A DNA stretch of 64,000 nucleotides. It comes from Verrucomicrobiota bacterium (lineage in GTDB: Bacteria > Verrucomicrobiota > Kiritimatiellia > SS1-B-03-39 > UBA6053). Below the pieces are notes generated by a model. That model saw only the letters and a list, made by a program, of their open reading frames with translations. It did not search any database and was not told the origin of the DNA. Positions 1 to 64,000 of this stretch are shown one piece after another. The stretch's first letter is position 1; every line of letters begins with the position of its first letter. The position numbers and the translations under genes are program-made. The DNA is taken from the NCBI GenBank assembly GCA_020831625.1, contig JAFIGD010000007.1, positions 62,001 to 126,000 of the forward strand, in the 5' to 3' direction.

Positions 1-2
1 TG

Positions 3-1346
3 TTTGTGGGCGCGTCCGGATTGATTCTGGAATGCGGGGGCTCGCTGTCACACGGCGCGGTTGTGGCCCGGGAAATGGGACTGCCCGCGGTGGTGATTCC
101 CCAAGCCACGAAGATTTTCGAGGAAGGGGAAACCCTGCGGGTCGACGGACGCCGCGGACGGGTGCTGCGGGGCGATGCGTCGGAGTCCGCCGACAGCGAA
201 GCGGAGACCTATCCGGAAATCCCCCGGGAATACCGTCCCCCCGTGCCCGGACCCAAAGAAGCGTGGGGGGCCAGGCTACGCAATCGCTTTTTGCTGATTT
301 GGGCCGTCTTTTTCGCGGCGTATTATGCGCTGCCCGCCGCGTGGGTCGAGTTGCCGGTCACCCGGGCCATGGACGAGTTGCTGCTTCCCTGGGTCGCGCG
401 CCTGGGGGCTCCCGCCGCCGTGGCGGGCATTGCCTTCTTTTATGCCGCGATCTGTATGGCGGGGCAACGACTTCTCACCGACGTTCCGCGCCTGCGTGAG
501 GCCTCCCGCCGGGTCAAAGTCTTTCGGAAACGGTTGAAAGGCGTCCCGGCCTCGCATCCGCATCAGGCGGTGATGGCCGGCTGGACAAAAGAGGTCACCC
601 AACGCAACCTTCAGGCCTCTTTTGTTCCGATCGCGGTGCTTCTGGGACCGATGATCCTGACGTTCTTTTGGTTTCCGGAGCGGGTGGAGCCCGGCTGGCG
701 GAACGCGCCGCCCGGATCCACCGTGTTTGTGTCCGTCGAGGTGGACGGGGAGCACCTGACTCCGGTGGAGGTGCGGGTGCCCGACGGCTGGGAGGTCGAT
801 GGCGGGACGCTTCGGGAAAATCCCCGCGTTCGCCCCGTGCTGGAGCGGCAGTATCGAAATTGGAATCAGCGGCCGGACTTGTCACAATATCACTCCTGGG
901 AGGCGCAGGCTGCGGCCCTGCGGGCCCGCGAGGAGATGCTTTCGGATTTAAGGCGGTATTTGGACGGGAAAATTCCTCCGCAAACCCTGGCGTGGGTGGT
1001 GAGACCTCCGTCCGACGCGGTCGGCCGCTTTCCGATTCGCGTTGTGACAGAAGATGACTCGGAACTCGGAAGCGTGATGGTGCTGGGGACCCGCGCCGCG
1101 CCCGAACCCCGGGAAATCACCGATCCCTCCCGTCCTCCCATGCAGGTCGTGGCCGGCGCCGGCGATCAACCCCTCCGCGAACTGCGGATCAGTTATGCTC
1201 AGACGCACGAGCGGGACGGCCTGGTGTTCTGGAAACCCGTGGAGCGCTTCGTGCGTCCCCCTCTGCTCTCGGGCTGGCTGCTGGTGTATCTGCTGGCCTA
1301 TGTGCCCGGCATGTACTTGATGCGATTTATCCTGCGGGTGCCCTGA
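3..1346 (+). CDS. PEP-utilising swivelling domain fused to a membrane domain, 5'-truncated
   Basis: The reading frame is already open at the left edge, so the gene begins outside the window. Counting from the GTG at position 6, residues 1-57 match the C-terminal phosphohistidine (swivelling) domain of PEP synthase/PPDK-type enzymes: the run SHGAVVARE carries the usual catalytic His (about His16) and is followed by GLPAVV. This is not followed by the usual end of a soluble enzyme. Instead there is a spacer, hydrophobic segments near 95-115 and 135-152, a basic helical stretch (160-180), another membrane segment near 205-223, a roughly 190-residue soluble region and a last membrane segment near 420-440. 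The pair of membrane helices around a basic helix resembles DUF106/EMC3-type proteins, but that is a visual impression. The missing N-terminus probably holds a pyruvate-phosphate dikinase-like nucleotide-binding domain. Confidence 0.7.
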   Translation, partial: FVGASGLILECGGSLSHGAVVAREMGLPAVVIPQATKIFEEGETLRVDGRRGRVLRGDASESADSEAETYPEIPREYRPPVPGPKEAWGARLRNRFLLIWAVFFAAYYALPAAWVELPVTRAMDELLLPWVARLGAPAAVAGIAFFYAAICMAGQRLLTDVPRLREASRRVKVFRKRLKGVPASHPHQAVMAGWTKEVTQRNLQASFVPIAVLLGPMILTFFWFPERVEPGWRNAPPGSTVFVSVEVDGEHLTPVEVRVPDGWEVDGGTLRENPRVRPVLERQYRNWNQRPDLSQYHSWEAQAAALRAREEMLSDLRRYLDGKIPPQTLAWVVRPPSDAVGRFPIRVVTEDDSELGSVMVLGTRAAPEPREITDPSRPPMQVVAGAGDQPLRELRISYAQTHERDGLVFWKPVERFVRPPLLSGWLLVYLLAYVPGMYLMRFILRVP

Positions 1347-1383
1347 TTCCAACCCCACCGAAAGGGCGGCCTCACACAGAGTT

Positions 1384-1427
1384 GGTGCCACGCTGGCGCA
1401 AAGTTATGGCTAAGCCCGGTGGCAACC
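1384..1427 (+). ncRNA. Possible degenerate c-di-GMP-I (GEMM)-like RNA
   Basis: In the 267-bp gap between two convergent genes, GGTGCCAC (1384-1391) can pair with GTGGC-A-ACC (1419-1427, one bulged A). The enclosed loop contains GGCGCAAAG, then GGCTAAG, then the 3' strand GGTGGCAACC. GCAAAG, CTAAG and a closing GGCAACC-type strand occur in the same order in c-di-GMP-I riboswitches, often upstream of envelope genes in PVC bacteria. The 5' helix with a GAAA tetraloop expected of that class is not clear, and only a 7-codon ORF (ATG at 1449) follows. It may be a remnant or chance. Confidence 0.25.
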
Positions 1428-1613
1428 TATTTCTGCAAAGCCCGAACATGAAAGTCCACATAAATGATTAAATACAAATCGGTTATACCCCTTAGTTTGA
1501 CGTGTATGCCTGGAGGGGTTTGAGCGGATAGCCCGGGGGCAGCGACGAAGGAGTGCAGCCTCGGGAAAAAGAGACAAACCCATCAGCAAAACCCCGTTCC
1601 GCTTTGACGGGTG

Positions 1614-4523
1614 TCACCCCATAATTTCGCGGAGGTTGAGTGCGAGGCGGGGCGGGTTGAGGCGGTTGCGGGAGCCGAGGACGCAGACGCGGGCGTCGGC
1701 TTCGAGGGCGGCGGTGAGTTCCTCGCCGGTGCGGCGGAGGTCGGCGGCGGTGGTGGCGCGGACTTCGTCCCATTGCTGTTGACGGAGTTCGCCTGTGAGG
1801 CCGATGAGATGGCGGATGAGGGCGGAGTGGCTTTGCTGCGCGGGATGGTGCGGGCGGCTGAGGGTGCCGAGGGTACCGATGACGGCCTGTTCGAGATCGT
1901 TGTCGCTGAGATCGATGCCGGCGAGCCATTGGGCGGACTGGCGGTAGGTTTCGAGGCTTTGCTCGACGTGGGGGTCCCGGTAACTGGTGAAGGAGAAGAC
2001 GCGGCTGATGCGGTCGAAGCTGCACGAGGCGCCGTAGGCGCCGCCGCGGACGCGGATGTGGTCCCAGAGATAGTCGTTGCGGAGCAGGCGGGTGGCGACG
2101 CGGACGGAGGCGTGGGGGAGGGTTTCGGAGGGCCGCAGACGGGTGGCGAGGCCGACGAAGTTGACGGCGGAGGGGATGACGAGGCCTTCGCGGGTGACGT
2201 TGGTGAGGGGTGTCCATGCGCAGGGGCCGGGTGCGGGACCGTCGGGAATGGCGTCGAGGAATTCCGGGAGTTGGTCGAGGGCGAGGGTGACGCCTTCGGC
2301 CTGTCCGCCGAGATGAAGTTTGAGGGCGGCGGTGCGGATGAGGGTGCGGTGGAGGTGCTGGAGGCGGTCGGTGAGTGCCTCGACGGGGTCGTTTTCCCAG
2401 TTGCGGAGGGCTTCGAGGTAGCAGAGGCCGCCCATTTCCTCGCTGGCGCGTTCGGCGGGGGAAAAGGCGGCGAGCAGCCGGAGGCTGATGACGCGGCTGC
2501 CGTTGTGGATGAGGTTGGACTCCTCGTTTGATTTTTCCTCGAGGAGGAGCTGGTGCACCCGTTCGGGCGGGCCAAGGAGGGGCTCGCACAGCATTTGCCG
2601 GAGGAGGGCGAAGGTGGCGGGGATTTTCTCGTGCAGGGTTTTGACGCGGAGGGTGAGTTCCGCGATCATGCCGTCCGGTTTCAGGGTTTCGGAGGTTTCG
2701 ATCTGGGCGGAGAGTCCGCCGGTGTGGCAGGAGAGCTGTTCGTTGAATTGGATGTGGTCGAGGGTGCGGGTGCCGAGTTCGGTGAGGCAGCGGCTGTAGA
2801 GGGAGAGGAGGGGGAGGTCCCGGGAGTCGAGGTCGCGGACATCGAAGAGGAGGTCGATGTAGAGGATGCCGGCGGTTCCGAGGGTGTGGGCGAGAACAGG
2901 GACGCCGGAGACGGTGTGGATGTCGAGGGGCGGATCGGGGGTGAAGTGGTTGACGTCGTTGAGGCGGAGCCGGGGGAGGGTTTTGAGAGCCTCGGGGCTG
3001 TCGGGGACGGACTGAAAGCGGTCCACGGCGTCGATAAGCTGCTGGTTGCGGGCTTCGGCTTCGGGTTTGCGGGCGAATTCGGTGGTGAATTCGGCGATGC
3101 GGGTGGCTTCGTCGGCGAGTTCGCGGGCCTCGAGGGCGGGGTCGGGGCGGACGATGACGACGGCGCGGGAGGTGTTTTCGAGGAGGTGTGTCCGGATCCA
3201 GTCGGTAAAGAGGGCGGGTTCTTTCTCCCAGCGGACGCGGAGGGCGCGGATGCGGGATTCCATTTGCAGGGCGTCGAGGGGATCGCCGCCGTTGATCCAG
3301 ACGTTGAGGGTCTGGAGCATGGTGACGAGGCCTTTGGGGGTGCCGCCGGTGTTTTGTTCGCGGAAGTAGAATTCGGTGCTGTTGAAGGCGCCTTCGATGA
3401 GGTCGGTCCGGAATCCGTCGCGGGCAATGGTTTCGAGGCTTTTGAGGAGGAGGTCGATGACGGCGTCCTCGCTGCCGGGTTCGACCCCGCGGAGGCCGTA
3501 GGCGGCGGAGGGCTGGAGGAGGTGGGTGTTGATGGAGCCGCCGAGGAGGTCCTCGCCGAGGCCGCTTTCGAGGAGGGCGATGCGGAGGGGGCTGGCGGGA
3601 TTGCGGGTGAGGAGGTAGTTGACCATGTTGGCGAGCAGGAGTTCGTCGAGGTCGAGGCAGGTGCCGGGAAAGAGCCAGTTCATGGAGGCGAACACGCCCT
3701 CGTCGTCGTGTTCGCCGGCGGGGTAGGTTCCTTCGAGGCGGCGGGTTTGGGTCCAGGCGGGCTGGAGGGCGACGGGGGGCGGAACGGGTCCGGGCCGGGC
3801 GCGGGAGAGAAACGCGTCGAGTTTGTTGAGGCGCTCGAGGGGATCGTCGTCGCCGTAGAAGTAGACAAAGGCGTTGGCGGGGTGATAGTGATCGCGGTGA
3901 AACTGCTGAAAGGCCTCGAAGGTGAGGTCGGGGATGTGCGCGGGGGCGCCGCCGTAGTCGAAGCGGTAGAGGCTGTCGGGGAAGAGGGCCTGCTGGCTGA
4001 TGTCCTCCCAGCGGCTGTCGGCGCTGGCGTAGACGCCTTTCATTTCGTTGTAGACGACACCCTGGAATTCGTAGCCGCCGCGCGAGCCTTTTTGAAGGCG
4101 CCAGCCCTCCTGGCCGAGAACGGCGGGGGTGAGGCGGGGAAAGAAGACGGCGTCGAGATAGACATCCATCAGGTGATAAAAGTCGGCGGGATTGCAACTG
4201 GCGACCGGATAGCAGGTGCGGTCGGGATAGGTGAAGGCGTTGAGATAGGTTTGCAGGGAGGTTTTGAGGAGTTCTTTGAAGGGCTCTTTGACGGGGTATT
4301 TTTCGCTGCCGCAGAGCACGGAGTGCTCGAGGATGTGAGGGAGTCCGGTGTGGTCGGCCCGCGGGGTGCGGAAGGTGATGCCGAAGACTTTGTTGTCGTC
4401 GGGACTGACCAGGGAGAGCACTTTGGCGCCGGAGCGGTGTTCGTAAAGGAAGCCTTCGGCGTTTTGGAGGGGAAGGGTTCGGTGTTGGATGAAGGTGAAG
4501 GCGGGATGTTGAGGGGAAAGCAT
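1614..4523 (-). CDS. M16 family zinc metalloprotease, PreP-like
   Basis: This encodes a 969-residue peptidase of the M16 (insulinase/pitrilysin) family, closest in layout to the single-chain presequence proteases (PreP/Cym1/M16C) that degrade short unfolded peptides in a closed chamber. The inverted zinc motif HILEH lies at residues 63-67 within GLPHILEHSVLCGSEKYP, and the third ligand is likely Glu160 in VVYNEMKGVYA. The length fits two fused halves, with the C-terminal half inactive. No signal peptide is visible, so it is probably cytoplasmic. I chose the ATG at 4523. An upstream TTG at 4643 would add 40 unconvincing Pro/Lys-rich residues and reach the mraZ start codon. It diverges from the mraZ operon and shares a 119-bp intergenic region with it. 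Confidence 0.9.
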   Translation of the reverse strand: MLSPQHPAFTFIQHRTLPLQNAEGFLYEHRSGAKVLSLVSPDDNKVFGITFRTPRADHTGLPHILEHSVLCGSEKYPVKEPFKELLKTSLQTYLNAFTYPDRTCYPVASCNPADFYHLMDVYLDAVFFPRLTPAVLGQEGWRLQKGSRGGYEFQGVVYNEMKGVYASADSRWEDISQQALFPDSLYRFDYGGAPAHIPDLTFEAFQQFHRDHYHPANAFVYFYGDDDPLERLNKLDAFLSRARPGPVPPPVALQPAWTQTRRLEGTYPAGEHDDEGVFASMNWLFPGTCLDLDELLLANMVNYLLTRNPASPLRIALLESGLGEDLLGGSINTHLLQPSAAYGLRGVEPGSEDAVIDLLLKSLETIARDGFRTDLIEGAFNSTEFYFREQNTGGTPKGLVTMLQTLNVWINGGDPLDALQMESRIRALRVRWEKEPALFTDWIRTHLLENTSRAVVIVRPDPALEARELADEATRIAEFTTEFARKPEAEARNQQLIDAVDRFQSVPDSPEALKTLPRLRLNDVNHFTPDPPLDIHTVSGVPVLAHTLGTAGILYIDLLFDVRDLDSRDLPLLSLYSRCLTELGTRTLDHIQFNEQLSCHTGGLSAQIETSETLKPDGMIAELTLRVKTLHEKIPATFALLRQMLCEPLLGPPERVHQLLLEEKSNEESNLIHNGSRVISLRLLAAFSPAERASEEMGGLCYLEALRNWENDPVEALTDRLQHLHRTLIRTAALKLHLGGQAEGVTLALDQLPEFLDAIPDGPAPGPCAWTPLTNVTREGLVIPSAVNFVGLATRLRPSETLPHASVRVATRLLRNDYLWDHIRVRGGAYGASCSFDRISRVFSFTSYRDPHVEQSLETYRQSAQWLAGIDLSDNDLEQAVIGTLGTLSRPHHPAQQSHSALIRHLIGLTGELRQQQWDEVRATTAADLRRTGEELTAALEADARVCVLGSRNRLNPPRLALNLREIMG

Positions 4524-4602
4524 GGCGGGGGTTATACGCGCAAAGGAGACAATAGGCAATGGGGAATTTTTTTGATCTTTTCCGGCTTTTGGGATTGCTT
4601 GT

Positions 4603-4628
4603 GTGGGGCGGGGTGGGGTAGAGTGGGG
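4603..4628 (+). promoter_or_regulatory. Probable MraZ operator: three GTGGGG direct repeats
   Basis: GTGGGG occurs at 4603-4608, 4613-4618 and 4623-4628, exactly 10 bp apart, so all three lie on one face of the helix. A degenerate fourth, GTGTCA, sits at 4633. In E. coli and Mollicutes, MraZ binds arrays of GTGGG-type repeats upstream of its own gene with this spacing. The array ends 15 bp before the mraZ ATG, so it would cover the transcription start or leader. A weak candidate -35 (TTGATC, 4572-4577) and -10 (TTGCTT, 4595-4600) lie just upstream. Autoregulation of the dcw operon is the natural reading. Confidence 0.75.
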
Positions 4629-4642
4629 CAAGGTGTCAAACA

Positions 4643-5122
4643 ATGTCGAATGAATTACAACAGCTTATCGCCAGTGCAGGCGGGGGTTCCGCCCCGTTTA
4701 TGGGGAAGCATGTGCATTCGTTGGACCCGAAAAAACGGCTGACCATTCCCTCGGTGTGGCGGGATGTGGTGGGGGAGGCGAAGAGTCTTTACCTGATGCC
4801 GGGGATTGACCGGCCGTGTTTGATGCTGCTGCCGCCGTCGGTGATGGCTCAACTGATGCAAAGGATGGAGGGGATGCACCTTTCGGATCCGGAGGAGATG
4901 GAGCTTATGCTGACGGTGGCGTCGGAGTCGGATCATTTGTCTTTTGATGCCCAGGGCCGGGTGCGCGTGAATGACGAGCATTTGGGCTTTGCGGGGTTGG
5001 AGGGTGAGGTGGTCCTTGCCGGCGCGTTTAATCGTATTGAGTTGTGGAATCCTGAAGCCTGGGCGGCCCGCAAGAAGAGTTCGAGCGGGTTGTCGACGGC
5101 GGCGAAGTCCCTGAAAATGTAA
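4643..5122 (+). CDS. mraZ: MraZ, transcriptional regulator of the dcw cluster
   Basis: This 159-residue protein has two SpoVT/AbrB-like DNA-binding repeats, at about 22-62 (LDPKKRLTIP) and 98-140 (FDAQGRVRV), each with the family D-x3-R signature. MraZ forms ring-shaped oligomers that bind direct repeats upstream of the division and cell-wall cluster and usually repress it. It is the first gene of the cluster here, as in most bacteria. The N-terminal 20 residues ahead of the first repeat are longer than usual and low in complexity. The C-terminal tail is Ser/Lys-rich. The next ORF starts 18 bp downstream on the same strand. Confidence 0.96.
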   Translation: MSNELQQLIASAGGGSAPFMGKHVHSLDPKKRLTIPSVWRDVVGEAKSLYLMPGIDRPCLMLLPPSVMAQLMQRMEGMHLSDPEEMELMLTVASESDHLSFDAQGRVRVNDEHLGFAGLEGEVVLAGAFNRIELWNPEAWAARKKSSSGLSTAAKSLKM

Positions 5123-5140
5123 CCTGAACCGGAGAACGAT

Positions 5141-5338
5141 ATGGCCAGTCTAAAAAATCTGTTTATGTGGTCGGGTGTTTTAAAGCGCACGGACCGGTCG
5201 CGCGCCATCCGGCTTCCGGGTGAGGGCGGGATGCGGCTGTCGATTGAGCTGATGCAGAAGCATCCGTTGAATTCCGAATATCTGGGCGATCTCCGGGTTT
5301 CGGGCCGGAATGGAGGGGCCGCGTCGCGGCGAAGGTGA
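5141..5338 (+). CDS. Small basic unknown protein between mraZ and rsmH
   Basis: This 65-codon ORF starts with ATG preceded by a good ribosome binding site (CCGGAGAACGAT). Its TGA stop (5336-5338) overlaps the rsmH ATG (5338) by one base, so rsmH translation is probably coupled to it. The product is basic (many Arg/Lys) and ends in an Arg-rich tail, with no signal peptide or membrane segment. I do not recognise a family. Position, spacing and the ribosome binding site argue that it is translated. It could also be a leader ORF whose only job is coupling. Confidence 0.55.
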   Translation: MASLKNLFMWSGVLKRTDRSRAIRLPGEGGMRLSIELMQKHPLNSEYLGDLRVSGRNGGAASRRR

Positions 5339-6285
5339 TGGTGGCAGCCACGGTTCATCTGTCGGTCTTGCTCCCGGAAGCGTTGGAAGGCTTGCGGGTG
5401 AAAGCCGGGGGCGTTTACATCGACGCGACGCTGGGCGGCGCCGGGCATACCCGGGCGCTGTTGGAGGCGTGTGCGCCGGACGGGCGGGTGTACGGGGTGG
5501 ACCGGGATCCGGCGGCGCTGGCGCGGGCGGGGGAGACGCTGGCGGACTTCGGGGACCGTTTCCGGGGACTGCACGGCAATTTTGCGGACGTGGAGGCGCT
5601 GGCGCGGGACGCGGGTGTGGCGTCGGTGGACGGGGTGCTGATGGATCTGGGGGTGAGTTCGGATCAGTTGGACACGCCGGAGCGGGGTTTCAGTTTCCGC
5701 TTTGAGGGTCCGTTGGACATGCGGATGGATCCGACGCGGGGGGTGTCGGCGGCGGAATGGCTGGCGGCGCACACGGAGGAGGAGATTGCGGACACAATTT
5801 ATCAGTTGGGCGAGGAGCGGCAGTCGCGCCGGATCGCGCGGGCGGTGGTGAAGGCGCGTGAGGCGGGGGACTTGAACACGACCTCGGATTTGGCGGAGGT
5901 GGTGGAGCGCGCGGTGGGCGGGCGCAAGGGCGCGCGGATTCATCCGGCGACGCGGACGTTTCAGGCGCTGCGGATGGCGGTGAACGAGGAGTTGGAGTCG
6001 ATTGAGCGTGGGGTGGAGTCCGCCCTGCGGCTTTTAAAGGATGGCGGCCGGCTGGCGGTGATTACGTTTCACTCGCTGGAGGACCGTTTGGTGAAGCAGA
6101 TTTTCCGGCGGCACGAGGGCCGGGAGGAGTCTCTCTATGAGGGGGGCAGTGTCTGGCGGGGGGAGGAGCCCCGGGGCATTCGGGTGACCCGGAAGCCGGT
6201 GACGGCTTCGGAGGCGGAGTGCGCGGTGAATTCGCGGGCCCGCTCCGCGAAATTGAGAATACTTGAAAAAGGAGAAACATCATGA
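5338..6285 (+). CDS. rsmH: RsmH (MraW), 16S rRNA m4C1402 methyltransferase
   Basis: This 315-residue SAM-dependent enzyme methylates N4 of C1402 in the 16S rRNA decoding centre. It begins with the family hallmark HLSVLLPEALEGL, followed by the SAM-binding motif YIDATLGGAGHTRALLE (about 27-43) and VDGVLMDLGVSSDQLD. The C-terminal part contains VITFHSLEDRLVKQIFR, also characteristic. The ATG at 5338 overlaps the TGA of the preceding small ORF, and an in-frame GTG lies immediately before it at 5335. Its stop overlaps the start of the ftsL-like gene by four bases (ATGA). Confidence 0.96.
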   Translation: MVAATVHLSVLLPEALEGLRVKAGGVYIDATLGGAGHTRALLEACAPDGRVYGVDRDPAALARAGETLADFGDRFRGLHGNFADVEALARDAGVASVDGVLMDLGVSSDQLDTPERGFSFRFEGPLDMRMDPTRGVSAAEWLAAHTEEEIADTIYQLGEERQSRRIARAVVKAREAGDLNTTSDLAEVVERAVGGRKGARIHPATRTFQALRMAVNEELESIERGVESALRLLKDGGRLAVITFHSLEDRLVKQIFRRHEGREESLYEGGSVWRGEEPRGIRVTRKPVTASEAECAVNSRARSAKLRILEKGETS

Positions 6286-6719
6286 CGACAGGACGCACGA
6301 CACGGAAAACCGGACGGACGGCGGGGCGCAAGCCCGGCAGTCGGAACAAGGTGCTGCACACGCGGCGGGTTCGCCTGCCGATGGGGTGGATGGTGCTGCT
6401 GACGATGTTGGTGGTGAGCGTTTTCGCATACCTGTTTCTGTGTACGACCACGGAGCGGCTGGCGAATCAGATCAAATCGGAGGAGCAGGAGATCGAGCAG
6501 CTTCGCCGCCGGGTGGCGAGCGAGGAGGTTCGCTGGAGCGAGATGGTGGGGCCCCGCCGATTGGAGGAGGCGCTGCGGAAACACAGGCTGGTGATGAATT
6601 ATCCGGCGAACCATCAGATTGTGCATGTGCGCGATATGGCGATGTGGGAGAGCGGTCAGGGTTCGGCGGACATGATTGGACAGCTTGACCGGTTTGAGGG
6701 AGGGCGGGCACGGCCGTGA
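6282..6719 (+). CDS. ftsL: FtsL-like single-pass division protein
   Basis: This 145-residue protein has a very basic cytoplasmic N-terminus (1-33), one membrane span (about 35-55) and a periplasmic heptad-like region (about 56-82), which is the architecture of FtsL. FtsL bridges FtsB/FtsQ and activates the FtsWI septal synthase. The sequence is too divergent to call by similarity, as is usual for FtsL. The assignment rests on topology and on its place between rsmH and ftsI. It overlaps both neighbours by four bases (ATGA at 6282, GTGA at 6716). The C-terminal 60 residues are longer than in proteobacterial FtsL. Confidence 0.75.
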   Translation: MTTGRTTRKTGRTAGRKPGSRNKVLHTRRVRLPMGWMVLLTMLVVSVFAYLFLCTTTERLANQIKSEEQEIEQLRRRVASEEVRWSEMVGPRRLEEALRKHRLVMNYPANHQIVHVRDMAMWESGQGSADMIGQLDRFEGGRARP

Positions 6720-8437
6720 AGCGAAGCGCATTTGCCGGGCGGGCGCTCACCTGCGGCCTGCTTTTTTTAACGCTGTTCGGCGGTTTGGCCGCGCGGATTA
6801 CGCATCTGCAGCTCGGGGAGCATCCCGAGCTGCGGCAGGCGTATCAGCGCCGGATTCAGTTCCGCCGTGAGCTGCGGGGAATGCGCGGACGGGTGCTGGA
6901 CCGGAACAACCGGATTCTGGCGATGGATGAGGGGCGCCGGCATGTGGCGGTGGACCCGAGTTTTGTGAGCCGTCATAATGACACGAAGCGTTTGCATCAG
7001 GCGTTGTCGGCGTTTTTGCAGGTGGACCCGGGATTTATCGGGGCGCGGCTGGCGGAGACGGACCGCCGGTATGCGGTGCTGGAGCGGTTTGTGGAGGAAT
7101 ACCGGGCGGAGGAGCTGGTGCAGTATTTGGAATCGAACAAGATCCGCCGCGGGGTGGTGGTGGAGTCGGTGAACACGCGGACGTATCCGCATGAGAATTT
7201 GATGAGTCATGTGCTGGGCTTTGTGAACCGCGAGGGGATGGGGTCGGCGGGCGTGGAGCAGACGATGCACCGGTTTTTGGAGGCGCGCGAAGGCTTGCGG
7301 GTCGGGGAGGCGGATGCGCGGCGCCGCGAGCTGGTGGCGCGGCGGATGGTGCAGATTGACGCGAGTGACGGGGCGGATGTGGTGCTGACGCTGGATCAGT
7401 ATTTGCAGGACGGGGTGGAGCGGGCGCTGGACCGGGGGATTTCGCAGTTCAACGCGGAGGGCGGCTGGGCGGTGGTGCTGGATGTGAAGACGGGGGAGGT
7501 GCTGGCGATGGCGAGCCGACCGGATTTTGATCCGAATGATTTTCAGCGGGCGGACCGGGAGTCGTTCAGGAACCGCAATGTGACGGGGAGCTATGAGCCG
7601 GGATCGATTTTCAAGGCGATGGTGTTCGCGGCGGCGCTGAACGACGGGCTGGTGGATTTGGACGAGGTGATCGACACGGAGCACGGGATGTGGATTCACC
7701 GGGGGCGTCCGCTGCGGGATTATCACGGATACGGGAGTCTGACGGCCTCGGAGGTGATTTACAAGTCGAGCAATATCGGCACGGCGAAAATCGCGCTGCG
7801 GATGAGTCCGCAGCGGATGTATGATTATTTGCGGGATTTCGGGTTCGGCGCGCGGACGGGCATTGAGCTGCCGGGGGATGAGTCGGGCATTATGCATCAT
7901 CCGGGCCGCTGGGACAGCCTGACGCACAGCCGGATGTCGATGGGCCATGCGGTGAATGTGACGGCGCTGCAGATGGCTGCGGCGATGAACGCGCTGGCGA
8001 ATGACGGGGTGCTGATGCGCCCGTGGCTGGTGCGGGAGGTTCGGTCTTTGAACGGCGAGGTGTTGTACCGGGGGCATCCGCAGGAGGCGGGTCCGCCGGT
8101 GGTGCGTCCGGAAACGGCGCGGATCATGCGGACGCTGCTGGCGGGGGTGACGCGGCCGGGCGGGACCGGACGCCGGGCGGCGATCGAGGGGTATGAGATT
8201 GCGGGAAAGACGGGGACGGCGCAGAAGGTGCTTCCGGGCGGCGGGTACGCGGACCGGTTGAACATTGCAAGTTTTGTCGGGTTTTTCCCGGCGGAGAATC
8301 CGGTGGTGACGGTGTTGGTGAGCATTGACGAGCCGAAGGGTGCGTTGCGCACGGGCGGTTCGGTGGCGGCTCCGATTTTCCGGGAAATCGCGGAACACAC
8401 GATCGCGTATTACGGGATCCCGCCGGAGGGATTTTGA
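6716..8437 (+). CDS. ftsI: FtsI/PBP3, division-specific peptidoglycan transpeptidase
   Basis: This 573-residue class B penicillin-binding protein has an N-terminal membrane anchor (about 8-27), a dimerisation/pedestal domain and a transpeptidase domain with all three active-site motifs: SIFK (Ser297, Lys300), SSN (351-353) and KTG (498-500). It cross-links septal peptidoglycan together with FtsW, encoded about 6 kb downstream in the same cluster. The start is GTG at 6716, overlapping the ftsL-like stop. The C-terminus ends soon after the KTG fold with no PASTA domain, unlike the Gram-positive SpoVD/PBP2x forms. Confidence 0.95.
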   Translation: MKRSAFAGRALTCGLLFLTLFGGLAARITHLQLGEHPELRQAYQRRIQFRRELRGMRGRVLDRNNRILAMDEGRRHVAVDPSFVSRHNDTKRLHQALSAFLQVDPGFIGARLAETDRRYAVLERFVEEYRAEELVQYLESNKIRRGVVVESVNTRTYPHENLMSHVLGFVNREGMGSAGVEQTMHRFLEAREGLRVGEADARRRELVARRMVQIDASDGADVVLTLDQYLQDGVERALDRGISQFNAEGGWAVVLDVKTGEVLAMASRPDFDPNDFQRADRESFRNRNVTGSYEPGSIFKAMVFAAALNDGLVDLDEVIDTEHGMWIHRGRPLRDYHGYGSLTASEVIYKSSNIGTAKIALRMSPQRMYDYLRDFGFGARTGIELPGDESGIMHHPGRWDSLTHSRMSMGHAVNVTALQMAAAMNALANDGVLMRPWLVREVRSLNGEVLYRGHPQEAGPPVVRPETARIMRTLLAGVTRPGGTGRRAAIEGYEIAGKTGTAQKVLPGGGYADRLNIASFVGFFPAENPVVTVLVSIDEPKGALRTGGSVAAPIFREIAEHTIAYYGIPPEGF

Positions 8438-8440
8438 GCG

Positions 8441-9946
8441 ATGCTGAATCGGGAACGATCTTTGAGCCCCGCGGAATGGCGGGATGTGTTCGGCGGACGG
8501 ATGCCTTCGGGCTGGCCGAAGACGGTTCAGGGCGTGACCGCGGACTCGCGTCAGGTGCGTCCCGGCTGGGTGTTTGTGGCGATCAAGGGGCGGGACAGCG
8601 ACGGCCATCATTTTGTGGATGACGCCGCGCGGCGCGGCGCGGGCGGAATTGTGGTGGAGCGGGCGCTGTTTCATCGTCCGTCGGTTCCGGTGTGGATGGT
8701 TGCGGATTCCCGCAGCGCGCTGAGCCTGCTGGCGGCGGCGTATTACGAATTTCCGTCCAAAGAACTGCACGTGACCGGGGTGACGGGCACCAACGGGAAA
8801 ACCTCGGTTACGTATTTTCTGCGTCAGTTGTTGGAGACGGCGGGGCATCCGTGCGGATTGATCGGCACGGTGTCGTACGCGTTCGGCGCGCGGGAGATTC
8901 CGGCGAGGCGGACGACGCCGGGGCCGGCGGAGCTGCAGGAACTGCTGCGGTCGATGCGGGACGCGGGATGCGGTCATTGCGCGATGGAGATTTCGTCGCA
9001 CGCGCTGGATCAGAAACGGGCGGAGGGCGTGGAGGTGGATACGGCGGTGTTCACGAATCTGAGTCAGGATCATTTGGATTATCACGGGGATATGGAGTCC
9101 TATTTTGCGGCGAAGCTTCGGTTGTTCGCGTTTCCGGAGTTGAAGCATCGCCTGACGGGGGACGGGCCGTGGAGTGAGCGGCTGGCGGCGTCGTTTCCCG
9201 GCACGGATTTTTTGCGCTGCGGGCTGACGGAGCGTTGTGAGGTGCGGGCGAAGATTCTGCGCGCGGACGCGTCGGGGTCGTTGTTGGACTTCGAGACGCC
9301 CTGGGGGAGCGGGGAGGCGTTTCTGGGGTTGCCGGGGGCGCACAATGTGCGCAATGCGCTGCAGGCGATGGCGGCGGCGGTGTGCGCGGGGGCGGCGTGG
9401 GACGGTTTGTTGGCGCAGTTGCCCGGCTTGCGGGCGGCGCCGGGCCGGCTGGAGGCGGTGCCTTCGGCGGTTGGACGGGTGCTGGTGGATTATGCGCACA
9501 CGCCGGACGCGCTGGCGAAGGTGTTGGAAACACTGCGGCCTTTGGTGTCGGGGCGGCTGATCGTGGTGTTCGGCTGCGGGGGAGACCGGGACCGGACGAA
9601 GCGGGCGCCGATGGCGCGGGAGGTTTCGCGCTTTGCGGACTGGATGCTGTTGACGCAGGACAATCCGCGGACGGAGGATTCGAACCGGATTTTCGCGGAT
9701 ATGCTGGGCGGGATTCCGGATGATCAGCGGATGAATGTGGTGCCGGACCGGGAGGAGGCGATCCGCATGGGGGTGGAGGCGCTGGAGACGGAGGATTTGC
9801 TGTTGATCGCGGGCAAGGGGCATGAGACCATTCAGGAGTTCGCGGGGTCGCGGGTGCCGTTCGATGACCGGGAGGTGGCGCGGCACTGTTTGCGGGAGCG
9901 GGATGTGTCGCTTTCAGGAAGGGGGACGGAAGATGCCGGTGTTTGA
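8441..9946 (+). CDS. murE: MurE, UDP-MurNAc-tripeptide ligase
   Basis: This 501-residue ligase adds the third residue of the stem peptide in the cytoplasm. The ATP loop TGTNGKT is at 115-121, the lysine expected to be carbamylated is in AAKLRLF (Lys225), and the C-terminal domain has DNPRTED (407-413). DNPR is the signature of enzymes selecting meso-diaminopimelate rather than lysine, so a DAP-type Gram-negative wall is predicted. The ATG is three bases after the ftsI stop. The 3' end overlaps murF by 14 bases. Confidence 0.96.
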   Translation: MLNRERSLSPAEWRDVFGGRMPSGWPKTVQGVTADSRQVRPGWVFVAIKGRDSDGHHFVDDAARRGAGGIVVERALFHRPSVPVWMVADSRSALSLLAAAYYEFPSKELHVTGVTGTNGKTSVTYFLRQLLETAGHPCGLIGTVSYAFGAREIPARRTTPGPAELQELLRSMRDAGCGHCAMEISSHALDQKRAEGVEVDTAVFTNLSQDHLDYHGDMESYFAAKLRLFAFPELKHRLTGDGPWSERLAASFPGTDFLRCGLTERCEVRAKILRADASGSLLDFETPWGSGEAFLGLPGAHNVRNALQAMAAAVCAGAAWDGLLAQLPGLRAAPGRLEAVPSAVGRVLVDYAHTPDALAKVLETLRPLVSGRLIVVFGCGGDRDRTKRAPMAREVSRFADWMLLTQDNPRTEDSNRIFADMLGGIPDDQRMNVVPDREEAIRMGVEALETEDLLLIAGKGHETIQEFAGSRVPFDDREVARHCLRERDVSLSGRGTEDAGV

Positions 9947-11300
9947 CGCGAAGGATTTGGCGGCCTGGACGGGCGGAACCTGGACGCGGGAGCCGGAAAC
10001 GGCGGTGACGCGGGTGGTGCATGACAGCCGGGAGGCAGGCCCGGGCGGTTTGTATGTGGCCTTGACGGGGGAGCGGTTTGACGGGCATTCGTTTCTGGCG
10101 GCGGTGGCGGACACCGGCGCGGCGGCGGCGGTCTGCGCGCGGGGACGTGGGATTCCGGAGCTGGCGTGTCTGGAGGTGGCGGATCCGCAGCGGGCTCTGG
10201 AGGACATGGCGCGCGGATACCGTCAGACCCTGGGCGGACTGGTGGTGGGGGTGACGGGGAGCGCGGGGAAGACGACGGTGAAGGATTTGCTGGCCTGCAT
10301 GCTGATGCAGCGGGGGGACACCTGCAAGACGCGGGGCAATTGGAACAATCACATCGGCTTGCCGTTGAGCTTGTTGTCGATGGAGCGCGGGGATGATTTC
10401 GGGGTGTTTGAGGCGGGAATGAATCATGCGGGGGAGATCGGGCATTTGTGCGGGATTCTTCAGCCGCTGTGCGGATTGGTGACGTCGATTGGCGAGGCGC
10501 ATTTGGAGGCGCTGGGGTCGGTGGAGGCGATCGCGGCGGAGAAAATTTCGCTCTTGGCCTCACTGCCGGAGGACGGGTTGGCGCTGGTGGATGTGGACAG
10601 TCCCTGGAAGGACCAGATGTTGGCGCGGACGCGGGCGAGGGTGGTGACCTGTTCGCTGCGGACGCGGGCGGATTACACGGGTCAGCCGGCGGGCGACAGG
10701 GCGGCGCGCTTACAGATTTCGGACGGGGCGCGCGGCGGGGTGTTTGAGGTGACGCTGCCGCTGCCGGGGACGCACATGATGCGGAATGTGTTGCAGGCGG
10801 CGGTGGTGGCGCGGGAGTTCGGCCTGTCGCCGGGGGAGATTCAGGCGGGCTTGCAGGCGTTCGCTCCGGCACCGATGCGCTGGGAGACGCTGCGGGTGGG
10901 CACGTGGTCGGTGATTAATGACGCGTACAATGCGAATCCCCTGAGCATGCGGAGTTCGATCAAGACCTTCGCGCGGATGGAGGCTCCGGTGGAGAAGTGG
11001 CTGGTGCTGGGGGGCATGAACGAGCTGGGCGCGGAGGAGGCGCGGGCGCACCGGGACTTGGGGGTGTTTATCGCCTCGCTGGGATTTCACGGGGTGATCA
11101 CGGTGGGCGGCAAGGCGCGGTGGATTCACGAAACGGCGGACGCGGGCGAGCGGATTCATTTGGACACGGCGGCGGACGCGGCGGCGGCGGTGCGCGAGCG
11201 GGTGGGCGCGGGTGCGGGGATTCTGGTGAAGGCCTCGCGGGGGGACCGGCTGGAGACGGTGATTTTGGATTTGCAGCAACATCTGAAGGAAAAAAGGTAA
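9933..11300 (+). CDS. murF: MurF, UDP-MurNAc-tripeptide:D-Ala-D-Ala ligase
   Basis: This 455-residue Mur ligase attaches D-Ala-D-Ala to the tripeptide precursor, the last cytoplasmic step. The ATP loop TGSAGKTT is at 108-115, followed by GNWNNHIGLP and the C-terminal NDAYNANPLSMRSS typical of MurF. I placed the start at the ATG at 9933, which follows an AG-rich ribosome binding site (AGGAAGGGGGACGGA). An in-frame extension upstream would lie wholly inside murE. mraY follows after six bases. No ddl (D-Ala-D-Ala ligase) gene is in the window. Confidence 0.95.
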   Translation: MPVFDAKDLAAWTGGTWTREPETAVTRVVHDSREAGPGGLYVALTGERFDGHSFLAAVADTGAAAAVCARGRGIPELACLEVADPQRALEDMARGYRQTLGGLVVGVTGSAGKTTVKDLLACMLMQRGDTCKTRGNWNNHIGLPLSLLSMERGDDFGVFEAGMNHAGEIGHLCGILQPLCGLVTSIGEAHLEALGSVEAIAAEKISLLASLPEDGLALVDVDSPWKDQMLARTRARVVTCSLRTRADYTGQPAGDRAARLQISDGARGGVFEVTLPLPGTHMMRNVLQAAVVAREFGLSPGEIQAGLQAFAPAPMRWETLRVGTWSVINDAYNANPLSMRSSIKTFARMEAPVEKWLVLGGMNELGAEEARAHRDLGVFIASLGFHGVITVGGKARWIHETADAGERIHLDTAADAAAAVRERVGAGAGILVKASRGDRLETVILDLQQHLKEKR

Positions 11301-11306
11301 AGGCAT

Positions 11307-12461
11307 ATGTTATACTGGATTTTTGAGTGGTGGCGTGATTTGGAAGATCCGGCCCTGCGGGACCTGTTGAGTCCGCTGCGGCTGTTTGCGTTTGTGACCT
11401 TCCGGGCGATGGCGGGCGCGTCGATCGGGTTTCTGCTGAGTCTGATCGCCGGTCCCTGGACGATCCGGAAGCTGTTGGAATTAAAGATGGGGCAGCCGGT
11501 GCGGGACGATGAGGTGCTGAAAATGCAGCGGAAAAAGGCGGGGACACCGACGATGGGCGGTCTGTTGATTCTGGGAACGCTGACGGTGTCGGTGTTGGTG
11601 ACCTGTCGTTTCGGGAATCCGTTTTCGACTTTGGCGCTGGCGGGCATGCTGTGGATGGGCGGGATCGGTTTTTGGGATGATTATTTGAAGGTGATTAAAA
11701 AGACCAGCGACGGTCTTCCGGGGCGCTACAAGCTGCTGGGACAGCTGGGCTGGGCCGTGATTCTGTTCACGTTTGTGATGTGGCAGCCGGAGACTTCGGA
11801 GCGGGGCCGGGATTTGATGCTGCCGTTTCTCAAGGATCCGGTGTGGAGTCATATGCCGTGGGTGATCGCGTTGGTGTTCACGGCGCTGGTGGTGCTGAGC
11901 GCGAGCAACGCGGTGAATTTGACGGACGGACTGGACGGACTGGCGATCGGCTGCAGCAACGCGGTGGCGGTGTCGTATCTGGTGATGAGCTATTGCGCGG
12001 GCCATTTGGTGTTCGCGAATTATTTGCAGGTGCCGTTCATTCCCGGTTCGGAGGAGTTGGCGGTGTTTTTCGGGTGTCTGCTGGGCAGCGGGCTCGGGTT
12101 TTTGTGGTTCAACTGTCATCCGGCGCGGGTGTTCATGGGGGACACGGGCAGTCTGGCGCTCGGCGGCGGCATCGCCACGGCGGCGGTGCTGATTAAGCAG
12201 GAGATCACGCTGATTGTGGTGGGGGGGGTGTTTGTGATGGAGGCGGTGAGTGTGGTGCTTCAGGTGGCCTCCTTCAAGCTGACCGGCAAGCGGATTTTCC
12301 GGTGCGCGCCGATTCACCATCATTTTGAAATTCAGGCCAAGGACGCGGCGGAGCGTGAGGGGCGTTCGGTGGCGGTGGTGGAGACCCTGGTGACGATCCG
12401 CTTTTGGATTCTCGGGATCATTTTCGCAATTCTGGGCATAGCGACGTTAAAAATCCGATGA
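11307..12461 (+). CDS. mraY: MraY, phospho-MurNAc-pentapeptide transferase
   Basis: This 384-residue polytopic membrane enzyme transfers phospho-MurNAc-pentapeptide to undecaprenyl phosphate, making lipid I. Family signatures are all visible: KKAGTPTMGG, the catalytic Asp pair in GFWDDYLKV (124-125), NLTDGLDGLA, HPARVFMGDTGSLALGG and the cytoplasmic APIHHHFE motif. About ten hydrophobic segments fit the known topology. Its TGA overlaps the murD ATG by four bases. Confidence 0.97.
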   Translation: MLYWIFEWWRDLEDPALRDLLSPLRLFAFVTFRAMAGASIGFLLSLIAGPWTIRKLLELKMGQPVRDDEVLKMQRKKAGTPTMGGLLILGTLTVSVLVTCRFGNPFSTLALAGMLWMGGIGFWDDYLKVIKKTSDGLPGRYKLLGQLGWAVILFTFVMWQPETSERGRDLMLPFLKDPVWSHMPWVIALVFTALVVLSASNAVNLTDGLDGLAIGCSNAVAVSYLVMSYCAGHLVFANYLQVPFIPGSEELAVFFGCLLGSGLGFLWFNCHPARVFMGDTGSLALGGGIATAAVLIKQEITLIVVGGVFVMEAVSVVLQVASFKLTGKRIFRCAPIHHHFEIQAKDAAEREGRSVAVVETLVTIRFWILGIIFAILGIATLKIR

Positions 12462-13753
12462 ACCGAACCTTGCAGGTTTGTATCCTTGGAGCCGGCGGCA
12501 GCGGGCTGGCGGCGGCGCGCTTGTTGTCGGTGCGGGAGGGGCTGCGCGGCCGGGTGTGCAGTGAGCGCGAGCCGGACGCGGCGGTGCGGGAGGCGTTCCT
12601 GTCTGTGGGCTTTGAGTGGGATGCGGCGGGTCCTGCGGCGGGAGACGGGCGGGTGGTGGTGAGTCCGGGATTTGCGGCGGAGCATCCCTGGCTGGAGCGG
12701 GCGGGGGGGCTTGGCTCGCGGGTCGAGGCGGAGGCGGAACTGGGGTCATCCTACCTGAAAGGGCGTATTTTGGCGATCACGGGGTCGCTGGGAAAAACGA
12801 CGATGGCGATGCTGGCGGCGGACCTGTTGCGGGCGCACGGGTATTCGGTGACGCTTTCGGGCAATATCGGGGTGCCGGTGTGTGAAGTGGCCCTGGAGCG
12901 GGGAGAGGCGGACTGGCATGTTTTAGAGTTGAGTTCTTTCCAGACCGAGATGTTTCAGCGGTTTCGTCCGGACGTGGGGGTGATTCTGAATTTGGTGCCG
13001 AATCATCTGGACCGTCACGGCACGATGGCGCGGTACGCGGAGGCGAAGGCGCGGATGGTGGGGTTTCAGGAGGAGGGCGATCTCGCGGTGATTCCCGAGG
13101 GGTATCCGGTGCGGGTGGGGACGCGGGGGTGGGTGCGGGTGCCGGATCCGGCGCGGGTGCCGGACACGCGGGGGACGGGATTTGACTTTCCGGCGTACCG
13201 GGCGAATCTGGCGGGGTTGATGACGGGACTGGCGGAGGTGCCTTTGGACGCGGAGACGGTGCGGTCAGTTCTCGAAGGCTTCCGTTTTCCGCCGCACCGG
13301 ATGGAGGTGTTGACGCACGGGCGGGGGGGGCTGATCGTGGATGACAGCAAAAGCACCTGCTTGTCGGCCACGCGCGCGGCGATGGAGGCGGTGGCGGGGC
13401 CGATGCATGTGATCATCGGAGGGGTTCACAAAGGGGATCCGCCGGAAATGCTGATCGGTGTTCTGAGGAATTATCCGGTTTCCTTGTATTTGTTCGGGGC
13501 GTCGGCGGAAGTCTTTGCGGCCTCTTGGCAGGGCCATTCGGGCCGCTGCGGCATCTATCCGGATCTCACCGAAGCCGTGAAAGCTGTTTTTTTGCATCGT
13601 AAGGAAGGAGAACCCTTGTTATTTTCTCCGGGATGTGCAAGTTTTGACCAGTACTCTTCTTACATGGAGCGTGGACAACACTTCCAGCATCTGATAGAAG
13701 CTTTTATAAACAATCCATCCGATTCCAAACCGTCTGCACAGGAGAAGCCATGA
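12458..13753 (+). CDS. murD: MurD, UDP-MurNAc-L-Ala:D-Glu ligase
   Basis: This 431-residue ligase adds D-glutamate to UDP-MurNAc-L-Ala. It has a Rossmann-like N-terminus (ILGAGGSGLAAARLL), the ATP loop TGSLGKTT (108-115), NHLDRHGTMARYAEAKARM around the carbamylated lysine, and DDSKSTCLSATRAAM followed by SPGCASFDQYSSYMERG near the C-terminus. Position 458 of the family pattern is unremarkable and nothing catalytic seems to be missing. The start is the ATG at 12458 (ATGA overlap with mraY). The stop overlaps the next gene's ATG (13750). Confidence 0.96.
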   Translation: MNRTLQVCILGAGGSGLAAARLLSVREGLRGRVCSEREPDAAVREAFLSVGFEWDAAGPAAGDGRVVVSPGFAAEHPWLERAGGLGSRVEAEAELGSSYLKGRILAITGSLGKTTMAMLAADLLRAHGYSVTLSGNIGVPVCEVALERGEADWHVLELSSFQTEMFQRFRPDVGVILNLVPNHLDRHGTMARYAEAKARMVGFQEEGDLAVIPEGYPVRVGTRGWVRVPDPARVPDTRGTGFDFPAYRANLAGLMTGLAEVPLDAETVRSVLEGFRFPPHRMEVLTHGRGGLIVDDSKSTCLSATRAAMEAVAGPMHVIIGGVHKGDPPEMLIGVLRNYPVSLYLFGASAEVFAASWQGHSGRCGIYPDLTEAVKAVFLHRKEGEPLLFSPGCASFDQYSSYMERGQHFQHLIEAFINNPSDSKPSAQEKP

Positions 13754-14748
13754 TTCAATCGACACTCAAACCCATCACCCTTTGTCTGGGAGCTTCGGCT
13801 CTGATTTTTTCCGGCTGCGCGGGTATGCAGCAGGGCCGCCCAACCCGTCAGCCGGGGCCGCCGCCGATGCGTGAAATGCCGGTGAGTTATGAGGAGACCC
13901 AGCGTCCGTCGTCTCCGACACCTGTCCGTCCGGCTCCGGTTGTGGCCGCTCCCGCTCCGGTGGCGTCTGCACCTCTGCCGGCTCCGTCGGCTCCGGCAGC
14001 TCCCGCAGCGCCGGCAACGCCGCCCTCGCCCCGCGAGGGACTGCCCCACACGGTGCGCAGCGGAGAGAGTTTGTCCGGGATTGCGGCCCGTCACAACATG
14101 TCCTGGCGTCAATTGGCGGATTACAACCGCATCACCGATCCGAACACGATCCGGGTGGGACAGGTCATTTTGATTCCCGGGGCGGAGTCGCCCGCGCAGG
14201 CTCCGGCCTCCGCGTCGTCCACTCCCTCCGCGCCGCGCCCGTCCGAAGCGGTGGCGGGAACCAACACCTATGTGGTGCAGTCCGGCGATAATCTCTCGGT
14301 GATCGCCCGCCGTCACAACACCACGGTGCGCGATCTGAAAAGCGTGAACAATCTGAGTTCGGACACGATCCGGGTGGGGCAGCGTTTGACCCTTCCCGCC
14401 GGTGCCAGCGGCGGCACCGCGCGTCCTGCGTCAACACCGTCCACTCCGGACCGGACGCCGGCTGAGCGGCCCGCGCCGCGTGCCACCCCGACGCCCGCTC
14501 CGAGTGACCGGACTTCGTCCGCGCCGCGTGAACCCGCCGCGACTCCGACCCCTGAAGAGCCCGCTGAAGAGGCACCGCCCGCGGATGACCGCGCGTTTGA
14601 AATCCAGGTGGAGGAGGGCGACACCCTGGAAAGTATCTCCCAGTCGTATTGGATTCCGGTGGAGGCGCTTCGCCGCGAGAACAACCTGGGACCCAACGCG
14701 GAGGTTCGGCCCGGGCAGAGTTTGCGGATTCCGCCCACGACCTGGTAA
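13750..14748 (+). CDS. Lipoprotein with three LysM domains
   Basis: This 332-residue secreted protein has a signal peptide ending in IFSGC, so Cys23 is the likely lipidated residue. A Pro/Ala-rich linker follows, then LysM domains at about 100-144, 173-216 and 283-329, separated by further Pro/Thr-rich linkers. LysM binds the glycan backbone of peptidoglycan. There is no catalytic domain (no M23, NlpC/P60 or amidase), so it may anchor, scaffold or activate, like NlpD-type division factors. It overlaps murD by four bases and lies 10 bp before ftsW, which places it firmly in the dcw transcription unit. That position is unusual. Confidence 0.88.
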   Translation: MIQSTLKPITLCLGASALIFSGCAGMQQGRPTRQPGPPPMREMPVSYEETQRPSSPTPVRPAPVVAAPAPVASAPLPAPSAPAAPAAPATPPSPREGLPHTVRSGESLSGIAARHNMSWRQLADYNRITDPNTIRVGQVILIPGAESPAQAPASASSTPSAPRPSEAVAGTNTYVVQSGDNLSVIARRHNTTVRDLKSVNNLSSDTIRVGQRLTLPAGASGGTARPASTPSTPDRTPAERPAPRATPTPAPSDRTSSAPREPAATPTPEEPAEEAPPADDRAFEIQVEEGDTLESISQSYWIPVEALRRENNLGPNAEVRPGQSLRIPPTTW

Positions 14749-14758
14749 GACGCTCACC

Positions 14759-15931
14759 ATGTGGAGCAAAACCTTTGATCCACGGAATGATGTCGGCGGC
14801 ATCGAAGAGGATGTGTCCTCTTTCGGTGCCGCCTCGCTTTTGGTGGGGGCTGTGGTTTTGCTCACCTGTTTCGGGTTGCTGACGCTGTTCAGCATCGGGG
14901 TGGGACAGAGCAACCCGTTTCATTATCCGTCGCGGCAGCTGGTGTTCACGGTGGTGGGCGCGGCCGGAGCGGTGGTCGCGGCCCGTCTGCCGATTCGATT
15001 CTGGCGGGCGGTGTTGCCGGGGCTTTTTCTTTCCACGGTGATTCTGTTGCTGATGGCTCGGCTGGTGGGGCCGCGGATTAACGGGGCGCACCGCTGGCTG
15101 GTGTTCGGTCCGGTGAGTTTTCAGCCTTCGGAGATGGCGAAACTGACGGCGGTGGTGTGGCTGGCGGCCTGGATGAGTCATCACCGGCGGAACGCCGGAG
15201 AGGCGTTGCGCGGATTTTTTATTCCGATGGTCGGGCTGGGGATTTTGTGTTTGCTGGTGCTGATCGGTCCGGATTTCGGGACCACGGCGCTGATCGGCGC
15301 GACGGGGCTGTTTGTTCTGTTTCTCGCCGGGACGAAGGTGATTTTTCTTTTGGGGACCCTGTTGGCGGGCTTATTGGTTTTAGGGGTTTTGGTTTGGCAT
15401 GATCCGGTGCGCATCAGCCGGGTGACGTCGTTTATGGAGCCGGAGAAATATCAGGACAACGAGGCGTATCAGTTGATTAACTCCCTGCATGCGTTCATGG
15501 AGGGCGGGGCAACCGGGCGGGGCATCGGGCAGAGCCTGCAGAAATTCTCCTATCTGCCTGAGGCGCACACGGACTTTATTTACGCGATAATCGCGGAAGA
15601 GACCGGGGTGATCGGTTCGCTGGTGGTGTTGACGCTTTTTGGGGTGATCTTTGGTTGCGGCATGATGATTTCCTGGCGGAGCCGGGATCCGTTCGCGCGG
15701 CTGATGGGCTATGGCATCACGCTGATGATCAGCCTGCAGGCGGTGATCAATATCGCGGTGGTCACGGGCAGCGCGCCAACCAAGGGCCTGCCGCTGCCGT
15801 TTGTGAGTCACGGCGGGTCCAGCATCGTGTTTATGCTGACGATGGTGGGGCTGCTGGTGCGGATCGCCTGCGGGAATGCTGAGGTTCAGCGGGACTGGCG
15901 TTCGCGGCGGCAGCGGACGTGGAGCGCCTAA
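14759..15931 (+). CDS. ftsW: FtsW, septal peptidoglycan glycosyltransferase (SEDS)
   Basis: This 390-residue polytopic SEDS-family protein polymerises lipid II at the septum as the partner of FtsI. Recognisable are INGAHRWLVFGPVSFQPSE in the early loop, the large periplasmic loop with SLHAFMEGGATGRGIGQS, AHTDFIYAIIAEETG and the C-terminal LPFVSHGGSS motif. It could formally be RodA, but the dcw position supports FtsW. The start is the ATG at 14759. The cluster stops here: the next gene is convergent, with its stop codon three bases away, so murG, murC and the ftsQ/A/Z genes must lie elsewhere. Confidence 0.93.
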   Translation: MWSKTFDPRNDVGGIEEDVSSFGAASLLVGAVVLLTCFGLLTLFSIGVGQSNPFHYPSRQLVFTVVGAAGAVVAARLPIRFWRAVLPGLFLSTVILLLMARLVGPRINGAHRWLVFGPVSFQPSEMAKLTAVVWLAAWMSHHRRNAGEALRGFFIPMVGLGILCLLVLIGPDFGTTALIGATGLFVLFLAGTKVIFLLGTLLAGLLVLGVLVWHDPVRISRVTSFMEPEKYQDNEAYQLINSLHAFMEGGATGRGIGQSLQKFSYLPEAHTDFIYAIIAEETGVIGSLVVLTLFGVIFGCGMMISWRSRDPFARLMGYGITLMISLQAVINIAVVTGSAPTKGLPLPFVSHGGSSIVFMLTMVGLLVRIACGNAEVQRDWRSRRQRTWSA

Positions 15932-15934
15932 AGC

Positions 15935-16117
15935 TCAGTCTTTTTTGGGGTTGTTCTTGCAGGAGGTGTTGCCGCAGAGGGAGCATTCGGTTTTGTTGCC
16001 GTCGGCGTCGACGACCGCGCCGCAGTGCTTGATGGGCTTTCGGCCCATGATGACGCCGACGGACATGCCGAGGACGCAGAGAAGGAGAACGCCGAGTACA
16101 ATAACAAACAGGCTCAT
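15935..16117 (-). CDS. nqrM: NqrM-like small Cys-rich membrane protein (DUF539)
   Basis: This 60-residue protein has one N-terminal membrane helix (about 3-25) with the pattern VLGMSVGVIMGRKPIKHCG, followed by a short Cys-rich tail (CSLCGNTSC). That arrangement matches NqrM/DUF539, a factor needed to insert the Fe centre between NqrD and NqrE of the Na+-translocating NADH:quinone reductase. No nqr structural genes are in the window, so it is an orphan here. Its ATG overlaps the stop of the upstream coiled-coil membrane protein (ATGA), suggesting co-translation. Similarity is judged by eye from a short protein. Confidence 0.75.
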   Translation of the reverse strand: MSLFVIVLGVLLLCVLGMSVGVIMGRKPIKHCGAVVDADGNKTECSLCGNTSCKNNPKKD

Positions 16118-17274
16118 GGGGATTCCTCGGGGGGAGTGGGGGCGGTGGACTCTTTGGACGGAGTGGACTCAGTGGACTGGGTGGACGGGGTGGACTCGGG
16201 CTCGGGGTCCTCAGACAAATCGGACACATCAGACACCTCTGACACATCGGAGGGCTCGGGCTCGGGCTCTGAGGCAACGGGCTCGGGCTCCGGCTCTGAG
16301 GCAGGGGGCTCGGGTTCCGGGGCCGGCTCGGGGACGGGGGGGATGATCTCGGGCTCGGGGGGGAGATCGGACAAATCGGACGCATCAGACACCTCCGACA
16401 AATCGGTGGGGGAGGGTGCCGGCTCTGAGGCAGGGGGCTCGGGCTGGGGCTCCTCAGACAAATCAGACGGCTCTGACAACTCGGAGGTTGCGGGCTCGGG
16501 CTCGGGTGCCGGGGCGGGGAGGCTTTCGGATTGAGCTTGGGGGGCGAGGCCGCGCTCGCTGAGCCAGGATTCTGTTTTTTCGGGATAGAGGGCGTAATGG
16601 ATGCCGAAAAATCCGCCGCCGAGGAGGAGGAGGATCAGAACCATGAGCAGCGCCAGGCGGCGCTGGGAGCGGCGGAGCATTTTGTAGAGCCGTTCCTCGG
16701 AGCGCTGGGCGCGTTCGAGGAGCAGTTGCGTGGTTTTGTCCATGGAGACCATGGTGTCGTTGAACCGGGAAACGGTCTCGGACATGTTGCGGGCGTTTTC
16801 CTGACTGGATTCGAGTTGCTCGTGCATGAGCTGGAGCAGTTCGGTGTGCCTGCCGGTGTATTCGGCGAGCTTGCGGACGCTTTCGGCGGCTTCGGGCACG
16901 TGTTTGAGCAGGGATTTCTGCGCGAGCACCTGCTGGTCCATGTTTTCGCGGAGCGACCGGACCAAAGAGAGGACCTCCCGCGAGCCGGATTCCATGGTGG
17001 TGATCTGCTTTTTGCGGCGGGCGGAGGGGCTGACTTTTTCCCAGAGATTGTATTTGGGCGGTTCAACCGACTGGACGGGACAGGGGTTGAGTTCCAGGGC
17101 CTTGTCCTCGAGGGTGGCCTCCACTTCCTCGCCGGCCGCATTTCCTGTCGCATTTCCTGTGGGTGCGGGCGCGGCCGGGGGCGGTTTAGGCGTGTTTTCC
17201 GGCTTTGGGGTTGATTTGGGAGCCTTCCTGGGGGCGGTGTCGGGTTCTTCCGGAACGGGATCTTCTAAATTCAC
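16114..17274 (-). CDS. Single-pass coiled-coil membrane protein with repetitive acidic tail
   Basis: This 386-residue protein belongs to no family I recognise. It has a Pro-rich N-terminus (1-50), a helical, probably coiled-coil region (about 95-200) and one membrane helix (about 206-229), then a 155-residue low-complexity tail of Pro-Glu, Ser-Asp-Leu/Val and Ser-Thr-Pro repeats. The long helical part would be cytoplasmic and the acidic tail periplasmic. The start is GTG at 17274 behind AGGAAATGAC. The gene is coupled to nqrM downstream. The tail is encoded by 9-bp tandem DNA repeats listed separately. Confidence 0.75.
   Translation of the reverse strand: MNLEDPVPEEPDTAPRKAPKSTPKPENTPKPPPAAPAPTGNATGNAAGEEVEATLEDKALELNPCPVQSVEPPKYNLWEKVSPSARRKKQITTMESGSREVLSLVRSLRENMDQQVLAQKSLLKHVPEAAESVRKLAEYTGRHTELLQLMHEQLESSQENARNMSETVSRFNDTMVSMDKTTQLLLERAQRSEERLYKMLRRSQRRLALLMVLILLLLGGGFFGIHYALYPEKTESWLSERGLAPQAQSESLPAPAPEPEPATSELSEPSDLSEEPQPEPPASEPAPSPTDLSEVSDASDLSDLPPEPEIIPPVPEPAPEPEPPASEPEPEPVASEPEPEPSDVSEVSDVSDLSEDPEPESTPSTQSTESTPSKESTAPTPPEESP
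16145..16198. repeat. 9-bp tandem repeat GTGGACNNN, six units
   Basis: GTGGAC (once TTGGAC) recurs every 9 bp from 16145 through 16198. It lies in the 3' part of the minus-strand 386-codon gene and encodes Ser-Thr-Pro/Gln/Glu/Lys triplets near the C-terminus. The third triplet varies freely while the first six bases are kept, so conservation is of the DNA unit as much as of the protein. Confidence 0.8.
16211..16489. repeat. Three clusters of a 9-bp repeat (TCRGACAMA), four units each
   Basis: Units of the form TCAGACAAA/TCGGACACA are arrayed in blocks of four at 16211-16246, 16367-16402 and 16454-16489, separated by GGCTCGGGCTC-type Pro/Glu coding sequence. On the coding (minus) strand each unit reads Ser-Asp/Glu-Leu/Val. 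A fourth four-unit block on the opposite strand lies in the large gene at 61831-61866. Confidence 0.85.
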
Positions 17275-17359
17275 GTCATTTCCTGGGGTTGGATTAATAT
17301 CAGTTGCTTACCTTTAACGGATTCGGGTGGTTTCGCAAGTCCTCATTAGATTTAGACTT

Positions 17360-17764
17360 TTACGTGATTATCTTAAAGGGTTTCAGATCCGAAATGATGG
17401 AGAGGTAAGCAAAATCACGGTCTCTTGCGAGGATGAGGGCGTCGTGTTGCAAACAGCAAGCCGCGAAAAGGCAGTGAATACTGCTGCGGATTTGAAAGCC
17501 TTTGTTTCGTGCGGTGCGATAAAGATCCGCCGCCAAGCGGTGGGTTTCACGCGTGGGAAAAACCTCCATAAAGGGGTGGAAGTGCTGCTCCACCAGATCC
17601 CGGTCCCTTTGGGATGCGATTCCCTGGAAAAGCTCCTGCAAAACCAGCCCCGAGTACAGAAGTGTGGTTCCTTCCTCCAGGGCCCGGGTCAATGCGCTGA
17701 CCTCCGGCCCCCCGCTTCCGGCAAAAAACTCAATCCACACACTGGTGTCGACAAAAACCGTCAT
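17360..17764 (-). CDS. vapC: VapC-type PIN-domain toxin with altered active site
   Basis: This 134-residue PIN-domain protein starts at the ATG at 17764, giving MTVFVDTSVW. PIN nucleases coordinate Mg2+ through three or four acidic residues. Asp6 and Glu44 (LQELFQG) are present, and so is the DRDF motif (115-118). At the third conserved position, where relatives read I-D-C-L-I-A-A, this protein has SSIHCLFAA with His97 (codon CAC). The ATG overlaps the antitoxin stop by four bases, the usual antitoxin-first arrangement. It would be expected to cleave RNA when unneutralised, but the D-to-H change may weaken or abolish activity. Confidence 0.88.
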   Translation of the reverse strand: MTVFVDTSVWIEFFAGSGGPEVSALTRALEEGTTLLYSGLVLQELFQGIASQRDRDLVEQHFHPFMEVFPTRETHRLAADLYRTARNKGFQIRSSIHCLFAACCLQHDALILARDRDFAYLSIISDLKPFKIIT

Positions 17765-17958
17765 GTGCGCAGTGACCGCATTTCGTCCAAATCCCCCCGC
17801 CACTGGATTTTCCCTCTCAGTGCCATAATTTTTTTTTGGTCGCCACGGCGAACAAGTTCGGAGAGAGCGTGATTGACGAGTTCTTTTTTGGTTTTCAGTC
17901 CCGTCAACTCTCTGGCGGCAAGCACCAGTTTTTCATCCAGATCCACATTTGTTTTCAT
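17761..17958 (-). CDS. vapB: VapB-type antitoxin
   Basis: This 65-residue protein starts with MKTNVDLDEKLV and continues TGLKTKKELVNHALSELVRR, the ribbon-helix-helix-like N-terminus of VapB (DUF2191-type) antitoxins. The C-terminal 20 residues would wrap the toxin. I start at the ATG at 17958, because the 22 codons upstream lie in the promoter. On the minus strand TTGACA (17988-17993) and TTTTAT (17965-17970) are spaced 17 bp, and the predicted transcript would begin almost at the ATG, so the mRNA may be nearly leaderless. Confidence 0.85.
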   Translation of the reverse strand: MKTNVDLDEKLVLAARELTGLKTKKELVNHALSELVRRGDQKKIMALRGKIQWRGDLDEMRSLRT

Positions 17959-18013
17959 AGACACATAAAACTCCAAATGAGGTGTCTTGTCAAGAATTTG
18001 TATCCCTGTTCCT

Positions 18014-18041
18014 TTGACATTCAAAGGGAGTTCGTTATAGG
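18014..18041 (+). promoter_or_regulatory. Promoter for the 139-residue gene and gpmI
   Basis: TTGACA (18014-18019) and TATAGG (18036-18041) are separated by 16 bp and lie 35 bp before the ATG at 18077. The vapBC promoter reads in the opposite direction, its -35 beginning only 21 bp away. Confidence 0.6.
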
Positions 18042-18076
18042 AGACCCTCTCTTTAACCTATCCAACGAAAGAAATT

Positions 18077-18496
18077 ATGTCTGATCCCACCAAAGCACTC
18101 GATGATATTCAATTGGACGGCCAGAATCTGTGGCGCGAGGAGGTTTACACCGACCGCGCGGTGGGGTCGATCCGGGTGTTGATCCCGGTCACCGAAGCGG
18201 GCGCGGATGATCCGATGCGGAAAACGGAATATTACGCGCAGACACAGGTGATGACCGGCGGCGGTCCGTTGCCGGTGGAGGGCCCGATTGAGGCGGAGAA
18301 TCTGTCGGAGGCGGTGGCCGGGTTCGGCGAGGCCACGAAGGCGGCGGTGGAGGAGATGATTGAGCGGGCCAAGGCGTATCAGCGCGAGGCGGCCAGTCAG
18401 ATTGTGACGCCGGGGCAGGCCATGGGCGGCGGCATGGGTGGATTGGGCGGCGCGCCGGGCGCGGGCGGCGGTCAAAATCCTTTTTCTCTTCGCTAA
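18077..18496 (+). CDS. Unknown cytoplasmic protein with Gly-rich tail
   Basis: This 139-residue protein belongs to no family I recognise. The first 100 residues look like a compact alpha/beta domain (TDRAVGSIRVLIPVT) ending in a helix (AVEEMIERAKAYQ). The last 30 residues are Gly/Ala-rich and probably disordered. There is no signal peptide and no membrane segment. It sits 35 bp before gpmI on the same strand behind a clear promoter, so the two are likely co-transcribed. Nothing in the sequence ties it to glycolysis otherwise. Confidence 0.75.
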   Translation: MSDPTKALDDIQLDGQNLWREEVYTDRAVGSIRVLIPVTEAGADDPMRKTEYYAQTQVMTGGGPLPVEGPIEAENLSEAVAGFGEATKAAVEEMIERAKAYQREAASQIVTPGQAMGGGMGGLGGAPGAGGGQNPFSLR

Positions 18497-18531
18497 TCTA
18501 ACCTTATAAAACTTCACTGAAAAATACAATC

Positions 18532-20187
18532 ATGTCCTTAAAGCTCTCTCCTCTTCCGAACGCCAAGAAACCCGCCGGCCCCGTGATCCTCGCCATTATG
18601 GACGGGGTTGGCATCGGCCCCGGTGACGAATCCGATGTGGTGGCGCAGGCGCATACCCCGCATCTGGACTGGCTGAAAGCCAATGTGCCCTACACGCAGC
18701 TGAAAGCACACGGTTCCGCGGTGGGCATGCCCGCCGAGGACGATATGGGCAACAGTGAGGTGGGTCACAACGCCATCGGCGCGGGGCGGGTGTTCGCGCA
18801 GGGCGCCAAGCTGGTGAACATCGCCGTTGAGGACGGATCGATGTATGAGGGGGAGACCTGGAAAGAATTTATGAACCAGGTGAAATCCAAGGGCACAAAG
18901 CTGCACTTCATGGGCCTGCTTTCGGACGGCAATGTGCACACGCATATCCGTCATTTGGAGTCGATGCTCAAGCAGGCGCAGAAAGAAGGGGTGAAAACGG
19001 CGCGGGTGCACGCGCTGCTGGACGGCCGCGATGTGGATCCGACGTCGGCGGACCAGTATGTGACCCGGATTGAATCGCTGATGTCGGACTTGAACGCGGA
19101 GGGTGTGGACTACGCTGTCGCGTCCGGCGGCGGGCGGCTGTACATCACCATGGACCGCTATGAGGCGGACTGGCCGATGGTGCAGCGGGGCTGGGATTGT
19201 CACGTCCACGGCAAGGGCCGGGCGTTTGATTCGGCCCTGGAGGCAATTTCGACCCTGCGCGAAGAGGATCCGGGCGTGATCGATCAGGATTTGCGCGAGT
19301 TTGTGATTCACCGGGACGGTCAGCCGATTGGCAAAATCGAAGACGGAGACGCGGTGATTTTGTTCAACTTCCGCGGCGACCGCGCCATGGAGATCAGCAA
19401 GTGTTTCGACGGCGGTCCGGATTTCGACAAGATTGACCGGGGGCAGGTTCCGGACGTGCTGTTCGCGGGAATGATGCAGTACGATGCGGATGTGAAAGTG
19501 CCGCGGAAGTTTCTGGTAAGTCCGCCGGTGATCGACAATCCGATGGGCGAGTATCTGGCCGCAACCGGTCTGCGTCAGTTGGCGATCAGTGAAACCCAGA
19601 AATACGGTCACGTGACCTATTTCTTCAATGGCAACCGGACGGGCAAATTTGATGAAAGCCTGGAGGAGTATGTCGAGATTCAGGGCGACAATGTGAGTTT
19701 CTCGGAGCGTCCGTGGATGAAATGCGCGGAAATCACGGATGTGGTGCTCGATTCGATGGCGAACAAAAAGCATGATTTCATCCGCATCAATTACCCCAAC
19801 GGCGACATGGTCGGTCATACGGGGGATATTCAGGCGGTGAAAATCTCAGTGGAGGCGACGGATCTGTGCGTCGGGCGTCTGATGAAAATGGCGCGCAAGA
19901 CCGGAGCGATTCTGGTGGTGAGCGCGGATCACGGCAATGCCGATGAGATGTATGAGCACACCAAAGACGGGGGGATCAAGCGGGACAAGGACGGCGTGGC
20001 GAAATCGAAGACCGCGCATACGCTCAATCCGGTGCCGGTGTTTCTGTATGATCCGGCGGGAACGGCGGAGATTGTGCTGGGGGACCGCAAGGACCTGGGC
20101 ATCAGCAGTTTGGCGGCGACCTGCATCCGTCTGCTGGGGTATCAGCCGCCGGCGGATTATGATCCGTCGATTTTCGCGGAGTCTTAA
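18532..20187 (+). CDS. gpmI: 2,3-bisphosphoglycerate-independent phosphoglycerate mutase
   Basis: This 551-residue enzyme of the alkaline-phosphatase superfamily interconverts 3- and 2-phosphoglycerate in glycolysis using two metal ions and a phosphoserine intermediate. Asp24 (IMDGVGIG) and the nucleophile Ser75 (MGNSEVGHN) are present, as are LLDGRDVDPTSA, NFRGDRAMEIS and the C-terminal metal motif SADHGNADEM. It is about 35 residues longer than typical bacterial GpmI (about 510-515), with a longer N-terminus and small internal insertions, in the style of trypanosomatid/plant forms. Confidence 0.95.
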   Translation: MSLKLSPLPNAKKPAGPVILAIMDGVGIGPGDESDVVAQAHTPHLDWLKANVPYTQLKAHGSAVGMPAEDDMGNSEVGHNAIGAGRVFAQGAKLVNIAVEDGSMYEGETWKEFMNQVKSKGTKLHFMGLLSDGNVHTHIRHLESMLKQAQKEGVKTARVHALLDGRDVDPTSADQYVTRIESLMSDLNAEGVDYAVASGGGRLYITMDRYEADWPMVQRGWDCHVHGKGRAFDSALEAISTLREEDPGVIDQDLREFVIHRDGQPIGKIEDGDAVILFNFRGDRAMEISKCFDGGPDFDKIDRGQVPDVLFAGMMQYDADVKVPRKFLVSPPVIDNPMGEYLAATGLRQLAISETQKYGHVTYFFNGNRTGKFDESLEEYVEIQGDNVSFSERPWMKCAEITDVVLDSMANKKHDFIRINYPNGDMVGHTGDIQAVKISVEATDLCVGRLMKMARKTGAILVVSADHGNADEMYEHTKDGGIKRDKDGVAKSKTAHTLNPVPVFLYDPAGTAEIVLGDRKDLGISSLAATCIRLLGYQPPADYDPSIFAES

Positions 20188-20209
20188 CCCGTCCTGAAAA
20201 AGAGGAAGG

Positions 20210-20243
20210 GATTACGATTAAGATTACGATTAAGATTAAGATG
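20210..20243 (+). repeat. Hexamer tandem repeat GATTAC/GATTAA
   Basis: Five and two-thirds units (GATTAC, GATTAA, GATTAC, GATTAA, GATTAA, GATG) lie 22 bp after the gpmI stop. The repeat is AT-rich against a GC-rich background and noncoding. No hairpin or function is apparent. Confidence 0.85.
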
Positions 20244-20296
20244 AATATTTGATGCGTGATCCTGATTTTCTCCTTGGTTTTTCTGATGTGAACCGA

Positions 20297-20337
20297 TTGA
20301 CTTTTAAAGCGTTTCTTGTATAGACTACAAAGTCTAT
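20297..20337 (+). promoter_or_regulatory. cysJI promoter with overlapping palindromic operator
   Basis: TTGACT (20297-20302) and TATAGA (20319-20324) are spaced 16 bp. A perfect inverted repeat, ATAGACT (20320-20326), ACAA, AGTCTAT (20331-20337), begins inside the -10 and covers the transcription start. That is the classic position of a repressor site. The regulator is unknown. Rrf2-type (CymR/IscR-like) regulators commonly control sulfur genes from such sites. The cysJ ATG is 24 bp further on. Confidence 0.6.
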
Positions 20338-20361
20338 CAACTTAATAGGGATTAAACCTGA

Positions 20362-22185
20362 ATGCATATACCACCTATCCAGCCCGGCTCCGGCCCGTTA
20401 TTGCCTGAGCAGATCCAGCGTTTGAATGACGTGTTGCCGACGTTGAGCCCCGAGCAGGGCTCCTGGCTGTGCGGATATGTGGCGGCGTTGAATCAGCTCG
20501 CGAATGCGGGTCAGTTTCCGCAACCGACCGCGTCCGCGGCGTCCGCGGCGGCGGTTTCGGTGAGTGATTCGACTCCGGTGACGGTGATGTACGGTTCGCA
20601 GACGGGGAACAGCGAGGGAGTGGCCGGGAAGCTGGCGGCGGCTTTGAAAGAGGTCGGGGTTCCGGCTGAACTGAAGGATATGGGGAGTTACAAGACCCAG
20701 CAGTTGAAGCAGGAGAAGACGCTTTGTGTGGTGGTGAGCACGCACGGAGAGGGCGATCCGCCGGACACGGCGATGGATTTTCACGCGTTTTTGTACGGGA
20801 AACGGGCTCCGAAACTGGAAGGGGTCGGTTTCGCGGTGCTGGCGCTGGGAGACACGAGTTACGAGCATTTCTGCAAGACCGGCCGGGATTTTGATGAGCG
20901 TTTGGGGGAACTGGGCGGGACGCGGTTGCTGGACCGGGTGGACTGCGATGTCGATTATGAAGATCAGGCGGACGCATGGATCGCGGCGCTGGTGAAAAAG
21001 ATTTCGGCGGAGCGGGATTCGGTTCCGGCCCCGGCGGCGGCGGTTTCGGGCGCGGCGGCTTCGGCCGCCGGCGTGTATGACAAGAAGAATCCGTTTCCGG
21101 CGGTGTTGCTGGAGCGGATTAATTTGAACGGCAAGGGTTCCGCGAAAGAGACGCTGCACATGGAGCTGCTGCTGGAGGGGAGCGGGCTGGTGTATGAGCC
21201 CGGTGACGCGCTGGGGGTGGTGCCGGCCAATGACGCGGTGATTGTGGAGGAGATGATCGGGTTGCTGGGGGCGGATCCGTCGGCGGAGGTTGTCGGACCG
21301 AAAGGCCGCGAATTTTTGGTGGACGCGATGATGAACACCTTCGAAATCACCACGATCACCCGGCCGTTCCTGCGGGGATACGCGGAGTTGGCGGGGAGCA
21401 AGAAACTGAACGCGCTGCTGGCGGATCCGGAGAAACTGAACGCCTGGCTGTACGGTCGGGAAATTGTGGACGTCCTGCAGACCTGGCCTGTGAAGGGGCT
21501 GGCGATCGCGGATTTCCTGGAGCTGCTGCGCAAACTGCCGCCGCGCCTGTATTCAATTGCGTCGAGCCTGAACGCGCATCCGGATGAGGTGCATTTGTGT
21601 GTGGGCGTCACCCGCTACGAGGCCCACGGGCGGAAGCGCAAGGGGGTGTGTTCGACCTTTTTGGCGGACCGCGTGGAGGAGGACGGAACGCTGCCGGTGT
21701 ATGTGGACCGGAATAAGAACTTTAAGCTGCCCGCGGGTGTGGACACGCCGGTGATCATGGTGGGTCCGGGCACTGGCATCGCGCCGTTCCGGGCCTTTGT
21801 GGAGGAGCGCGAGGTTCACGGCGGCGGTAAAAACTGGCTGTTCTTCGGAGATCAGCATTTCACGACTGACTTTTTGTATCAGACCGAATGGCAGCAGTGG
21901 CTGAAAGAGGGCGTGCTGACACGGATGGATGTGGCCTTCAGCCGGGATCAGGCGCAGAAGCTTTATGTGCAGCACCGGATGCTGGAGAAGGCGGCGGATC
22001 TGTGGGCCTGGCTTCAGGACGGCGCGCATTTTTATGTGTGCGGGGATGAGAGCCGGATGGCGCATGATGTGCATCAGGCTTTGATCGATATTGCCCGCAC
22101 GCAGGGCGGACTGTCCGCCGAGGACGCGGACGCCTATGTGAAACAACTTCAGAAGGACCGTCGCTACCAGCGCGATGTGTATTAA
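20362..22185 (+). CDS. cysJ: CysJ, NADPH-sulfite reductase flavoprotein
   Basis: This 607-residue diflavin reductase passes electrons from NADPH through FAD and FMN to the sulfite reductase hemoprotein. The N-terminal leader ([21 protein letters not shown]) is typical of CysJ. The flavodoxin domain starts at about 72 with the FMN loop [10 protein letters not shown]. The FAD domain has RLYSIASS, and the NADPH domain has [12 protein letters not shown] and the C-terminal aromatic YQRDVY. It pairs with cysI 11 bp downstream. Other assimilatory genes (cysH, cysD, cysN) are not in the window. Confidence 0.95.
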
Positions 22186-22196
22186 AGGAAACTGCC

Positions 22197-23945
22197 ATGC
22201 CAAAACCCGTATTAGACATTTCCAAGCCCGTTCCGGAAGATCATGTGCACGTGGAGCACATCAAAGAAGCCAGCCGCTTTTTGCGGGGGACCATCGAGGA
22301 GGGCTTGAACGATCCGCTCACCGGCGCGGTGTCCGACGACGACACCCAGCTGACCAAATTTCACGGCACCTACATGCAGGATGACCGCGAACTGCGCAAC
22401 GAGCGGCGGAAGTCGAAGCTGGAGCCGCTGTATTCCTTTATGATCCGGGTGCGGGTGCCCGGAGGCATCTGCACGGCGAAGCAGTATTTGGAAATGGACC
22501 GGATCGCGAACACGCTGGCAAACGGGACGATCAAACTCACGACTCGTCAGGCGTTTCAGTTTCACGGGGTGTTGAAGCCGAATCTTCGGCAGACGATGCG
22601 GGAGATTATTGAATCGTCGCTGGATTCGATCGCGGCCTGCGGGGATGTGAACCGGAACGTGATGTGCAATCCGAATCCGTATCAGAGCAAGGTTCACGAG
22701 GAGGTGTACGGGATCAGTTGCGCGATCAGCGAGCATTTGACCCCGAACACGACGGCGTATTACGAAATCTGGATGAACGGGGAGAAGACCGAGGCGACGC
22801 CGAAAGTGAAAGAGGATGTCGAGCCGCTGTACACGCACCGGTATCTACCGCGCAAATTCAAGATCGCGGTGGCGATTCCGCCGTACAACGATGTGGACAT
22901 TCACGCGAACGACATCGGTCTGATTGCGATTGAGAAGAACGGGAAGCTGGCCGGATTCAATGTGGCGGTGGGCGGCGGCATGGGGATGTCGCACGGCGAG
23001 CCGGAGACGTATCCGCGGCTGGCGTCGGTGATCGGGTATGTGGACGCGAAAAACGCGGTGGATATGTGTGAGAAGATCATGACGGTTCAGCGGGATTACG
23101 GCTGCCGCACGAACCGGAAGCACGCCCGGTTCAAATATACGATTGATGATTACGGTCTGGAGTGGTTCACGGAGGAATTGGAAAAACGCTGCGGCTACAA
23201 GCTCAAGAAAACCGTTCCCTACACCTTTGAGCGGAACGGCGACACCTACGGCTGGCTCAAGGGAACCAACGGCAAGTGGTTTTTGACGCTGTTCATCGAA
23301 GGTGGGCGCATCAAGGACGTCAAGGGACATCCGATGATGACGGCGTTGCGGGAAGTGGCGGAGAACTGCGGAAACGCGGATTTCCGGCTGACCGGGAATC
23401 AGAATTTGATGATCGGGAACGTGACCGCCGCCAAGAAAAAGGTGGTTGAGGATATTCTCAAGGCCCACAAGGTGGGGGAATACGCAGGGCTGAGCGGACT
23501 GCGGCGGAATTCGATCGCCTGTGTGGCGCTGCCGACCTGCGGGCTGGCGATGGCGGAGGCGGAGCGGTATCTGCCGACGATGATCACGAAGATTGAGGCG
23601 CTCGCGGAAGAGGTCGGTCTGCGCGATGACGAGATTGTGATCCGCATGACCGGCTGTCCCAACGGCTGCGGGCGTCCCTACCTGGGCGAGATCGGGTTTG
23701 TGGGCAAAGGCCCCGGGAAATACAATCTCTACCTGGGCGCGGGTTTCGCCGGGGAGCGGTTGAACAAGCTGTATCGGGAAAACATCGGCGAGGAACAGAT
23801 TCTGGCCGAATTGAAACCCATACTCGAGCGCTACGCCAAAGAGCGCAAGGACGGGGAGCGCTTCGGCGATTTCACGATCCGCGCCGGATATGTCCAGGCG
23901 ACGAACGAAGGTAAAGACTTCCACGAGAACGTGACGCACAGTTAA
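22197..23945 (+). CDS. cysI: CysI, sulfite reductase hemoprotein
   Basis: This 582-residue enzyme makes the six-electron reduction of sulfite to sulfide with a siroheme-[4Fe-4S] centre. The cluster ligands are visible as C-x5-C (Cys442, Cys448 in [14 protein letters not shown]) and C-x3-C (Cys487, Cys491 in [10 protein letters not shown]). The two ferredoxin-like nitrite/sulfite reductase half-domains contain [11 protein letters not shown] and RLTGNQNLM. Together with cysJ this makes a complete assimilatory sulfite reductase. The ATG at 22197 follows an AAGGAAA ribosome binding site. Confidence 0.96.
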
Positions 23946-23953
23946 TTCGGACG

Positions 23954-24002
23954 TTTCCGAACTTCGGAAAATGCGGATTGATGTTTTCCGAGATTCGGAA
24001 AA
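23954..24002. repeat. Double-palindrome (REP-like) element, intergenic copy
   Basis: Two hairpin-forming palindromes fill the 69-bp gap between convergent cysI and the GT39 gene: TTTCCGAA-C-TTCGGAAA (23954-23970) and TTTTCCGA-GAT-TCGGAAAA (23984-24002). Their centres are 31 bp apart. The same pair with the same centre spacing is found inside the large gene at 60786-60833. Here it could also act as a bidirectional transcription terminator. Confidence 0.8.
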
Positions 24003-24014
24003 GCGGTGTTGCGT

Positions 24015-25670
24015 CTATTCAGATCGGTCGGGATGTGTGCGGACGAAGACGATCTCTGATTTGAGCGGGGTGAGGTCGCGGGCGCGGAGGGCGGCGCGCC
24101 AGGTTTCGCGGGTGGCTTCGGGGTCGGTGAAGCGGATCCAGGTGCGGCGGCTGAAGAAGACGGGGTAGCGGCCAACCTCCTCGTAGGGGATGCCGGCGGT
24201 GCGGAGGGCGTGGTGCAGGGTGTCGACACGGCCGGGGACCTGAAACTGGTCGTGGGTGGTGAAGATGAAGCCGTCGAAGCCATCGCGGTTGAGGCGGTCC
24301 TCGAAGGGAAACTCGACGCTGCGCCCGAGGCGCATGGAGAGCATGGCGGGCTGCGAGTATTTGCTGTAAATGCCGACGCGGTTGGCCTTGAGTTCGTCCC
24401 AGGGGAGGTCGTCGGGCAGGGCGTTGACCCCGAGGCGGGGATAGAGGATGCCGAGGATGAAGGTGAAGACCCAGACAGCGGCGATGAGCGGGCGTTGGGG
24501 ATGGGTTTCAGTGCAGGCGGTCCAGAGCAGCCAGACGGTCATCCCAACGGTGGCCATGGAGCTGAAATAGGTGAGGTTGAACCACATGCCGAAGAGTGAG
24601 AAGACCAGGGCGACAATCGCGAGCAGCACGGCGGCGAGGATCAGGTGAATGCGGCGGGCTTTGACGGTGATGCGTTCGAGGGTGACGATAATGAGCACCG
24701 AGGCGCAGGGCAGAATGGGGATCATATAGCGTTCGAAGGAACGCATAAAGAAAAAGGGAAGCACGCTCAAAAAGAGCCAGCCGGCAAGCCATTGAACGCG
24801 GCGGTCGTTGAGGGGATGGTTCTTTTTCCAGGCGAGGACGAGGCCGGTGAGGGTCACAAAACTCCAGGGGAAGGTGAGCAGGAGCACCGCGCCGAGGGCG
24901 TTGAACGGGGATTTGATGCTGACGCGGTTGAGGCGCTGGCCGACGATTTCGTTGTTGAGGTTTTCGATGAAGTCGTAGTGCAGGAACCGCATTGAGAGCG
25001 GCCAGGGAAGGGCGAGAATCAGAAAGGTTCCGAACAGGAGGGCTCCGGGGAGGATCAGGGCGCGGGCGGAGGGCCGTTTGGGGAGCAGAATGAGGCCCAT
25101 GACCAGGGCGGGAAGGAGAAAGAGCAGCGATTGCGGACCTTTGGCGAGGGTGGCGGCGGCGAGGGAGGCACCGGCTCCGATCCAGGCGTTCCGGTTTTTG
25201 TCCTGCCAGGCGACGAGGCACAGATAAACGGACCCGGTGGTGAAGAGACCGAGGGGCATGTCGAGCATGGCGCGGCGGCCTTCGACGGCGACCCCGGCGG
25301 TGGCGAGAAGCACAATGCCGGCGAGAAAGCCGCTGCCCTTGAAGAGGCGGCGGTAGAGCAGGGTGGCAAGGGTGGCCATGCCGGCGCCGCTGAGCACGCC
25401 CACCAGGCGGGCGGCCCAGAGTTCGACCCCGACGAGGTGAAACATGCCGGCAATGAACCAGTAGATCAGGGGCGGTTTCTGAAGGCGGACCTCGTCGTTG
25501 AGCCAGAGGGTCCAATAGGAGCCCCGCTCCATCATTTCGAGGGGGGTGCGGAGGGTGACCCAGAACTCATCTTTGCCGGTGACGCCGCTTTCCCATCCGG
25601 TGCCGAGAAAGAGGGCGATAAAGCCGAAAATGAAAATCAGCCTGGGAACCGTGAGCCGGGGGAGGGTCAT
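24015..25670 (-). CDS. GT39/ArnT-like polyprenyl-phosphate sugar transferase
   Basis: This 551-residue integral membrane protein has about 10-12 hydrophobic segments. The first external loop carries the acidic motif GKDEFWVTLRTPLEMMERGSYW, in the place where PMT/ArnT-family (GT39/GT83) glycosyltransferases keep the catalytic Asp/Glu that handles a polyprenyl-phosphate sugar donor. RLQKPPLIYWFIA in the second loop region also fits ArnT-type proteins. The C-terminal 130 residues form a soluble periplasmic domain. The acceptor (lipid A, protein or other glycan) cannot be told. Its ATG overlaps the stop of the M48 protease gene by four bases. Confidence 0.85.
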   Translation of the reverse strand: MTLPRLTVPRLIFIFGFIALFLGTGWESGVTGKDEFWVTLRTPLEMMERGSYWTLWLNDEVRLQKPPLIYWFIAGMFHLVGVELWAARLVGVLSGAGMATLATLLYRRLFKGSGFLAGIVLLATAGVAVEGRRAMLDMPLGLFTTGSVYLCLVAWQDKNRNAWIGAGASLAAATLAKGPQSLLFLLPALVMGLILLPKRPSARALILPGALLFGTFLILALPWPLSMRFLHYDFIENLNNEIVGQRLNRVSIKSPFNALGAVLLLTFPWSFVTLTGLVLAWKKNHPLNDRRVQWLAGWLFLSVLPFFFMRSFERYMIPILPCASVLIIVTLERITVKARRIHLILAAVLLAIVALVFSLFGMWFNLTYFSSMATVGMTVWLLWTACTETHPQRPLIAAVWVFTFILGILYPRLGVNALPDDLPWDELKANRVGIYSKYSQPAMLSMRLGRSVEFPFEDRLNRDGFDGFIFTTHDQFQVPGRVDTLHHALRTAGIPYEEVGRYPVFFSRRTWIRFTDPEATRETWRAALRARDLTPLKSEIVFVRTHPDRSE

Positions 25671-26944
25671 GGGGCGGCGGGGGCGGTGGAAACGGCGCGA
25701 AGAGCCTGAATGCGGCGGAGGACGGGCGGATGGCTGTATTCGAGGAAGACGAGCCAGGGATGGGGGGTGAGGTTGCTGAGGTTGTCGACAGACAGGCGTT
25801 TGAGGGCGGCGATCAGCTCTTCCGCGCCGCCGGTGGTGCGGGCGGCGAAGGCGTCGGCCTCGAATTCAAATTTGCGGCTGAGGATATTGGTGAAGATGCC
25901 GATGAGCGAGGCGATGGGGCTGTAGAGGAAGCCGAAGAAAATGAGGCCGGCGTAGAGGGGAAGGTTTGCGGGATCGACCTCCAGTCCGAAGGCCTCGTAC
26001 ATGCCGGGGCGTCCGATGAAGAGCGAGAGCAGGTAGAACATCAGTCCGGTGCTGAGGATGCCGGCGATGAGCTGTTTGTGGATGTGTTTGCATTTGGCGT
26101 GGCCGACTTCGTGGGCGAGCACCGCGACCAGTTCCGGCGTGGAGTGGTTGGCGATGAGGGTGTCGAACAGGGCGATGCGGCGGGTTTTGCCGAAGCCGGT
26201 GAAATAGGCGTTGGCGCGGGTGCTGCGCTTGGAGCCGTCGATCTTGAAGAGCCCCTGCACCTCGAAGCCCTCTTTTTGGGCGTAGCCTTCGATGGCGGTG
26301 CGGAGTTCGCCCTGTTCCAGCGGATCGAATTTGTTGAAGAGGGGGAGGATGTACACGGGGGCGATGTACATGAGCAGAAGCTGGATGAGGGTGAGGACCA
26401 CCCAGGAAATCCACCAGGCGTTGCCTTCGGCGGATTGGAAGAACCAGAGAATGCCCGCGAAAATCGGCCCGCCGATGAGGACGGTGAGCACCAGGCTTTT
26501 GACCAGATCGGTGACAAAGGTTTTCGGGGTGGTTTTGTTGAAGCCGTATTTTTCCTCAAGGACGAAGGTGTCGTAAATTTTGAACGGCAGGCCGAAGAGG
26601 GTGCTGAGGAGGATGAGAATGCCGGCGAAGATCAGTCCCTGAACAATGAGGGTGTCCGCCCCGGCGACGGCGAGGCGGTGGGTGAGGGCGAAGCCTCCGA
26701 GGAGAATGAAGGCGACGGAGACGGTGGTTTTGATGAGGCCCGCGACAATCTCGAAGCCGGTGCTGTCTTTCAGGTAGCGCTGGCTTTTCGCATAGGATTC
26801 GCGGTCATAGAGGTCTTTGAATTCGGCGGGGATGTCCGGGGCGATGGCGTTGAGGTTCAGCCAGTGGATCCACGCGTCGAAAAGAGCGAATCCGATGAGA
26901 ATGACGAGGACGAAAATCAGATAGGGGTTCATAAAAGAGGTCAT
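25667..26944 (-). CDS. Ste24-like M48 membrane metalloprotease
   Basis: This 425-residue polytopic peptidase has the zinc motif HEVGH at residues 278-282, a downstream third-ligand region FEFEADAFAA and an N-terminal membrane bundle with FNKTTPKTFVTDLVKS, all typical of Ste24/CAAX prenyl protease 1 (M48A). Bacteria lack CAAX-prenylated proteins, so the substrate is probably misfolded or short membrane peptides. It forms an overlapping two-gene operon with the GT39 gene. The upstream 250-bp gap is shared with the zinc-uptake locus on the other strand. Confidence 0.92.
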   Translation of the reverse strand: MTSFMNPYLIFVLVILIGFALFDAWIHWLNLNAIAPDIPAEFKDLYDRESYAKSQRYLKDSTGFEIVAGLIKTTVSVAFILLGGFALTHRLAVAGADTLIVQGLIFAGILILLSTLFGLPFKIYDTFVLEEKYGFNKTTPKTFVTDLVKSLVLTVLIGGPIFAGILWFFQSAEGNAWWISWVVLTLIQLLLMYIAPVYILPLFNKFDPLEQGELRTAIEGYAQKEGFEVQGLFKIDGSKRSTRANAYFTGFGKTRRIALFDTLIANHSTPELVAVLAHEVGHAKCKHIHKQLIAGILSTGLMFYLLSLFIGRPGMYEAFGLEVDPANLPLYAGLIFFGFLYSPIASLIGIFTNILSRKFEFEADAFAARTTGGAEELIAALKRLSVDNLSNLTPHPWLVFLEYSHPPVLRRIQALRAVSTAPAAP

Positions 26945-27001
26945 AGCGGTTTTGACGCTGAAATCAAGTTTCGGGGCGGGCGGGATATGCCCCTTTTATT
27001 T

Positions 27002-27060
27002 TCGACAGGATTACAGGATCGACGTGATCTTCAAAAAGATTACGGGAAAGGAGTGATCCT
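27002..27060 (+). repeat. Imperfect GGATTAC/GGATC-type repeat tract
   Basis: The tract contains AGGATTACAGGATC, then GTGATC, AGATTACGGG and GGAGTGATCCTG within 60 bp. The units are degenerate copies of a GGATTAC/GGATC theme in noncoding DNA just before the zinc locus. No clear unit length can be set. Confidence 0.35.
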
Positions 27061-27070
27061 GCTGTTGTTT

Positions 27071-27088
27071 ATGATATTAAAATATCAT
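27071..27088 (+). promoter_or_regulatory. Zur/Fur-like palindrome upstream of the zinc locus
   Basis: A perfect inverted repeat, ATGATATT-AA-AATATCAT, lies 109 bp before the His-rich gene and 127 bp before the M48 protease start on the other strand. TGATAnT-type half-sites with dyad symmetry are typical of Fur-family metal regulators, including Zur. Given the znuACB genes downstream, Zur is the likely reader. The arms are separated by two bases rather than the usual one. Confidence 0.6.
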
Positions 27089-27196
27089 TTGCATTTCGTG
27101 CGGATTATGCCTATTGGGAAGAATCTGTCTGTTTTTAAAGCGCTTCTTTCCGGGTGGTCAGAAGCGGGTATTCTAAATCCTTAAAGGACTTTTTTT

Positions 27197-28450
27197 ATGA
27201 AGAAACGTATCATGTTTACCGCAGCCCTCGCGATGGGGTTCACCGCACTGGCGGAACAGAATATTCTTTCGTTCGGTTTGCATCTGAACACGGTGATCGG
27301 AAGCAGTTCCGCGGATCACCCTGAAGACTTCGCGCCGGGCGGGCATGACCCGAACCGTGACGGTGCGCTTCAGTTGCAGAGTCTGGAGCCGAGTGTTTCG
27401 CTGCGGTTCGGCGATTACATTCAGGGGTTTGCCACCGGCTCTGTTTTCACCGATTCGCATGATGATTTTGAGTGGGAGTGGGAGGAGATTTTCCTGAAAC
27501 TGCACAACCTTCCCGGCGGGATGGAACTGCGGGGCGGTCGTTTTCTGAACCGGGTGGGTTTGCACAATCCGGTTCACCTTCACAGTTGGGAGACGGTGGA
27601 CGCGCCGCTGCCCCACGCGCTGTTTCTGGGCGAAGACGGTCTGCAGACTCTGGGCGGAGAACTGAATTTTCATTTGGATACCGTTTCTCCGAGTGTGTTC
27701 ACGGTGAGCTTCGGGCAGCGTCCGAGCCACGGGCATGATCACGGACACGGTCATGGACACGATGATCATGGACATGGGCACGGACATGATGACCATGGGC
27801 ATGGCCATGACGATCATGGCCATGGGCATGGGGATTGGCATGATCTGGAGGAGTTTCGTGTGGATGAAGACATTGTCACGATCGGGTTCCGCACCCTGTT
27901 CCGCCGGAATGATTTCCACTCGCTGACGCTGGCGACCGCGGGCGGCAAAGGCACGAACGAAGAGGGCGGGGATTCCTGGTTCGCTCTTCTGGGCGCCGAG
28001 TTCGCCTGGCGTGAAAACGGCTTTGAGCCGGGCGGCCGTTCGGTCAACTGGCGCACGGAGTTTATCCGTTTTTCCGGAAAAGGCCATGAGGAGCATGGGC
28101 ACGGACATGATCATGATGATGACCATGACGATCATGGGCATGACGATCATGGACATGACCACGATGATGAGCACGGGGAGCGGGTCACCGGTTGGGGTCT
28201 CAGCACACAGGTGGCTTATCAGATGACGGACCGGCTGCGTCCGTTTGCCCGTCTGGACTATGTCAATGAGATTGCCGGACTGGATCTGGATTCCTGGACC
28301 CGGTTTTCTCTGGGCGGAACCATGACCCTGGCCAATAATCCCTATGCGTATCTTCGGCTTCAGGGCAACTTCGACGAGCGCGGTCATGACAGCGAACAGG
28401 CGGTCTGGCTTCAGTTCGGCATGAGTTTTGGTGGACCTGAGGTCCGATAA
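27197..28450 (+). CDS. Secreted His/Asp-rich envelope protein, probable zinc-binding beta-barrel
   Basis: This 417-residue protein has a signal peptide (cleavage near ALA-E, residue 19-20) and alternating strands typical of an outer-membrane barrel. Two long insertions, at about residues 178-215 and 297-325, consist almost entirely of His, Asp and Gly in HGHD/HDDHG units, which should bind many zinc ions. Smaller His clusters are GLHNPVHLHSW. It is the first gene of a zinc ABC-transporter locus, 16 bp before znuA. A role in capturing or passing zinc across the outer membrane is inferred. There is no TonB box or plug domain, so it would be porin-like. Confidence 0.75.
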   Translation: MKKRIMFTAALAMGFTALAEQNILSFGLHLNTVIGSSSADHPEDFAPGGHDPNRDGALQLQSLEPSVSLRFGDYIQGFATGSVFTDSHDDFEWEWEEIFLKLHNLPGGMELRGGRFLNRVGLHNPVHLHSWETVDAPLPHALFLGEDGLQTLGGELNFHLDTVSPSVFTVSFGQRPSHGHDHGHGHGHDDHGHGHGHDDHGHGHDDHGHGHGDWHDLEEFRVDEDIVTIGFRTLFRRNDFHSLTLATAGGKGTNEEGGDSWFALLGAEFAWRENGFEPGGRSVNWRTEFIRFSGKGHEEHGHGHDHDDDHDDHGHDDHGHDHDDEHGERVTGWGLSTQVAYQMTDRLRPFARLDYVNEIAGLDLDSWTRFSLGGTMTLANNPYAYLRLQGNFDERGHDSEQAVWLQFGMSFGGPEVR

Positions 28451-28466
28451 ACTGTAGAGTCGTCCC

Positions 28467-29375
28467 ATGAAGCGTTTTCTCTCTTTGCTTTGTTTGGTCA
28501 CCGGACTTTCCTCCGCCGTCCGGGCGGAGGACCGTCCCATGGTGGCGACTCTGCATCCTCTTCTTTCGGAAATGGTCACCCGCCTCGCGGGGGACCATGT
28601 CCGGGTTGAGGAATTGATGGGGCCGGGAGGAAACCCGCACACCTTTGATCCGTCGCCCCGGGATTTGGCCCGGATTCAGGACGCGGTGATGGTGGTGGCG
28701 ATGGGGAAAAATCTTGAGACGTATCTCGACCGTCTGGAGGCGTCCCTGCCGGAAGGCGTGGTGATGTATGAGGCGGGGCGACTGGTGCCTTCGCTCCGCA
28801 TTGATGTGGAGAGCGAGGTGTTTATGTGTTGTCCGGTGCACAGCCACGGAGCGATTGATCCGCACTGGTGGCACAGTCCGGCGGCGATGCGGACGGCGGT
28901 GCGCCATCTGGGCCGGGCTCTGGAGCGTCTGCTTCCGGAACACCGGTCTGAAATCCGCGAGTCCGCCCGCTCGCTGATGAGTGAACTGGAGGATTTGCAC
29001 CGGTGGGTGGAGGATCAGGTGTCGGTGATTCCCCGGAATCAGCGGAAGCTGGTGACGGCTCACGCGGCCTTCGGATATTTTTGCGACGCGTTCGGGTTTC
29101 AATCGATCCCGGTCCAGGGGTTGACGACGGAGGATGATCCCACGCCCGCCTATTTGGCGGAGACGGTCCGGATTATCCGGCGGGAGAAAATTCACGCCGT
29201 TTTCCCGGAGAAAAACGCCTCGGAGCGCATATTGGAGATGATTGTGAAGGAGACCGGTGTTGAGCTTGCCGAACCGTTGCTGGCGGACAACACCGGGTCT
29301 GCGGATAAAACCTATGCCGATATGATCCGGCATAATGTGGATTCGATCGTGCAGGCTCTGACCGGGGGGAAATAG
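28467..29375 (+). CDS. znuA: ZnuA-like zinc-binding periplasmic protein
   Basis: This 302-residue cluster A-I (TroA-like) substrate-binding protein has a signal peptide of about 20 residues. Metal-binding residues expected for the family are seen as His30 (ATLHPLLSEM), DPHWWH in the middle, TAHAAFGYF, and the C-terminal acidic region (LLADNTGSADKTYADM). The long His-rich loop common in ZnuA proteins is reduced to CCPVHSHGAIDPH, while the preceding gene carries very His-rich loops. It forms an ABC importer with ZnuC and ZnuB. Manganese specificity cannot be excluded, but the context favours zinc. Confidence 0.9.
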   Translation: MKRFLSLLCLVTGLSSAVRAEDRPMVATLHPLLSEMVTRLAGDHVRVEELMGPGGNPHTFDPSPRDLARIQDAVMVVAMGKNLETYLDRLEASLPEGVVMYEAGRLVPSLRIDVESEVFMCCPVHSHGAIDPHWWHSPAAMRTAVRHLGRALERLLPEHRSEIRESARSLMSELEDLHRWVEDQVSVIPRNQRKLVTAHAAFGYFCDAFGFQSIPVQGLTTEDDPTPAYLAETVRIIRREKIHAVFPEKNASERILEMIVKETGVELAEPLLADNTGSADKTYADMIRHNVDSIVQALTGGK

Positions 29376-29378
29376 ATC

Positions 29379-29819
29379 GTGCGGGGGCAGCCGTTACTGG
29401 AACTTCTGTTCGTGGGGGCGGTCGCGCTGGCTTTGTGGTTTCCCATGAGGGGTTTGACCCGGGCGCGGGTCTTTCCCATGTCTTCCGATCCCGTTTTGGC
29501 GGACGGGGCGGGAGATACGGTTCGCCGTCCGGTCTGGATTGACCTGCGGTTTTCCCATGCGCCGGAACGGTTTGAAGTGTTTCAGAATGGCATTTCACTG
29601 GGTGAGGGCGGGGGTGTTCGGCGCTGGGATGAGGATGCGGAGGTTTCGTTCGAGGGAGGGGTTGTGTCGATACGCATTGAGGGGGATTTCGCCGGGGACG
29701 TGGATTCCGCTTATTTGGAGGTGTCCATTGAGCCGGACCGCCTGCCGTCCCAGCGGCGGGGGATGTGGATCCGACGGGATTTTTCACATGTGATGGAGTT
29801 CCGATGGACGGAAAACTGA
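29379..29819 (+). CDS. Unknown membrane-anchored protein within the zinc operon
   Basis: This 146-residue protein starts with GTG at 29379, three bases after znuA. A hydrophobic N-terminus (about 8-22) would anchor it or act as a signal peptide. The rest is a small beta-rich domain (FEVFQNGISLGEG, VVSIRIEGDFAGD, SAYLEVSIEPDRLP) facing the periplasm. It overlaps znuC by 16 bases. I know no family with this sequence. The position between the binding-protein and ATPase genes suggests an accessory part of the importer. It lacks His-rich or Cys motifs. Confidence 0.65.
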   Translation: MRGQPLLELLFVGAVALALWFPMRGLTRARVFPMSSDPVLADGAGDTVRRPVWIDLRFSHAPERFEVFQNGISLGEGGGVRRWDEDAEVSFEGGVVSIRIEGDFAGDVDSAYLEVSIEPDRLPSQRRGMWIRRDFSHVMEFRWTEN

Positions 29820-30598
29820 CGTCCGATCTTTTCCGAATCACGGAACTGGGGGCTTCGCACGATCCGGAGCCGGGGCACTGCCTTGCGGTGGAGGGACTGC
29901 ATGTGCATTACGGCGCGATTTGCGCGCTGGCGGATGTGTCGTTTTCAATCGGTTGCGGGCATTGCGTGGGGTTGCTGGGCCAGAACGGCGCGGGGAAGAG
30001 CACGCTGTTGAAGAGTATTGCCGGATTGCACACGCGGTTCAGCGGTTCGCTGACGTGGCGGGGACTTCCGCTGGCGTCGGTTCGACGTGAAATCGCCTAT
30101 TTGCCGCAGAAGGATCAGGTGGATCCGTTTTTTCCTCTGACGGTGCGCGGGCTGGTGGAGATGGGGCGGTATCCGCATTTGGGTGAGCGGGGGGGCTGGA
30201 GGAAACTGGACACGGAGGTGGTGGACACGGCGATTGAAACCCTGAAGCTGGGTGATTTGCAGAAGCGCCGGCTGTTTCAATTGAGCGGAGGTCAGTTGCA
30301 GAGGACGCATATCGCCCGGGCCCTGGCGCAGGAGGCGCATGTGTTGCTGCTGGACGAGCCTTTCGCGGGGCTGGATGAACCTTCTCAACGGATGCTGGGG
30401 GAGGTGCTGCGGGAACTGGCGGCCAACGGACGTCTGCTGATGGTGTGTCATCATGATTTGAAAGCGGTGCCGGAGCTGTTTGACACGGTGCTGCTGCTGA
30501 ACCGCAAGCTGGTGGGGTTCGGTCCGGTGACCGAGGCCTTCACCCCGGAGGCGCTGCGGGCCGCGTTTGATCATCCGCCGGAGAATGTTCATGTTTGA
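29804..30598 (+). CDS. znuC: ZnuC-like ABC transporter ATPase
   Basis: This 264-residue ATPase has the Walker A GQNGAGKST (59-67), the Q-loop in YLPQKDQVD, the signature LSGGQLQRTHIARAL, and Walker B LLLDEPFAGLD followed by the switch His in MVCHHDLKAV. It energises uptake through ZnuB. The start is the ATG at 29804; in-frame codons upstream lie inside the previous gene. The first 27 residues precede the core fold and are longer than usual. Its stop overlaps the znuB start. Confidence 0.92.
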   Translation: MDGKLTSDLFRITELGASHDPEPGHCLAVEGLHVHYGAICALADVSFSIGCGHCVGLLGQNGAGKSTLLKSIAGLHTRFSGSLTWRGLPLASVRREIAYLPQKDQVDPFFPLTVRGLVEMGRYPHLGERGGWRKLDTEVVDTAIETLKLGDLQKRRLFQLSGGQLQRTHIARALAQEAHVLLLDEPFAGLDEPSQRMLGEVLRELAANGRLLMVCHHDLKAVPELFDTVLLLNRKLVGFGPVTEAFTPEALRAAFDHPPENVHV

Positions 30599-31433
30599 TT
30601 TTCTGGAGTTCGGATTTAATCAGCGGGCGATTCTGGCGGCGGGCTTGATCGGGTTCAGCAACGGGGCGCTGGGGGCGCTGGTGGTGTTGCGGAAGAACGC
30701 GCTGGTGGTGAGCGCGCTTGCGCACGCGCTGCTTCCGGGGATTGCGCTGGGGATTCTGATTTTCGGCGGACTGAATCCGTTTGTGGGGTTTGTGGGGGCG
30801 CTGTTCGGGGCGCTGGTGGTGGGTCTGGGCACGGTCTATGTGGCGCGGGTGGCGCTGCTGGATCATCAGACCTCGCTTTCGGTGCTGTATACGACCGCAT
30901 TTGCGGGGGGCTTGCTGATGTTGGAGCGGATTCCGACGTTCACGAATCTGGAGGGGTGGCTGTTTGGCAATATTCTGGGGTTGCGGAACGCGGATTTGTG
31001 GATCAGTTACGGGGTGAGCCTGCTGATCCTGGTGTCGCTGACGGCGTGGCGGCGCGGGTGGATCCTGTATTTGTTTGAACCCTCGGTCGCGGCGTCGATG
31101 GGGGTTCCGGTACGCCGGATGAATTATTGGCTGACGCTGCTGATGGTGTTGGGGCTGGTGACCTCACTGCAGGCGGTGGGGTCGGTTTTGTCGGCGGCTT
31201 TGTTTATCACGCCGACGGCGATCATGCTGCAGAATGTGCGTTCGCCGCGGGCACTGATTTGGGGGAGCGGGCTGACCGGGGGGCTGGCGGGCGCGGTGTC
31301 GATTTGGCTGAGCAATGTTCTGGATGTGCGGCCGGGGGCGATGATGATTCTGCTGCTGGGGATTCTGTTTCCGGTGGCACTCGGGCTGAAGCGCCTCGTC
31401 GAAGCACGCCGCGCGCTTCCGGCCGTCCGATGA
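30591..31433 (+). CDS. znuB: ZnuB-like ABC transporter permease
   Basis: This 280-residue permease of the ABC-3 (ZnuB/TroC) family has about eight membrane helices. The segments NGALGALVVLRKNALVVSALAHALLPGIALG, seen in two parts, and AVGSVLSAALFITPTAIML are characteristic of the family. I prefer the ATG at 30591, which has GGAGA at a proper distance; an in-frame ATG lies two codons earlier at 30585. It is the last gene of the zinc operon. The region after the stop has no strong terminator hairpin. Confidence 0.9.
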   Translation: MFDFLEFGFNQRAILAAGLIGFSNGALGALVVLRKNALVVSALAHALLPGIALGILIFGGLNPFVGFVGALFGALVVGLGTVYVARVALLDHQTSLSVLYTTAFAGGLLMLERIPTFTNLEGWLFGNILGLRNADLWISYGVSLLILVSLTAWRRGWILYLFEPSVAASMGVPVRRMNYWLTLLMVLGLVTSLQAVGSVLSAALFITPTAIMLQNVRSPRALIWGSGLTGGLAGAVSIWLSNVLDVRPGAMMILLLGILFPVALGLKRLVEARRALPAVR

Positions 31434-31471
31434 ACGGAGCCGCAAACACCGTCGGGAGGGAAAGATTGTCA

Positions 31472-31518
31472 TTGACTTCCTAAAAGGGAGGGTGGATAAT
31501 TCCTATAGAATGTATAGG
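31472..31518 (+). promoter_or_regulatory. rnk promoter with downstream inverted repeat
   Basis: TTGACT (31472-31477) and GATAAT (31495-31500) are spaced exactly 17 bp. Immediately after the -10, CCTATA-GAATG-TATAGG (31502-31518) forms a perfect inverted repeat over the expected transcription start. It could be an operator or a 5' hairpin of the transcript. Confidence 0.65.
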
Positions 31519-31563
31519 GATTTTGTTTCTTCCGTATTTTTTTGGCGAAAGGAGACACATCAC

Positions 31564-31992
31564 ATGACCTACAGCATGAATTCGCGAAAACTGATGATGA
31601 CAGACCGGGACTGCGGCCAGATGAGGGAGATGTTGAAGCATGCGAGGGAAGAGGGCTTTGTCTCCGCAAAGCTGCTTGATACCTTGGAAAAAGAAATGGA
31701 TCAGTCCATGGTCATTCCGTCGGATCATATTCCTCCTTACGTGGTCACGATGCACACCACCGTCCGCGTCAGAAACTTGAAATCCCGTAGGGCTGTTGAA
31801 CTCACGCTGGTATATCCCGACGAGGAGGACGTTTCGTCCGGAAAATATTCGGTGCTTTCTGATTTGGGCATGGGGATTTTGGGGTTCGCCGTGGGGGATA
31901 CCTTTGAATGGGAGTTCCCTGACGGGGTGCATACGTTGCGGATCGACATGATCATCTACCAGCCTGAGGCGACGCATAACTTCGCAGACTGA
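31564..31992 (+). CDS. rnk: Rnk / GreA-type regulator
   Basis: This 142-residue protein has a short helical N-terminus (about 10-50) and a C-terminal GreA/GreB-type FKBP-like domain (VRVRNLKSRRAVELTLVYPDEED through GMGILGFAVGDTFEWEFP). The short coiled-coil finger matches Rnk, the RNA-polymerase-binding 'regulator of nucleoside diphosphate kinase', better than full GreA. I start at the ATG at 31564 behind AAAGGAG; codons further upstream overlap the promoter. Rnk has been linked in proteobacteria to nucleotide and polyphosphate pools. Here it faces the ppk-ppx operon, 54 bp from the ppk stop. Confidence 0.8.
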   Translation: MTYSMNSRKLMMTDRDCGQMREMLKHAREEGFVSAKLLDTLEKEMDQSMVIPSDHIPPYVVTMHTTVRVRNLKSRRAVELTLVYPDEEDVSSGKYSVLSDLGMGILGFAVGDTFEWEFPDGVHTLRIDMIIYQPEATHNFAD

Positions 31993-32046
31993 CCTGAGTT
32001 GACCGGGTTGACGCTTTGACGGCGGATGTCAGCCGCAACACACGTG

Positions 32047-34182
32047 CTACCTCTTTTTCCTCTTCCTCGGCCGGTGGGGTTCGAAGGTGGTGCGTTTGGC
32101 GCGGGCGGCACCGCGGGTGCCGGAGGCGGCCTGCTGATAGAGGATTTCCTGACTGCGCAGGGCTTCTTCGCCGGGCAGGGCGCGGAGCCGGTGGTAGTGG
32201 CCGTCTTTGCGGAGTTCCCGGGCCTTTCGGGTGTCACGCAGGGCGGTGTGAAGGATGGACTCCAGGGTTTCGCAGAGGGTGGGGTCGTCCACAGGGGTCA
32301 TGAGTTCGACCCGTTTATCGAGATTGCGGGTCATCCAGTCGGCGCTGGAGATAAAGACGCGGGGATCGCCGCCATGGCGGAACCAGATGATGCGGGAATG
32401 TTCCAGAAACCGGTCAATGATGCTGATGACCCGGATGTTTTCGCTCATGCCTTTGACGCCGGGGAGCAGGCAGCAGATGCCGCGGATGATCAGGTCGATG
32501 ATCACCCCGGCGTTTGAGGCGTTGTAGAGGGCGCGGATGATGCCGGGATCGGTGAGGGAGTTGAGTTTGGCGATGATGCGGGCGGGTTCGCCCTGACGGG
32601 CGCGTTCGATTTCGCTTTCGATATTCTGATAGAGGGTTTCACGGATGGTGAGGGGCGCGGCGGCGATGCGGCGGAAGGTCTGGGGCTGGCTGAACCCGGT
32701 GATAGTGTTGAAGAACAGGCCGGCGTCCGCGCCCAGATCGGGGTCGCAGGTGAAATAAGACACATCGGTGTAGAGTTTGGCGGTGCCTTCATTGTAGTTT
32801 CCGGTGCCGAAGTGCATGTACCGGCGGATCCCGTCGGGTTCGCGGCGGACAATGATGAGGAGTTTGGCGTGGGTTTTGAAGCCTTTGACGCCGTAAATGA
32901 CCTGGACACCGGCCTCCTCCATGGCACGGGCCCACTCGATATTGCGGGCTTCGTCGAAGCGGGCTTTAAGTTCGACGATAACGGTGACGGTTTTTCCGTG
33001 ACCGGCGGCGCGCATGAGCGCCGCGACAATGGGACTTTTGCGGCTGGTGCGGTAGAGGATCTGTTTAATGGCGATGACCTGGGGATCGTCGGCGGCCTGA
33101 TCGATGAGGGTGACGACGGGATCGAAGGTTTCGTAGGGATGGTGGAGCAGGCGGGGTTTGGCGGCGATCTGGTCGAAGAGCGGCTTGGCCAGATCCAGAT
33201 CGGGGGGCAGCACCGGCTTCCAGTCCGGCTCGCGGAGATGATCGTATCCGGGCAGGCCGGCGAGGGCGAAGTAGGCGGAAAGGTCCAGCGGGCCGTTGAC
33301 GCGGTAGAGGGCCTCGGGTCCGGTGTGAAAGATGCGGGCGAGCTGTTGTTCGGCGACGCGGGTGGCGGAAGCCGGGAATTCGATCCGCACGCAGGCGCTG
33401 ATTTTGCGTTCGTGGAGAATCGCGCTCATTTCGGTGACGAGGTCGAGGGCTCCGTCCTCGGAAACAGCCATGTCGGCGTTGCGGGTGATGCGGAAGGGGA
33501 GGACTTCGAGGACGTCGTCGTTGGGGAAAAATTCCTGAATGTGCATGGCGATCACATCCTCCACGAGCATGTAGCCGTAGCCCTGTTCGACGCGCAGAGA
33601 AATGAAGCGGTCGATTTGCCCCATGAGGGGGAGGATCGCGAGACGGGGCCGGGGGCGTTTGCCGGGGGGGGGCGGGGCGCTTTTGAGGCGGATGAGCAGA
33701 TGAAGTTTGAGGTTTGCGTACTGGGGTTTGGGACCGGAGAGGTCGACGGCGGCCGGGGTGAGCACGGAGGCGAGTTCCTCGTGAAAATAATCGGCGAGTT
33801 GCCGGCGCTGTTCGGCGTTGGCGGATTCGGGGGTGATGCGGACGATGCCTTCGAGTTGAAGACGGGGCTCGATCTCTTCACGGAAGCATCGGGTTTGCGC
33901 TTCCACCAGCGTCCGGGCTTTGGCGGTGGCCTGTTCAAGCTGCTTGCCGGGAGTGAGGCCGCCGGCGTCTTTTTTGAGGGTGTTTTCGGAAAGAAGCAGG
34001 TGCAGGGAGCCCATGCGCACCATGAAAAATTCATCGAGATTGTTGCCGGTGATGGCGATGAATTTCAGGCGTTCGAGCAGGGGAACACTTTCATCGCCGG
34101 CCTCTTCAAGAACGCGGGTGTTGAAATCGAGCCAACTGATTTCGCGGTTGATCAATCGGACGGATTTGCGGGGGGAACTCAT
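32047..34182 (-). CDS. ppk1: Polyphosphate kinase 1
   Basis: This 711-residue enzyme reversibly makes polyphosphate from ATP. The N-terminal domain starts INREISWLDFNTRVLEEA and LDEFFMVRMGSL, standard for PPK1. The likely autophosphorylated histidine is His438 in KTHAKLLIIVRR, and a second conserved His is in FRHGGDPRVFISSADWM. Both phospholipase-D-like C-terminal domains are present. The C-terminal tail is Lys/Arg-rich (RPRKRKKR). It follows ppx by four bases, so the whole minus-strand set from the methyltransferase down is one operon. Confidence 0.96.
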   Translation of the reverse strand: MSSPRKSVRLINREISWLDFNTRVLEEAGDESVPLLERLKFIAITGNNLDEFFMVRMGSLHLLLSENTLKKDAGGLTPGKQLEQATAKARTLVEAQTRCFREEIEPRLQLEGIVRITPESANAEQRRQLADYFHEELASVLTPAAVDLSGPKPQYANLKLHLLIRLKSAPPPPGKRPRPRLAILPLMGQIDRFISLRVEQGYGYMLVEDVIAMHIQEFFPNDDVLEVLPFRITRNADMAVSEDGALDLVTEMSAILHERKISACVRIEFPASATRVAEQQLARIFHTGPEALYRVNGPLDLSAYFALAGLPGYDHLREPDWKPVLPPDLDLAKPLFDQIAAKPRLLHHPYETFDPVVTLIDQAADDPQVIAIKQILYRTSRKSPIVAALMRAAGHGKTVTVIVELKARFDEARNIEWARAMEEAGVQVIYGVKGFKTHAKLLIIVRREPDGIRRYMHFGTGNYNEGTAKLYTDVSYFTCDPDLGADAGLFFNTITGFSQPQTFRRIAAAPLTIRETLYQNIESEIERARQGEPARIIAKLNSLTDPGIIRALYNASNAGVIIDLIIRGICCLLPGVKGMSENIRVISIIDRFLEHSRIIWFRHGGDPRVFISSADWMTRNLDKRVELMTPVDDPTLCETLESILHTALRDTRKARELRKDGHYHRLRALPGEEALRSQEILYQQAASGTRGAARAKRTTFEPHRPRKRKKR

Positions 34183-34186
34183 GGAA

Positions 34187-35734
34187 TCAGCCTTTCACCA
34201 AAATAACATTCATGCCGAAGACCTCTTCAAACATTTGGCCTTTCACGCGGAGGGCACTGTTTTCGAGGTGGAGGTTTTCCACGCCGGGGACGCGGATAAA
34301 AAAGGTGTCCTCGCGGCGTTCGCAGAGAATGGTGGGGATGCTGCGGCCGCGGGAGCGGGCGAGGGCGTCGGCGACGCGGAGGATGGCGGCGAGCTGCTGA
34401 ACCGCGAGGCGGTCTCGGCGGGGCAGGGCCTGATAGTAGGGATGGGTGGGTTTCGGAGGCGAGCGCCGGTGGTAGCGGGCGATGTTGGCGACGATGCGGC
34501 TGTCGCGGCGGCCGAGGCCGAAAATGGTTTCATTCGCGAGAATGTACATGGAGTGTTTGTGATGACTGTTCGCGGAAATGAACGTGCCGATTTCATGCAG
34601 CCAGCCCGCGATTTCGAGCAGCACCCGGTAGCGGGGGCTGAGACGGTGCTCCTCGGTCAGGGTGTCGAAAAGTTGCAGACTGAGGGAGGAGACTTCGCGC
34701 CCGTGGTGTTCGTCCACACCGTATTTGCGTCCGAGCTGCAGGGCGGAATCGAGCATCTGGGTGACGTATCCCTGGGACCAGCTTTCGGCCTGCGACAATT
34801 CCTGCAACAGGCCGTCGCGCATGGTGAAACCGCTGACATACAGGGTTTTGCAGCCGATGTCCTCCGCAAGCCGGGCGGTGGCGAAGAGGGCCGGCGCAAG
34901 AGTTTCCGCTTCGGAAAAGGTGAGGTTGAAAGTTTCGACGGCGTCCTCGACGGTGAGACCGACGAATTGGTCGGCGATGCGTTTCCAGTCTTTCAGCGAA
35001 ACGGCCTGGGGGGCGGCTCGGTCCCATTCGGGGTTGACCTGCATGGCGGCAAAGCGGGCGTCGCCGCCCAGAACGACGAGGTTTTGGGTGCGCTGCTTGA
35101 ATTCGCCGCCGAGCTGGTGGAGGGCGTTGGCGACCTCCTGTTCCAGCACATCCCGGACGAGACTGAGCGGGGTGCGCTGTTGATCGAGGAGGTTGCGCAG
35201 GCGGAGGGAGCCGAGGCGGAACACGCGGGCGTCGACGATGTTCTCGCCGGACAGGGAGAGGAGTTCGGTGCGGCCGCCGCCGATTTCCGCGAGCAGGGTG
35301 TTTTTGGGGCGTTTGCCGGGACTGCGCAGGAAGGGAAGCACGCTGAGGTAGGTGAGCCGGGTGGCCTCGGCGTCGTCAATCACCTCGATTTCGATGCCGG
35401 TGGCCATGGCGACGCGGTCGATGAGGGCGTCGCGGTTGGCGGCCTCCTGCACGGCGGAACTGGCCACGGCGCGGACATCGTCGGGGGCGACGCGGTATTC
35501 CCGCATGATTTGCTGGAAGCTTTCGAGAATCCGCACGCATTCCTCAATGGTGTGGCGGCGGATCCGTCCTTTGGTGAACACATCCTGCCCGAGGCGCACG
35601 GACTGATTGAGTTTTTCGAGGAAGTGGATGCCGCCCTGGGCGTCGATATCCGCGAGCGCCATGCGAATGGCGGCGGTGCCGATATCGATAACGGCGACGG
35701 TGCGGGTGGCGGGGTGGATGGAGGGGTCACTCAT
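34187..35734 (-). CDS. ppx: Ppx/GppA exopolyphosphatase with C-terminal HD-type domain
   Basis: This 515-residue protein has an actin-fold Ppx/GppA phosphatase region (AVIDIGTAAIRMALADID near the start, AEIGGGRTELLSL in the middle) and a C-terminal HD-like helical domain (GWLHEIGTFISANSHHKHSMYILAN). It should release phosphate from polyphosphate ends or hydrolyse pppGpp. The start at 35734 overlaps the ROK gene stop (ATGA), and an in-frame extension upstream would lie inside the ROK gene. Its direct coupling with ppk suggests balanced synthesis and breakdown. Confidence 0.93.
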   Translation of the reverse strand: MSDPSIHPATRTVAVIDIGTAAIRMALADIDAQGGIHFLEKLNQSVRLGQDVFTKGRIRRHTIEECVRILESFQQIMREYRVAPDDVRAVASSAVQEAANRDALIDRVAMATGIEIEVIDDAEATRLTYLSVLPFLRSPGKRPKNTLLAEIGGGRTELLSLSGENIVDARVFRLGSLRLRNLLDQQRTPLSLVRDVLEQEVANALHQLGGEFKQRTQNLVVLGGDARFAAMQVNPEWDRAAPQAVSLKDWKRIADQFVGLTVEDAVETFNLTFSEAETLAPALFATARLAEDIGCKTLYVSGFTMRDGLLQELSQAESWSQGYVTQMLDSALQLGRKYGVDEHHGREVSSLSLQLFDTLTEEHRLSPRYRVLLEIAGWLHEIGTFISANSHHKHSMYILANETIFGLGRRDSRIVANIARYHRRSPPKPTHPYYQALPRRDRLAVQQLAAILRVADALARSRGRSIPTILCERREDTFFIRVPGVENLHLENSALRVKGQMFEEVFGMNVILVKG

Positions 35735-36717
35735 GAGCAGGAAATGTGTTCGACGTGTTGACGCGCCAGCGCGGCGGCTCCGAGGGTGGCGGCGTGATCG
35801 CCGAGTTGCGCGGGAACGACCGTGAAGCTGTCCGCGTAGGCCTTCATGATCCGGGGTTTCATGGCCTGTTGGACGCGGGGGAGGATAATGTCCGGCATGG
35901 CTTCGACGAGGCCGCCGCCGAGGACAATCACATCCGGAGCGAGGAGATTGACCAGTCCGCCCAGGGCGCGGCCGAGATGGTCGCAGGCATCTTCGACAAG
36001 CTGTTGAACCACGGTGTCGCCGTTGCGGACGGAATCCGCCAGGGTGCCGGAGCGGTAGTCGGCGGGGTCGGAACCGGCGTTGGCTTTGAGCCAGGGGGCC
36101 TGGCCGCGGAGAACGGCGGCGGAGGCGGCGGTGGCGATCGCGAGGCGGCTGGCGACGGCTTCGAGGCAGCCGGTGCGTCCGCATCCGCACCGGGGGCCGT
36201 CGGGGAGGACATTCATATGACCGATTTCCAGGCAGGAGGCGGTTTTGCCGTGAAAGATCCGGCCCTCATACACCAGGCCGCCGCCGAGACCGGTTCCGGG
36301 GAAGACGCCGAGCACGGTGCGGGCCCCCTTGCCCGCGCCGGCGACGGCTTCGCCGAAGATTCCGACATCCACATCGTTGGCCACAGCGGCGGGGACGGAA
36401 AACTGTTTTGTGAGGAGTTTTCGCAGCGGGACATCGGTCCAGCCCAGATTGGCGCTGGAAATGAGGGTTCCGGACGAGAGGTCGAGGGGGCCGGGACAGC
36501 CGATGCCGATGCCGGCGAGGGATTTCGGCTCAATCCCCGCGTCCGCTATGGCGTCTTCGGCGGTGTGGATGAGGCGTTCGATACCTTTCTCCTGTCCTTC
36601 ATCGGCTTTGGTTTTCCGTTTTTTCGCGCCGACGCGTTTCCAGTCGCCGGTGTAAACCTCGGCCAGGATTTTCGTGGCCCCGAGATCGATCCCGAGCCAG
36701 TGGTCCGGCGCACTCAT
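35731..36717 (-). CDS. ROK-family sugar kinase, glucokinase-like
   Basis: This 328-residue ROK kinase has the phosphate loop GIDLGATKI (9-17), catalytic Asp115 (VANDVDVG), the glycine loop PGTGLGGGLV, the sugar-binding EIGH (164-167) and the zinc site CGCGRTGCLE (177-186). EIGH plus the zinc motif suggests glucose, or N-acetylated hexose, as substrate. It is sandwiched, with overlaps, between a methyltransferase gene and ppx-ppk. Actinobacterial polyphosphate glucokinases are ROK proteins but lack the zinc motif, so polyphosphate use here is only a context-based idea. Confidence 0.92.
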   Translation of the reverse strand: MSAPDHWLGIDLGATKILAEVYTGDWKRVGAKKRKTKADEGQEKGIERLIHTAEDAIADAGIEPKSLAGIGIGCPGPLDLSSGTLISSANLGWTDVPLRKLLTKQFSVPAAVANDVDVGIFGEAVAGAGKGARTVLGVFPGTGLGGGLVYEGRIFHGKTASCLEIGHMNVLPDGPRCGCGRTGCLEAVASRLAIATAASAAVLRGQAPWLKANAGSDPADYRSGTLADSVRNGDTVVQQLVEDACDHLGRALGGLVNLLAPDVIVLGGGLVEAMPDIILPRVQQAMKPRIMKAYADSFTVVPAQLGDHAATLGAAALARQHVEHISCS

Positions 36718-37421
36718 CAGATGCAGGTGATTTCCGCAAACTGCAGAAAACGTCCGAAAGACTGGACTTCGATTTGATTCTCCTTGCGCCAGCGGCGGAT
36801 CACATGGCGGTCAATGCTGCGGTTGCTGTCATCCATAATCACGCGGCAGTGCGGATCGAGGCGTTCGCGCATCATGGGAAAGAGACCGTAGCGGCCGCTG
36901 TCGGTCAGGTGACGGGCGGGGCCGTCGCAGATCACAAGCTGAAAGTCGGGGCAGAGTTGATGGTAGGGCACATCGTACCAGTCGAAATCACCGTAGGAGC
37001 GGATGGGGGTATGATGGATGGTGATGTTGCGGAGGCGGTAGCGGTCGACAAGTCCCTGAAGTTTCCGCTGGGTTTCGATATCGTGTTCGAAGGTGTGGAC
37101 ATGATGCCCGCGCCGGCCGGCGGTGACCGCGAGGAGCAGCGAGGAGAGTCCGCTGCCGCATTCGAGCACATTGCCGTGGACCGAGGAGGCTTTCTGGGCC
37201 ATATGGCGGAGATAGGCGCGGCTGTTCTGCCGGAATCCCAACAAAGAACCCACCCATTGAAGATCACTGATCATATAGGTGGGAGGAATGCAATTCGGAT
37301 CGACAACTCTGAGCGCGGCAATAGATTCATCGAGAGTGTTCAGCGGATTCAGACATCCCATCCTGAAACGGGAGGGCAGTTGTTTTAAAAATTTTAGTCC
37401 GCGTTGTGCCGTGCTCCTCAT
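36717..37421 (-). CDS. Class I SAM-dependent methyltransferase-like protein
   Basis: This 234-residue protein has a Rossmann-type motif I, GNVLECGSGLSSLLLAVTA (83-101), an acidic end of strand beta-2 (HTFEHDIETQ) and VICDGPA as a motif IV candidate. This resembles small-molecule or glycan O-methyltransferases of the 'methyltransferase domain 24' kind. The substrate is unknown. It is first in the minus-strand operon; its stop shares one base with the start of the ROK kinase gene. The first 50 residues are basic and helical and may form a cap. Confidence 0.75.
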   Translation of the reverse strand: MRSTAQRGLKFLKQLPSRFRMGCLNPLNTLDESIAALRVVDPNCIPPTYMISDLQWVGSLLGFRQNSRAYLRHMAQKASSVHGNVLECGSGLSSLLLAVTAGRRGHHVHTFEHDIETQRKLQGLVDRYRLRNITIHHTPIRSYGDFDWYDVPYHQLCPDFQLVICDGPARHLTDSGRYGLFPMMRERLDPHCRVIMDDSNRSIDRHVIRRWRKENQIEVQSFGRFLQFAEITCI

Positions 37422-37592
37422 GTCTGCATCTCCGCTGTTTGACGTTGTTTGCTTTTTCTGTTCATGCTCCCATCATATCTTATTTGAACCGTAAAGGTTA
37501 AGAAAGAACGGATTAGAGTTTCGTTATGGGTTTGTTGTGAAATCATGTTCCTTTCCAATGTGCTTGCCAAGGGAATTTTTGAAAAAAATTTT

Positions 37593-37663
37593 GTTTGCAA
37601 ACGGTTCCTGTTCAAAATTGTATCAGGTCTGTTTGGGGATTACACAGTGTAAAGTGACCTGAT
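37593..37663 (+). promoter_or_regulatory. Palindromes in the glycosidase upstream region
   Basis: The 336-bp region between the methyltransferase and glycosidase genes is AT-rich. It contains GTTTGCAAAC (37593-37602), TTACAC-A-GTGTAA (37640-37652), and an outer pair ATCAGGTC (37622-37629) / GACCTGAT (37656-37663) that brackets the second palindrome. Nested dyads of this sort suggest operators or a leader hairpin controlling the downstream polysaccharide genes. I could not pick a confident -35/-10 pair. Confidence 0.45.
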
Positions 37664-37757
37664 TGACTGTTAAGCAAACGGACACTTGTTAATCACTGGC
37701 GGAAAGGACACGTCTATTTTCATGCAAAGATCCAACCTTTCACCTGGAGCCTGGAAA

Positions 37758-40700
37758 ATGAAAAATGTATATTTAATGATCGGTTTGCTGTTCGCAGTCC
37801 CTGGAACAACAGCCTTCGGGAACGTTGTTTCGGTGATTGCCGCGGTCGAGCCGGCCGCGCTTGATTTATCGAGAGGAAGCGGCATGGAGTCTTATGTGAC
37901 CCGTGCATCGATCCCAGCGGAGCATCCGGCTTTCAGCACGGCGCAGCGTTTTTCCGTGGTGAGGACACCGCAACATTCGCATCAACTACAGGTTCAGGCC
38001 GCTTCCGTGCGGGATCTGGCCGAGGGGGAGACCCTTCTTGCCCGCATCACGCTGCGGTCCGGCGATCCCAACCGGGACGCGGTGCGGGTTCCGTTTTTCG
38101 TGCAGGACCGTCAGGCGGGATTCCGCTCCATATTTGATGAGCGACTGGTGGTCGGGCAGGCCTGGGAAACGCATGATTTCGTGATTCCGATTCGCGGGGA
38201 CATGGCGGCGGGGCGTCTGCAGTTCTGTTTGTTTCTGGGGGAAACGGAACAGACGCTGGATTTGGGCCGTTTTGAGGTGATCATGATGGGTCAACATGCC
38301 GCGCGGGATGCTGTTTCCCGCCCGGATGCGGCTGTTTCCGTTTCAGTGCAGGGTGAATATGCGCCGGTGAACGCCTCCCGGAGTTCCATTACCGGAAGTT
38401 TACCCGGGGGATGGGAGGAGGACTCGTCCTGGGCGGATGTGGGCGTGAATTACCGCGCGCAAACGTTGAACCCGTTCGACGGGGACCGCTCCCTTCGGGT
38501 CGAAATCAGCGAGGTGCGGCAGGGCTCGGTGCAGTTCCGGATTCCGAAGGTTCGGGTTTTGCCCTCGCACATGATACGGTTGCGGATCCCGGTGCGCAGC
38601 GAGGACCACCTTACCGGAACGGTGGCCCTCAGGCAGCGCGGCGCCCCGTATGCGGTTTATTGGGAAAACAGTCTCTCCGCCCGCCCGGAATGGGGGGTGA
38701 TCGAATTATTGGCCTCCGTGCGTGACACCGATCCGGAAGCGACGCTGATGTTCAGCTTCAGCAGTCCCGGAACGTTTGAAATCGGCGATTTCGCGATCGA
38801 ATATTTGACGCCCGAGCAGGCGCTGGCGGGACAGTCTTTTGAGGGGAATCTTTTGCAGAGTTCCTCATTCCCGCTTGGATTGACCGCGCCGTGGGCGATC
38901 GGCGCCAACGGAACCACTGAAGAGCATCTTCGCGCGGATCCCGATCATCCGGGACCTTCCGGACTGCCGTCGTTGCGGCTGGAGACCAATCGGTATGAGG
39001 GCCGACCGATGATGCAGATCACCGCACCGTTTATCGGCCGACCCGGAGAGTCGCACACTTTAAGTTTTTGGGCCAAGAGCGAGCGGCCGGGGATGAGGGT
39101 GCATATGCGGATGGGCCCGCCCCGGGAATCGCTATGGCGCGATCCGTGGCAAAAAGACGCCCTGTTAACCACGGAATGGCGGCGATATGAGATGACGGTT
39201 CAGCTGCCCCCGGCTCCGGACATGCTGTACCTTGCCCGTTTCACCAGTCATGACCTTGGCGTGTTTTGGATTGATCAGGTGATGGTGGAGCAATCCGAAG
39301 CGGCCGGACCGTTTCAAACCACCGGGCCGGTGGAGGTGTATGCCGTGCCCGCCCGGGAGTGGGGGCTCTCGTTCGAAGATGAACCCCTTTCGGTTCGCCT
39401 GGCGATGCACGGGCAAATTGACCAGGTTGACCGTGTGAAGGTTGAGGTGCTGGATCTTTACGGCGAGCGCACAGAACTGCCGCCGCTTCCCCCGGAACAG
39501 ACTGAACTCACACTGCCGGATATTCAGACGCTGGGGAGTTTTCTGGTGACACTTACCGCTGTTGACGCGCAGGATCAGCGGCTGGGGCACCCGGCGGAGG
39601 TTTTGCTGCATCGGGTGCGGCAACCCCGGCGCTGGGGTGAGATCGCTTTCGATTCGCCTTTTGGCACGCACGTGGCCTCGACGCCGACCGCGACCCGCAT
39701 GGCCAAGGCTCTCGGGTTCAATTGGAACCGGATGCATTATAAATTCAACTGGACAGGGCTGCAGCGCCCCGACGGCAGTTGGAATTTCGACGGGGCGGAT
39801 GCCCGGATCGCTCCGCACAAGGAGAATGATCTCCTGATTCTGACCCACTTTGGCGGGGTGCCCAAAGAGCACTCCACCCGCAGACCTGAATGGCAGGGGA
39901 ACACCTGGTACCACATGACCGCCGCTCCGCAAATGTCCTCCATGGACGCATTTGAAGAATATTGCCGGCGACTGTTGGAACACGCCGGGGACAGTCTCCA
40001 GGCGGTGGAAACCTGGAACGAGCCTTTTCTCGCCGGATTTTTTGTGGCGGACGTGGTGAATGGACGGCCGGTCCGGGAACGGCCGGAGGTGCTGGCGGAG
40101 TTGAACCGGCGCGCCCGCTCTGCGGTTGAAGCCTCCGGATACACCGGCCTGCTGATGTGGAATGTCGGTCCGCACTACGGCGATTCCGAGCGCGGATTCG
40201 ACGAGGCCGCGCGCGATCTCGGCGCGGCGGACTCCGTGGACGCCTTGAGCTTTCACCGGTACACCAACGCCCGCCTCGGATTTCCGGGGGATCAGTTTGA
40301 TCTGGATTTATCCGTGATCAATGAGGTGTTTGCCGATCATTCCGCCGCCTCGACGATATGGAACAGCGAGGGCGGGCACGGACTCAGTGAGGTTTTCAAC
40401 CTGTATCAGAATATCCCCCCCTTCGGACACCGGGCGCGCGTGAATGCCCAGGCCGCGCAGTATGTCCGGTATTTCCTGTCGAATTTCGCCGCCGGGGTTG
40501 AGAAGGTGTTTATCTACACCCTGTATCCCCAGGACGGCTGGCTGTCGAATTACGGATATCTGAACGTTGACGGGGTTCTCTCGCATATTGCCCCGGTCAC
40601 GTCCAATATGGCCTGGCAGTTGGAAGGAAAGCGCTTTGCCGGGGCGCGGAACCTCCACGACGGCATTCATGCGCAGCTTTATGCCGGCGAAACCGAGAAC

Positions 40701-41066
40701 ACCGTCGTCTTCTTACCCACCGGGCGCGGGGAGGCGGTTCTGCATCACACCGTTCCGGGGCTGCGTATAGACGACCTGTGGGGAAACCCGGCGGAGCCCC
40801 CCCGGAATTTTGTGACCGGGCTGCTCTATCTCAGTGCGCCGGGGCTTACGCTTGATCAGGCCTCAGAGCTGTTGAACGCCTCGTCACCGCCCGCATTCCG
40901 GGTGGTTTCCGCAGAGCCGGAAGCGGCTGCCCCGGCGGCTGCTCCGTCGTCCCCCCGTCCCGCTCCCGCAGAGGCCGGTGACGGAAACCCGGTTTATCTT
41001 GTGGTGATTCTGGTTCTGGCCGCCCTGGTGTTTCTCCCTCTGTTCAAGAATCGATCCGGAGGCTGA
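37758..41066 (+). CDS. Membrane-anchored clan GH-A glycosidase with N-terminal beta-sandwich domains
   Basis: This 1102-residue secreted protein has a signal peptide (MKNVYLMIGLLFAVPGTTAFG), two or three carbohydrate-binding-like beta-sandwiches (about 30-580; one reads GESHTLSFWAKSERPGMRVHM, split here, as in CBM4/9), and a TIM barrel from about 640. Glu755 in ETWNEP is the expected acid/base and Glu871 in IWNSEGG the nucleophile, as in GH39/GH5 (clan GH-A). A Pro/Ala linker and one C-terminal helix (about 1072-1093) with KNRSGG would keep it on a membrane. I start at the ATG at 37758; an upstream in-frame start would bury the signal peptide. The substrate is probably the same glycan as for the sulfatase downstream. 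Confidence 0.83.
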   Translation: MKNVYLMIGLLFAVPGTTAFGNVVSVIAAVEPAALDLSRGSGMESYVTRASIPAEHPAFSTAQRFSVVRTPQHSHQLQVQAASVRDLAEGETLLARITLRSGDPNRDAVRVPFFVQDRQAGFRSIFDERLVVGQAWETHDFVIPIRGDMAAGRLQFCLFLGETEQTLDLGRFEVIMMGQHAARDAVSRPDAAVSVSVQGEYAPVNASRSSITGSLPGGWEEDSSWADVGVNYRAQTLNPFDGDRSLRVEISEVRQGSVQFRIPKVRVLPSHMIRLRIPVRSEDHLTGTVALRQRGAPYAVYWENSLSARPEWGVIELLASVRDTDPEATLMFSFSSPGTFEIGDFAIEYLTPEQALAGQSFEGNLLQSSSFPLGLTAPWAIGANGTTEEHLRADPDHPGPSGLPSLRLETNRYEGRPMMQITAPFIGRPGESHTLSFWAKSERPGMRVHMRMGPPRESLWRDPWQKDALLTTEWRRYEMTVQLPPAPDMLYLARFTSHDLGVFWIDQVMVEQSEAAGPFQTTGPVEVYAVPAREWGLSFEDEPLSVRLAMHGQIDQVDRVKVEVLDLYGERTELPPLPPEQTELTLPDIQTLGSFLVTLTAVDAQDQRLGHPAEVLLHRVRQPRRWGEIAFDSPFGTHVASTPTATRMAKALGFNWNRMHYKFNWTGLQRPDGSWNFDGADARIAPHKENDLLILTHFGGVPKEHSTRRPEWQGNTWYHMTAAPQMSSMDAFEEYCRRLLEHAGDSLQAVETWNEPFLAGFFVADVVNGRPVRERPEVLAELNRRARSAVEASGYTGLLMWNVGPHYGDSERGFDEAARDLGAADSVDALSFHRYTNARLGFPGDQFDLDLSVINEVFADHSAASTIWNSEGGHGLSEVFNLYQNIPPFGHRARVNAQAAQYVRYFLSNFAAGVEKVFIYTLYPQDGWLSNYGYLNVDGVLSHIAPVTSNMAWQLEGKRFAGARNLHDGIHAQLYAGETENTVVFLPTGRGEAVLHHTVPGLRIDDLWGNPAEPPRNFVTGLLYLSAPGLTLDQASELLNASSPPAFRVVSAEPEAAAPAAAPSSPRPAPAEAGDGNPVYLVVILVLAALVFLPLFKNRSGG

Positions 41067-41137
41067 GGTCGCCCCCTTTTTGCCGGAATCCCGCGGCCGG
41101 ACATGAATCTGCGGTCGTAAATGCGGGGATGCCGCGC

Positions 41138-41154
41138 AAGGTTGCGTAAACCTT
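41138..41154. promoter_or_regulatory. Inverted repeat upstream of the sulfatase gene
   Basis: AAGGTT-GCGTA-AACCTT is a perfect 6-5-6 inverted repeat 40 bp before the sulfatase ATG, in a 128-bp intergenic region. It may be an operator or a weak hairpin. No matching site occurs upstream of the glycosidase gene. Confidence 0.35.
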
Positions 41155-41194
41155 GGGTACCCCTTACCCCGTCCGCAGGTGTAGTTTATCCGGT

Positions 41195-44100
41195 ATGAAC
41201 CTGAAACCATCCTCACCGACATCCCTTCTCTGTGCCGCCGCCAGCCTCTTCACGCCGCTTGCCGCGCAGGAAACGCCTTACAATGTGCTGCTGATCACCG
41301 TGGACGATCTGCGGCCGGAACTGCCGGCCTATGGACAGGGACACATCCACGCTCCGAACATGACCCGTTTGACTGACGAGGGGCTCACCTTCAACCGCGC
41401 CTATGTCCAGCAGGCGGTTTGTCAGCCCGCCCGGGCCAACGTGCTGACCGGGGCCCGTCCCGACACCACCCGTATTTACAGTGTTTTCGGAGGCGGCTGG
41501 CCCACCTTCCGCAACACCATGGGGGCGGTGGACACCCTCCCGTCCCTCTTCAAGGACAACGGATACTGGACCGCCGGCTACGGCAAAAATTTTCATCACG
41601 TGGATCTTCCCTCCTGGGACGAACACACGACGTTTTACCAGACCGCGGACCTCTACCAGCGTCCCGAAAACCGAGCCGTGGCCGGCGATGCCTCCCAGCG
41701 GCCCGCCTGGGAGTTTTTTGACGACGCGCTTGAATCCAACACCATGGACGCCAAAGTCGCCGCCGCCGCCGTGCAGGCCATCCGCGACCGCGCCGACGAC
41801 GGTTCGCCCTTTTTCATTGCCGCGGGATTCTGGAAACCGCACCTGCCGTTTTCCGCGCCCCAAAAATACTGGGATCTCTACGACCGCGAAACCCTGCCCA
41901 TCGCGGAGGGATTGGATGCGCTGCCGGTTCAAAACGCGCTGCCCGCCGGATTTTATGATCCGTTTTCCGGGGAACTGACCACCTATCAGGGCGGACGCCC
42001 TCCTTTTGTCGGTCAAACCGCGGAAACCCAGGCCGCGCTGGCAAACGGCACCTTCACCACCAACCAGCAAACCGGTGACGACTGGGGGATCATCACTGTC
42101 AACGGCACCCACATCTATCCCGAGGACTACGTCCGCGAAATCACCCACGGGTACTATGCCTGTGTCAGTTTTATCGACGCCCAAATCGGGAAGATCCTCG
42201 ACGCCCTGGAGGAGGAGGATCTTCTGGACAACACCATTATTGTGCTCTGGGGCGACCACGGGATGCATGTCGGTCAGCACGGCAGTTGGCCCAAGCACAC
42301 CAACATGGAAATCGCCACCCGTTTTCCGTTCATCCTGCACCATCCCGACATGCCCAGCGGCACCCGGGGCGTTTTGACCGACGCGCTGGTGGAGTCGGTG
42401 GATATTATGCCCACCCTCCTCGAACTCGCCGGGGTTCCCCTGCCGACCACGCACGCCCTCGAGGGGGTCAGTCTGGTTCCGCTCATGGACGAGCCGGGCC
42501 AGACCTGGAAAACCGCCGCCTTCAGTCAGTACCCCAGAGAAGTGCCGATGAACTCCGGCATTTGGTACATGGGCTATGCCATGCGCACGGCCACCCACAC
42601 CTACATGCAATGGCGTGAAATGGACGCCACCGACGGCAATCCCATTTCCCTGGCCCAGCGCAACTTCACCATCAGCAACCGTGTCGCTTACGAGGAACTG
42701 TACGACATGGTGATCGATCAGCGGCAAAATCATAATATCGGCGGGGATCCGCAATACCGCGCCCTGATGGACGCCCTCGGTGAAAAAATCAGCACCGCCC
42801 TCACCACAGAGTATGCCAACACCCAGAACGTCGCCTCCGCCGACCCCGCCGCGCCCGGCGCTCACGCGGTCGCCTTCCACGGCGGCACCTCGGTCGGGGA
42901 CACCCTCACCGCCCATTACATCTACGGCGATGCCAACGGCGATCTTGAAAACGGAACCCTGATCGAATGGGTGCGTGCCGAAGACTTCAACGGCCCCTAC
43001 GACACCGTGGTCGGCACCGGAAGCACCTATACCCTGCAGGCCGACGACGCGGACGCCTTTGTGAAACTCAGGGTTACCCCCCAAACCGATGTCGCGCCAA
43101 CCACCGGGGACGCCGTGCTCAGCGCCACCGCCGTGGTCGCGGGTGTCGGCTTCAACGACGGCTCCGGACTTCCCGCGCCCGAAAGCGCCGTTTACGAAGG
43201 TTTTGCCTACGCCTCCGGCGTGATCAGCAGCACCAGCGCGGGCGGTCGCGGCTGGAACGGAGGCTGGTGGGGCAATGACGGCCTCAGTTTCGGCGGTAAC
43301 AGCGGCGCTCAAGCCGTGGATTTCACCTGGAACCATCTGCCCGAAGGGTATCATCACACCCCCGCGGGCCGCGCCGCCACCAACGGGGCCAACAGCAACA
43401 ATCCGTACCGTCAACTGCACGGAGCCCAGACCATTGATCTCGCCCAAAACGGCACCCGCTACTTCAGCTTCCTTTATCAGCACAACGGGTCCGCGCCCAC
43501 CTTTGAGAAGCGTTTTCACGCGGGCACAACGGAAATCCTGAAACTTCAAATCAACGCCGACGGCAGCCTTGGGCTCATCACCCCCGATGAGACCGCCATG
43601 GGGCTGCTCACGCTGGATGCCGACAGCGCGTATGTGGTGCTCGGACGCATTCAGTCCGCCGCCTCCGGCAACGACACCCTCAGCGTCTCCGTGTACAAAG
43701 CGGGGGACACCGTGCCCGCCTCGCCGCCGGTGTTCGCCGCCTCGGTCAGCGTCAACAGCTCCGCGACCCTTGACCGTGTCTTCATGGGCAATCCTTTTAA
43801 CGGCAGCAACACGGGAAACAGTCCCTGGGACGAATTCCACATGGACGCCAACTACGCCGCCGTGGTCGGAACGCCCGACGAGGAGGATGACGGCGGCAGC
43901 GGCCATGTGCCGCCTTTCCTGACTGAACGTTTTGACTACAACGCCGGCGGCATCGCCTCCGGCAACGCGGGTGGAACCGGCTGGGACGGGGGCTGGTTCG
44001 GCAATGCGGAACTCACTTTCGGCGGCAACAGCGGCGCCGCCGCCGCCGACAAAACCTGGAGCACCCCGGACGGATACCATTACATCCCCGAAGGCCGCGC

Positions 44101-46861
44101 CGCCACCAACAACAACCACGGCAACACCCCCTTCCGCAAACTGGCCGCAGGCTCCACGATCAACCTCGGCTCAGACACCGTCTATTTCAGCTTCCTCTTC
44201 TCGCACGCCTCCACCAGCATGTTTGAGTACCGCTTCTACGCAGGCACCTCCGAGATCACGAAGCTTCAGGTCGATCAAAACGGACAACTCCGTCTCGTCG
44301 GGACGGACTTTCTCCCCACCGGCTTGAATCTGACCGCCGGCCAGGACTACCTCATCACCGGAAAAATCGAAGGGAACGCGGCCGGCAACGACACCCTCTC
44401 CGTGCAGGTCTACGGCTCCGGGGACACCGTGCCCGCCGACGAGCCGGCCTTCACCCACTCCGTGACGTTCCAAAGCTCGTCCATAATCGACCGCCTCATG
44501 ATCGGCATCCCGGGGAGCACCACCACCAGCGCCACCTACTGGGATGAAATCCGCATGGGCACCACCTGGGGCTCCGTCATCGGAGCGGCGTCTGACGGGG
44601 AGAATGACGGGGATGACGATGAGGATCCCGACGATCCGCCGCCGCCTCCCGCCGAACTCATGCTGCACCTGACCTTTGATGAGGGAACGCTGGCCGACAG
44701 CTCTCCCGCCGCACTGAATGTCACCGGAACTGTCGGATACGCCACCGCCGACGGCCGCAGCTACGCCACCCTGAACGGCGTGGACCAGGCCATCACCGCC
44801 CCCATCCTCGGCAGTTTTCCCAACGGACTTTCGATCGCCTTCTGGACTCTCGCGCAGGACGGTGAGAACGGCATGCCTAAAAACACCGCCCTCGGCTGGG
44901 CCCGCCAGGGCGGGACCACCGGCAGTCTGGGCGACGGACTGGTCCTTGGCTTCGGCTGGAACAACAGCACCAACGCCCTGGTGCGCGTCGGGCGCGAAAA
45001 CAACATCAACGACGACATCAGCCTCCCCGAACTCACGGACTGGCTGAACACCTGGGTTCACTGGACCGTGGTGAAAGATCCCGCCGCCGGAACGATTCAG
45101 GTTTATCGCGACGGTGAACTGTACAGCAGTGTGTCCAACCGCACCATCATCCCGGCCTTCGAAAGCCAGTCCTGGGCCACCGGATCCGGTTTGCGGATCG
45201 GGCGTTATTTTGACGACTTTTATAAAGGATATCTGGACGACTACCGACTTTACCACGGCGTGCTTGATTCCGCCGCCGTGCAGGCCATCTATCAGGAGGG
45301 CGGAACGGTGGACCGCTCCCTCGCCAACACCGTCCGCCGCCTCACCCACGACCAGGCCCTCAACGTGGTCTTTTTCGGCGGGTCCATCACCGACGGCGCC
45401 GGACAGAACAATGGCCTGCCGTGGCGCACCCGGACCGAAAACTGGTTTAGCGCAACCTACCCGGACGTGGACTTCGCCTTCACCAACGCCTCCATCAGCG
45501 GCACCACCTCCGAGTTCGGGGTCTTCCGCGCCGACCGCCATGTGCTCTCCGCCGAGCCCGATCTCGTTTTTGTCGAGTTCGCGGTCAATGATATTGAGCA
45601 GGTGTCCGCGACCCGCACCCGCCACACGATGGAGGGTATTGTGCGCAAAATCCGCTCCGCGCATCCCGCCTGCGACATTGTTTTTATTTACACCACCACC
45701 CGCGCCAACGCGGTCAACTTTTATGAGCAGGACCAGCTCCCCCCGCGCACCGCCGTCCACCAGGAAGTGGCCGATCACTACGGCATTCCCGTCATCGATG
45801 TCGCCGCCGCGCTGGTGGCCCACAAACATCAGACCGGATATCCCTACCGCATTGAGTTCGGCGAGCCCGGGGCCTTCGATCCCGCCGCCAACCACTACCT
45901 GCCCGATCACGTTCACCCCAGCAATCTCGGACACCAGGTCTACGGCGACGCGATCCAGGCGGCGTTGGAAACCTACTTCGCGATCCCTCCGCCCGACGAC
46001 CCCGAGCCGCACCCCATGCCTGAACTGTTCGGCGGCTACGACATGAGTTCCGCCCGCATTCTCGACCACACCCACCCCGGTGTTTCCCATGGCGCGGGGT
46101 GGGCGGTGCAGGCCATGGGAATCGGCGCCGGCGGACGCACCGACGACTTCCTCTTCACCGATGCCGCCTCCACCACATCCAACATCACCGTTCATTTCAG
46201 CGGACCCGAATTCGGCGTGTACTACCGCCGCATGACCAACGGCGGGCAAATCGCATGGGACGTGGACAGCGGCGCCGCCGGAAACACCTTCTCGTTTTGG
46301 CACGAAACCCTCACCAGCTTCACCTCCCAGGCCATGCTTTCCACCGCTCTGGGAGAGGGAAACCACGTGGCGGTCATCGACCCGCAGGCCTACGAGGGCC
46401 ATGAAACCCTCGCCATCGCCGGCTGGCTGGTGACAGGGGAACATACCGGGCCGTCCCAACTGAATTACACCGACTGGGCCGACAGCGTATACGCCCATCT
46501 TGACGGCGGTGCCGCCCATCCCGAAGCCGCGCCGGATTTTGTCCCGCCGGGCGGCCGCCTGAGCAATCTCCAGATTTTCGCCTATGGCGGCACGCCCGAA
46601 ACGCCTCCGCCCCCGCCCGCTCTGACCCCGGTGGACGATTATCCGGAACTGATTTTTTCCCGCCGCGCCGACGGCGCGGCTTCGCCGGTTTTTTTTCACG
46701 CAACTGAATTAATATCCGGCTCCTGGAGTGATGCGGGGTTACAGATTCTCTCCATCACCCCGGCGGGCGACGGGATTCGCGAGGAGGTCCGTGTGCGCTC
46801 CCCGCTGACCCTTACCGACCAGCCCTTGCAATTCTTCGCCGTTCACGTAGAGGCGGACTGA
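41195..46861 (+). CDS. Sulfatase - beta-sandwich repeats - LamG - SGNH hydrolase fusion
   Basis: This 1888-residue secreted protein has a signal peptide of about 24 residues. Residues 26-555 are a type I sulfatase like iduronate-2-sulfatase: metal residues Asp37/Asp38 (ITVDDLRP) and the formylglycine motif CQPAR at 76-80. An Ig-like domain follows, then two homologous repeats (about 665-900 and 908-1130; FGGNSGA and GYHxxPxGRAATN in both), a LamG-like lectin domain (about 1150-1365) and an SGNH esterase with Ser1397 (FFGGSITDG), Asn1465 (FAVND) and Asp1571/His1574 (DHVHPS). Two further beta domains end the protein. It should remove sulfate and acyl groups from one polysaccharide. Activation needs a formylglycine-generating enzyme, which is not in the window. 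Confidence 0.9.
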   Translation: MNLKPSSPTSLLCAAASLFTPLAAQETPYNVLLITVDDLRPELPAYGQGHIHAPNMTRLTDEGLTFNRAYVQQAVCQPARANVLTGARPDTTRIYSVFGGGWPTFRNTMGAVDTLPSLFKDNGYWTAGYGKNFHHVDLPSWDEHTTFYQTADLYQRPENRAVAGDASQRPAWEFFDDALESNTMDAKVAAAAVQAIRDRADDGSPFFIAAGFWKPHLPFSAPQKYWDLYDRETLPIAEGLDALPVQNALPAGFYDPFSGELTTYQGGRPPFVGQTAETQAALANGTFTTNQQTGDDWGIITVNGTHIYPEDYVREITHGYYACVSFIDAQIGKILDALEEEDLLDNTIIVLWGDHGMHVGQHGSWPKHTNMEIATRFPFILHHPDMPSGTRGVLTDALVESVDIMPTLLELAGVPLPTTHALEGVSLVPLMDEPGQTWKTAAFSQYPREVPMNSGIWYMGYAMRTATHTYMQWREMDATDGNPISLAQRNFTISNRVAYEELYDMVIDQRQNHNIGGDPQYRALMDALGEKISTALTTEYANTQNVASADPAAPGAHAVAFHGGTSVGDTLTAHYIYGDANGDLENGTLIEWVRAEDFNGPYDTVVGTGSTYTLQADDADAFVKLRVTPQTDVAPTTGDAVLSATAVVAGVGFNDGSGLPAPESAVYEGFAYASGVISSTSAGGRGWNGGWWGNDGLSFGGNSGAQAVDFTWNHLPEGYHHTPAGRAATNGANSNNPYRQLHGAQTIDLAQNGTRYFSFLYQHNGSAPTFEKRFHAGTTEILKLQINADGSLGLITPDETAMGLLTLDADSAYVVLGRIQSAASGNDTLSVSVYKAGDTVPASPPVFAASVSVNSSATLDRVFMGNPFNGSNTGNSPWDEFHMDANYAAVVGTPDEEDDGGSGHVPPFLTERFDYNAGGIASGNAGGTGWDGGWFGNAELTFGGNSGAAAADKTWSTPDGYHYIPEGRAATNNNHGNTPFRKLAAGSTINLGSDTVYFSFLFSHASTSMFEYRFYAGTSEITKLQVDQNGQLRLVGTDFLPTGLNLTAGQDYLITGKIEGNAAGNDTLSVQVYGSGDTVPADEPAFTHSVTFQSSSIIDRLMIGIPGSTTTSATYWDEIRMGTTWGSVIGAASDGENDGDDDEDPDDPPPPPAELMLHLTFDEGTLADSSPAALNVTGTVGYATADGRSYATLNGVDQAITAPILGSFPNGLSIAFWTLAQDGENGMPKNTALGWARQGGTTGSLGDGLVLGFGWNNSTNALVRVGRENNINDDISLPELTDWLNTWVHWTVVKDPAAGTIQVYRDGELYSSVSNRTIIPAFESQSWATGSGLRIGRYFDDFYKGYLDDYRLYHGVLDSAAVQAIYQEGGTVDRSLANTVRRLTHDQALNVVFFGGSITDGAGQNNGLPWRTRTENWFSATYPDVDFAFTNASISGTTSEFGVFRADRHVLSAEPDLVFVEFAVNDIEQVSATRTRHTMEGIVRKIRSAHPACDIVFIYTTTRANAVNFYEQDQLPPRTAVHQEVADHYGIPVIDVAAALVAHKHQTGYPYRIEFGEPGAFDPAANHYLPDHVHPSNLGHQVYGDAIQAALETYFAIPPPDDPEPHPMPELFGGYDMSSARILDHTHPGVSHGAGWAVQAMGIGAGGRTDDFLFTDAASTTSNITVHFSGPEFGVYYRRMTNGGQIAWDVDSGAAGNTFSFWHETLTSFTSQAMLSTALGEGNHVAVIDPQAYEGHETLAIAGWLVTGEHTGPSQLNYTDWADSVYAHLDGGAAHPEAAPDFVPPGGRLSNLQIFAYGGTPETPPPPPALTPVDDYPELIFSRRADGAASPVFFHATELISGSWSDAGLQILSITPAGDGIREEVRVRSPLTLTDQPLQFFAVHVEAD

Positions 46862-46863
46862 GT

Positions 46864-47781
46864 ATGTTTGAACTTCCGGGACATCATTTGGGCGACACCT
46901 GGTTTGCCGCCGACGAAGAACGCGTGCACATGTACGTGCTCGTCTGCCCCCTCGGAATCCCCCGGCACACCCGCTGGTCCATTGGCCACGCCAGTTCCAC
47001 GGATCTGAAACATTGGACCTATCACGGCATCCTCTTCGACTCCCGTCCTGACGATCCCCAATGGCACTGCCTCTCCACCGGCTCCGTCTGCCGCCATGGT
47101 GACCGCTGGATCATGGCGTTTCTCGCCAATCACAACCAGCCCGACCCCCGCAGCGTGCTCGCCGAGTCCACCGATCTATTTCACTGGAACCTGATCCCCG
47201 GCATCGAGGCCCGCATCGACGGCGAAATCTACACCCGCCGTCCCAGCGTTCCTTTCAAAAATCCCCGTTGGCGCGACCCCTTTGTGTTTGAACACGAAGG
47301 AGCGCTCTATCAGCTCATGACCGCCGCCTCCGAAGCCTTGCCAGACGACCGCGACGGCGTGGTCGGACTGATGCGCACCCGGGATCTCCGCCGCTGGGAA
47401 ATGCTTCCGCCCCTGCGCACGCCCGCGATCGGCACCGACCTCGAATGCCCCAAGCTCCACCGCGTCGACGGCGCCTGGCAACTCGTCGTCTCGCTTTTCA
47501 ACGTTCTGCAGGCCCCCGACTTCGCCGCGACTCAACCCGCGGGCCGAAATCCCAACACCAGCTTTTCGCTCGCCGCCCAAACCCTGAACGGACCGTATGA
47601 AGGGGAGGGGGACTGCCGCGTTTCCCCGGAGGACATCCCCGGATGTCCCTACGCGTGCAGTCCCGTCTACTGGAAAGGCGCATGGTATCTGCTCGGCACC
47701 CGTTGGAGCGACCGCCTCGGCGACACCATCTCTGATCCGCTGAAAATTCGTCCCACTCCCCGCGGTTTCCGGGCGGTGTGA
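46864..47781 (+). CDS. GH32/GH43-like five-bladed beta-propeller glycosidase
   Basis: This 305-residue protein has propeller-type repeats (SSTDLKHWTYHG, ESTDLFHWNLIPG, TRDLRRWEML) and two motifs matching clan GH-J: WRDPFVF (compare FRDP) and ECPKLHRVDG (compare the ECP motif that bears the acid/base Glu). An Asp near the N-terminus (GDTWFAADEE) is a nucleophile candidate. There is no signal peptide, so it would act on imported oligosaccharides in the cytoplasm, unless the N-terminus is misjudged. It starts two bases after the sulfatase stop, so the two are co-expressed. The exact family and sugar are uncertain. Confidence 0.78.
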   Translation: MFELPGHHLGDTWFAADEERVHMYVLVCPLGIPRHTRWSIGHASSTDLKHWTYHGILFDSRPDDPQWHCLSTGSVCRHGDRWIMAFLANHNQPDPRSVLAESTDLFHWNLIPGIEARIDGEIYTRRPSVPFKNPRWRDPFVFEHEGALYQLMTAASEALPDDRDGVVGLMRTRDLRRWEMLPPLRTPAIGTDLECPKLHRVDGAWQLVVSLFNVLQAPDFAATQPAGRNPNTSFSLAAQTLNGPYEGEGDCRVSPEDIPGCPYACSPVYWKGAWYLLGTRWSDRLGDTISDPLKIRPTPRGFRAV

Positions 47782-47801
47782 GGTCGCCGAATCTGAAGGG
47801 G

Positions 47802-49376
47802 TCATGACTTCACTTCGCACACGTCAATCGCATCCCATCCCACAATATTCCGTTTCGCCTTGCTGAACTCGATGCCGACGCAACGGACCTCGCGTTCGGC
47901 GGCGCGATGAGGTTCCGCATACCCTTTGTCCAGAATTTGCCCCAGGGCCTTGCCTTCAGGACCATTTTCCACCAATTTGAACTCAAAGATATACGCACGG
48001 TTTTCCATCAGCACGGCCATGTCAAGGCGACCGGCGTTGCTGGATTCCTCCACGCGGATGTCGAGACCGAGGGAGGCGAAAAAGGCGTAGAATACACTGG
48101 CATAATAGCCCTCGTATTGCGCGATGGGATTCTTAGTGTACCACTGGTGCGGGATGGAGGCATAAAATCCGGTGAGGAGTTCCCGGAGGCCGTCGAGGTC
48201 ATTGGCATAAAGCAAGTCATAGACCTTGGGCGTTCTTTGGGAAGCCTCGGCGATATCGGGGGTCCAATCCAACATAAGCGCGGCGGTTAAACTGCTTTCT
48301 ACTTCCTGATTGGGATATCCGAGACGGTAGGAGGTCATTTCCCCCTGCAGGACCTCTTCCCGGATGGTCAGGTAGCCGGTCTGAAACAAAAGAGCTTCTA
48401 TGGTCATTCGATCCACTTCAAAGGTGGAGAGCAGTGCGTAGGTGGCATGACGCCGCGTAAGATCGGGCAAAAACACCGGGCGTTTGCGCAGGACTTTCAG
48501 CAGGAACGAGGGGTTGCCTGTTTCGTACCAGTAGGCCCGGTATTCGCGGGAGCGGAAAAAGAGGAGGGCGTCAAAGGGGTTGTACACGGCTTCGCCCGTC
48601 CAGTTGTAGCCGTTGTACCAGCGGCGCATTTTTTGGCGATCCACGTCCGCCACCTCGGGAGCGAAGACGGTATCCACATCCGCCTCGGTATAGCCGCAAA
48701 TCGCACTGAACTGCCGGTCCAGCGTAATATCCGTTAAATTGTTCAGCTTGGAAAAGAGGTTCACTTTAGAGAATTTGCTGACCCCTGTGAGCAGCACAAA
48801 TTCAAGAACAGCATCCAGCTCCTTCATGGCGGAGTAGAACAGGCTCAAGGTGTCGCGCATCCCGCGTGCGAGTTCCTCATTTTCGATGTAATCCAAGATC
48901 GGCTTATCGTATTCATCGACAAGAATCACCACACGCCGGCCAAACTTTGCGTGCGCGGCGATGGCGAGGCGGCGTAAGGAGGGTTCACCCCCGTCGAGGG
49001 TTCTCGCATCCACACCCAGGCGCTGCGCATGCTCCAGCACCTGTTCCCGGATGTCCTGCTGAAGATGTTCCTGGCTCTCCCGCACCCCTTCTCCAAAACT
49101 GAACCTCAAGACCGGATGTTTTTTCGACCAGTCCCAGTGCTTCTCCGCGTGCAGTCCTTTAAACAGGGAGTTGTTGCCCTCGAACAACTCCTTCATCGTG
49201 TCCACCAACAGACTCTTGCCAAAGCGCCGGGGGCGGGAGAGAAAATAATATTTTCCCTCATCATGCAAACGACAGACAAAGGGGGTTTTGTCCACATAAT
49301 AATAGTCACCTTCACGAATTTCGCGAAAGTTCTGGATGCCGACGGGCAGTTTTTTGCGGGGAAGGGACGCAGACAT
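47802..49376 (-). CDS. AAA-ATPase-like / PD-(D/E)XK nuclease-like protein (DUF1703 type)
   Basis: This 524-residue protein has the N-terminal AAA-ATPase-like domain that begins LPVGIQNFREIREGDYYYVD, with a Walker A-like SRPRRFGKSLLVDTM and Walker B VVILVDEYDKPILD. The C-terminus has a PD-(D/E)XK-like core, RLDMAVLMENRAYIFEFKLVE (in two pieces), as in DUF1703. Such genes are common and patchily distributed in Bacteroidetes and PVC bacteria and are thought to be mobile or defence-related, but no function is proven. It converges on the glycosidase gene 20 bp away. Its GC skew and codon use look more balanced than those of its neighbours, which fits acquisition. Confidence 0.88.
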   Translation of the reverse strand: MSASLPRKKLPVGIQNFREIREGDYYYVDKTPFVCRLHDEGKYYFLSRPRRFGKSLLVDTMKELFEGNNSLFKGLHAEKHWDWSKKHPVLRFSFGEGVRESQEHLQQDIREQVLEHAQRLGVDARTLDGGEPSLRRLAIAAHAKFGRRVVILVDEYDKPILDYIENEELARGMRDTLSLFYSAMKELDAVLEFVLLTGVSKFSKVNLFSKLNNLTDITLDRQFSAICGYTEADVDTVFAPEVADVDRQKMRRWYNGYNWTGEAVYNPFDALLFFRSREYRAYWYETGNPSFLLKVLRKRPVFLPDLTRRHATYALLSTFEVDRMTIEALLFQTGYLTIREEVLQGEMTSYRLGYPNQEVESSLTAALMLDWTPDIAEASQRTPKVYDLLYANDLDGLRELLTGFYASIPHQWYTKNPIAQYEGYYASVFYAFFASLGLDIRVEESSNAGRLDMAVLMENRAYIFEFKLVENGPEGKALGQILDKGYAEPHRAAEREVRCVGIEFSKAKRNIVGWDAIDVCEVKS

Positions 49377-49510
49377 GGTTTTTATGCTAGCACAAGCCGG
49401 TCAGGATGCAAGCCTCAGCGCAATGCGCGATATGCCCTGGGTTTTTTGGGTTTTCCTTGTGCGATTCACGGGAGTTGTCACGCTGTTGATGATGTACTTG
49501 ATCAGACATG

Positions 49511-49603
49511 TCGCCTCTGGGGACAAAGGAAATTACAAAGCGGGTCCACCGTAGTAGCGCCTGTCCCGGGCGTGACGTGTTCGGTCGCCTCTGGGGACAG
49601 AGG
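49511..49603. repeat. Direct repeat pair TCGCCTCTGGGGACARAGG
   Basis: Nineteen-base copies at 49511-49529 and 49585-49603 differ at one base and are 74 bp apart. Between them, CGCCTGTCCCGGGCGTGACG (49558-49577) resembles CGCCTGTCCCCAGGCGTGATG at 50135-50155. The CTGGGGACAG core in both is shared in opposite orientation. These look like ends or relics of a small mobile element; no transposase remains. Confidence 0.6.
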
Positions 49604-49631
49604 CTGCCACGGCGTATTGTGAGCGGCCACG

Positions 49632-49659
49632 AAAAAACCCCTCCTGTTTCCAAGAGGGG
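49632..49659 (-). terminator. Rho-independent terminator of the PEP-CTERM remnant
   Basis: Read on the minus strand, CCCCTC and GAGGGG form a 6-bp stem with a 10-base loop followed by six T residues. It lies 23 bp beyond the stop codon of the PEP-CTERM coding remnant, which supports the view that a real gene once ended here. Confidence 0.8.
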
Positions 49660-49681
49660 CTCCACACAGAAAACGAAAAGG

Positions 49682-49927
49682 TCAGTTGGACCGGCGGCGG
49701 AAGAAAAATGCCGCGCCCAGCCCCAGACCCAAAAGAACCAGGGTGCCGGGCTCGGGTATTACCTGTACGGAGTCAATACTGGTGCCGAAAATATTTCCAT
49801 CGTTCGGGTTGTAGGCATAAAATCCGAAGGCGGTGATGTCGCCGGCGGGCAGATCACTGCTCCGGGCGGTTACGGAACTCAGCACATCAAAGCTGGAGTT
49901 TGCCGTGAAGGAGAAATCAGCCCAGTT
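49682..49927 (-). pseudogene. 3' fragment of a PEP-CTERM secreted protein gene
   Basis: The last 81 codons encode a beta-rich stretch (ADFSFTANSSFDVLSSVTARSS, in parts) and a full PEP-CTERM sorting tail: VIPEPGTLVLLGLGLGAAFFFRRRSN read as the PEP motif, a hydrophobic helix and a basic end. The frame stays open further upstream, but from about 49927 it is the antisense of an AraC-like fragment. The N-terminus with its signal peptide is therefore missing. PEP-CTERM proteins are processed by exosortase, so the genome probably has, or had, that system. Confidence 0.75.
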
Positions 49928-50119
49928 CGCCGCATGCGGGTCGATTATGCCCGCCAGCTTATGCTGGGGAGCGATGCCAAACTGGAGGAGATCGCCGAAC
50001 GCGCCGGCTTTGCCGACGGCCGCATGCTCGGCACCGCTTTCCGCCGCGTATACAACGAAACCCCATCGGAATTCCGCTCCCGTCATCGTTCGGACCGGCG
50101 AAACGCGGAGGGTTCCTGA
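49905..50119 (+). pseudogene. 3' fragment of an AraC-family regulator gene
   Basis: The plus strand encodes [16 protein letters not shown], then [36 protein letters not shown] in the correct order for the end of the first and the whole second helix-turn-helix of an AraC regulator. The first helix-turn-helix and the effector domain are absent. The 5' boundary (somewhere between 49905 and 49934) coincides with the truncated PEP-CTERM gene on the opposite strand, so two broken genes were joined here. Confidence 0.7.
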
Positions 50120-50134
50120 TGCTGAATGCAACCC

Positions 50135-50155
50135 CGCCTGTCCCCAGGCGTGATG
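50135..50155. repeat. Palindromic CGCCTG-TCCC-CAGGCG copy
   Basis: CGCCTG-TCCC-CAGGCG is an inverted repeat following the AraC remnant, and with its flank GTGATG it matches the sequence at 49558-49577 except for one missing base. The two copies bracket the PEP-CTERM and AraC fragments. The next 166 bp up to the MoxR gene hold nothing else I can identify. Confidence 0.55.
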
Positions 50156-50321
50156 AATTTAAAATTCCATACAAATTATCGAATTTCGTTGTACGATCCC
50201 GCAGGGGTGTCACGCTGTAGGTGTGTATTTGAAACCATTCACCATGCATTTCTGAGTAGCTGAGGTCCGATTTTCCCGGGTCAAAAGGCTCCAGGATTTG
50301 CACGAAAGCAAGGAAGACCCT

Positions 50322-51320
50322 ATGAGTGACGACATCCAGACCGCAAAACGCCTCGCCGAGGTGAATGAGAAACTGAAAGAGGCCCTGGCCCAGGTGATTG
50401 TGGGGCAGGATGCCGTGTTGGAGCAGTTGCTGATCGGGCTGTTCGCCAATCAGCACTGCTTTATGGTAGGCGTCCCCGGCCTGGCGAAGACCCTGATGGT
50501 CTCCACGCTTGCGCGCCTGCTGGACATGCGCTTCAAACGCATCCAGTTCACCCCCGACCTCATGCCCTCGGACATCACCGGCACCGATGTCATGCAGGAG
50601 GATCCGGAGACCGGCCGCCGGGTATTCGAATTCGCGCAAGGCCCCATTTTCACCAATATGCTGCTGGCGGACGAGATCAACCGCACCCCGCCCAAAACCC
50701 AGGCGGCGCTACTGGAGGCGATGCAGGAGCGTCAGGTCACCGCCGGCAACCACACCTATCCGCTCGCAAAACCTTTCTTCGTGCTGGCCACCCAGAACCC
50801 CATCGAGCAGGAGGGCACCTACCCGCTGCCGGAGGCGCAGCTGGACCGCTTTATGCTGAGCATCCACGTGGAGTATCCCCAGCGTCACGAGGAGCTGGAA
50901 ATTCTCCGCGCCACCACCGCCGCCCGCGAGGTGAACCTGACCCCCATCCTGCACGCAGACGAAATTCTCGAACTACAGCAGGTCGTGCGCCGGGTGCCGG
51001 TGGGCGAGCATGTGTTCGAATACACCCTGGATCTGGTGCGCCAGACCCGTCCCGGCGACAAATCCGCCCCGGACTATGTGCGCGAGTGGCTGGATGTCGG
51101 CTCCGGTCCGCGCGCCGGCCAGAATCTGGTGCTCGGGGCCAAAGCCCGCGCCCTCATGCACGGCCGCACCTACGCCACCTGCGAGGATGTGGCCTATTTG
51201 GCCGCCCCGGTGCTGCGTCACCGGATGGTGACCAACTTCAATGCCGAGTCCGAAGGCGTCAGCCCCGACGACATCGTGAAACGCATTCTGGATTCGACCC
51301 CGAAACGCAAAGAGTCCTAA
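50322..51320 (+). CDS. MoxR family AAA+ ATPase
   Basis: This 332-residue AAA+ protein has Walker A GVPGLAKT, Walker [24 protein letters not shown], the sensor-1 region [20 protein letters not shown] and a C-terminal lid. MoxR ATPases act as chaperones that mature or insert partner vWA-domain proteins. Three such genes follow directly (DUF58 and two vWA membrane proteins). I start at the ATG at 50322 behind AAGGAAG; an in-frame start eight codons upstream lacks a site. It is the first gene of a six-gene overlapping operon running to 63380. Confidence 0.95.
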
Positions 51321-51324
51321 GCGC

Positions 51325-52215
51325 ATGTCTCCGTCCCGCAGAGAAACGCAGGCTGAGGTCCAGCGCTTCCGCCAGTTCGAAATGCTGGCGCGGTCGGTGG
51401 TGGAGGGGTCCATCAGCGGCCGCCACCATTCGCCATACAAAGGCTTCGCGATTGAATTCGAGGAGCACCGCCAGTACGCGCCCGGCGACGACCTGAAGCA
51501 TTTGGACTGGAAGGTGCTCGGCAAACTCAGCCGCTACTACATCAAGCAGTACGAGGAGGACACCACCCTGCGCGCCTACCTGGTGGTGGACATCTCCGGG
51601 TCCATGCACTACACCTCCGCCGGGCGCAGCAAGCTGGAAACCGCCCGCATGGCCGCGCAGGTGCTCTCCTACCTGCTCATCCAGCAGCAGGACGCGGTGG
51701 GGCTGATGACCTGCGACAACCGCCTGCGCACCCATCTGCCGCCCCGCGCCACCAAACCCCAGTACAAGCGCATCTCCGATGTGCTCGCCGCCGCCGATTC
51801 CCGCGCCGACACCGGCCTCGGTCCGGTGTTGCACCAACTGGCCGACCGCATCAAACGCCGCGCCCTCATTGTCATCATCTCCGACCTTTTCGACAAACCC
51901 GAGGACATCTGCCTGGCCCTCAATCACTTTGCCCACCGCCGTCACGAGGTGGTGGTGTTCCAGACCCTGGACCGCAACGAAACCACCTTTCCCTTCAAAA
52001 CCCCCACCGCCTTTGATCCGCTCGAGGGCGGCGAGGCCCTGCGGGTCGATCCCGCCCGCATTCGCCGGGCCTATCTCGAAAAATTCAACGCCCACCGCGA
52101 GCGCATTCAGCGCACCTGCTTCGACCGCCGCATTGATCTGGTGCCCCTCTACACCGACGATCCCTTTGAAACCGTGATGGCCCGTTACCTGGCGGAAAGG
52201 ACCCGCCGGACATGA
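51325..52215 (+). CDS. DUF58 / vWA-like protein
   Basis: This 296-residue protein has the DUF58 signature RQYAPGDDLKHLDWKVLGK (49-67) followed by a vWA-type fold with a MIDAS-like D-x-S-x-S (Asp89, Ser91, Ser93 in VVDISGSM). DUF58 proteins are regular partners of MoxR ATPases. There is no membrane segment. The start is four bases after the MoxR stop, and its TGA overlaps the next ATG (ATGA). Confidence 0.93.
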   Translation: MSPSRRETQAEVQRFRQFEMLARSVVEGSISGRHHSPYKGFAIEFEEHRQYAPGDDLKHLDWKVLGKLSRYYIKQYEEDTTLRAYLVVDISGSMHYTSAGRSKLETARMAAQVLSYLLIQQQDAVGLMTCDNRLRTHLPPRATKPQYKRISDVLAAADSRADTGLGPVLHQLADRIKRRALIVIISDLFDKPEDICLALNHFAHRRHEVVVFQTLDRNETTFPFKTPTAFDPLEGGEALRVDPARIRRAYLEKFNAHRERIQRTCFDRRIDLVPLYTDDPFETVMARYLAERTRRT

Positions 52216-54347
52216 TGCTGCTCGCGCCCTGGTTTCTGCTCGCCCTGCCTCTGGCCGCCATCCCGGTGCTGCTGCACCTGTTCAACAAACCCCGCTACCG
52301 CCGCGAGCCCTGGGGCGCAATGATGTTCCTCGAGGAGGCGGTGAAAACCCGCTCCCGCTCCATTCAGATCCAGGAGTGGATCCTGCTCATCCTGCGCACT
52401 CTGGCGTTGCTGCTGCTGGTGCTGGCCATGACCCGGCCTGCCTTCAAGGGACGCCACGGCAGCGAATCCGGTCAGCCCACCACCCACGTCCTGATTCTCG
52501 ACGCCTCCCTGTCCATGATGCGCAGCGGACCCGACGGAACCCTCTTCGACGACGTCAAACGCCACGCGCTGCGGCTGGTGGACGAGATGCCCGCCCAGGA
52601 CAACATGCTTCTCATCCGCGCCGGGGCCCGGCCCGAGGCCCTCTTCTCCCGTCCGGTCTTCGACAAAGCCTTTCTCCGCGGCCGCATCGAACAGCTGGCC
52701 CCCGGCCCGGAAAGCAGCGACCTCAGCGCCGCCCTCGAACAGGCGGTCTGGCTGCTGGGCTTTTCCCCCCAGCCGCGCCACCGGATTTATGTGCTCGATG
52801 ACGCCCAGCGCGTGGCCTGGCGTCCCGATGCCGCCGCCGAATGGGCCCGCGTCTCCCGCCGCCTGACCGAACGACCCTCGGTCCCCGCGCTTTACAGTCT
52901 TCCCGGCCTCGCGCAGGAGGGCGGCACCCATCTGTCCGTGACCGCCTTCGAAGCGCTCACTCCCCTGCCGGACATTTTCCAGCCGGTCGATTTTGAGGTC
53001 AGCGTGCGCAACGACAGTCCGCGCGCCCTCGACCGCCGGGTCCTCTTCTCGGTCAACGGGCAGCGCCGCGACGAGCGTCCGGTGCGCCTGGAGCCCGGAG
53101 CGAACGCCCTGCGGTTCACCCATTCCTTCCGCGAGGCCGGGAGTCATTTCGTGGAGGTGGATGCGGGCGGGGACGACCTGCCCATCGACAACCGGACCAC
53201 GCTGGCGCTGGACGTGATCGACCAGGTGCCCGTTCTCATCATTGAAGGCCGCAGTTCCCCCCGCCGCCTGGAAAGCGACGGCGGACTGCTGGCCCTCGCC
53301 CTCGAGGCCGGGCGCACCCTCGACGGCAACGCGCTCTTCAAGGTGGACCGCATCCCGCAACTGGACGCGGACCGGCTGGAGCTGAGCGATCTCCTCCAGT
53401 ACAAGACCGTGGTGCTCGCCAACGTGCCCGCGCTCTCCAGCCGCTTCGCCGCCCTCATGGAACGCTACTTGGAATCCGGCGGCGGCATTCTCCTCGGACT
53501 CGGCCCGGATGTCTCCGCCGCCAGCTACAACCGCTGGAATCTCGAAAGCGCCGGATGGATTCCGGCGGAGATCGGGGAGTGGAAATCCTATCCGGACCAG
53601 CCCCGTCCGCCCACCTTTCCCGCCGGACGCGCCGGCGAAGTGCTCAGTGTGTTCGACCTGTCCCGCACCCGCGTGCTCGACGAGGTGCAGGTGCGCGGGC
53701 ACCGCCAGGTGACTCCCCAGGGCGACGGCATTGTTGCCGGCCGCTTCGGCGATGACATTTTCCTGTGGTACGCCAACGTGGGCGGAGGCCGTGCGGCGGT
53801 GTGGACGATTCCTTTCCGCCCCGACAGCTCCAACTTCCCCTCCGTGCCCGACTTTGTGCCCCTGGTGCAGAATCTGGTGACCCGCCTCGCGGGCGGCGCG
53901 GTTCCCCCGGTGAACCTGCGGCAGGGCGAAACCCTCACCGCCCGGGTGGATCTGGAAAAATTGCCCGCCGAGGCTGTGGAGGCCACGGTGGTGGATCCCG
54001 AGGGACGCGAAAACCGCGTTCCCCTGAGCGGCGCCCGCGGCACCGGCGTGCTGGAGTGGTCCGACACCCGCGCTCCCGGCGTGTACGAAGTCCGCATTCC
54101 CGGTCATCCGGTTCGCTATGTCTCCGTCTCGCTGCCCGTGGCCGAATCCGACCTGCGGCCGCTCAGTGCCGAGGACCGCAAACAACTGCACGAGAGCGTT
54201 GGACTGCATTTCACAAGCAGTTGGGCCGATCTCCAGCGCGAAATCGCCCGGGAGACCGGACTGCGGGATCTCTGGCGCGCGCTGCTGCTGGCCTGTCTGC
54301 TGTTTTTGGCCCTGGAAGGGTTTCTGGCCTGGAGGTTTTCAGAATGA
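52212..54347 (+). CDS. BatA-like vWA membrane protein
   Basis: This 711-residue protein has two N-terminal membrane helices (about 4-22 and 57-74) bracketing the BatA motif RREPWGAMMFLEEA, then a vWA domain with MIDAS-like residues Asp97, Ser99 and Ser101 (ILDASLSM), a CARDB/Ig-like region (about 245-335), a glutamine-amidotransferase-like region (around 345-440) and a C-terminal helix (about 688-706). In Bacteroides and spirochaetes, related Bat proteins affect aerotolerance or envelope stress. The periplasmic part would be the large middle region. It overlaps both neighbours by four bases. Confidence 0.88.
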   Translation: MMLLAPWFLLALPLAAIPVLLHLFNKPRYRREPWGAMMFLEEAVKTRSRSIQIQEWILLILRTLALLLLVLAMTRPAFKGRHGSESGQPTTHVLILDASLSMMRSGPDGTLFDDVKRHALRLVDEMPAQDNMLLIRAGARPEALFSRPVFDKAFLRGRIEQLAPGPESSDLSAALEQAVWLLGFSPQPRHRIYVLDDAQRVAWRPDAAAEWARVSRRLTERPSVPALYSLPGLAQEGGTHLSVTAFEALTPLPDIFQPVDFEVSVRNDSPRALDRRVLFSVNGQRRDERPVRLEPGANALRFTHSFREAGSHFVEVDAGGDDLPIDNRTTLALDVIDQVPVLIIEGRSSPRRLESDGGLLALALEAGRTLDGNALFKVDRIPQLDADRLELSDLLQYKTVVLANVPALSSRFAALMERYLESGGGILLGLGPDVSAASYNRWNLESAGWIPAEIGEWKSYPDQPRPPTFPAGRAGEVLSVFDLSRTRVLDEVQVRGHRQVTPQGDGIVAGRFGDDIFLWYANVGGGRAAVWTIPFRPDSSNFPSVPDFVPLVQNLVTRLAGGAVPPVNLRQGETLTARVDLEKLPAEAVEATVVDPEGRENRVPLSGARGTGVLEWSDTRAPGVYEVRIPGHPVRYVSVSLPVAESDLRPLSAEDRKQLHESVGLHFTSSWADLQREIARETGLRDLWRALLLACLLFLALEGFLAWRFSE

Positions 54348-56914
54348 GTGTGATCTGGACTGGAATTTGGCCCTTTTGGCTGGTGCTTCCCCTGGGACTG
54401 CTGCTGGTGCTTTCCCAGGTTTGGCTCTACCGCCGTCAGCGGGTCGCGAAACCCTGGAACGTGGTGCTGCCGATGCTCCGCAGTCTGGCGCTTATCCTGC
54501 TGGTGCTGGCCCTGCTTCAGCCAGTGCTGGCCCGCTTCTCCCGTCAAATCCTCCGCGGCGAAGTGCTGGTGCTGGTGGACGACAGCGGGTCCATGGGCGT
54601 GGCCGACCGCTACGAACCCGCCCGCGCCATCCGCATCGCCTCCCGTCTGGAGCTGTTTCCCGCGATTCTGCGGGCCGTCCTGCAGGCGGACGAGGCGGCC
54701 TGGAATCGCATCCTCGAACCTCTCGATAAAGAGGAGCCAACCGAAAACGACCTTCAGCGCGCGTCCGAACGGCTGGAGCGTTGGCTGAGCGACACCCGGA
54801 CCCGTCTGGACCGTCATGCCTATCTTCGCGGCGAAGGGCCGCCGGGCTGGACGGAATGGGTGGCTGCCGTCCGGCAAAACGCCGCGGATGCCGGGGCCCT
54901 GAACGCCCTGCGAAAGGATTTCCCCGCCCTGCAGGAAGCCGCCGACACCGCGCTCGCCGAGGCCGGCATCCCCGAAGTGGACGCGGCCCTGGAAAAACTT
55001 GGCGACATGACCCGGCTGGATCTGGTGACCGCCCTTTGGGATCGGGAACTCTTCGGAATGCTTGATGCCAAAGGCGAGGTCAAGGTCTTCGGACTCGATT
55101 CCGGCGAACAGCCCTTCCCCGAGCCCGACCTCGGCGGACTCACGGGCGGTCACGCCACCTCGCCCCTGGGCGAGGCCCTGCGCGATGCGGTGCGCGGACG
55201 CGGGGACGCTCCCCTCACCGGGGTGGTGCTGATTTCCGATGGCAACATCAACGCCGGACTTACCCTGACCCAGTTCGTGGAGACGCTGGAGGGCCGTAAT
55301 CTGCCCTTCGTCGCCCTCGGCGTGGGCGAGGAGAAACCGGCGGAGGATCTGGTGCTGGAACAGGTCATTGCCCCCGAGACCGTGTTTGTGAAAGACCGGG
55401 TGGCCATGCGCGTCCTGCTCTCGCGCCACGGTTACACCGACGTGCCCGTGGAACTGCGGGTGAGCCACGGCGGGGAGACCCTGCACACGCAAATCCTCCC
55501 CCCCGGGGAAGAGGAGCGACTCTGGGTGGATGTCGGTTTTGTGGAAACGGAAACCGGCGAGCGGGAATACCGCGTGGAGCTGGAGCACATGGAGGACGAG
55601 TGGCTCGAACGCAACAACCACCGCGACGTGCGGGTCAACGTGCTGGAGGATGCCATCCGCGTCCTGCTGGTCGACGCCTGGCCGCGCTGGGAAACCCGCT
55701 ATCTCGACATGATGCTGCAGCGCGATCCGCGGGTGGAGGCTCACACGATTTTCTACGGCTCCAGCGAAAGCGGCACCCTGCGCACCGGACCCGACCGCTA
55801 TCCCGAAACCCGCGAGGATCTCTTCGGCTACGAAGTGGTCATTCTCGGCGACGTCGATCCCGCCCAGTTCTCGCGGGGTCAGTTGGAGGATCTCCGCGAT
55901 TTCGTCGAGGAGCGCGGCGGCACCCTGATCTGGATCGCCGGCACCCAGCACATGCCTCTGTCCTTTCAGCACACCCTCCTCTGGTCGCTCGCACCCTTCC
56001 GCCTCAGCCCCGCGGCCAGCGAACCCGGGCAGGAATTTCCCGTCTTCCGCCTGCAGCTCACCGACACCGGCAAGCACGATCCCATGAGCCGCATCTCCAA
56101 CGCCGACGAGGTCAGCCGCCGCCTCTGGGAGGAGCTGCCCCCGCTGCCGTGGGTGAAACAGGGCCTCACCGCCCTGCCCATGGCCGACCGCACCGCGGAA
56201 ACCGTGGAGGGCGAAGTCCCCGTGCTCATCAAATCCCACCGCGGCCTCGGACGGCTGGTGTACATCGGGTCCGATTCCTTCTGGCGCTGGCGCGACCGCG
56301 CCCGCTGGACCTATCACCAGCGGCTCTGGGGACAGATCATCCTCTGGTCGGTGCTGGACCGCACCGGCGGTTCCGATCCGCATGTGAAGCTCATGACCGA
56401 CCGCCTGCACTACGCAACCGGCGAGTCCGTCACCCTCCGCGCCCGCCTGCTGGACGCCAACGGGCGGCCGCTGTCCCGCGCGGACGCCAGTGTGGAAATC
56501 TACGACGAACGCGGCGAACAGGTCCGCAAACTGACCCTGCGCGAACTTTCCGGGGAGGGCGGCGCCTACGAGGCGTCCGTGGACGGACTGCCGGAGGGAC
56601 GCTACACCGTGCGCCCCGTCGTCTTTGAACTGCGCAATGAAAACGTGCAGGCGGAAATCAATTTCCGCATCGGCGATCTGCCCACCAACGAATATGTGCG
56701 CCTCGCCTACGATGCCGCCGCCCTGCGCGGGGCCACTCCCCATGTGGGCCGGGTCTGGGATCCCGAAACCGCGCTGACACCCCTGGAGCCCCAGACCCAC
56801 GAGATCACCCGCCGCGAAGACCTTGAACTTTGGAACCATCCGCTCTTCCTCGCCCTGGCCGTTGGCCTGCTGAGCGCCGAATGGTGGAACCGACGCAGGA
56901 AACACCTCCCATGA
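54344..56914 (+). CDS. vWA - amidotransferase-like membrane protein
   Basis: This 856-residue protein has two N-terminal helices (about 9-29 and 46-64), then a vWA domain with Asp79, Ser81 and Ser83 (LVDDSGSMG). The vWA fold is interrupted by a roughly 180-residue helical insert before VVLISDGNINAG. A beta-sandwich, a class-I-glutamine-amidotransferase-like domain (about 437-560, IRVLLVDAWPRWETRYLDMM and EVVILGDVD) and a second sandwich follow, then a C-terminal helix. No catalytic Cys is evident in the amidotransferase-like fold. I start at the ATG at 54344 (ATGA overlap); the open frame upstream lies inside the previous gene. Confidence 0.87.
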   Translation: MSVIWTGIWPFWLVLPLGLLLVLSQVWLYRRQRVAKPWNVVLPMLRSLALILLVLALLQPVLARFSRQILRGEVLVLVDDSGSMGVADRYEPARAIRIASRLELFPAILRAVLQADEAAWNRILEPLDKEEPTENDLQRASERLERWLSDTRTRLDRHAYLRGEGPPGWTEWVAAVRQNAADAGALNALRKDFPALQEAADTALAEAGIPEVDAALEKLGDMTRLDLVTALWDRELFGMLDAKGEVKVFGLDSGEQPFPEPDLGGLTGGHATSPLGEALRDAVRGRGDAPLTGVVLISDGNINAGLTLTQFVETLEGRNLPFVALGVGEEKPAEDLVLEQVIAPETVFVKDRVAMRVLLSRHGYTDVPVELRVSHGGETLHTQILPPGEEERLWVDVGFVETETGEREYRVELEHMEDEWLERNNHRDVRVNVLEDAIRVLLVDAWPRWETRYLDMMLQRDPRVEAHTIFYGSSESGTLRTGPDRYPETREDLFGYEVVILGDVDPAQFSRGQLEDLRDFVEERGGTLIWIAGTQHMPLSFQHTLLWSLAPFRLSPAASEPGQEFPVFRLQLTDTGKHDPMSRISNADEVSRRLWEELPPLPWVKQGLTALPMADRTAETVEGEVPVLIKSHRGLGRLVYIGSDSFWRWRDRARWTYHQRLWGQIILWSVLDRTGGSDPHVKLMTDRLHYATGESVTLRARLLDANGRPLSRADASVEIYDERGEQVRKLTLRELSGEGGAYEASVDGLPEGRYTVRPVVFELRNENVQAEINFRIGDLPTNEYVRLAYDAAALRGATPHVGRVWDPETALTPLEPQTHEITRREDLELWNHPLFLALAVGLLSAEWWNRRRKHLP

Positions 56915-59900
56915 ACACCCCGAACCTTGATCCGGCCCGCGACGACACCGCAGCCCTTCTGCATGAGGGCCTGAACCGCTTTGAAGAAAAATGGAAGCAG
57001 CAGCAGCGCCGCCTGGGCGCGGGCCGTTTCCTGCTGGCGGCGGTGGTGCTGCTGCTCCTGGCCGCAGGTGTGGACCTGGTGATGACCCCGGAAGGTGCCG
57101 CCCGCGCCGGACTGTCCCTGCTGTTTTATGCGTCCCTTGCCGCCGCGGCCTGGTTCCTCTGGTGGCGTCCGGTGCTGCGCCCGCTTTCCGCCGAAAAAAT
57201 CGCCTGGATGATCGAGGACACCCACACGGAACTCAACGAAAAACTCATCAGCGCGGTGGAGTTGGAAAAGGAGCGCGAGGGCACCGTGTCCCGGGCCATG
57301 ATTTTGCAGACCATCGCCGACACCGAAGTGGATCTCGGTCGCGTGGACCCGGAGCGCGATCTCGCCCCGCCCCGCTGGCTGAAACTCCTGCCCGCCGGGA
57401 TAGGGGTTCTGATGCTGATCCTGATGCTGGTGCCGGGCCTGTATCTGCCCCTGCGCATCAAACGCATCATGCTGCCCACCGCCGCCGACGCGGCGGTGAG
57501 CACCTTCGCCCTGCGCTGGGTCGAGGCCCCGCAAGGCCGCGTGCCCGAAAACACAACGCTCCGGGTGACCGTCGAACGCACGCGGGACACCGGGGAGCAG
57601 GTGGTGCTGGAGATACAGGGCGAGCAGAGCCGCCGTCTGTCCATGCGCTGGAACGAGGCGGATGCTGTTTTCGAGGGGGAATTCACGGTGCCCAACCACC
57701 CGGTGTGGGTCTACGCACGTTCGGGCGGCGCCAGCACCCGCCGCGTTCAGGTGGATCCCATGCTGCGTCCCTGGATTGAAAACCTGACCCTGGAAATCCA
57801 TCCGCCGGCCTACACCGGTGCCCGCGTGCGGGTGCTGGACAGCTGGCCGCGCGAGTTGGAGGTGGTGGAGGGCTCCCGCATCCACCTCCAGGTGACCGGC
57901 AACGAGCCGCTGTCACGCGCCGCCGTGCGGTCCGAACAGGAGACGGTCGAGATTCCCCTGACCTCGGACGTCATCGCCAAGGGCGACTGGATGCCCGCAC
58001 ACAGCGGCGAATACACCCTGTGGGTTCGGGACCGGGAGGAGCTGGAGCCCCTGGATTCACCGCGGTTGCAATTGCGAGTGCTTCCCGATCTGCCACCCAC
58101 CGTCTCCTGGGTCGCCCCGGAAAGCGACCTGCTGTTGCGCGAGGGCGACAGCCTGCCGCTGGTCTGGACCGCGTCGGATGATTTCGGGGTGACGGAAAGC
58201 CGCGTGGCAATCCGCAAAAACCGCGACGCGCCGGTGGAGATTGTGGTCACGCCCGCGAACGGAAGATACACCTATGATTTATCGGACTGGTCGCTGGGCG
58301 GCGGCGATGAGCTTCGGGTGCAGGTCTTCGCCAAAGATGCCCTGGGACAAGAGGGGGAATCCCCGCTCCGCACCCTCAGCGTGGCCGGCGGACTGGATCA
58401 CGCCGAAGCACAGCAGTATCTGCGTGATTTGACCGCGCTCCGGGTTCACATGAATCGGAGCGGTCCGCCGCTGGAGGCCCTGCAACAGTCCCGCGCGGGC
58501 ATCTTCGAGGCGGTGGTCTACGAAACCCCCAGCGCCTTGGAGAACGTTGAATTCCAGCGGGTGCGCTGGCAAATCAGCAAATCCCAACTCGACAGCAACC
58601 TCACTGAAGCCCGCGGACGTGCGGACGCCTTGCGTCAGCGCGCCTTTTTCTCCGCCGGCGCGACGGCGCTGGAGCTGCTGGCCCGCTATACGGAACAGGA
58701 GCGGGTGCGACTTCATACGGTGGACCCCGCCACGTTGCAGACCGGACCCGGCGTGGCCGGGGTCTACGAACTGGGTCTGCCCCTGCTGACGGAACTGCAA
58801 CGGCTGGCGGACATTGCCCTGCCGGCCCTGCAGGCGGCCCGGCTCGAAACGATGGTGGCACTGGTGGCCCCGCGCCAGGACGCAGCCTCCCGCCGCCTGC
58901 TTGAGGATCTGCGTCACCGCACCATGGTGTTTGCGAACCGTCACGCGCCCGAAAGTGTGACCGCGCTGGAGTCGCTTGATCTGCGGCCGGACTCCGGCAA
59001 ACCCGCCCGCGGCCTGCGCCGCTGGATGTGGCTGGAGCGCACCACCTACACCTACGATCCGGGAACGGCCGGGGCGCGCATGGACACGGAAAGCCATATC
59101 AACCATCCGAACCTGCCCAGCATGAACCTGGGGGGAAACCAACTGGTGTCCATCCTCTGGCTGGGACGGGTGCGCGCCGAACGCGGGGGAACCTACCGCT
59201 TTGATTTGGAGTCCGACGACGGATCGCGTCTCTATGTGGGCGATCAGTTGGTGGTGCGGAACGACGGAAATCACGCCATGCAGCGGCGGGAGGGGCAGAT
59301 CGAATTGCCCCCCGGCCTGCATCCTATCCGCATCGTGTACTTCAATTCCGGGGGCGTTGGCGGCATCATCTTCCGCTGGCAGCCACCGGGCCGAAACGAA
59401 TGGGAGGTGGTTCCGGCGGGCGTTCTCTATGAACCGGGCAACGTTGGCGCGATGAGCTTTCATGCCATGATCAGCGGCCTGAGCGCACGCCTGGAGCGGG
59501 AGGCCGGAAACCTGCGGGAACTGGAGCGCTGGATGGCCCGCATCCGGGAGCGGCTGGAATCGCCCGAAGCGCTTCTGGCCGCGGTCCGTGACCCCGCGGA
59601 GATCGCCGCCCTGGCCGAAGCCCTCCGACTCCGGGCCGAGGCGGAGGAAAATGCGTCCCTCGCCCGCCTCGCCGACGAATTGGCCCGGGCCGGACTCCGC
59701 GAAGATGCCGAAGCGGTGGAGCGCATCCTGCAGGCCGTGGCCTCCCTCGCCCGGGACCGCGAACAGGAGGCCTGGGAAACCCGCCTCCGCGAAGAGACGC
59801 AGCGGGCCATGGACCTGGTGCGGGGTCTCGAACATCTTTCCTCCCTGGAAGAGGAGGCCGAACGCCGCGCCCAACTGCGCGAGGAGGCGGAACGCCTGCG

Positions 59901-62325
59901 GGCCCTCGCCAACGCGCAGCCCGACACCGGCACCGACCGCCAGCACGAGCGCGATCTCCGCGACGCGGCCCGGGACCTTCAGCGCATGGCCGAGGAAATG
60001 GCGAAACTGGATGCCGACCCTGCCGAACGCATCGCGGCCATGGAACGCCATCAGGAAAATCTGGAAACCCGGATGGACCGCGCCGAGGCCGCCTCCAAAC
60101 AGGAGCTGGCCCAGACGGAGGACAGGCTGCGCGCGGCCCTGCCCGCCGCCTCCGAAGAGATCGCGTCCAGTGCCGAACGCCTGGCCGAAGCGGAGGACGC
60201 GATGGCCGCCCTCGCGCAGGAGCGGGAACGTCTGGAGTCGGTGATTCAGGCCCTGCGTGAACCCCTGGATCTGCGAAGGGACGCGGAGCAGCGAATTTCC
60301 CCCGAGGATGTGCGCGATCAGCGGCTCGCCGAAGTGCTGGAACGTCAGCTCGCCTCGGAGGAGCCCGCCGCTGTTCAGGCGGCGTTGGAAGCGGCGCAGC
60401 CTCTGGTGGCCGCGCAGGAGCAGGCCCGCCGTGAAGCCCTGACGCAGGGCGAGGAAGCCGCGCTGTCGCAGGCAATTCGCGAGGCGACGGACCCCGTGCT
60501 TTCGCCGTCCGAAGCCGAGGCCTTCGACCGCATGGATCGTCTCGCCGCCGCCCGCGAACAGGTGGAGCGTCTCGCCCGCGAGGCGGAGGCGCTTGGCAAT
60601 CAGCCCGTGCCCGAACGTCTGGCGGATGAAGTGGCCCGCGCCCAGGTCGCCCTGGCGGACCCTGCCGCCCCCCAGCCGGAATCTCCCCCGCGCACCCGTG
60701 CCGAACAGGCGCAACTGGAGGCGGCCCATGATCGCATGCGGGCCCTGGAGAATCCGCTCGCCCGCGCCCGACTGCAGGAGGAGGATTCCGAAGTTCGGAA
60801 AAATATGGAACAGGCTTTCCGAGAGTCGGAAAGACTCCAGAACGAGCTGGCGAAGATGGCCACACCGGAAAGTGCGCGTCTGCGGGAGATGGCGGATGCA
60901 ATGGAGCGTCAAATGCGCGCCGAGGATGTCCGTGGCGCCGAGGAAACGCTGGCGGCCATGCAGCGTCAGGTGGACGAGTGGGCCGGAGAGAACCCGGTGG
61001 CGCCGCGCTTGGCGGAGCAGGCCGAAGCTGCCGCGCCCACGCCGGGAGATCCCGCGCAACAAATGGCGCGGGCGGCGGAGGCGCTGGAAAGGGCTGCGGC
61101 CTTTGAGGAGGCCGTCCCGCCCTCGCTGGCTTCGGCACAACAGCAAGCCGAGCAAGGTGATTTTGGTCAGGCCGCGCGCGAACTGGCCGCAGCGGGAGTG
61201 GAGCCGGAGCTGGCCGAGCAAGCCCGTGCCCTGGATGCGGACATGCGGCAGCTCCAGCAGGAAGCCCAGCGCGCCGCCGTGCAGGATGAACTCGACCGCC
61301 GCGAGCGGGATGGGCTTCAGCGTCTGGCCAACGCCCTGGCGGATCGCAATCTGCAGGAGGCGGAGCGACAGGCCACCTGGGCCAGGGACGCGGGCGAAGC
61401 GGCCCGGGAGGAGTTGGCGCGTATTCGTGAAGAGTCGCAACAACTGGCCCAATCTCTCGCCGAGGCCCGGGAATCGACCGTCAATCCCCATGCTGAACCC
61501 GCCAGCGAACAGTTGGCTGCCGCTGCGGAAGCCCTAGCAGGCCTGCCGGAAAGCGGAGAAGCGCAGGCCCACGCCCAAGCCGCCCAGGCCCATGCCGAAC
61601 AGGAACAATGGCCGCAAGCCGCCGCCGAAGCCCAACAGGCCGCCCAAGCCGCAGAGACGGCGGGACCACCCGGCGAACCCGGTGCCCCCGGCGAACCCGG
61701 TCTGGCCGACGCTGGAGCCCCCGAACCCGGCGCTCCGGGTGAGCCCGGCGCGCCCGGCACTCCAGGTGCCCCCGGCAGCCCCAGCACCCCTGGCGCTTCA
61801 CCCGAAGCCGCTGCCGCTGCCGCCACCCCGTCGGATTTGTCCGGTTTGTCTGATTTGTCCGATTCCCCCTCTTCCTTCCCCACCCAAGCCGCCCAGGCCC
61901 AACTGGCCGCCGCAGAAGCCGCGCTGCGCCAAGGCGATACCCCGCAGGGTGCCCAGGCCCTGCAGGCGGCCGCGCAATCGCTGGCCCAGGCACAGGCGGA
62001 AGCCGCCGCCCCAGCCCCAGGCGCACCACCCGCGGCCGCAGCCTCCCAGCCCGGATCCCAGCCCGGCGCTGAACCGGGCGAGGGACAATCCGACGCCCCC
62101 TCCATGGCCGAAGGCGGCGCTGGAGGCGAGGGCGGCTCGCTGGCGGAATCCCAGGGCGGCGCCGACCCGGATCTTTGGCAGGGCCCCCAGGGCGGAAACT
62201 GGGAGGGCGCACGCTCGGACATGGACACCGGGGATCCCCGCCGGGCCGGTCAGCAGTATTCCCCCTATTACCGCCGCGCCATTCAACAATACATGCGCGA
62301 TCTGCAACAGGAGCAAAGTCCATGA
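56911..62325 (+). CDS. Giant DUF4175-like protein with PA14, coiled-coil and collagen-like regions
   Basis: This 1804-residue protein has three N-terminal membrane helices (about 38-55, 68-86, 150-175) around EDTHTELNEKLISAVELEK, reminiscent of DUF4175. Ig-like domains follow (to about 520), then a PA14-like domain (about 700-845, GTYRFDLESDDGSRLYVGD). Next comes a very long Ala/Glu/Arg-rich coiled coil (about 860-1585), a collagen-like Gly-x-y stretch (about 1585-1630), a Ser-Asp-Leu repeat (1641-1652) and a disordered Gly/Ala/Pro tail ending in a short helix. PA14 usually binds glycans. It looks like a long envelope-spanning structural partner of the vWA proteins. Its coiled coil contains an in-frame palindromic repeat element (60786-60833). 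Confidence 0.85.
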   Translation: MNTPNLDPARDDTAALLHEGLNRFEEKWKQQQRRLGAGRFLLAAVVLLLLAAGVDLVMTPEGAARAGLSLLFYASLAAAAWFLWWRPVLRPLSAEKIAWMIEDTHTELNEKLISAVELEKEREGTVSRAMILQTIADTEVDLGRVDPERDLAPPRWLKLLPAGIGVLMLILMLVPGLYLPLRIKRIMLPTAADAAVSTFALRWVEAPQGRVPENTTLRVTVERTRDTGEQVVLEIQGEQSRRLSMRWNEADAVFEGEFTVPNHPVWVYARSGGASTRRVQVDPMLRPWIENLTLEIHPPAYTGARVRVLDSWPRELEVVEGSRIHLQVTGNEPLSRAAVRSEQETVEIPLTSDVIAKGDWMPAHSGEYTLWVRDREELEPLDSPRLQLRVLPDLPPTVSWVAPESDLLLREGDSLPLVWTASDDFGVTESRVAIRKNRDAPVEIVVTPANGRYTYDLSDWSLGGGDELRVQVFAKDALGQEGESPLRTLSVAGGLDHAEAQQYLRDLTALRVHMNRSGPPLEALQQSRAGIFEAVVYETPSALENVEFQRVRWQISKSQLDSNLTEARGRADALRQRAFFSAGATALELLARYTEQERVRLHTVDPATLQTGPGVAGVYELGLPLLTELQRLADIALPALQAARLETMVALVAPRQDAASRRLLEDLRHRTMVFANRHAPESVTALESLDLRPDSGKPARGLRRWMWLERTTYTYDPGTAGARMDTESHINHPNLPSMNLGGNQLVSILWLGRVRAERGGTYRFDLESDDGSRLYVGDQLVVRNDGNHAMQRREGQIELPPGLHPIRIVYFNSGGVGGIIFRWQPPGRNEWEVVPAGVLYEPGNVGAMSFHAMISGLSARLEREAGNLRELERWMARIRERLESPEALLAAVRDPAEIAALAEALRLRAEAEENASLARLADELARAGLREDAEAVERILQAVASLARDREQEAWETRLREETQRAMDLVRGLEHLSSLEEEAERRAQLREEAERLRALANAQPDTGTDRQHERDLRDAARDLQRMAEEMAKLDADPAERIAAMERHQENLETRMDRAEAASKQELAQTEDRLRAALPAASEEIASSAERLAEAEDAMAALAQERERLESVIQALREPLDLRRDAEQRISPEDVRDQRLAEVLERQLASEEPAAVQAALEAAQPLVAAQEQARREALTQGEEAALSQAIREATDPVLSPSEAEAFDRMDRLAAAREQVERLAREAEALGNQPVPERLADEVARAQVALADPAAPQPESPPRTRAEQAQLEAAHDRMRALENPLARARLQEEDSEVRKNMEQAFRESERLQNELAKMATPESARLREMADAMERQMRAEDVRGAEETLAAMQRQVDEWAGENPVAPRLAEQAEAAAPTPGDPAQQMARAAEALERAAAFEEAVPPSLASAQQQAEQGDFGQAARELAAAGVEPELAEQARALDADMRQLQQEAQRAAVQDELDRRERDGLQRLANALADRNLQEAERQATWARDAGEAAREELARIREESQQLAQSLAEARESTVNPHAEPASEQLAAAAEALAGLPESGEAQAHAQAAQAHAEQEQWPQAAAEAQQAAQAAETAGPPGEPGAPGEPGLADAGAPEPGAPGEPGAPGTPGAPGSPSTPGASPEAAAAAATPSDLSGLSDLSDSPSSFPTQAAQAQLAAAEAALRQGDTPQGAQALQAAAQSLAQAQAEAAAPAPGAPPAAAASQPGSQPGAEPGEGQSDAPSMAEGGAGGEGGSLAESQGGADPDLWQGPQGGNWEGARSDMDTGDPRRAGQQYSPYYRRAIQQYMRDLQQEQSP
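60786..60833. repeat. Double-palindrome (REP-like) element, copy inside a coding region
   Basis: TTCCGAA-G-TTCGGAA (60786-60800) and CTTTCCGA-GAG-TCGGAAAG (60815-60833) lie in frame within the 1804-codon gene and encode roughly SEVRKNMEQAFRESERL. Their centres are 31 bp apart, exactly as in the intergenic copy at 23954-24002, while the bases between the palindromes differ. Confidence 0.75.
61831..61866. repeat. 9-bp repeat TCYGRTTTG, four units
   Basis: TCGGATTTG, TCCGGTTTG, TCTGATTTG and TCCGATTCC encode SDLSGLSDLSDS in the disordered tail of the 1804-codon protein. It is the reverse-strand counterpart of the three four-unit clusters at 16211-16489, and in both genes the phase is the one that gives Ser-Asp-Leu. 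Confidence 0.8.
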
Positions 62326-63380
62326 AATTCCGTTCCCTGATTTTTTGCGCGCTCTTCGTCGGCGAGGCACAGGCTGACTTGGCGGTGGAGGCCGATCTGG
62401 CGCATTTGGCCCGCATCGCGGAGCCGGACGAGGTGGACCGTGGCATTGCCCGGGGACTGGCCTGGATGGTCGAGCAGCAGGACATGGAGACCGGCCGCTT
62501 TGCGGGGCAGTTGGGCAACACCAACACCGCGCTGGCCACGATGGCGCTGATGGCAGCCGGTCACCTGCCCGGACGCTCCGAGTACGGCGAACACGTCCGC
62601 AAAGGCATTTTGTTCCTGGCCGGGGTGGCGGAAGCGGAGGATGGCTACTTCGGCAATGAGGGGAACGGACGCATGTACGCCCACGGCATCTGCAGCCTCG
62701 CCCTGTCGGAAGCCTATGGCATGATGCCCACCGACGCGGAAAACCGCCGGGTCAAAGAGGCCCTGCTCGCCGCGAACCGGGTCACCTTCGGAGCCCAGGT
62801 CACCGATGAGAGCAAGGGTAATCATTTCGGCGGCTGGCGGTATCAGCCGCGTCCCAACGACGCCGATCTCTCGGTGACGGTTTGGTTTATTCTGACCCTC
62901 CGTTCGACTCAGAACGCCCAGTTGCCGGTGCCGGAGGAGGTGATGACCCGGGCGATGGACTACGTGCGCAGAACCTGGCACGAGGAGCGGCAAAGCTACA
63001 GTTATCAGCCCGGCAACAACCAGTCACCCTCCATGCGCACCGCCGGGGTGGTGGCCATGCTGGCCATGGGCGACAACGAGGAGCCGGCCCTGCGGGCGCG
63101 GCACGAGGCGTCCATGGAATTTTTGAATGATTTCGATCCCCTCAGCGGGCGGAATTATTTTTATTATCAATCCTACTACGTGGCCACAGCCGCCAACATG
63201 ATAGGCGAGGCGCAGCGCGAATCCTTCCTGCCCCGCATGGAGCGGGCCCTGCTGAGTCTGCAGAACGAAGATGGTTCTTTCAAAAAACACCGGGGCCACG
63301 ACGGCGGGGTCTACGCCACCGCCTTCGCTCTGCTGACCCTCTCGATCCGGTATCAGTATCTGCCGATTTATCAGGAGTGA
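62322..63380 (+). CDS. Prenyltransferase/squalene-cyclase-repeat secreted protein
   Basis: This 352-residue protein has a short N-terminal signal (cleavage near EAQA-D, about residue 18) and an alpha/alpha-toroid of repeats such as GLAWMVEQQDMETGRFAG, GILFLAGVAEAEDGYFG and ALLSLQNEDGSFKKHRG, the pattern of terpenoid-cyclase/prenyltransferase repeats. The cyclase DXDD catalytic motif is absent, so it is probably a binding or scaffold protein rather than a terpene cyclase. Similar proteins often end MoxR/vWA operons in planctomycetes and verrucomicrobia. The ATG overlaps the preceding stop by four bases. Confidence 0.85.
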   Translation: MKFRSLIFCALFVGEAQADLAVEADLAHLARIAEPDEVDRGIARGLAWMVEQQDMETGRFAGQLGNTNTALATMALMAAGHLPGRSEYGEHVRKGILFLAGVAEAEDGYFGNEGNGRMYAHGICSLALSEAYGMMPTDAENRRVKEALLAANRVTFGAQVTDESKGNHFGGWRYQPRPNDADLSVTVWFILTLRSTQNAQLPVPEEVMTRAMDYVRRTWHEERQSYSYQPGNNQSPSMRTAGVVAMLAMGDNEEPALRARHEASMEFLNDFDPLSGRNYFYYQSYYVATAANMIGEAQRESFLPRMERALLSLQNEDGSFKKHRGHDGGVYATAFALLTLSIRYQYLPIYQE

Positions 63381-63401
63381 GTGGGTACGCATCGCCGCAT
63401 A

Positions 63402-64000
63402 TCATGGATGCGCGAGCGATTCGCCTTCCTGTAGGTGATGCGTTTCCCCGGACAATTGGGCTTGGAGTTCACCCCGGTGCACTCGAAGGGAGCCAGGTTC
63501 TGCCGCCGCATCCAGCGCAAAGCCGGCGTTGGCGGGGAGGATGATCAGATCGCCGCTGCGGAGCTGCGGGGCGGTTTTTGCATCGCGGAAATCGAAGCGG
63601 GCCTGGCCGCCTTCCAACACAATGTAGGGTTGAAATCCGATGGTTTTGCTTATGCGGATCGCCGCCCCGGGTTCAAGGGTGATACGGGAGCCGTCCAGGA
63701 AGCTGAGTTCCGTGCGCTGCAGGGCTTCGAGCGATCTGCGGGCGGGGAGTTGTCCGGCGCGGAGGGTCCCGCTCTGCTGCCGCAGCGCACCGGATTCCAG
63801 AATGATGCCCGGCGGCCGCAGATAAGTCCAGAGGAACAGACTGAGCAGGACCACCGCGGCGGCGGCCACCCATCGCCGAGCCTTTGGACGCGTGCGCGCG
63901 GGAGTTTCAGGACGCGCGGCAGAGGAAATGGAGCCGCCCCCGGATGCCTCCGGCGGTTTCCGTGCATCGGTTTCTCCGCAGAGCACCTGGAACAGCTCCA
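63402..64000 (-). CDS. FecR-like membrane protein, 5' end outside the window
   Basis: The frame is open to the right edge (a GTG at 63986 is internal; codons for ELFQ precede it), so the start lies beyond 64000. The visible 199 residues have one membrane helix (VAAAAVVLLSLFLWTYL) followed by a FecR-type beta-rich domain (ALQRTELSFLDGSRITLEPGAAIRI, in parts). The C-terminus ends HLQEGESLAHP. FecR proteins carry a signal from an outer-membrane receptor to an ECF sigma factor, and in PVC bacteria they are often paired with sulfatase or polysaccharide loci. The sigma factor would be expected just upstream, outside the window. It converges on the prenyltransferase-repeat gene, 21 bp apart. Confidence 0.8.
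   Translation of the reverse strand, partial: ELFQVLCGETDARKPPEASGGGSISSAARPETPARTRPKARRWVAAAAVVLLSLFLWTYLRPPGIILESGALRQQSGTLRAGQLPARRSLEALQRTELSFLDGSRITLEPGAAIRISKTIGFQPYIVLEGGQARFDFRDAKTAPQLRSGDLIILPANAGFALDAAAEPGSLRVHRGELQAQLSGETHHLQEGESLAHP

Follow-up and report, generated by a model that had tools for sequence, protein, structure and literature searches.

A predicted secreted chain joins a sulfatase and a CE17-like SGNH esterase in a Kiritimatiellia bacterium

The window, a stretch of 64,000 nucleotides of contig JAFIGD010000007.1 (assembly GCA_020831625.1), holds at positions 41195–46861 of the plus strand a single open frame that runs from an ATG at 41195 to a stop codon at 46859–46861 and encodes a chain of 1888 residues. 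From its ORF and Pfam matches, this gene is annotated as a putative secreted sulfatase/CE17-like SGNH esterase; an alternative TTG start at 41153 would give a product 14 residues longer. Residues 1–24 (41195–41266, plus strand) read by eye as a signal peptide with a putative cleavage site between TPLAAQ and ET, and signal-like N termini are likewise seen by eye in two orthologues, L001 and L002, described below. Antisense frames of 968 and 842 residues overlying the gene were set aside, being taken for the mirror image that a long frame rich in G+C leaves on the other strand.

The upstream plus-strand frame (37686–41066; 1126 residues) shows a weak CBM_4_9 match and is possibly a glycoside hydrolase, as judged by eye from its WNEP and WNSEGG motifs; it has no Pfam glycosidase match and no PDB match, and was not found in L001 or L002. 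Downstream, 2 nt after the stop codon, lies a GH32-like β-propeller hydrolase (46864–47781, plus strand; 44.5 bits, cut-off 22.1). This neighbour is present at all three orthologue loci (92% for L001; 56% for L002, where it lies on the opposite strand). Partnership of an S1_7 sulfatase with GH32 has precedent, since Kiritimatiellales carry S1_7–GH32 fusions (PMC6388578); GH32 is fused in SCARR_04167, whereas in the window the GH32-like protein is encoded by the next gene.

Three Pfam matches exceed their curated cut-offs, namely Sulfatase (residues 30–414, E 4.9e-42), Laminin_G_3 (residues 1195–1363, E 7e-11) and Lipase_GDSL_2 (residues 1393–1582, E 3.3e-21). The sulfatase domain (residues 25–540; 41267–42814), delineated from Pfam, PDB sequence matches and active-site residues, contains all ten expected active-site residues (D37, D38, C76, R80, K131, H134, H216, D354, H355 and K367). 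The motif C76-Q-P-A-R80 (41420–41434) conforms to the C/S-x-P/A-x-R maturation signal. Residues D37, D38, D354 and H355, which we take from iduronate-2-sulfatase to bind the metal, and K131, H134, H216 and K367, which we take in the same way to bind sulfate, are present and conserved among relatives. In an alignment of 204 sulfatase rows from 79 loci, about 90–94 of which cover each site, D37, D38, R80 and D354 each occur in 94 of 94 rows, C76 in 92 of 94 (serine in the remaining two) and H134 in 81 of 90.

By sequence, the closest PDB entry is 6hhm (P18_S1_7; E 2e-75, 257 bits), followed by human iduronate-2-sulfatase (5fql/6ioz; E about 1e-52, 182 bits) and then, well behind, by other sulfatases (113 bits for the next). 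The S1_7-like label denotes these nearest PDB neighbours, whose own S1_7 labels come from PMC9096561 and PMC5066984, rather than a SulfAtlas profile assignment. P18_S1_7, from Formosa agariphila, is described as a 2-sulfo-xylose sulfatase that attacks ulvan in endo mode (PMC9096561). The window sulfatase shares its active-site residues with both P18_S1_7 and human iduronate-2-sulfatase; however, their solved chains comprise 475–525 residues, whereas the window protein runs on into seven further domains, including the esterase. Sulfatase-family matches fall at 52 places in the own genome, a count that includes separate pieces of a single gene. The genome encodes both a formylglycine-generating enzyme (FGE; PF03781, 290.6 bits) and an anaerobic-type maturase (anSME; TIGR03942, 512.7 bits, above cut-off), so that Cys76 can be matured.

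The sulfatase is followed by an Ig-like domain (residues 541–664; 42815–43186) matched, without reaching the cut-off, by ZirU/SinI models (E about 1e-8) and also by IG_AIR9 (E 0.012 in the window protein and 4.1e-5 in L002). Two LamG-like repeats come next, rep1 (residues 665–911; 43187–43927) and rep2 (residues 912–1165; 43928–44689), and then the Laminin_G_3 domain (44777–45283). The repeats are 48% identical (alignment A2), which bears out the proposal, made from the letters before any search, that they are paralogues. The predicted structure of rep1 (pLDDT 86.2) displays a concanavalin-A-like jelly roll, and together with the Laminin_G_3 match this agrees with the proposed linkage by lectin-like β-sandwiches and a LamG domain. 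The best solved matches of rep1 are a domain of sialidase BT_1020, glucuronan lyase, calreticulin and legume lectins; as many jelly rolls score alike (Z 12.4–14.4), the model allows the fold class to be named and no closer family. NCBIfam assigns no name to the LamG-like repeats. A binding role is likely for them. Relatives of these repeats are found in small proteins of the family as well. One such protein is encoded by the frame that immediately precedes the L002 orthologue (L002:7929-8810); it comprises one LamG-like repeat and, judged by eye, a PEP-CTERM-like tail, and its frame is in phase with that of the L002 sulfatase, with one stop between them.

The SGNH hydrolase domain (residues about 1378–1600; 45326–45994), defined from Pfam, alignment and a predicted structure, is succeeded by a CBM35-like β-sandwich (residues about 1601–1750; 45995–46444). 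Residues 1378–1747 match RiCE17 of Roseburia intestinalis (6hfz) over both domains by sequence alone (E 2e-25 and E 2.5e-26), and a profile of 43 sequences raises this match to E 2.3e-56. The predicted structure of the pair (pLDDT 90.2, pTM 0.91) agrees with RiCE17 in a Foldseek comparison (E 7.2e-27), and its best PDB fold matches are 6hfz/6hh9 (Z 35.5, r.m.s.d. 2.7 over 344 residues), the runner-up (Z 20.9) covering the SGNH domain alone. In the model, as in RiCE17, the CBM35-like domain packs on the preceding SGNH domain. Residues Ser1397, Asn1465, Asp1571 and His1574 align with Ser41, Asn110, Asp190 and His193 of RiCE17, whose roles are described in PMC13276840; with Gly1436 at the oxyanion position and the DxxH arrangement of Asp1571 and His1574, the SGNH blocks are complete. 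Ser1397, Asn1465 and His1574 are each conserved in 42 of 43 rows and Asp1571 in 36 of 43, counts that include the window protein itself.

The pair shares the two-domain fold and catalytic positions of RiCE17 (6HFZ, 6HH9), from which it differs in being only about 22% identical and in forming part of a chain with sulfatase and LamG domains, both absent from the 378-residue RiCE17. RiCE17 strips 2-O-acetyl groups from mannan (PMC13276840, PMC10492685); this specificity cannot be transferred, because the CBM35 clamp residue Trp326 aligns with Phe1709, in a loop whose alignment is unsteady among the 43 rows. For the same reason, the label is kept at CE17-like, meaning likeness to RiCE17 rather than a CAZy profile assignment. 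The presence of a CE17-like SGNH domain with a CBM35-like clamp, as modelled, points to a predicted O-acetylesterase activity on polysaccharide. The chain ends with a domain of unassigned fold (residues about 1756–1888; 46460–46858), which has no Pfam match and is kept in L002 and partly in L001.

Taken as a whole, these features uphold what the sequence-only reading had claimed, namely apparently complete sulfatase and SGNH active sites in one continuous chain, numbered correctly from Cys76 of CQPAR to Ser1397, Asn1465, Asp1571 and His1574. That observation is correct and even understated, since the structure prediction it had called for lets the esterase be named more closely, as a CE17-like enzyme with its own predicted CBM35-like clamp, and since the Ig-like, CBM35-like and conserved C-terminal domains come in addition.

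A search of 58 relatives with the Ig-like and rep1 stretch (351 residues) returned some match in 8 and the orthologous sulfatase chain in 3: the own genome, a congener (L001; JAFIGC010000105.1) and MAG UBA6056 of the same family (L002; DIYK01000058.1). The C-terminal half differs in each, consisting of LamG and CE17-like domains in the window, lacking an esterase in L001 and carrying a CE3-like SGNH domain in L002. The L001 protein is 86% identical to residues 1–1266 and resumes at residues 1761–1781 and 1869–1888 with its frame open; two in-frame deletions, provisional in view of the draft genomes and an L001 coverage of about 8, halve the LamG domain and remove the SGNH domain together with the bulk of the C-terminal one, and Pfam detects no GDSL domain in the chain. 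The L002 protein is 59% identical over residues 28–1132, and its alignment with the window protein is regained in the C-terminal domain (34% over 133 residues). Between these regions it carries, at the same place as the window SGNH, a GDSL domain above the Pfam cut-off that is nevertheless of another kind: the two barely align (blastp E 0.72), and the sole solved relatives found for the L002 domain are CtCes3, a CE3 enzyme (2vpt, E 1.3e-5), and an ORF1-encoded protein (4c1b, E 4.3e-4). Pfam finds no Laminin_G_3 domain in L002, nor is a CBM35-like domain seen in the alignment.

In a third congener (G003) only fragments with stops remain, corresponding to residues 334–469, the last stretch of rep2 and some of residues 1596–1653; a fourth (G002) shows no match to the linker stretch. 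The G003 remnant (L124:2027-2717) lies downstream of a frame named by eye as glucose-6-phosphate dehydrogenase-like. The half LamG domain in L001 and the CBM remnant in G003 argue that a LamG–esterase end was probably already present in the ancestor of the congeners and has been lost since. The pairing is thus not indispensable, because L001, the nearest relative, has lost the esterase yet keeps an open sulfatase frame, and G003 retains remnants only.

The earlier call to search for the same architecture is answered in part: it yielded the second sulfatase–SGNH chain in L002, and no further one among the candidates checked, which form a sample rather than an exhaustive census. At most 3 to 5 candidates per genome were scored in the phylum-wide searches (CE17-like, S1_7-like and Thalassoglobus-phylum). 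CE17-like SGNHs occur in at least 120 of 387 phylum genomes (E 1e-10). All 5 other frames of at least 900 residues among the matches listed were fetched, with 10 shorter ones, and no sulfatase was found in these 15 chains (8 searched by Pfam, the other 7 with the sequences and HMMs of this study). Matches are also present in 74 of 392 genomes of the phylum of Thalassoglobus (L018), where 4 listed frames of at least 900 residues and 3 shorter ones contain no sulfatase by Pfam (the longest, of 2242 residues, searched over 1999). Conversely, S1_7-like sulfatases match in at least 119 of the 387 phylum genomes; the 9 listed frames of at least 900 residues besides the three orthologues gave no GDSL domain in the 8 searched by Pfam (E 1e-5), the ninth being tested by phmmer only. 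The Lipase_GDSL_2 search of 11 family genomes listed 12 frames of at least 900 residues, in which a sulfatase was detected only in the window gene and L002 (of the others, the one on contig C60 was searched by Pfam and the other nine by one HMM only). Among 825 frames of at least 400 residues from all loci examined, both HMMs match only the window gene (two loci), the SGNH HMM here being the CE17-like one, which is blind to the L002 esterase and would miss other SGNH types. The L002-type SGNH has matches in 7 of 194 genomes, mostly in frames of 1000–3000 residues, and those re-examined show no sulfatase by phmmer. Nor is a GDSL domain present in seven long sulfatase chains (five from the 79 loci and two from the own genome), whose partners are GH3, GH43, a second sulfatase or LamG/PA14.

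The literature titles and abstract openings surveyed, outside SulfAtlas and most subscription journals, report no sulfatase–SGNH esterase fusion. Kiritimatiellales S1_7 fusions are described with GH10 (PDESU_06089 and SCARR_04194) and GH32 (SCARR_04167; PMC6388578); they join the same sulfatase subfamily to a glycan enzyme, with the difference that the partners are glycosidases and not esterases. CtCes3 unites two de-decorating domains in one polypeptide (PMC9487903), as does the window chain; however, both of its domains are esterases. The novelty lies in the sulfatase–SGNH pairing and the variable esterase slot, with no new fold or chemistry.

From the sequence and the models, the chain is best read as a bifunctional enzyme that would strip the decorations from a polysaccharide bearing both sulfate and acetyl groups, a reading to which we assign a probability of roughly 0.6. 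It would be exported by Sec as a single protein, and the maturase(s) encoded in the same genome would turn Cys76 into formylglycine. The S1_7-like sulfatase would take sulfate esters off inside a polysaccharide on which the LamG-like domains may keep the chain, while the C-terminal SGNH and CBM35-like pair would close over the glycan and remove O-acetyl groups; with sulfates and acetyls cleared together, glycosidases such as the GH32-like neighbour could cut. The activities known for S1_7 (on xylose-2S in ulvan, on iduronate-2S and on κ-carrageenan; PMC9096561, PMC6388578, PMC5066984) single out no one substrate. The sequence-only suggestion of one bound chain that desulfates and deacylates a single polymer is reasonable and plausible but unproven. 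That L002 pairs its sulfatase with another kind of SGNH is counted in favour of the bifunctional reading.

The variability of the esterase slot, CE17-like in the window, CE3-like in L002 and absent in L001, could also mean that the protein is mainly a lectin-tethered sulfatase whose SGNH domain is an exchangeable accessory acting on a neighbouring acetylated glycan such as mannan or xylan, so that the two active sites could have separate substrates. In line with this, CE17 enzymes are described as active on mannan (PMC13276840, PMC10492685), not on the xylose or uronate 2-sulfates that known S1_7 enzymes attack. However, this sulfatase carries SGNHs of two kinds in one and the same position, which suggests that it is the pairing as such that is favoured, and CE17-like SGNHs are so numerous and divergent in the phylum that their substrates may extend well beyond mannan; we consider the accessory role unlikely. 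It is improbable that the SGNH domain is active on something other than glycan acetyl groups, such as a lipid or another acyl ester. SGNH hydrolases are indeed broad, and thioesterases and peptidoglycan esterases are among the weaker fold matches; yet the RiCE17 match spans both domains and stands far above the rest, and the partners of related CE17-like SGNHs include glycan enzymes and domains (GH31, GH63-like, β-helix and DUF4838; GH16 by eye).

Two products from one frame would arise if linker proteolysis or an internal start at GTG1372, which is closely preceded by an AGGAGG-like stretch and falls right at the beginning of the SGNH domain, freed the SGNH half. Such a site is unsurprising in a frame that holds five in-frame start codons with a Shine–Dalgarno-like match; the product from GTG1372 would have no signal peptide, and its sequence is not common to L002, all of which makes this reading quite improbable. 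Least credible of all is a metagenome-assembly chimera. The own genome is a draft of 111 contigs, and L001 and L002 are MAGs; nevertheless, L002 retains the first 1100 residues on one side of a different SGNH and the C-terminal domain on the other, L001 breaks off midway through the shared LamG domain and picks up again within the shared C-terminal one, and the G003 remnant contains pieces from both sides of the fusion. G+C content and codon use are uniform, with no shift at the SGNH boundary. A chimera or two separate genes were thus rejected on the orthologues' ends and the uniform composition, and the relatives' retention of both ends sustains the view of one continuous chain.

Returning to the bifunctional reading, a bolder form of it, possible though doubtful, is that the C-terminal slot has been fitted with SGNH esterases at least twice, from different SGNH families, for coupled removal of sulfate and acetyl groups. 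If so, there must be some polysaccharide with both decorations on which the two removals have to be coupled physically, and the chain would be a processive or tethered 'stripper'. Some algal polysaccharides bear sulfate and acetyl groups together; to our knowledge, little is understood of how bacteria clear both. A natural sulfatase–acetylesterase chain would point to activities that may be partners on a single substrate. The three orthologues, each ending differently, would offer a natural experiment, with esterase A, esterase B or none.

Other long chains were observed in passing. Sulfatase–GH3 fusions are found in Mariniblastus (L061) and Akkermansiaceae (L064) MAGs, tandem sulfatase–sulfatase chains in L034 and L047, and a sulfatase–GH43 chain in L044. 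In two further long chains of the own genome (L084:1589-5008 and L085:432-3773), the sulfatase is accompanied by PA14, Ig-like and LamG domains, and Pfam detects no second enzyme. Standalone CE17-like SGNHs of about 470–510 residues are present in the own genome, in the L001 congener (G001) and in the L002 MAG (G004), with SGNH cores 41–42% identical. Contig C60 of the own genome encodes a second fused esterase, a chain of 1572 residues (L080:443-5158) whose N-terminal SGNH domain is followed first by a region resembling heparinase II/III and then by a chitobiase C-terminal-like domain, and further along the window, at 56830–62325, lies a frame of 1831 residues in which PA14 is the only recognised domain.

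Follow-up and report, generated by a model that had tools for sequence, protein, structure and literature searches.

Helically phased twin palindromes, evenly spaced along a chromosome of a Kiritimatiellota-type family, as candidate sites of a chromosome-organising protein

Few sequence-specific systems that mark positions over the whole chromosome are known, namely parS, matS and the sites of SlmA and Noc. Noc sites are dispersed palindromes that are read by chromosomal position, and SlmA sites are described in the same terms (PMC3116907). The matS site is an odd palindrome with a 3-nt centre (GTGAC-RNY-GTCAC), which occurs in many dispersed copies and acts by its position rather than through a gene (PMC3116907). 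Other dispersed palindromes belong to mobile repeats, of which the REPIN doublets of P. fluorescens have been reported to be randomly distributed in extragenic space (PMC3116915). The arrays of palindromes described here resemble the sites of the matS/MatP system, which defines the E. coli terminus macrodomain, in being 3-nt-centred and dispersed and in the position-dependent role proposed for them below. They differ in that matS consists of single sites, 23 in number, that are restricted to the Ter region, whereas the arrays are twin or longer, have a period of three helical turns, cover the whole chromosome without an ori/ter bias and have another sequence. SlmA sites are excluded from Ter and the arrays are not, while Noc differs in that no second ParB/Noc-type helix-turn-helix (HTH) protein is found in the array-bearing genomes of the family. 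The family's parS, TGTTCCACGTGGAACA, is likewise a palindrome with a TTCC-containing half-site, but it is present as a small cluster of copies (located at the origin in the complete chromosome G008), and the arrays differ from it in sequence, geometry and distribution. For Kiritimatiellota, a search of the literature turned up no description of such elements.

The stretch of DNA analysed here (the window, 64,000 nucleotides, C73:62001-126000) is part of a genome of 4.89 Mb in 111 contigs. Two pairs of palindromes in it had been noted in a sequence-only reading, and both are confirmed, each with a centre-to-centre distance of 31 bp. The first pair, TTTCCGAACTTCGGAAA at 23954–23970 and TTTCCGAGATTCGGAAA at 23985–24001 (cores 23955–23969 and 23986–24000), sits between convergent genes, as that reading had stated. 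The second pair, TTCCGAAGTTCGGAA at 60786–60800, which is an exact core, and TTTCCGAGAGTCGGAAA at 60816–60832 (exact core 60817–60831), lies within a large gene on the forward strand (56830–62325), whose product is 1831 residues long from the first possible start and consists of a PA14 domain followed by a coiled coil. A third, degenerate pair that had been missed is made up of TTCCGATGGACGGAA (29799–29813) and TTCCGAATCACGGAA (29831–29845), each with one mismatch, at a distance of 32 bp. In G008, which belongs to another genus, an array adjoins the orthologue of the ABC-transporter gene found next to this third pair. In all, the window contains 12 near-matches to the palindrome, compared to a mean of 1.9 and a maximum of 7 in shuffled sequence.

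The pairs were taken in the earlier reading for members of a dispersed family in which the arms are conserved and the spacers free, of which further copies were predicted, and this is borne out. The window's genome contains 269 exact TTCCGANNNTCGGAA sites (none with the reversed-pattern control) and 122 exact twin sites (control 0), and neither the loops nor the spacers of different sites are related. A logo of 53 palindromes from this genome and 151 from related ones gives the consensus TTTTCCGA-NNN-TCGGAAAA, which occurs twice with ~12 free bases in between. The site is symmetric and sharply edged, and little information is left in the flanks outside its T/A extension. Across 793 kb of the genome, the partners of perfect sites are found almost only at 31, 32, 62 and 93 bp. 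Array statistics cover 1.15 Mb out of the 4.89 Mb, in which 42 sites comprise 35 pairs, four triples, one quadruple and two singles, so that 40 of the 42 are arrays of two to four palindromes with a period of 30–32 bp (31 bp in 38 cases, 32 bp in six and 30 bp in two). With 10.5 bp per turn of the DNA helix, a period of 31–32 bp corresponds to about three turns, which suggests that adjacent proteins are lined up along the same face of double-stranded DNA. When 38 spacers of this genome are compared pairwise, they are no more alike than shuffled ones, the exceptions being a locus on C19 that is duplicated and possibly a further pair.

The arms of the palindromes are under strong constraint. In seven orthologous arrays, compared between the window's genome and relatives at roughly 70–85% DNA identity, the 12-base core differs at one of 168 positions, whereas differences are found at 11 of 56 outer T/A positions, 17 of 42 loop positions and 38 of 86 spacer positions. 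The difference between the core and the loops plus spacers (~43% divergence) has a Fisher P of 9e-23 in these seven arrays, which were chosen because they are recognised in both partners, so that the conservation of the arms is partly ascertained. Arrays within genes are also retained: one in an amine-oxidase gene is kept in the window's genome, G002 and G008 (two genera) with a spacing of 32 bp in each, and another in the IleRS gene is kept in the window's genome and UBA6056. In imperfect copies, compensatory changes that would preserve a hairpin, a trait of REP/REPIN elements, are found in one of 42 altered pairs, which indicates that sequence recognition, rather than hairpin folding, is maintained. 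It is very probable, though on indirect evidence, that a putative sequence-specific protein recognises the palindromes in double-stranded DNA.

Loops and outer bases differ from species to species. The loop is TCA or TGA at 84 of 110 sites in G002, while the window's genome prefers ACA, ACT and ACC, JAFIGC (a small count) prefers CGC, and UBA6056 carries AGC and ACT, with a 32-bp spacing in five of five pairs (also a small count). The G001 arrays listed have the outer bases C-TTCCGA...TCGGAA-G. As the spacers are not homogenised, copying of whole elements fails to explain the species-specific loops. A changing protein that reads all of the sites would leave loops and outer bases specific to a species.

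The arrangement of the arrays along the chromosome is most evident in G008, a single contig of 4,432,027 bp with a nearly complete list of 67 arrays. They are set ~66 kb apart, and the coefficient of variation (CV) of the gaps is 0.594 compared to 0.979 ± 0.112 (sd) for random placement (0 of 100,000 simulations, P < 1e-5). There is one gap under 12 kb where 11.0 are expected, and no gap is longer than 176 kb, compared to an expected maximum of 317 kb. When an 8.6-kb exclusion alone is modelled for G008, the CV is still higher (0.85, P = 0.0005). In the fragmented genome of the window, short-range repulsion alone is visible, with one gap under 5 kb (a gene duplicate) compared to 5.3 expected (P = 0.01), and the overall CV of the gaps is not significant (P = 0.29). 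Non-random chromosomal spacing, a trait of chromosome-organising site systems, is thereby present in G008 and weaker in the contigs of the window's genome, with the evidence for even spacing coming mainly from one complete chromosome. The origin of G008 is located at ~0.53 Mb, where the GC skew switches and three parS sites are found at 525,981–527,205. The density of arrays is independent of the distance to this origin (14, 18, 18 and 17 arrays per quartile).

In relation to genes, eight of the 42 arrays of the window's genome are within coding sequence, although this makes up 82% of the DNA according to a simple purpose-made gene caller. Between genes, arrays are over-represented in convergent gaps (25 of 79, compared to 53 of 416 in the background) and under-represented in divergent ones (8 of 79, compared to 106 of 416); these counts pool the window's genome and related genomes against the background of the former, which is not significant on its own. 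In many cases an array starts 10 bp or less from a stop codon, and some arrays are located 30–150 bp upstream of genes. The neighbouring genes have no common theme and comprise unrelated housekeeping, transport and catabolic functions.

Fairly even, mostly gene-end arrays that are held at orthologous places point to a chromosome-scale job and not to the control of particular genes. The best explanation, to which we assign a probability of roughly 0.6, is that the arrays are tandem, helically phased sites for a dedicated, putative dimeric DNA-binding protein with a chromosome-scale role. Each TTTTCCGA-NNN-TCGGAAAA palindrome would bind one dimer of this homodimeric protein, and two to four sites at 31–32 bp would bring adjacent dimers to one and the same side of the helix, where they could bind cooperatively. 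What is read in an array seems to be its position and not the gene beside it, and the role of the arrays is probably the organisation of the chromosome, for which anchoring, domain or loop organisation and segregation are candidate jobs. That they represent a novel chromosome-organising system of one Kiritimatiellota-type family, built of twin palindromes that are set fairly evenly over the entire chromosome and a reader whose fine specificity for loop and outer bases shifts together with its sites between species, appears to us to be an even bet. If true, genome-wide, evenly spaced and helically phased tandem sites would exist in a group in which nucleoid organisation is practically unstudied. 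The differing loops of close relatives would then provide a natural experiment on the joint change of a DNA-binding protein and its numerous sites. The definition of the site is sharp enough for the binder to be isolated in a simple pull-down.

Of the alternatives, the one closest to the earlier reading interprets the twin hairpins as REP/REPIN-like non-autonomous elements that are spread by a Y1 (RAYT-type) transposase and have in some cases ended up within genes. The arrays do share with REP, BIME and REPIN elements, which are associated with RAYT, a high copy number (hundreds of short palindromes), the organisation in doublets and a bias towards extragenic DNA and gene ends, and one clean 50-bp presence/absence difference is found between species. 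However, the GTAG/CGTC tag at the head of such elements is absent, the palindromes are symmetric in the logo, different arrays have no spacer in common, and the arms are conserved at orthologous places, also between genera, while all else diverges. The spacing in G008 is even and not random. Y1 genes, which the earlier reading had connected with the palindromes, do exist in the window's genome, but they are not associated with the arrays: none of the ten that were examined is flanked by arrays, and in G008 the median distance from a Y1 gene (16 genes) to the nearest array is 19.2 kb compared to 18.9 kb expected. Y1_Tnp proteins are encoded in 10 of 11 genomes of the family, and the remaining one, G006, has neither Y1_Tnp nor arrays; the distances nevertheless argue against an association with RAYT/Y1. 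With unrelated spacers, no tag and no linkage to Y1 genes, REP-type mobility is an unlikely explanation for the arrays.

The copy within the large PA14/coiled-coil gene bears on the same question, as the element at 60786 had been claimed to add about 16 codons in frame. Orthologues of the protein are present in G005 and G004 (37–38% identity), and in both alignments the 48-bp segment has a full-length counterpart. In G005, the same residues (SEGRK...RRSEE) occupy this point and are encoded by diverged DNA, with a decayed twin site, ATCCGAAGGTCGGAA...TTCCCGACGTTCGGAA, and with ESEGRKSLEKLSRRSEE as the counterpart of the window's DSEVRKNMEQAFRESER. For the coding copy, this is an outcome that the earlier reading itself had named as refuting its proposal. 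The G004 orthologue has a site-free coiled coil of unchanged length. The single alignment gap near the site is due to the window's protein being four residues short immediately before it. These alignments rule out an in-frame insertion at 60786. The coding copy resembles the Rickettsia palindromic elements (RPE) in that both are palindromic repeats within open reading frames, but RPEs are in-frame insertions and the coding site is not. An ordinary insertion of the REP or RPE type is not supported.

The twin sites could alternatively be operators of a global transcription regulator with a large regulon. The geometry of the palindrome and its helical phasing are typical of transcription-factor dimers, and the arrays located 30–150 bp upstream of genes would fit such a role. 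Most of the positional evidence runs counter to it: arrays are scarce at divergent promoters and enriched at gene ends, a fifth or so of the arrays (the eight of 42 given above) are within genes, the neighbouring genes are functionally unrelated, and the chromosomal spacing is even. An Xre-family regulator that has an array upstream of its own gene was considered as an autoregulated binder and rejected, because it is found in only 4 of 11 genomes of the family and is missing from most of those that bear arrays. Taken together, operators of a global regulator are a distinctly unlikely identity for the twin sites.

Each genome of the family encodes one protein with an HTH_ParB domain, and no second one was found. 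A second ParB-like protein emerges from a search with the ParB_N domain. It consists of a ParB N-terminal domain, a hydrophobic segment and an OmpA-type C-terminal domain, contains no HTH, and its gene is constantly followed by a cyclophilin gene. A second, Noc-like ParB can therefore be rejected as the binder. The ParB_N-TM-OmpA protein could instead be an envelope partner, the arrays being the chromosomal side of a tether between nucleoid and envelope. It is present in all ten array-bearing genomes of the family and absent from the array-free G006 and G011. On the other hand, a DNA-binding domain is absent from it, its co-occurrence with the arrays may go back to one event on a single branch of the family tree, G010 encodes the protein and yet has only 12 sites, and in nine of ten genomes the arrays are not near its gene. 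A tether of this composition is very unlikely. The least probable alternative is that the arrays act as tandem RNA hairpins that stabilise or terminate transcripts at mRNA 3' ends, as might be suggested by the many arrays that start so close to a stop codon and by the ability of the palindrome to form an RNA hairpin. Against it, A and not U is abundant on the 3' side of the stem, unlike in an intrinsic terminator, the arms do not covary, a strict distance of 31–32 bp across a free spacer would serve no purpose in RNA, arrays are also found upstream of and within genes, and an Rfam search of the window gave no match.

Among 289 genomes sampled evenly across the phylum, twin sites are found in six, all from one Kiritimatiellota-type family. 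Genomes of the same genus contain 135–364 single sites and those of other genera of the family 12–144, while G006, also of this family, contains two. A scan over 84,980 species returned at least 63 stretches, and among the matches listed all are from PVC, Verrucomicrobia or Kiritimatiellae metagenome assemblies, so that the sites may also occur more widely than in the family. The viral contigs searched contain no twin site, which speaks against a viral origin. In a family located elsewhere in the class (f18; G027 and G050), there are 9–12 single palindromes per genome, all but one within coding sequence and in different genes. They were considered as an ancestral regulon, but being nearly all in unrelated coding sequence they are apparently background.

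Within the family, the set of arrays is not fixed. At one intergenic locus (L024 compared to C49 of the window's genome), G002 has an array, whereas the window's genome is ~50 bp shorter and retains CCGGAA; an array is present there ~500 bp away, at the opposite end of the same gene. This clean difference may be a deletion or an insertion, the outgroups having other genes downstream at this locus, and it indicates that whole arrays can be gained or lost. At another locus, the number of palindromes is two in the window's genome and four in G002. Several lineage-specific arrays are located at synteny breaks, and the arrays turn over.

All ten array-bearing genomes of the family encode a protein that combines a ParB N-terminal domain, a hydrophobic segment, which is probably transmembrane, and an OmpA-type domain. 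It is found in the genome studied here (stretch L214:8706-9806, contig C85), in its relative G008 (L221:9470-10522) and in eight more family genomes, and is missing from G006 and G011, two genomes that lack arrays. The protein contains no DNA-binding domain, and the gene that comes next after its own encodes a cyclophilin. A possible role for this protein is that of a link between the nucleoid and the envelope.

The parS of the family genomes is TGTTCCACGTGGAACA, the copies of which are clustered, mostly in twos or threes. In G008 (a single contig), such a cluster (C1:525981-527205) marks the origin, while parB itself is found at 2.995 Mb, close to the putative terminus.

Arrays differ in presence at a YhcH-type (DUF386) gene. 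When L024:6600-7300 of the relative G002 is set against C49:9250-10000 of our genome, G002 has an array upstream of this gene, whereas our genome has none at that place and carries one downstream of the same gene instead. Two arrays on contig C19 of our genome (positions 430 and 3169) have similar spacers, an apparent duplication; their loops have changed, but their core arms are still identical.

Besides the twin palindromes, and unrelated to them, different species have in common some short repeats in intergenic DNA, 45-160 bp long (L065, L030, L048, L068, L072; contigs C2, C4 and C15 of our genome). Finally, a multicopy gene family (C15:4946, C15:46393, C49:93, C59:49368 and C28:9222 of our genome), whose products of ~400 residues match Y1_Tnp weakly and have G002 versions at 80-85% identity, is likely an insertion-sequence family.
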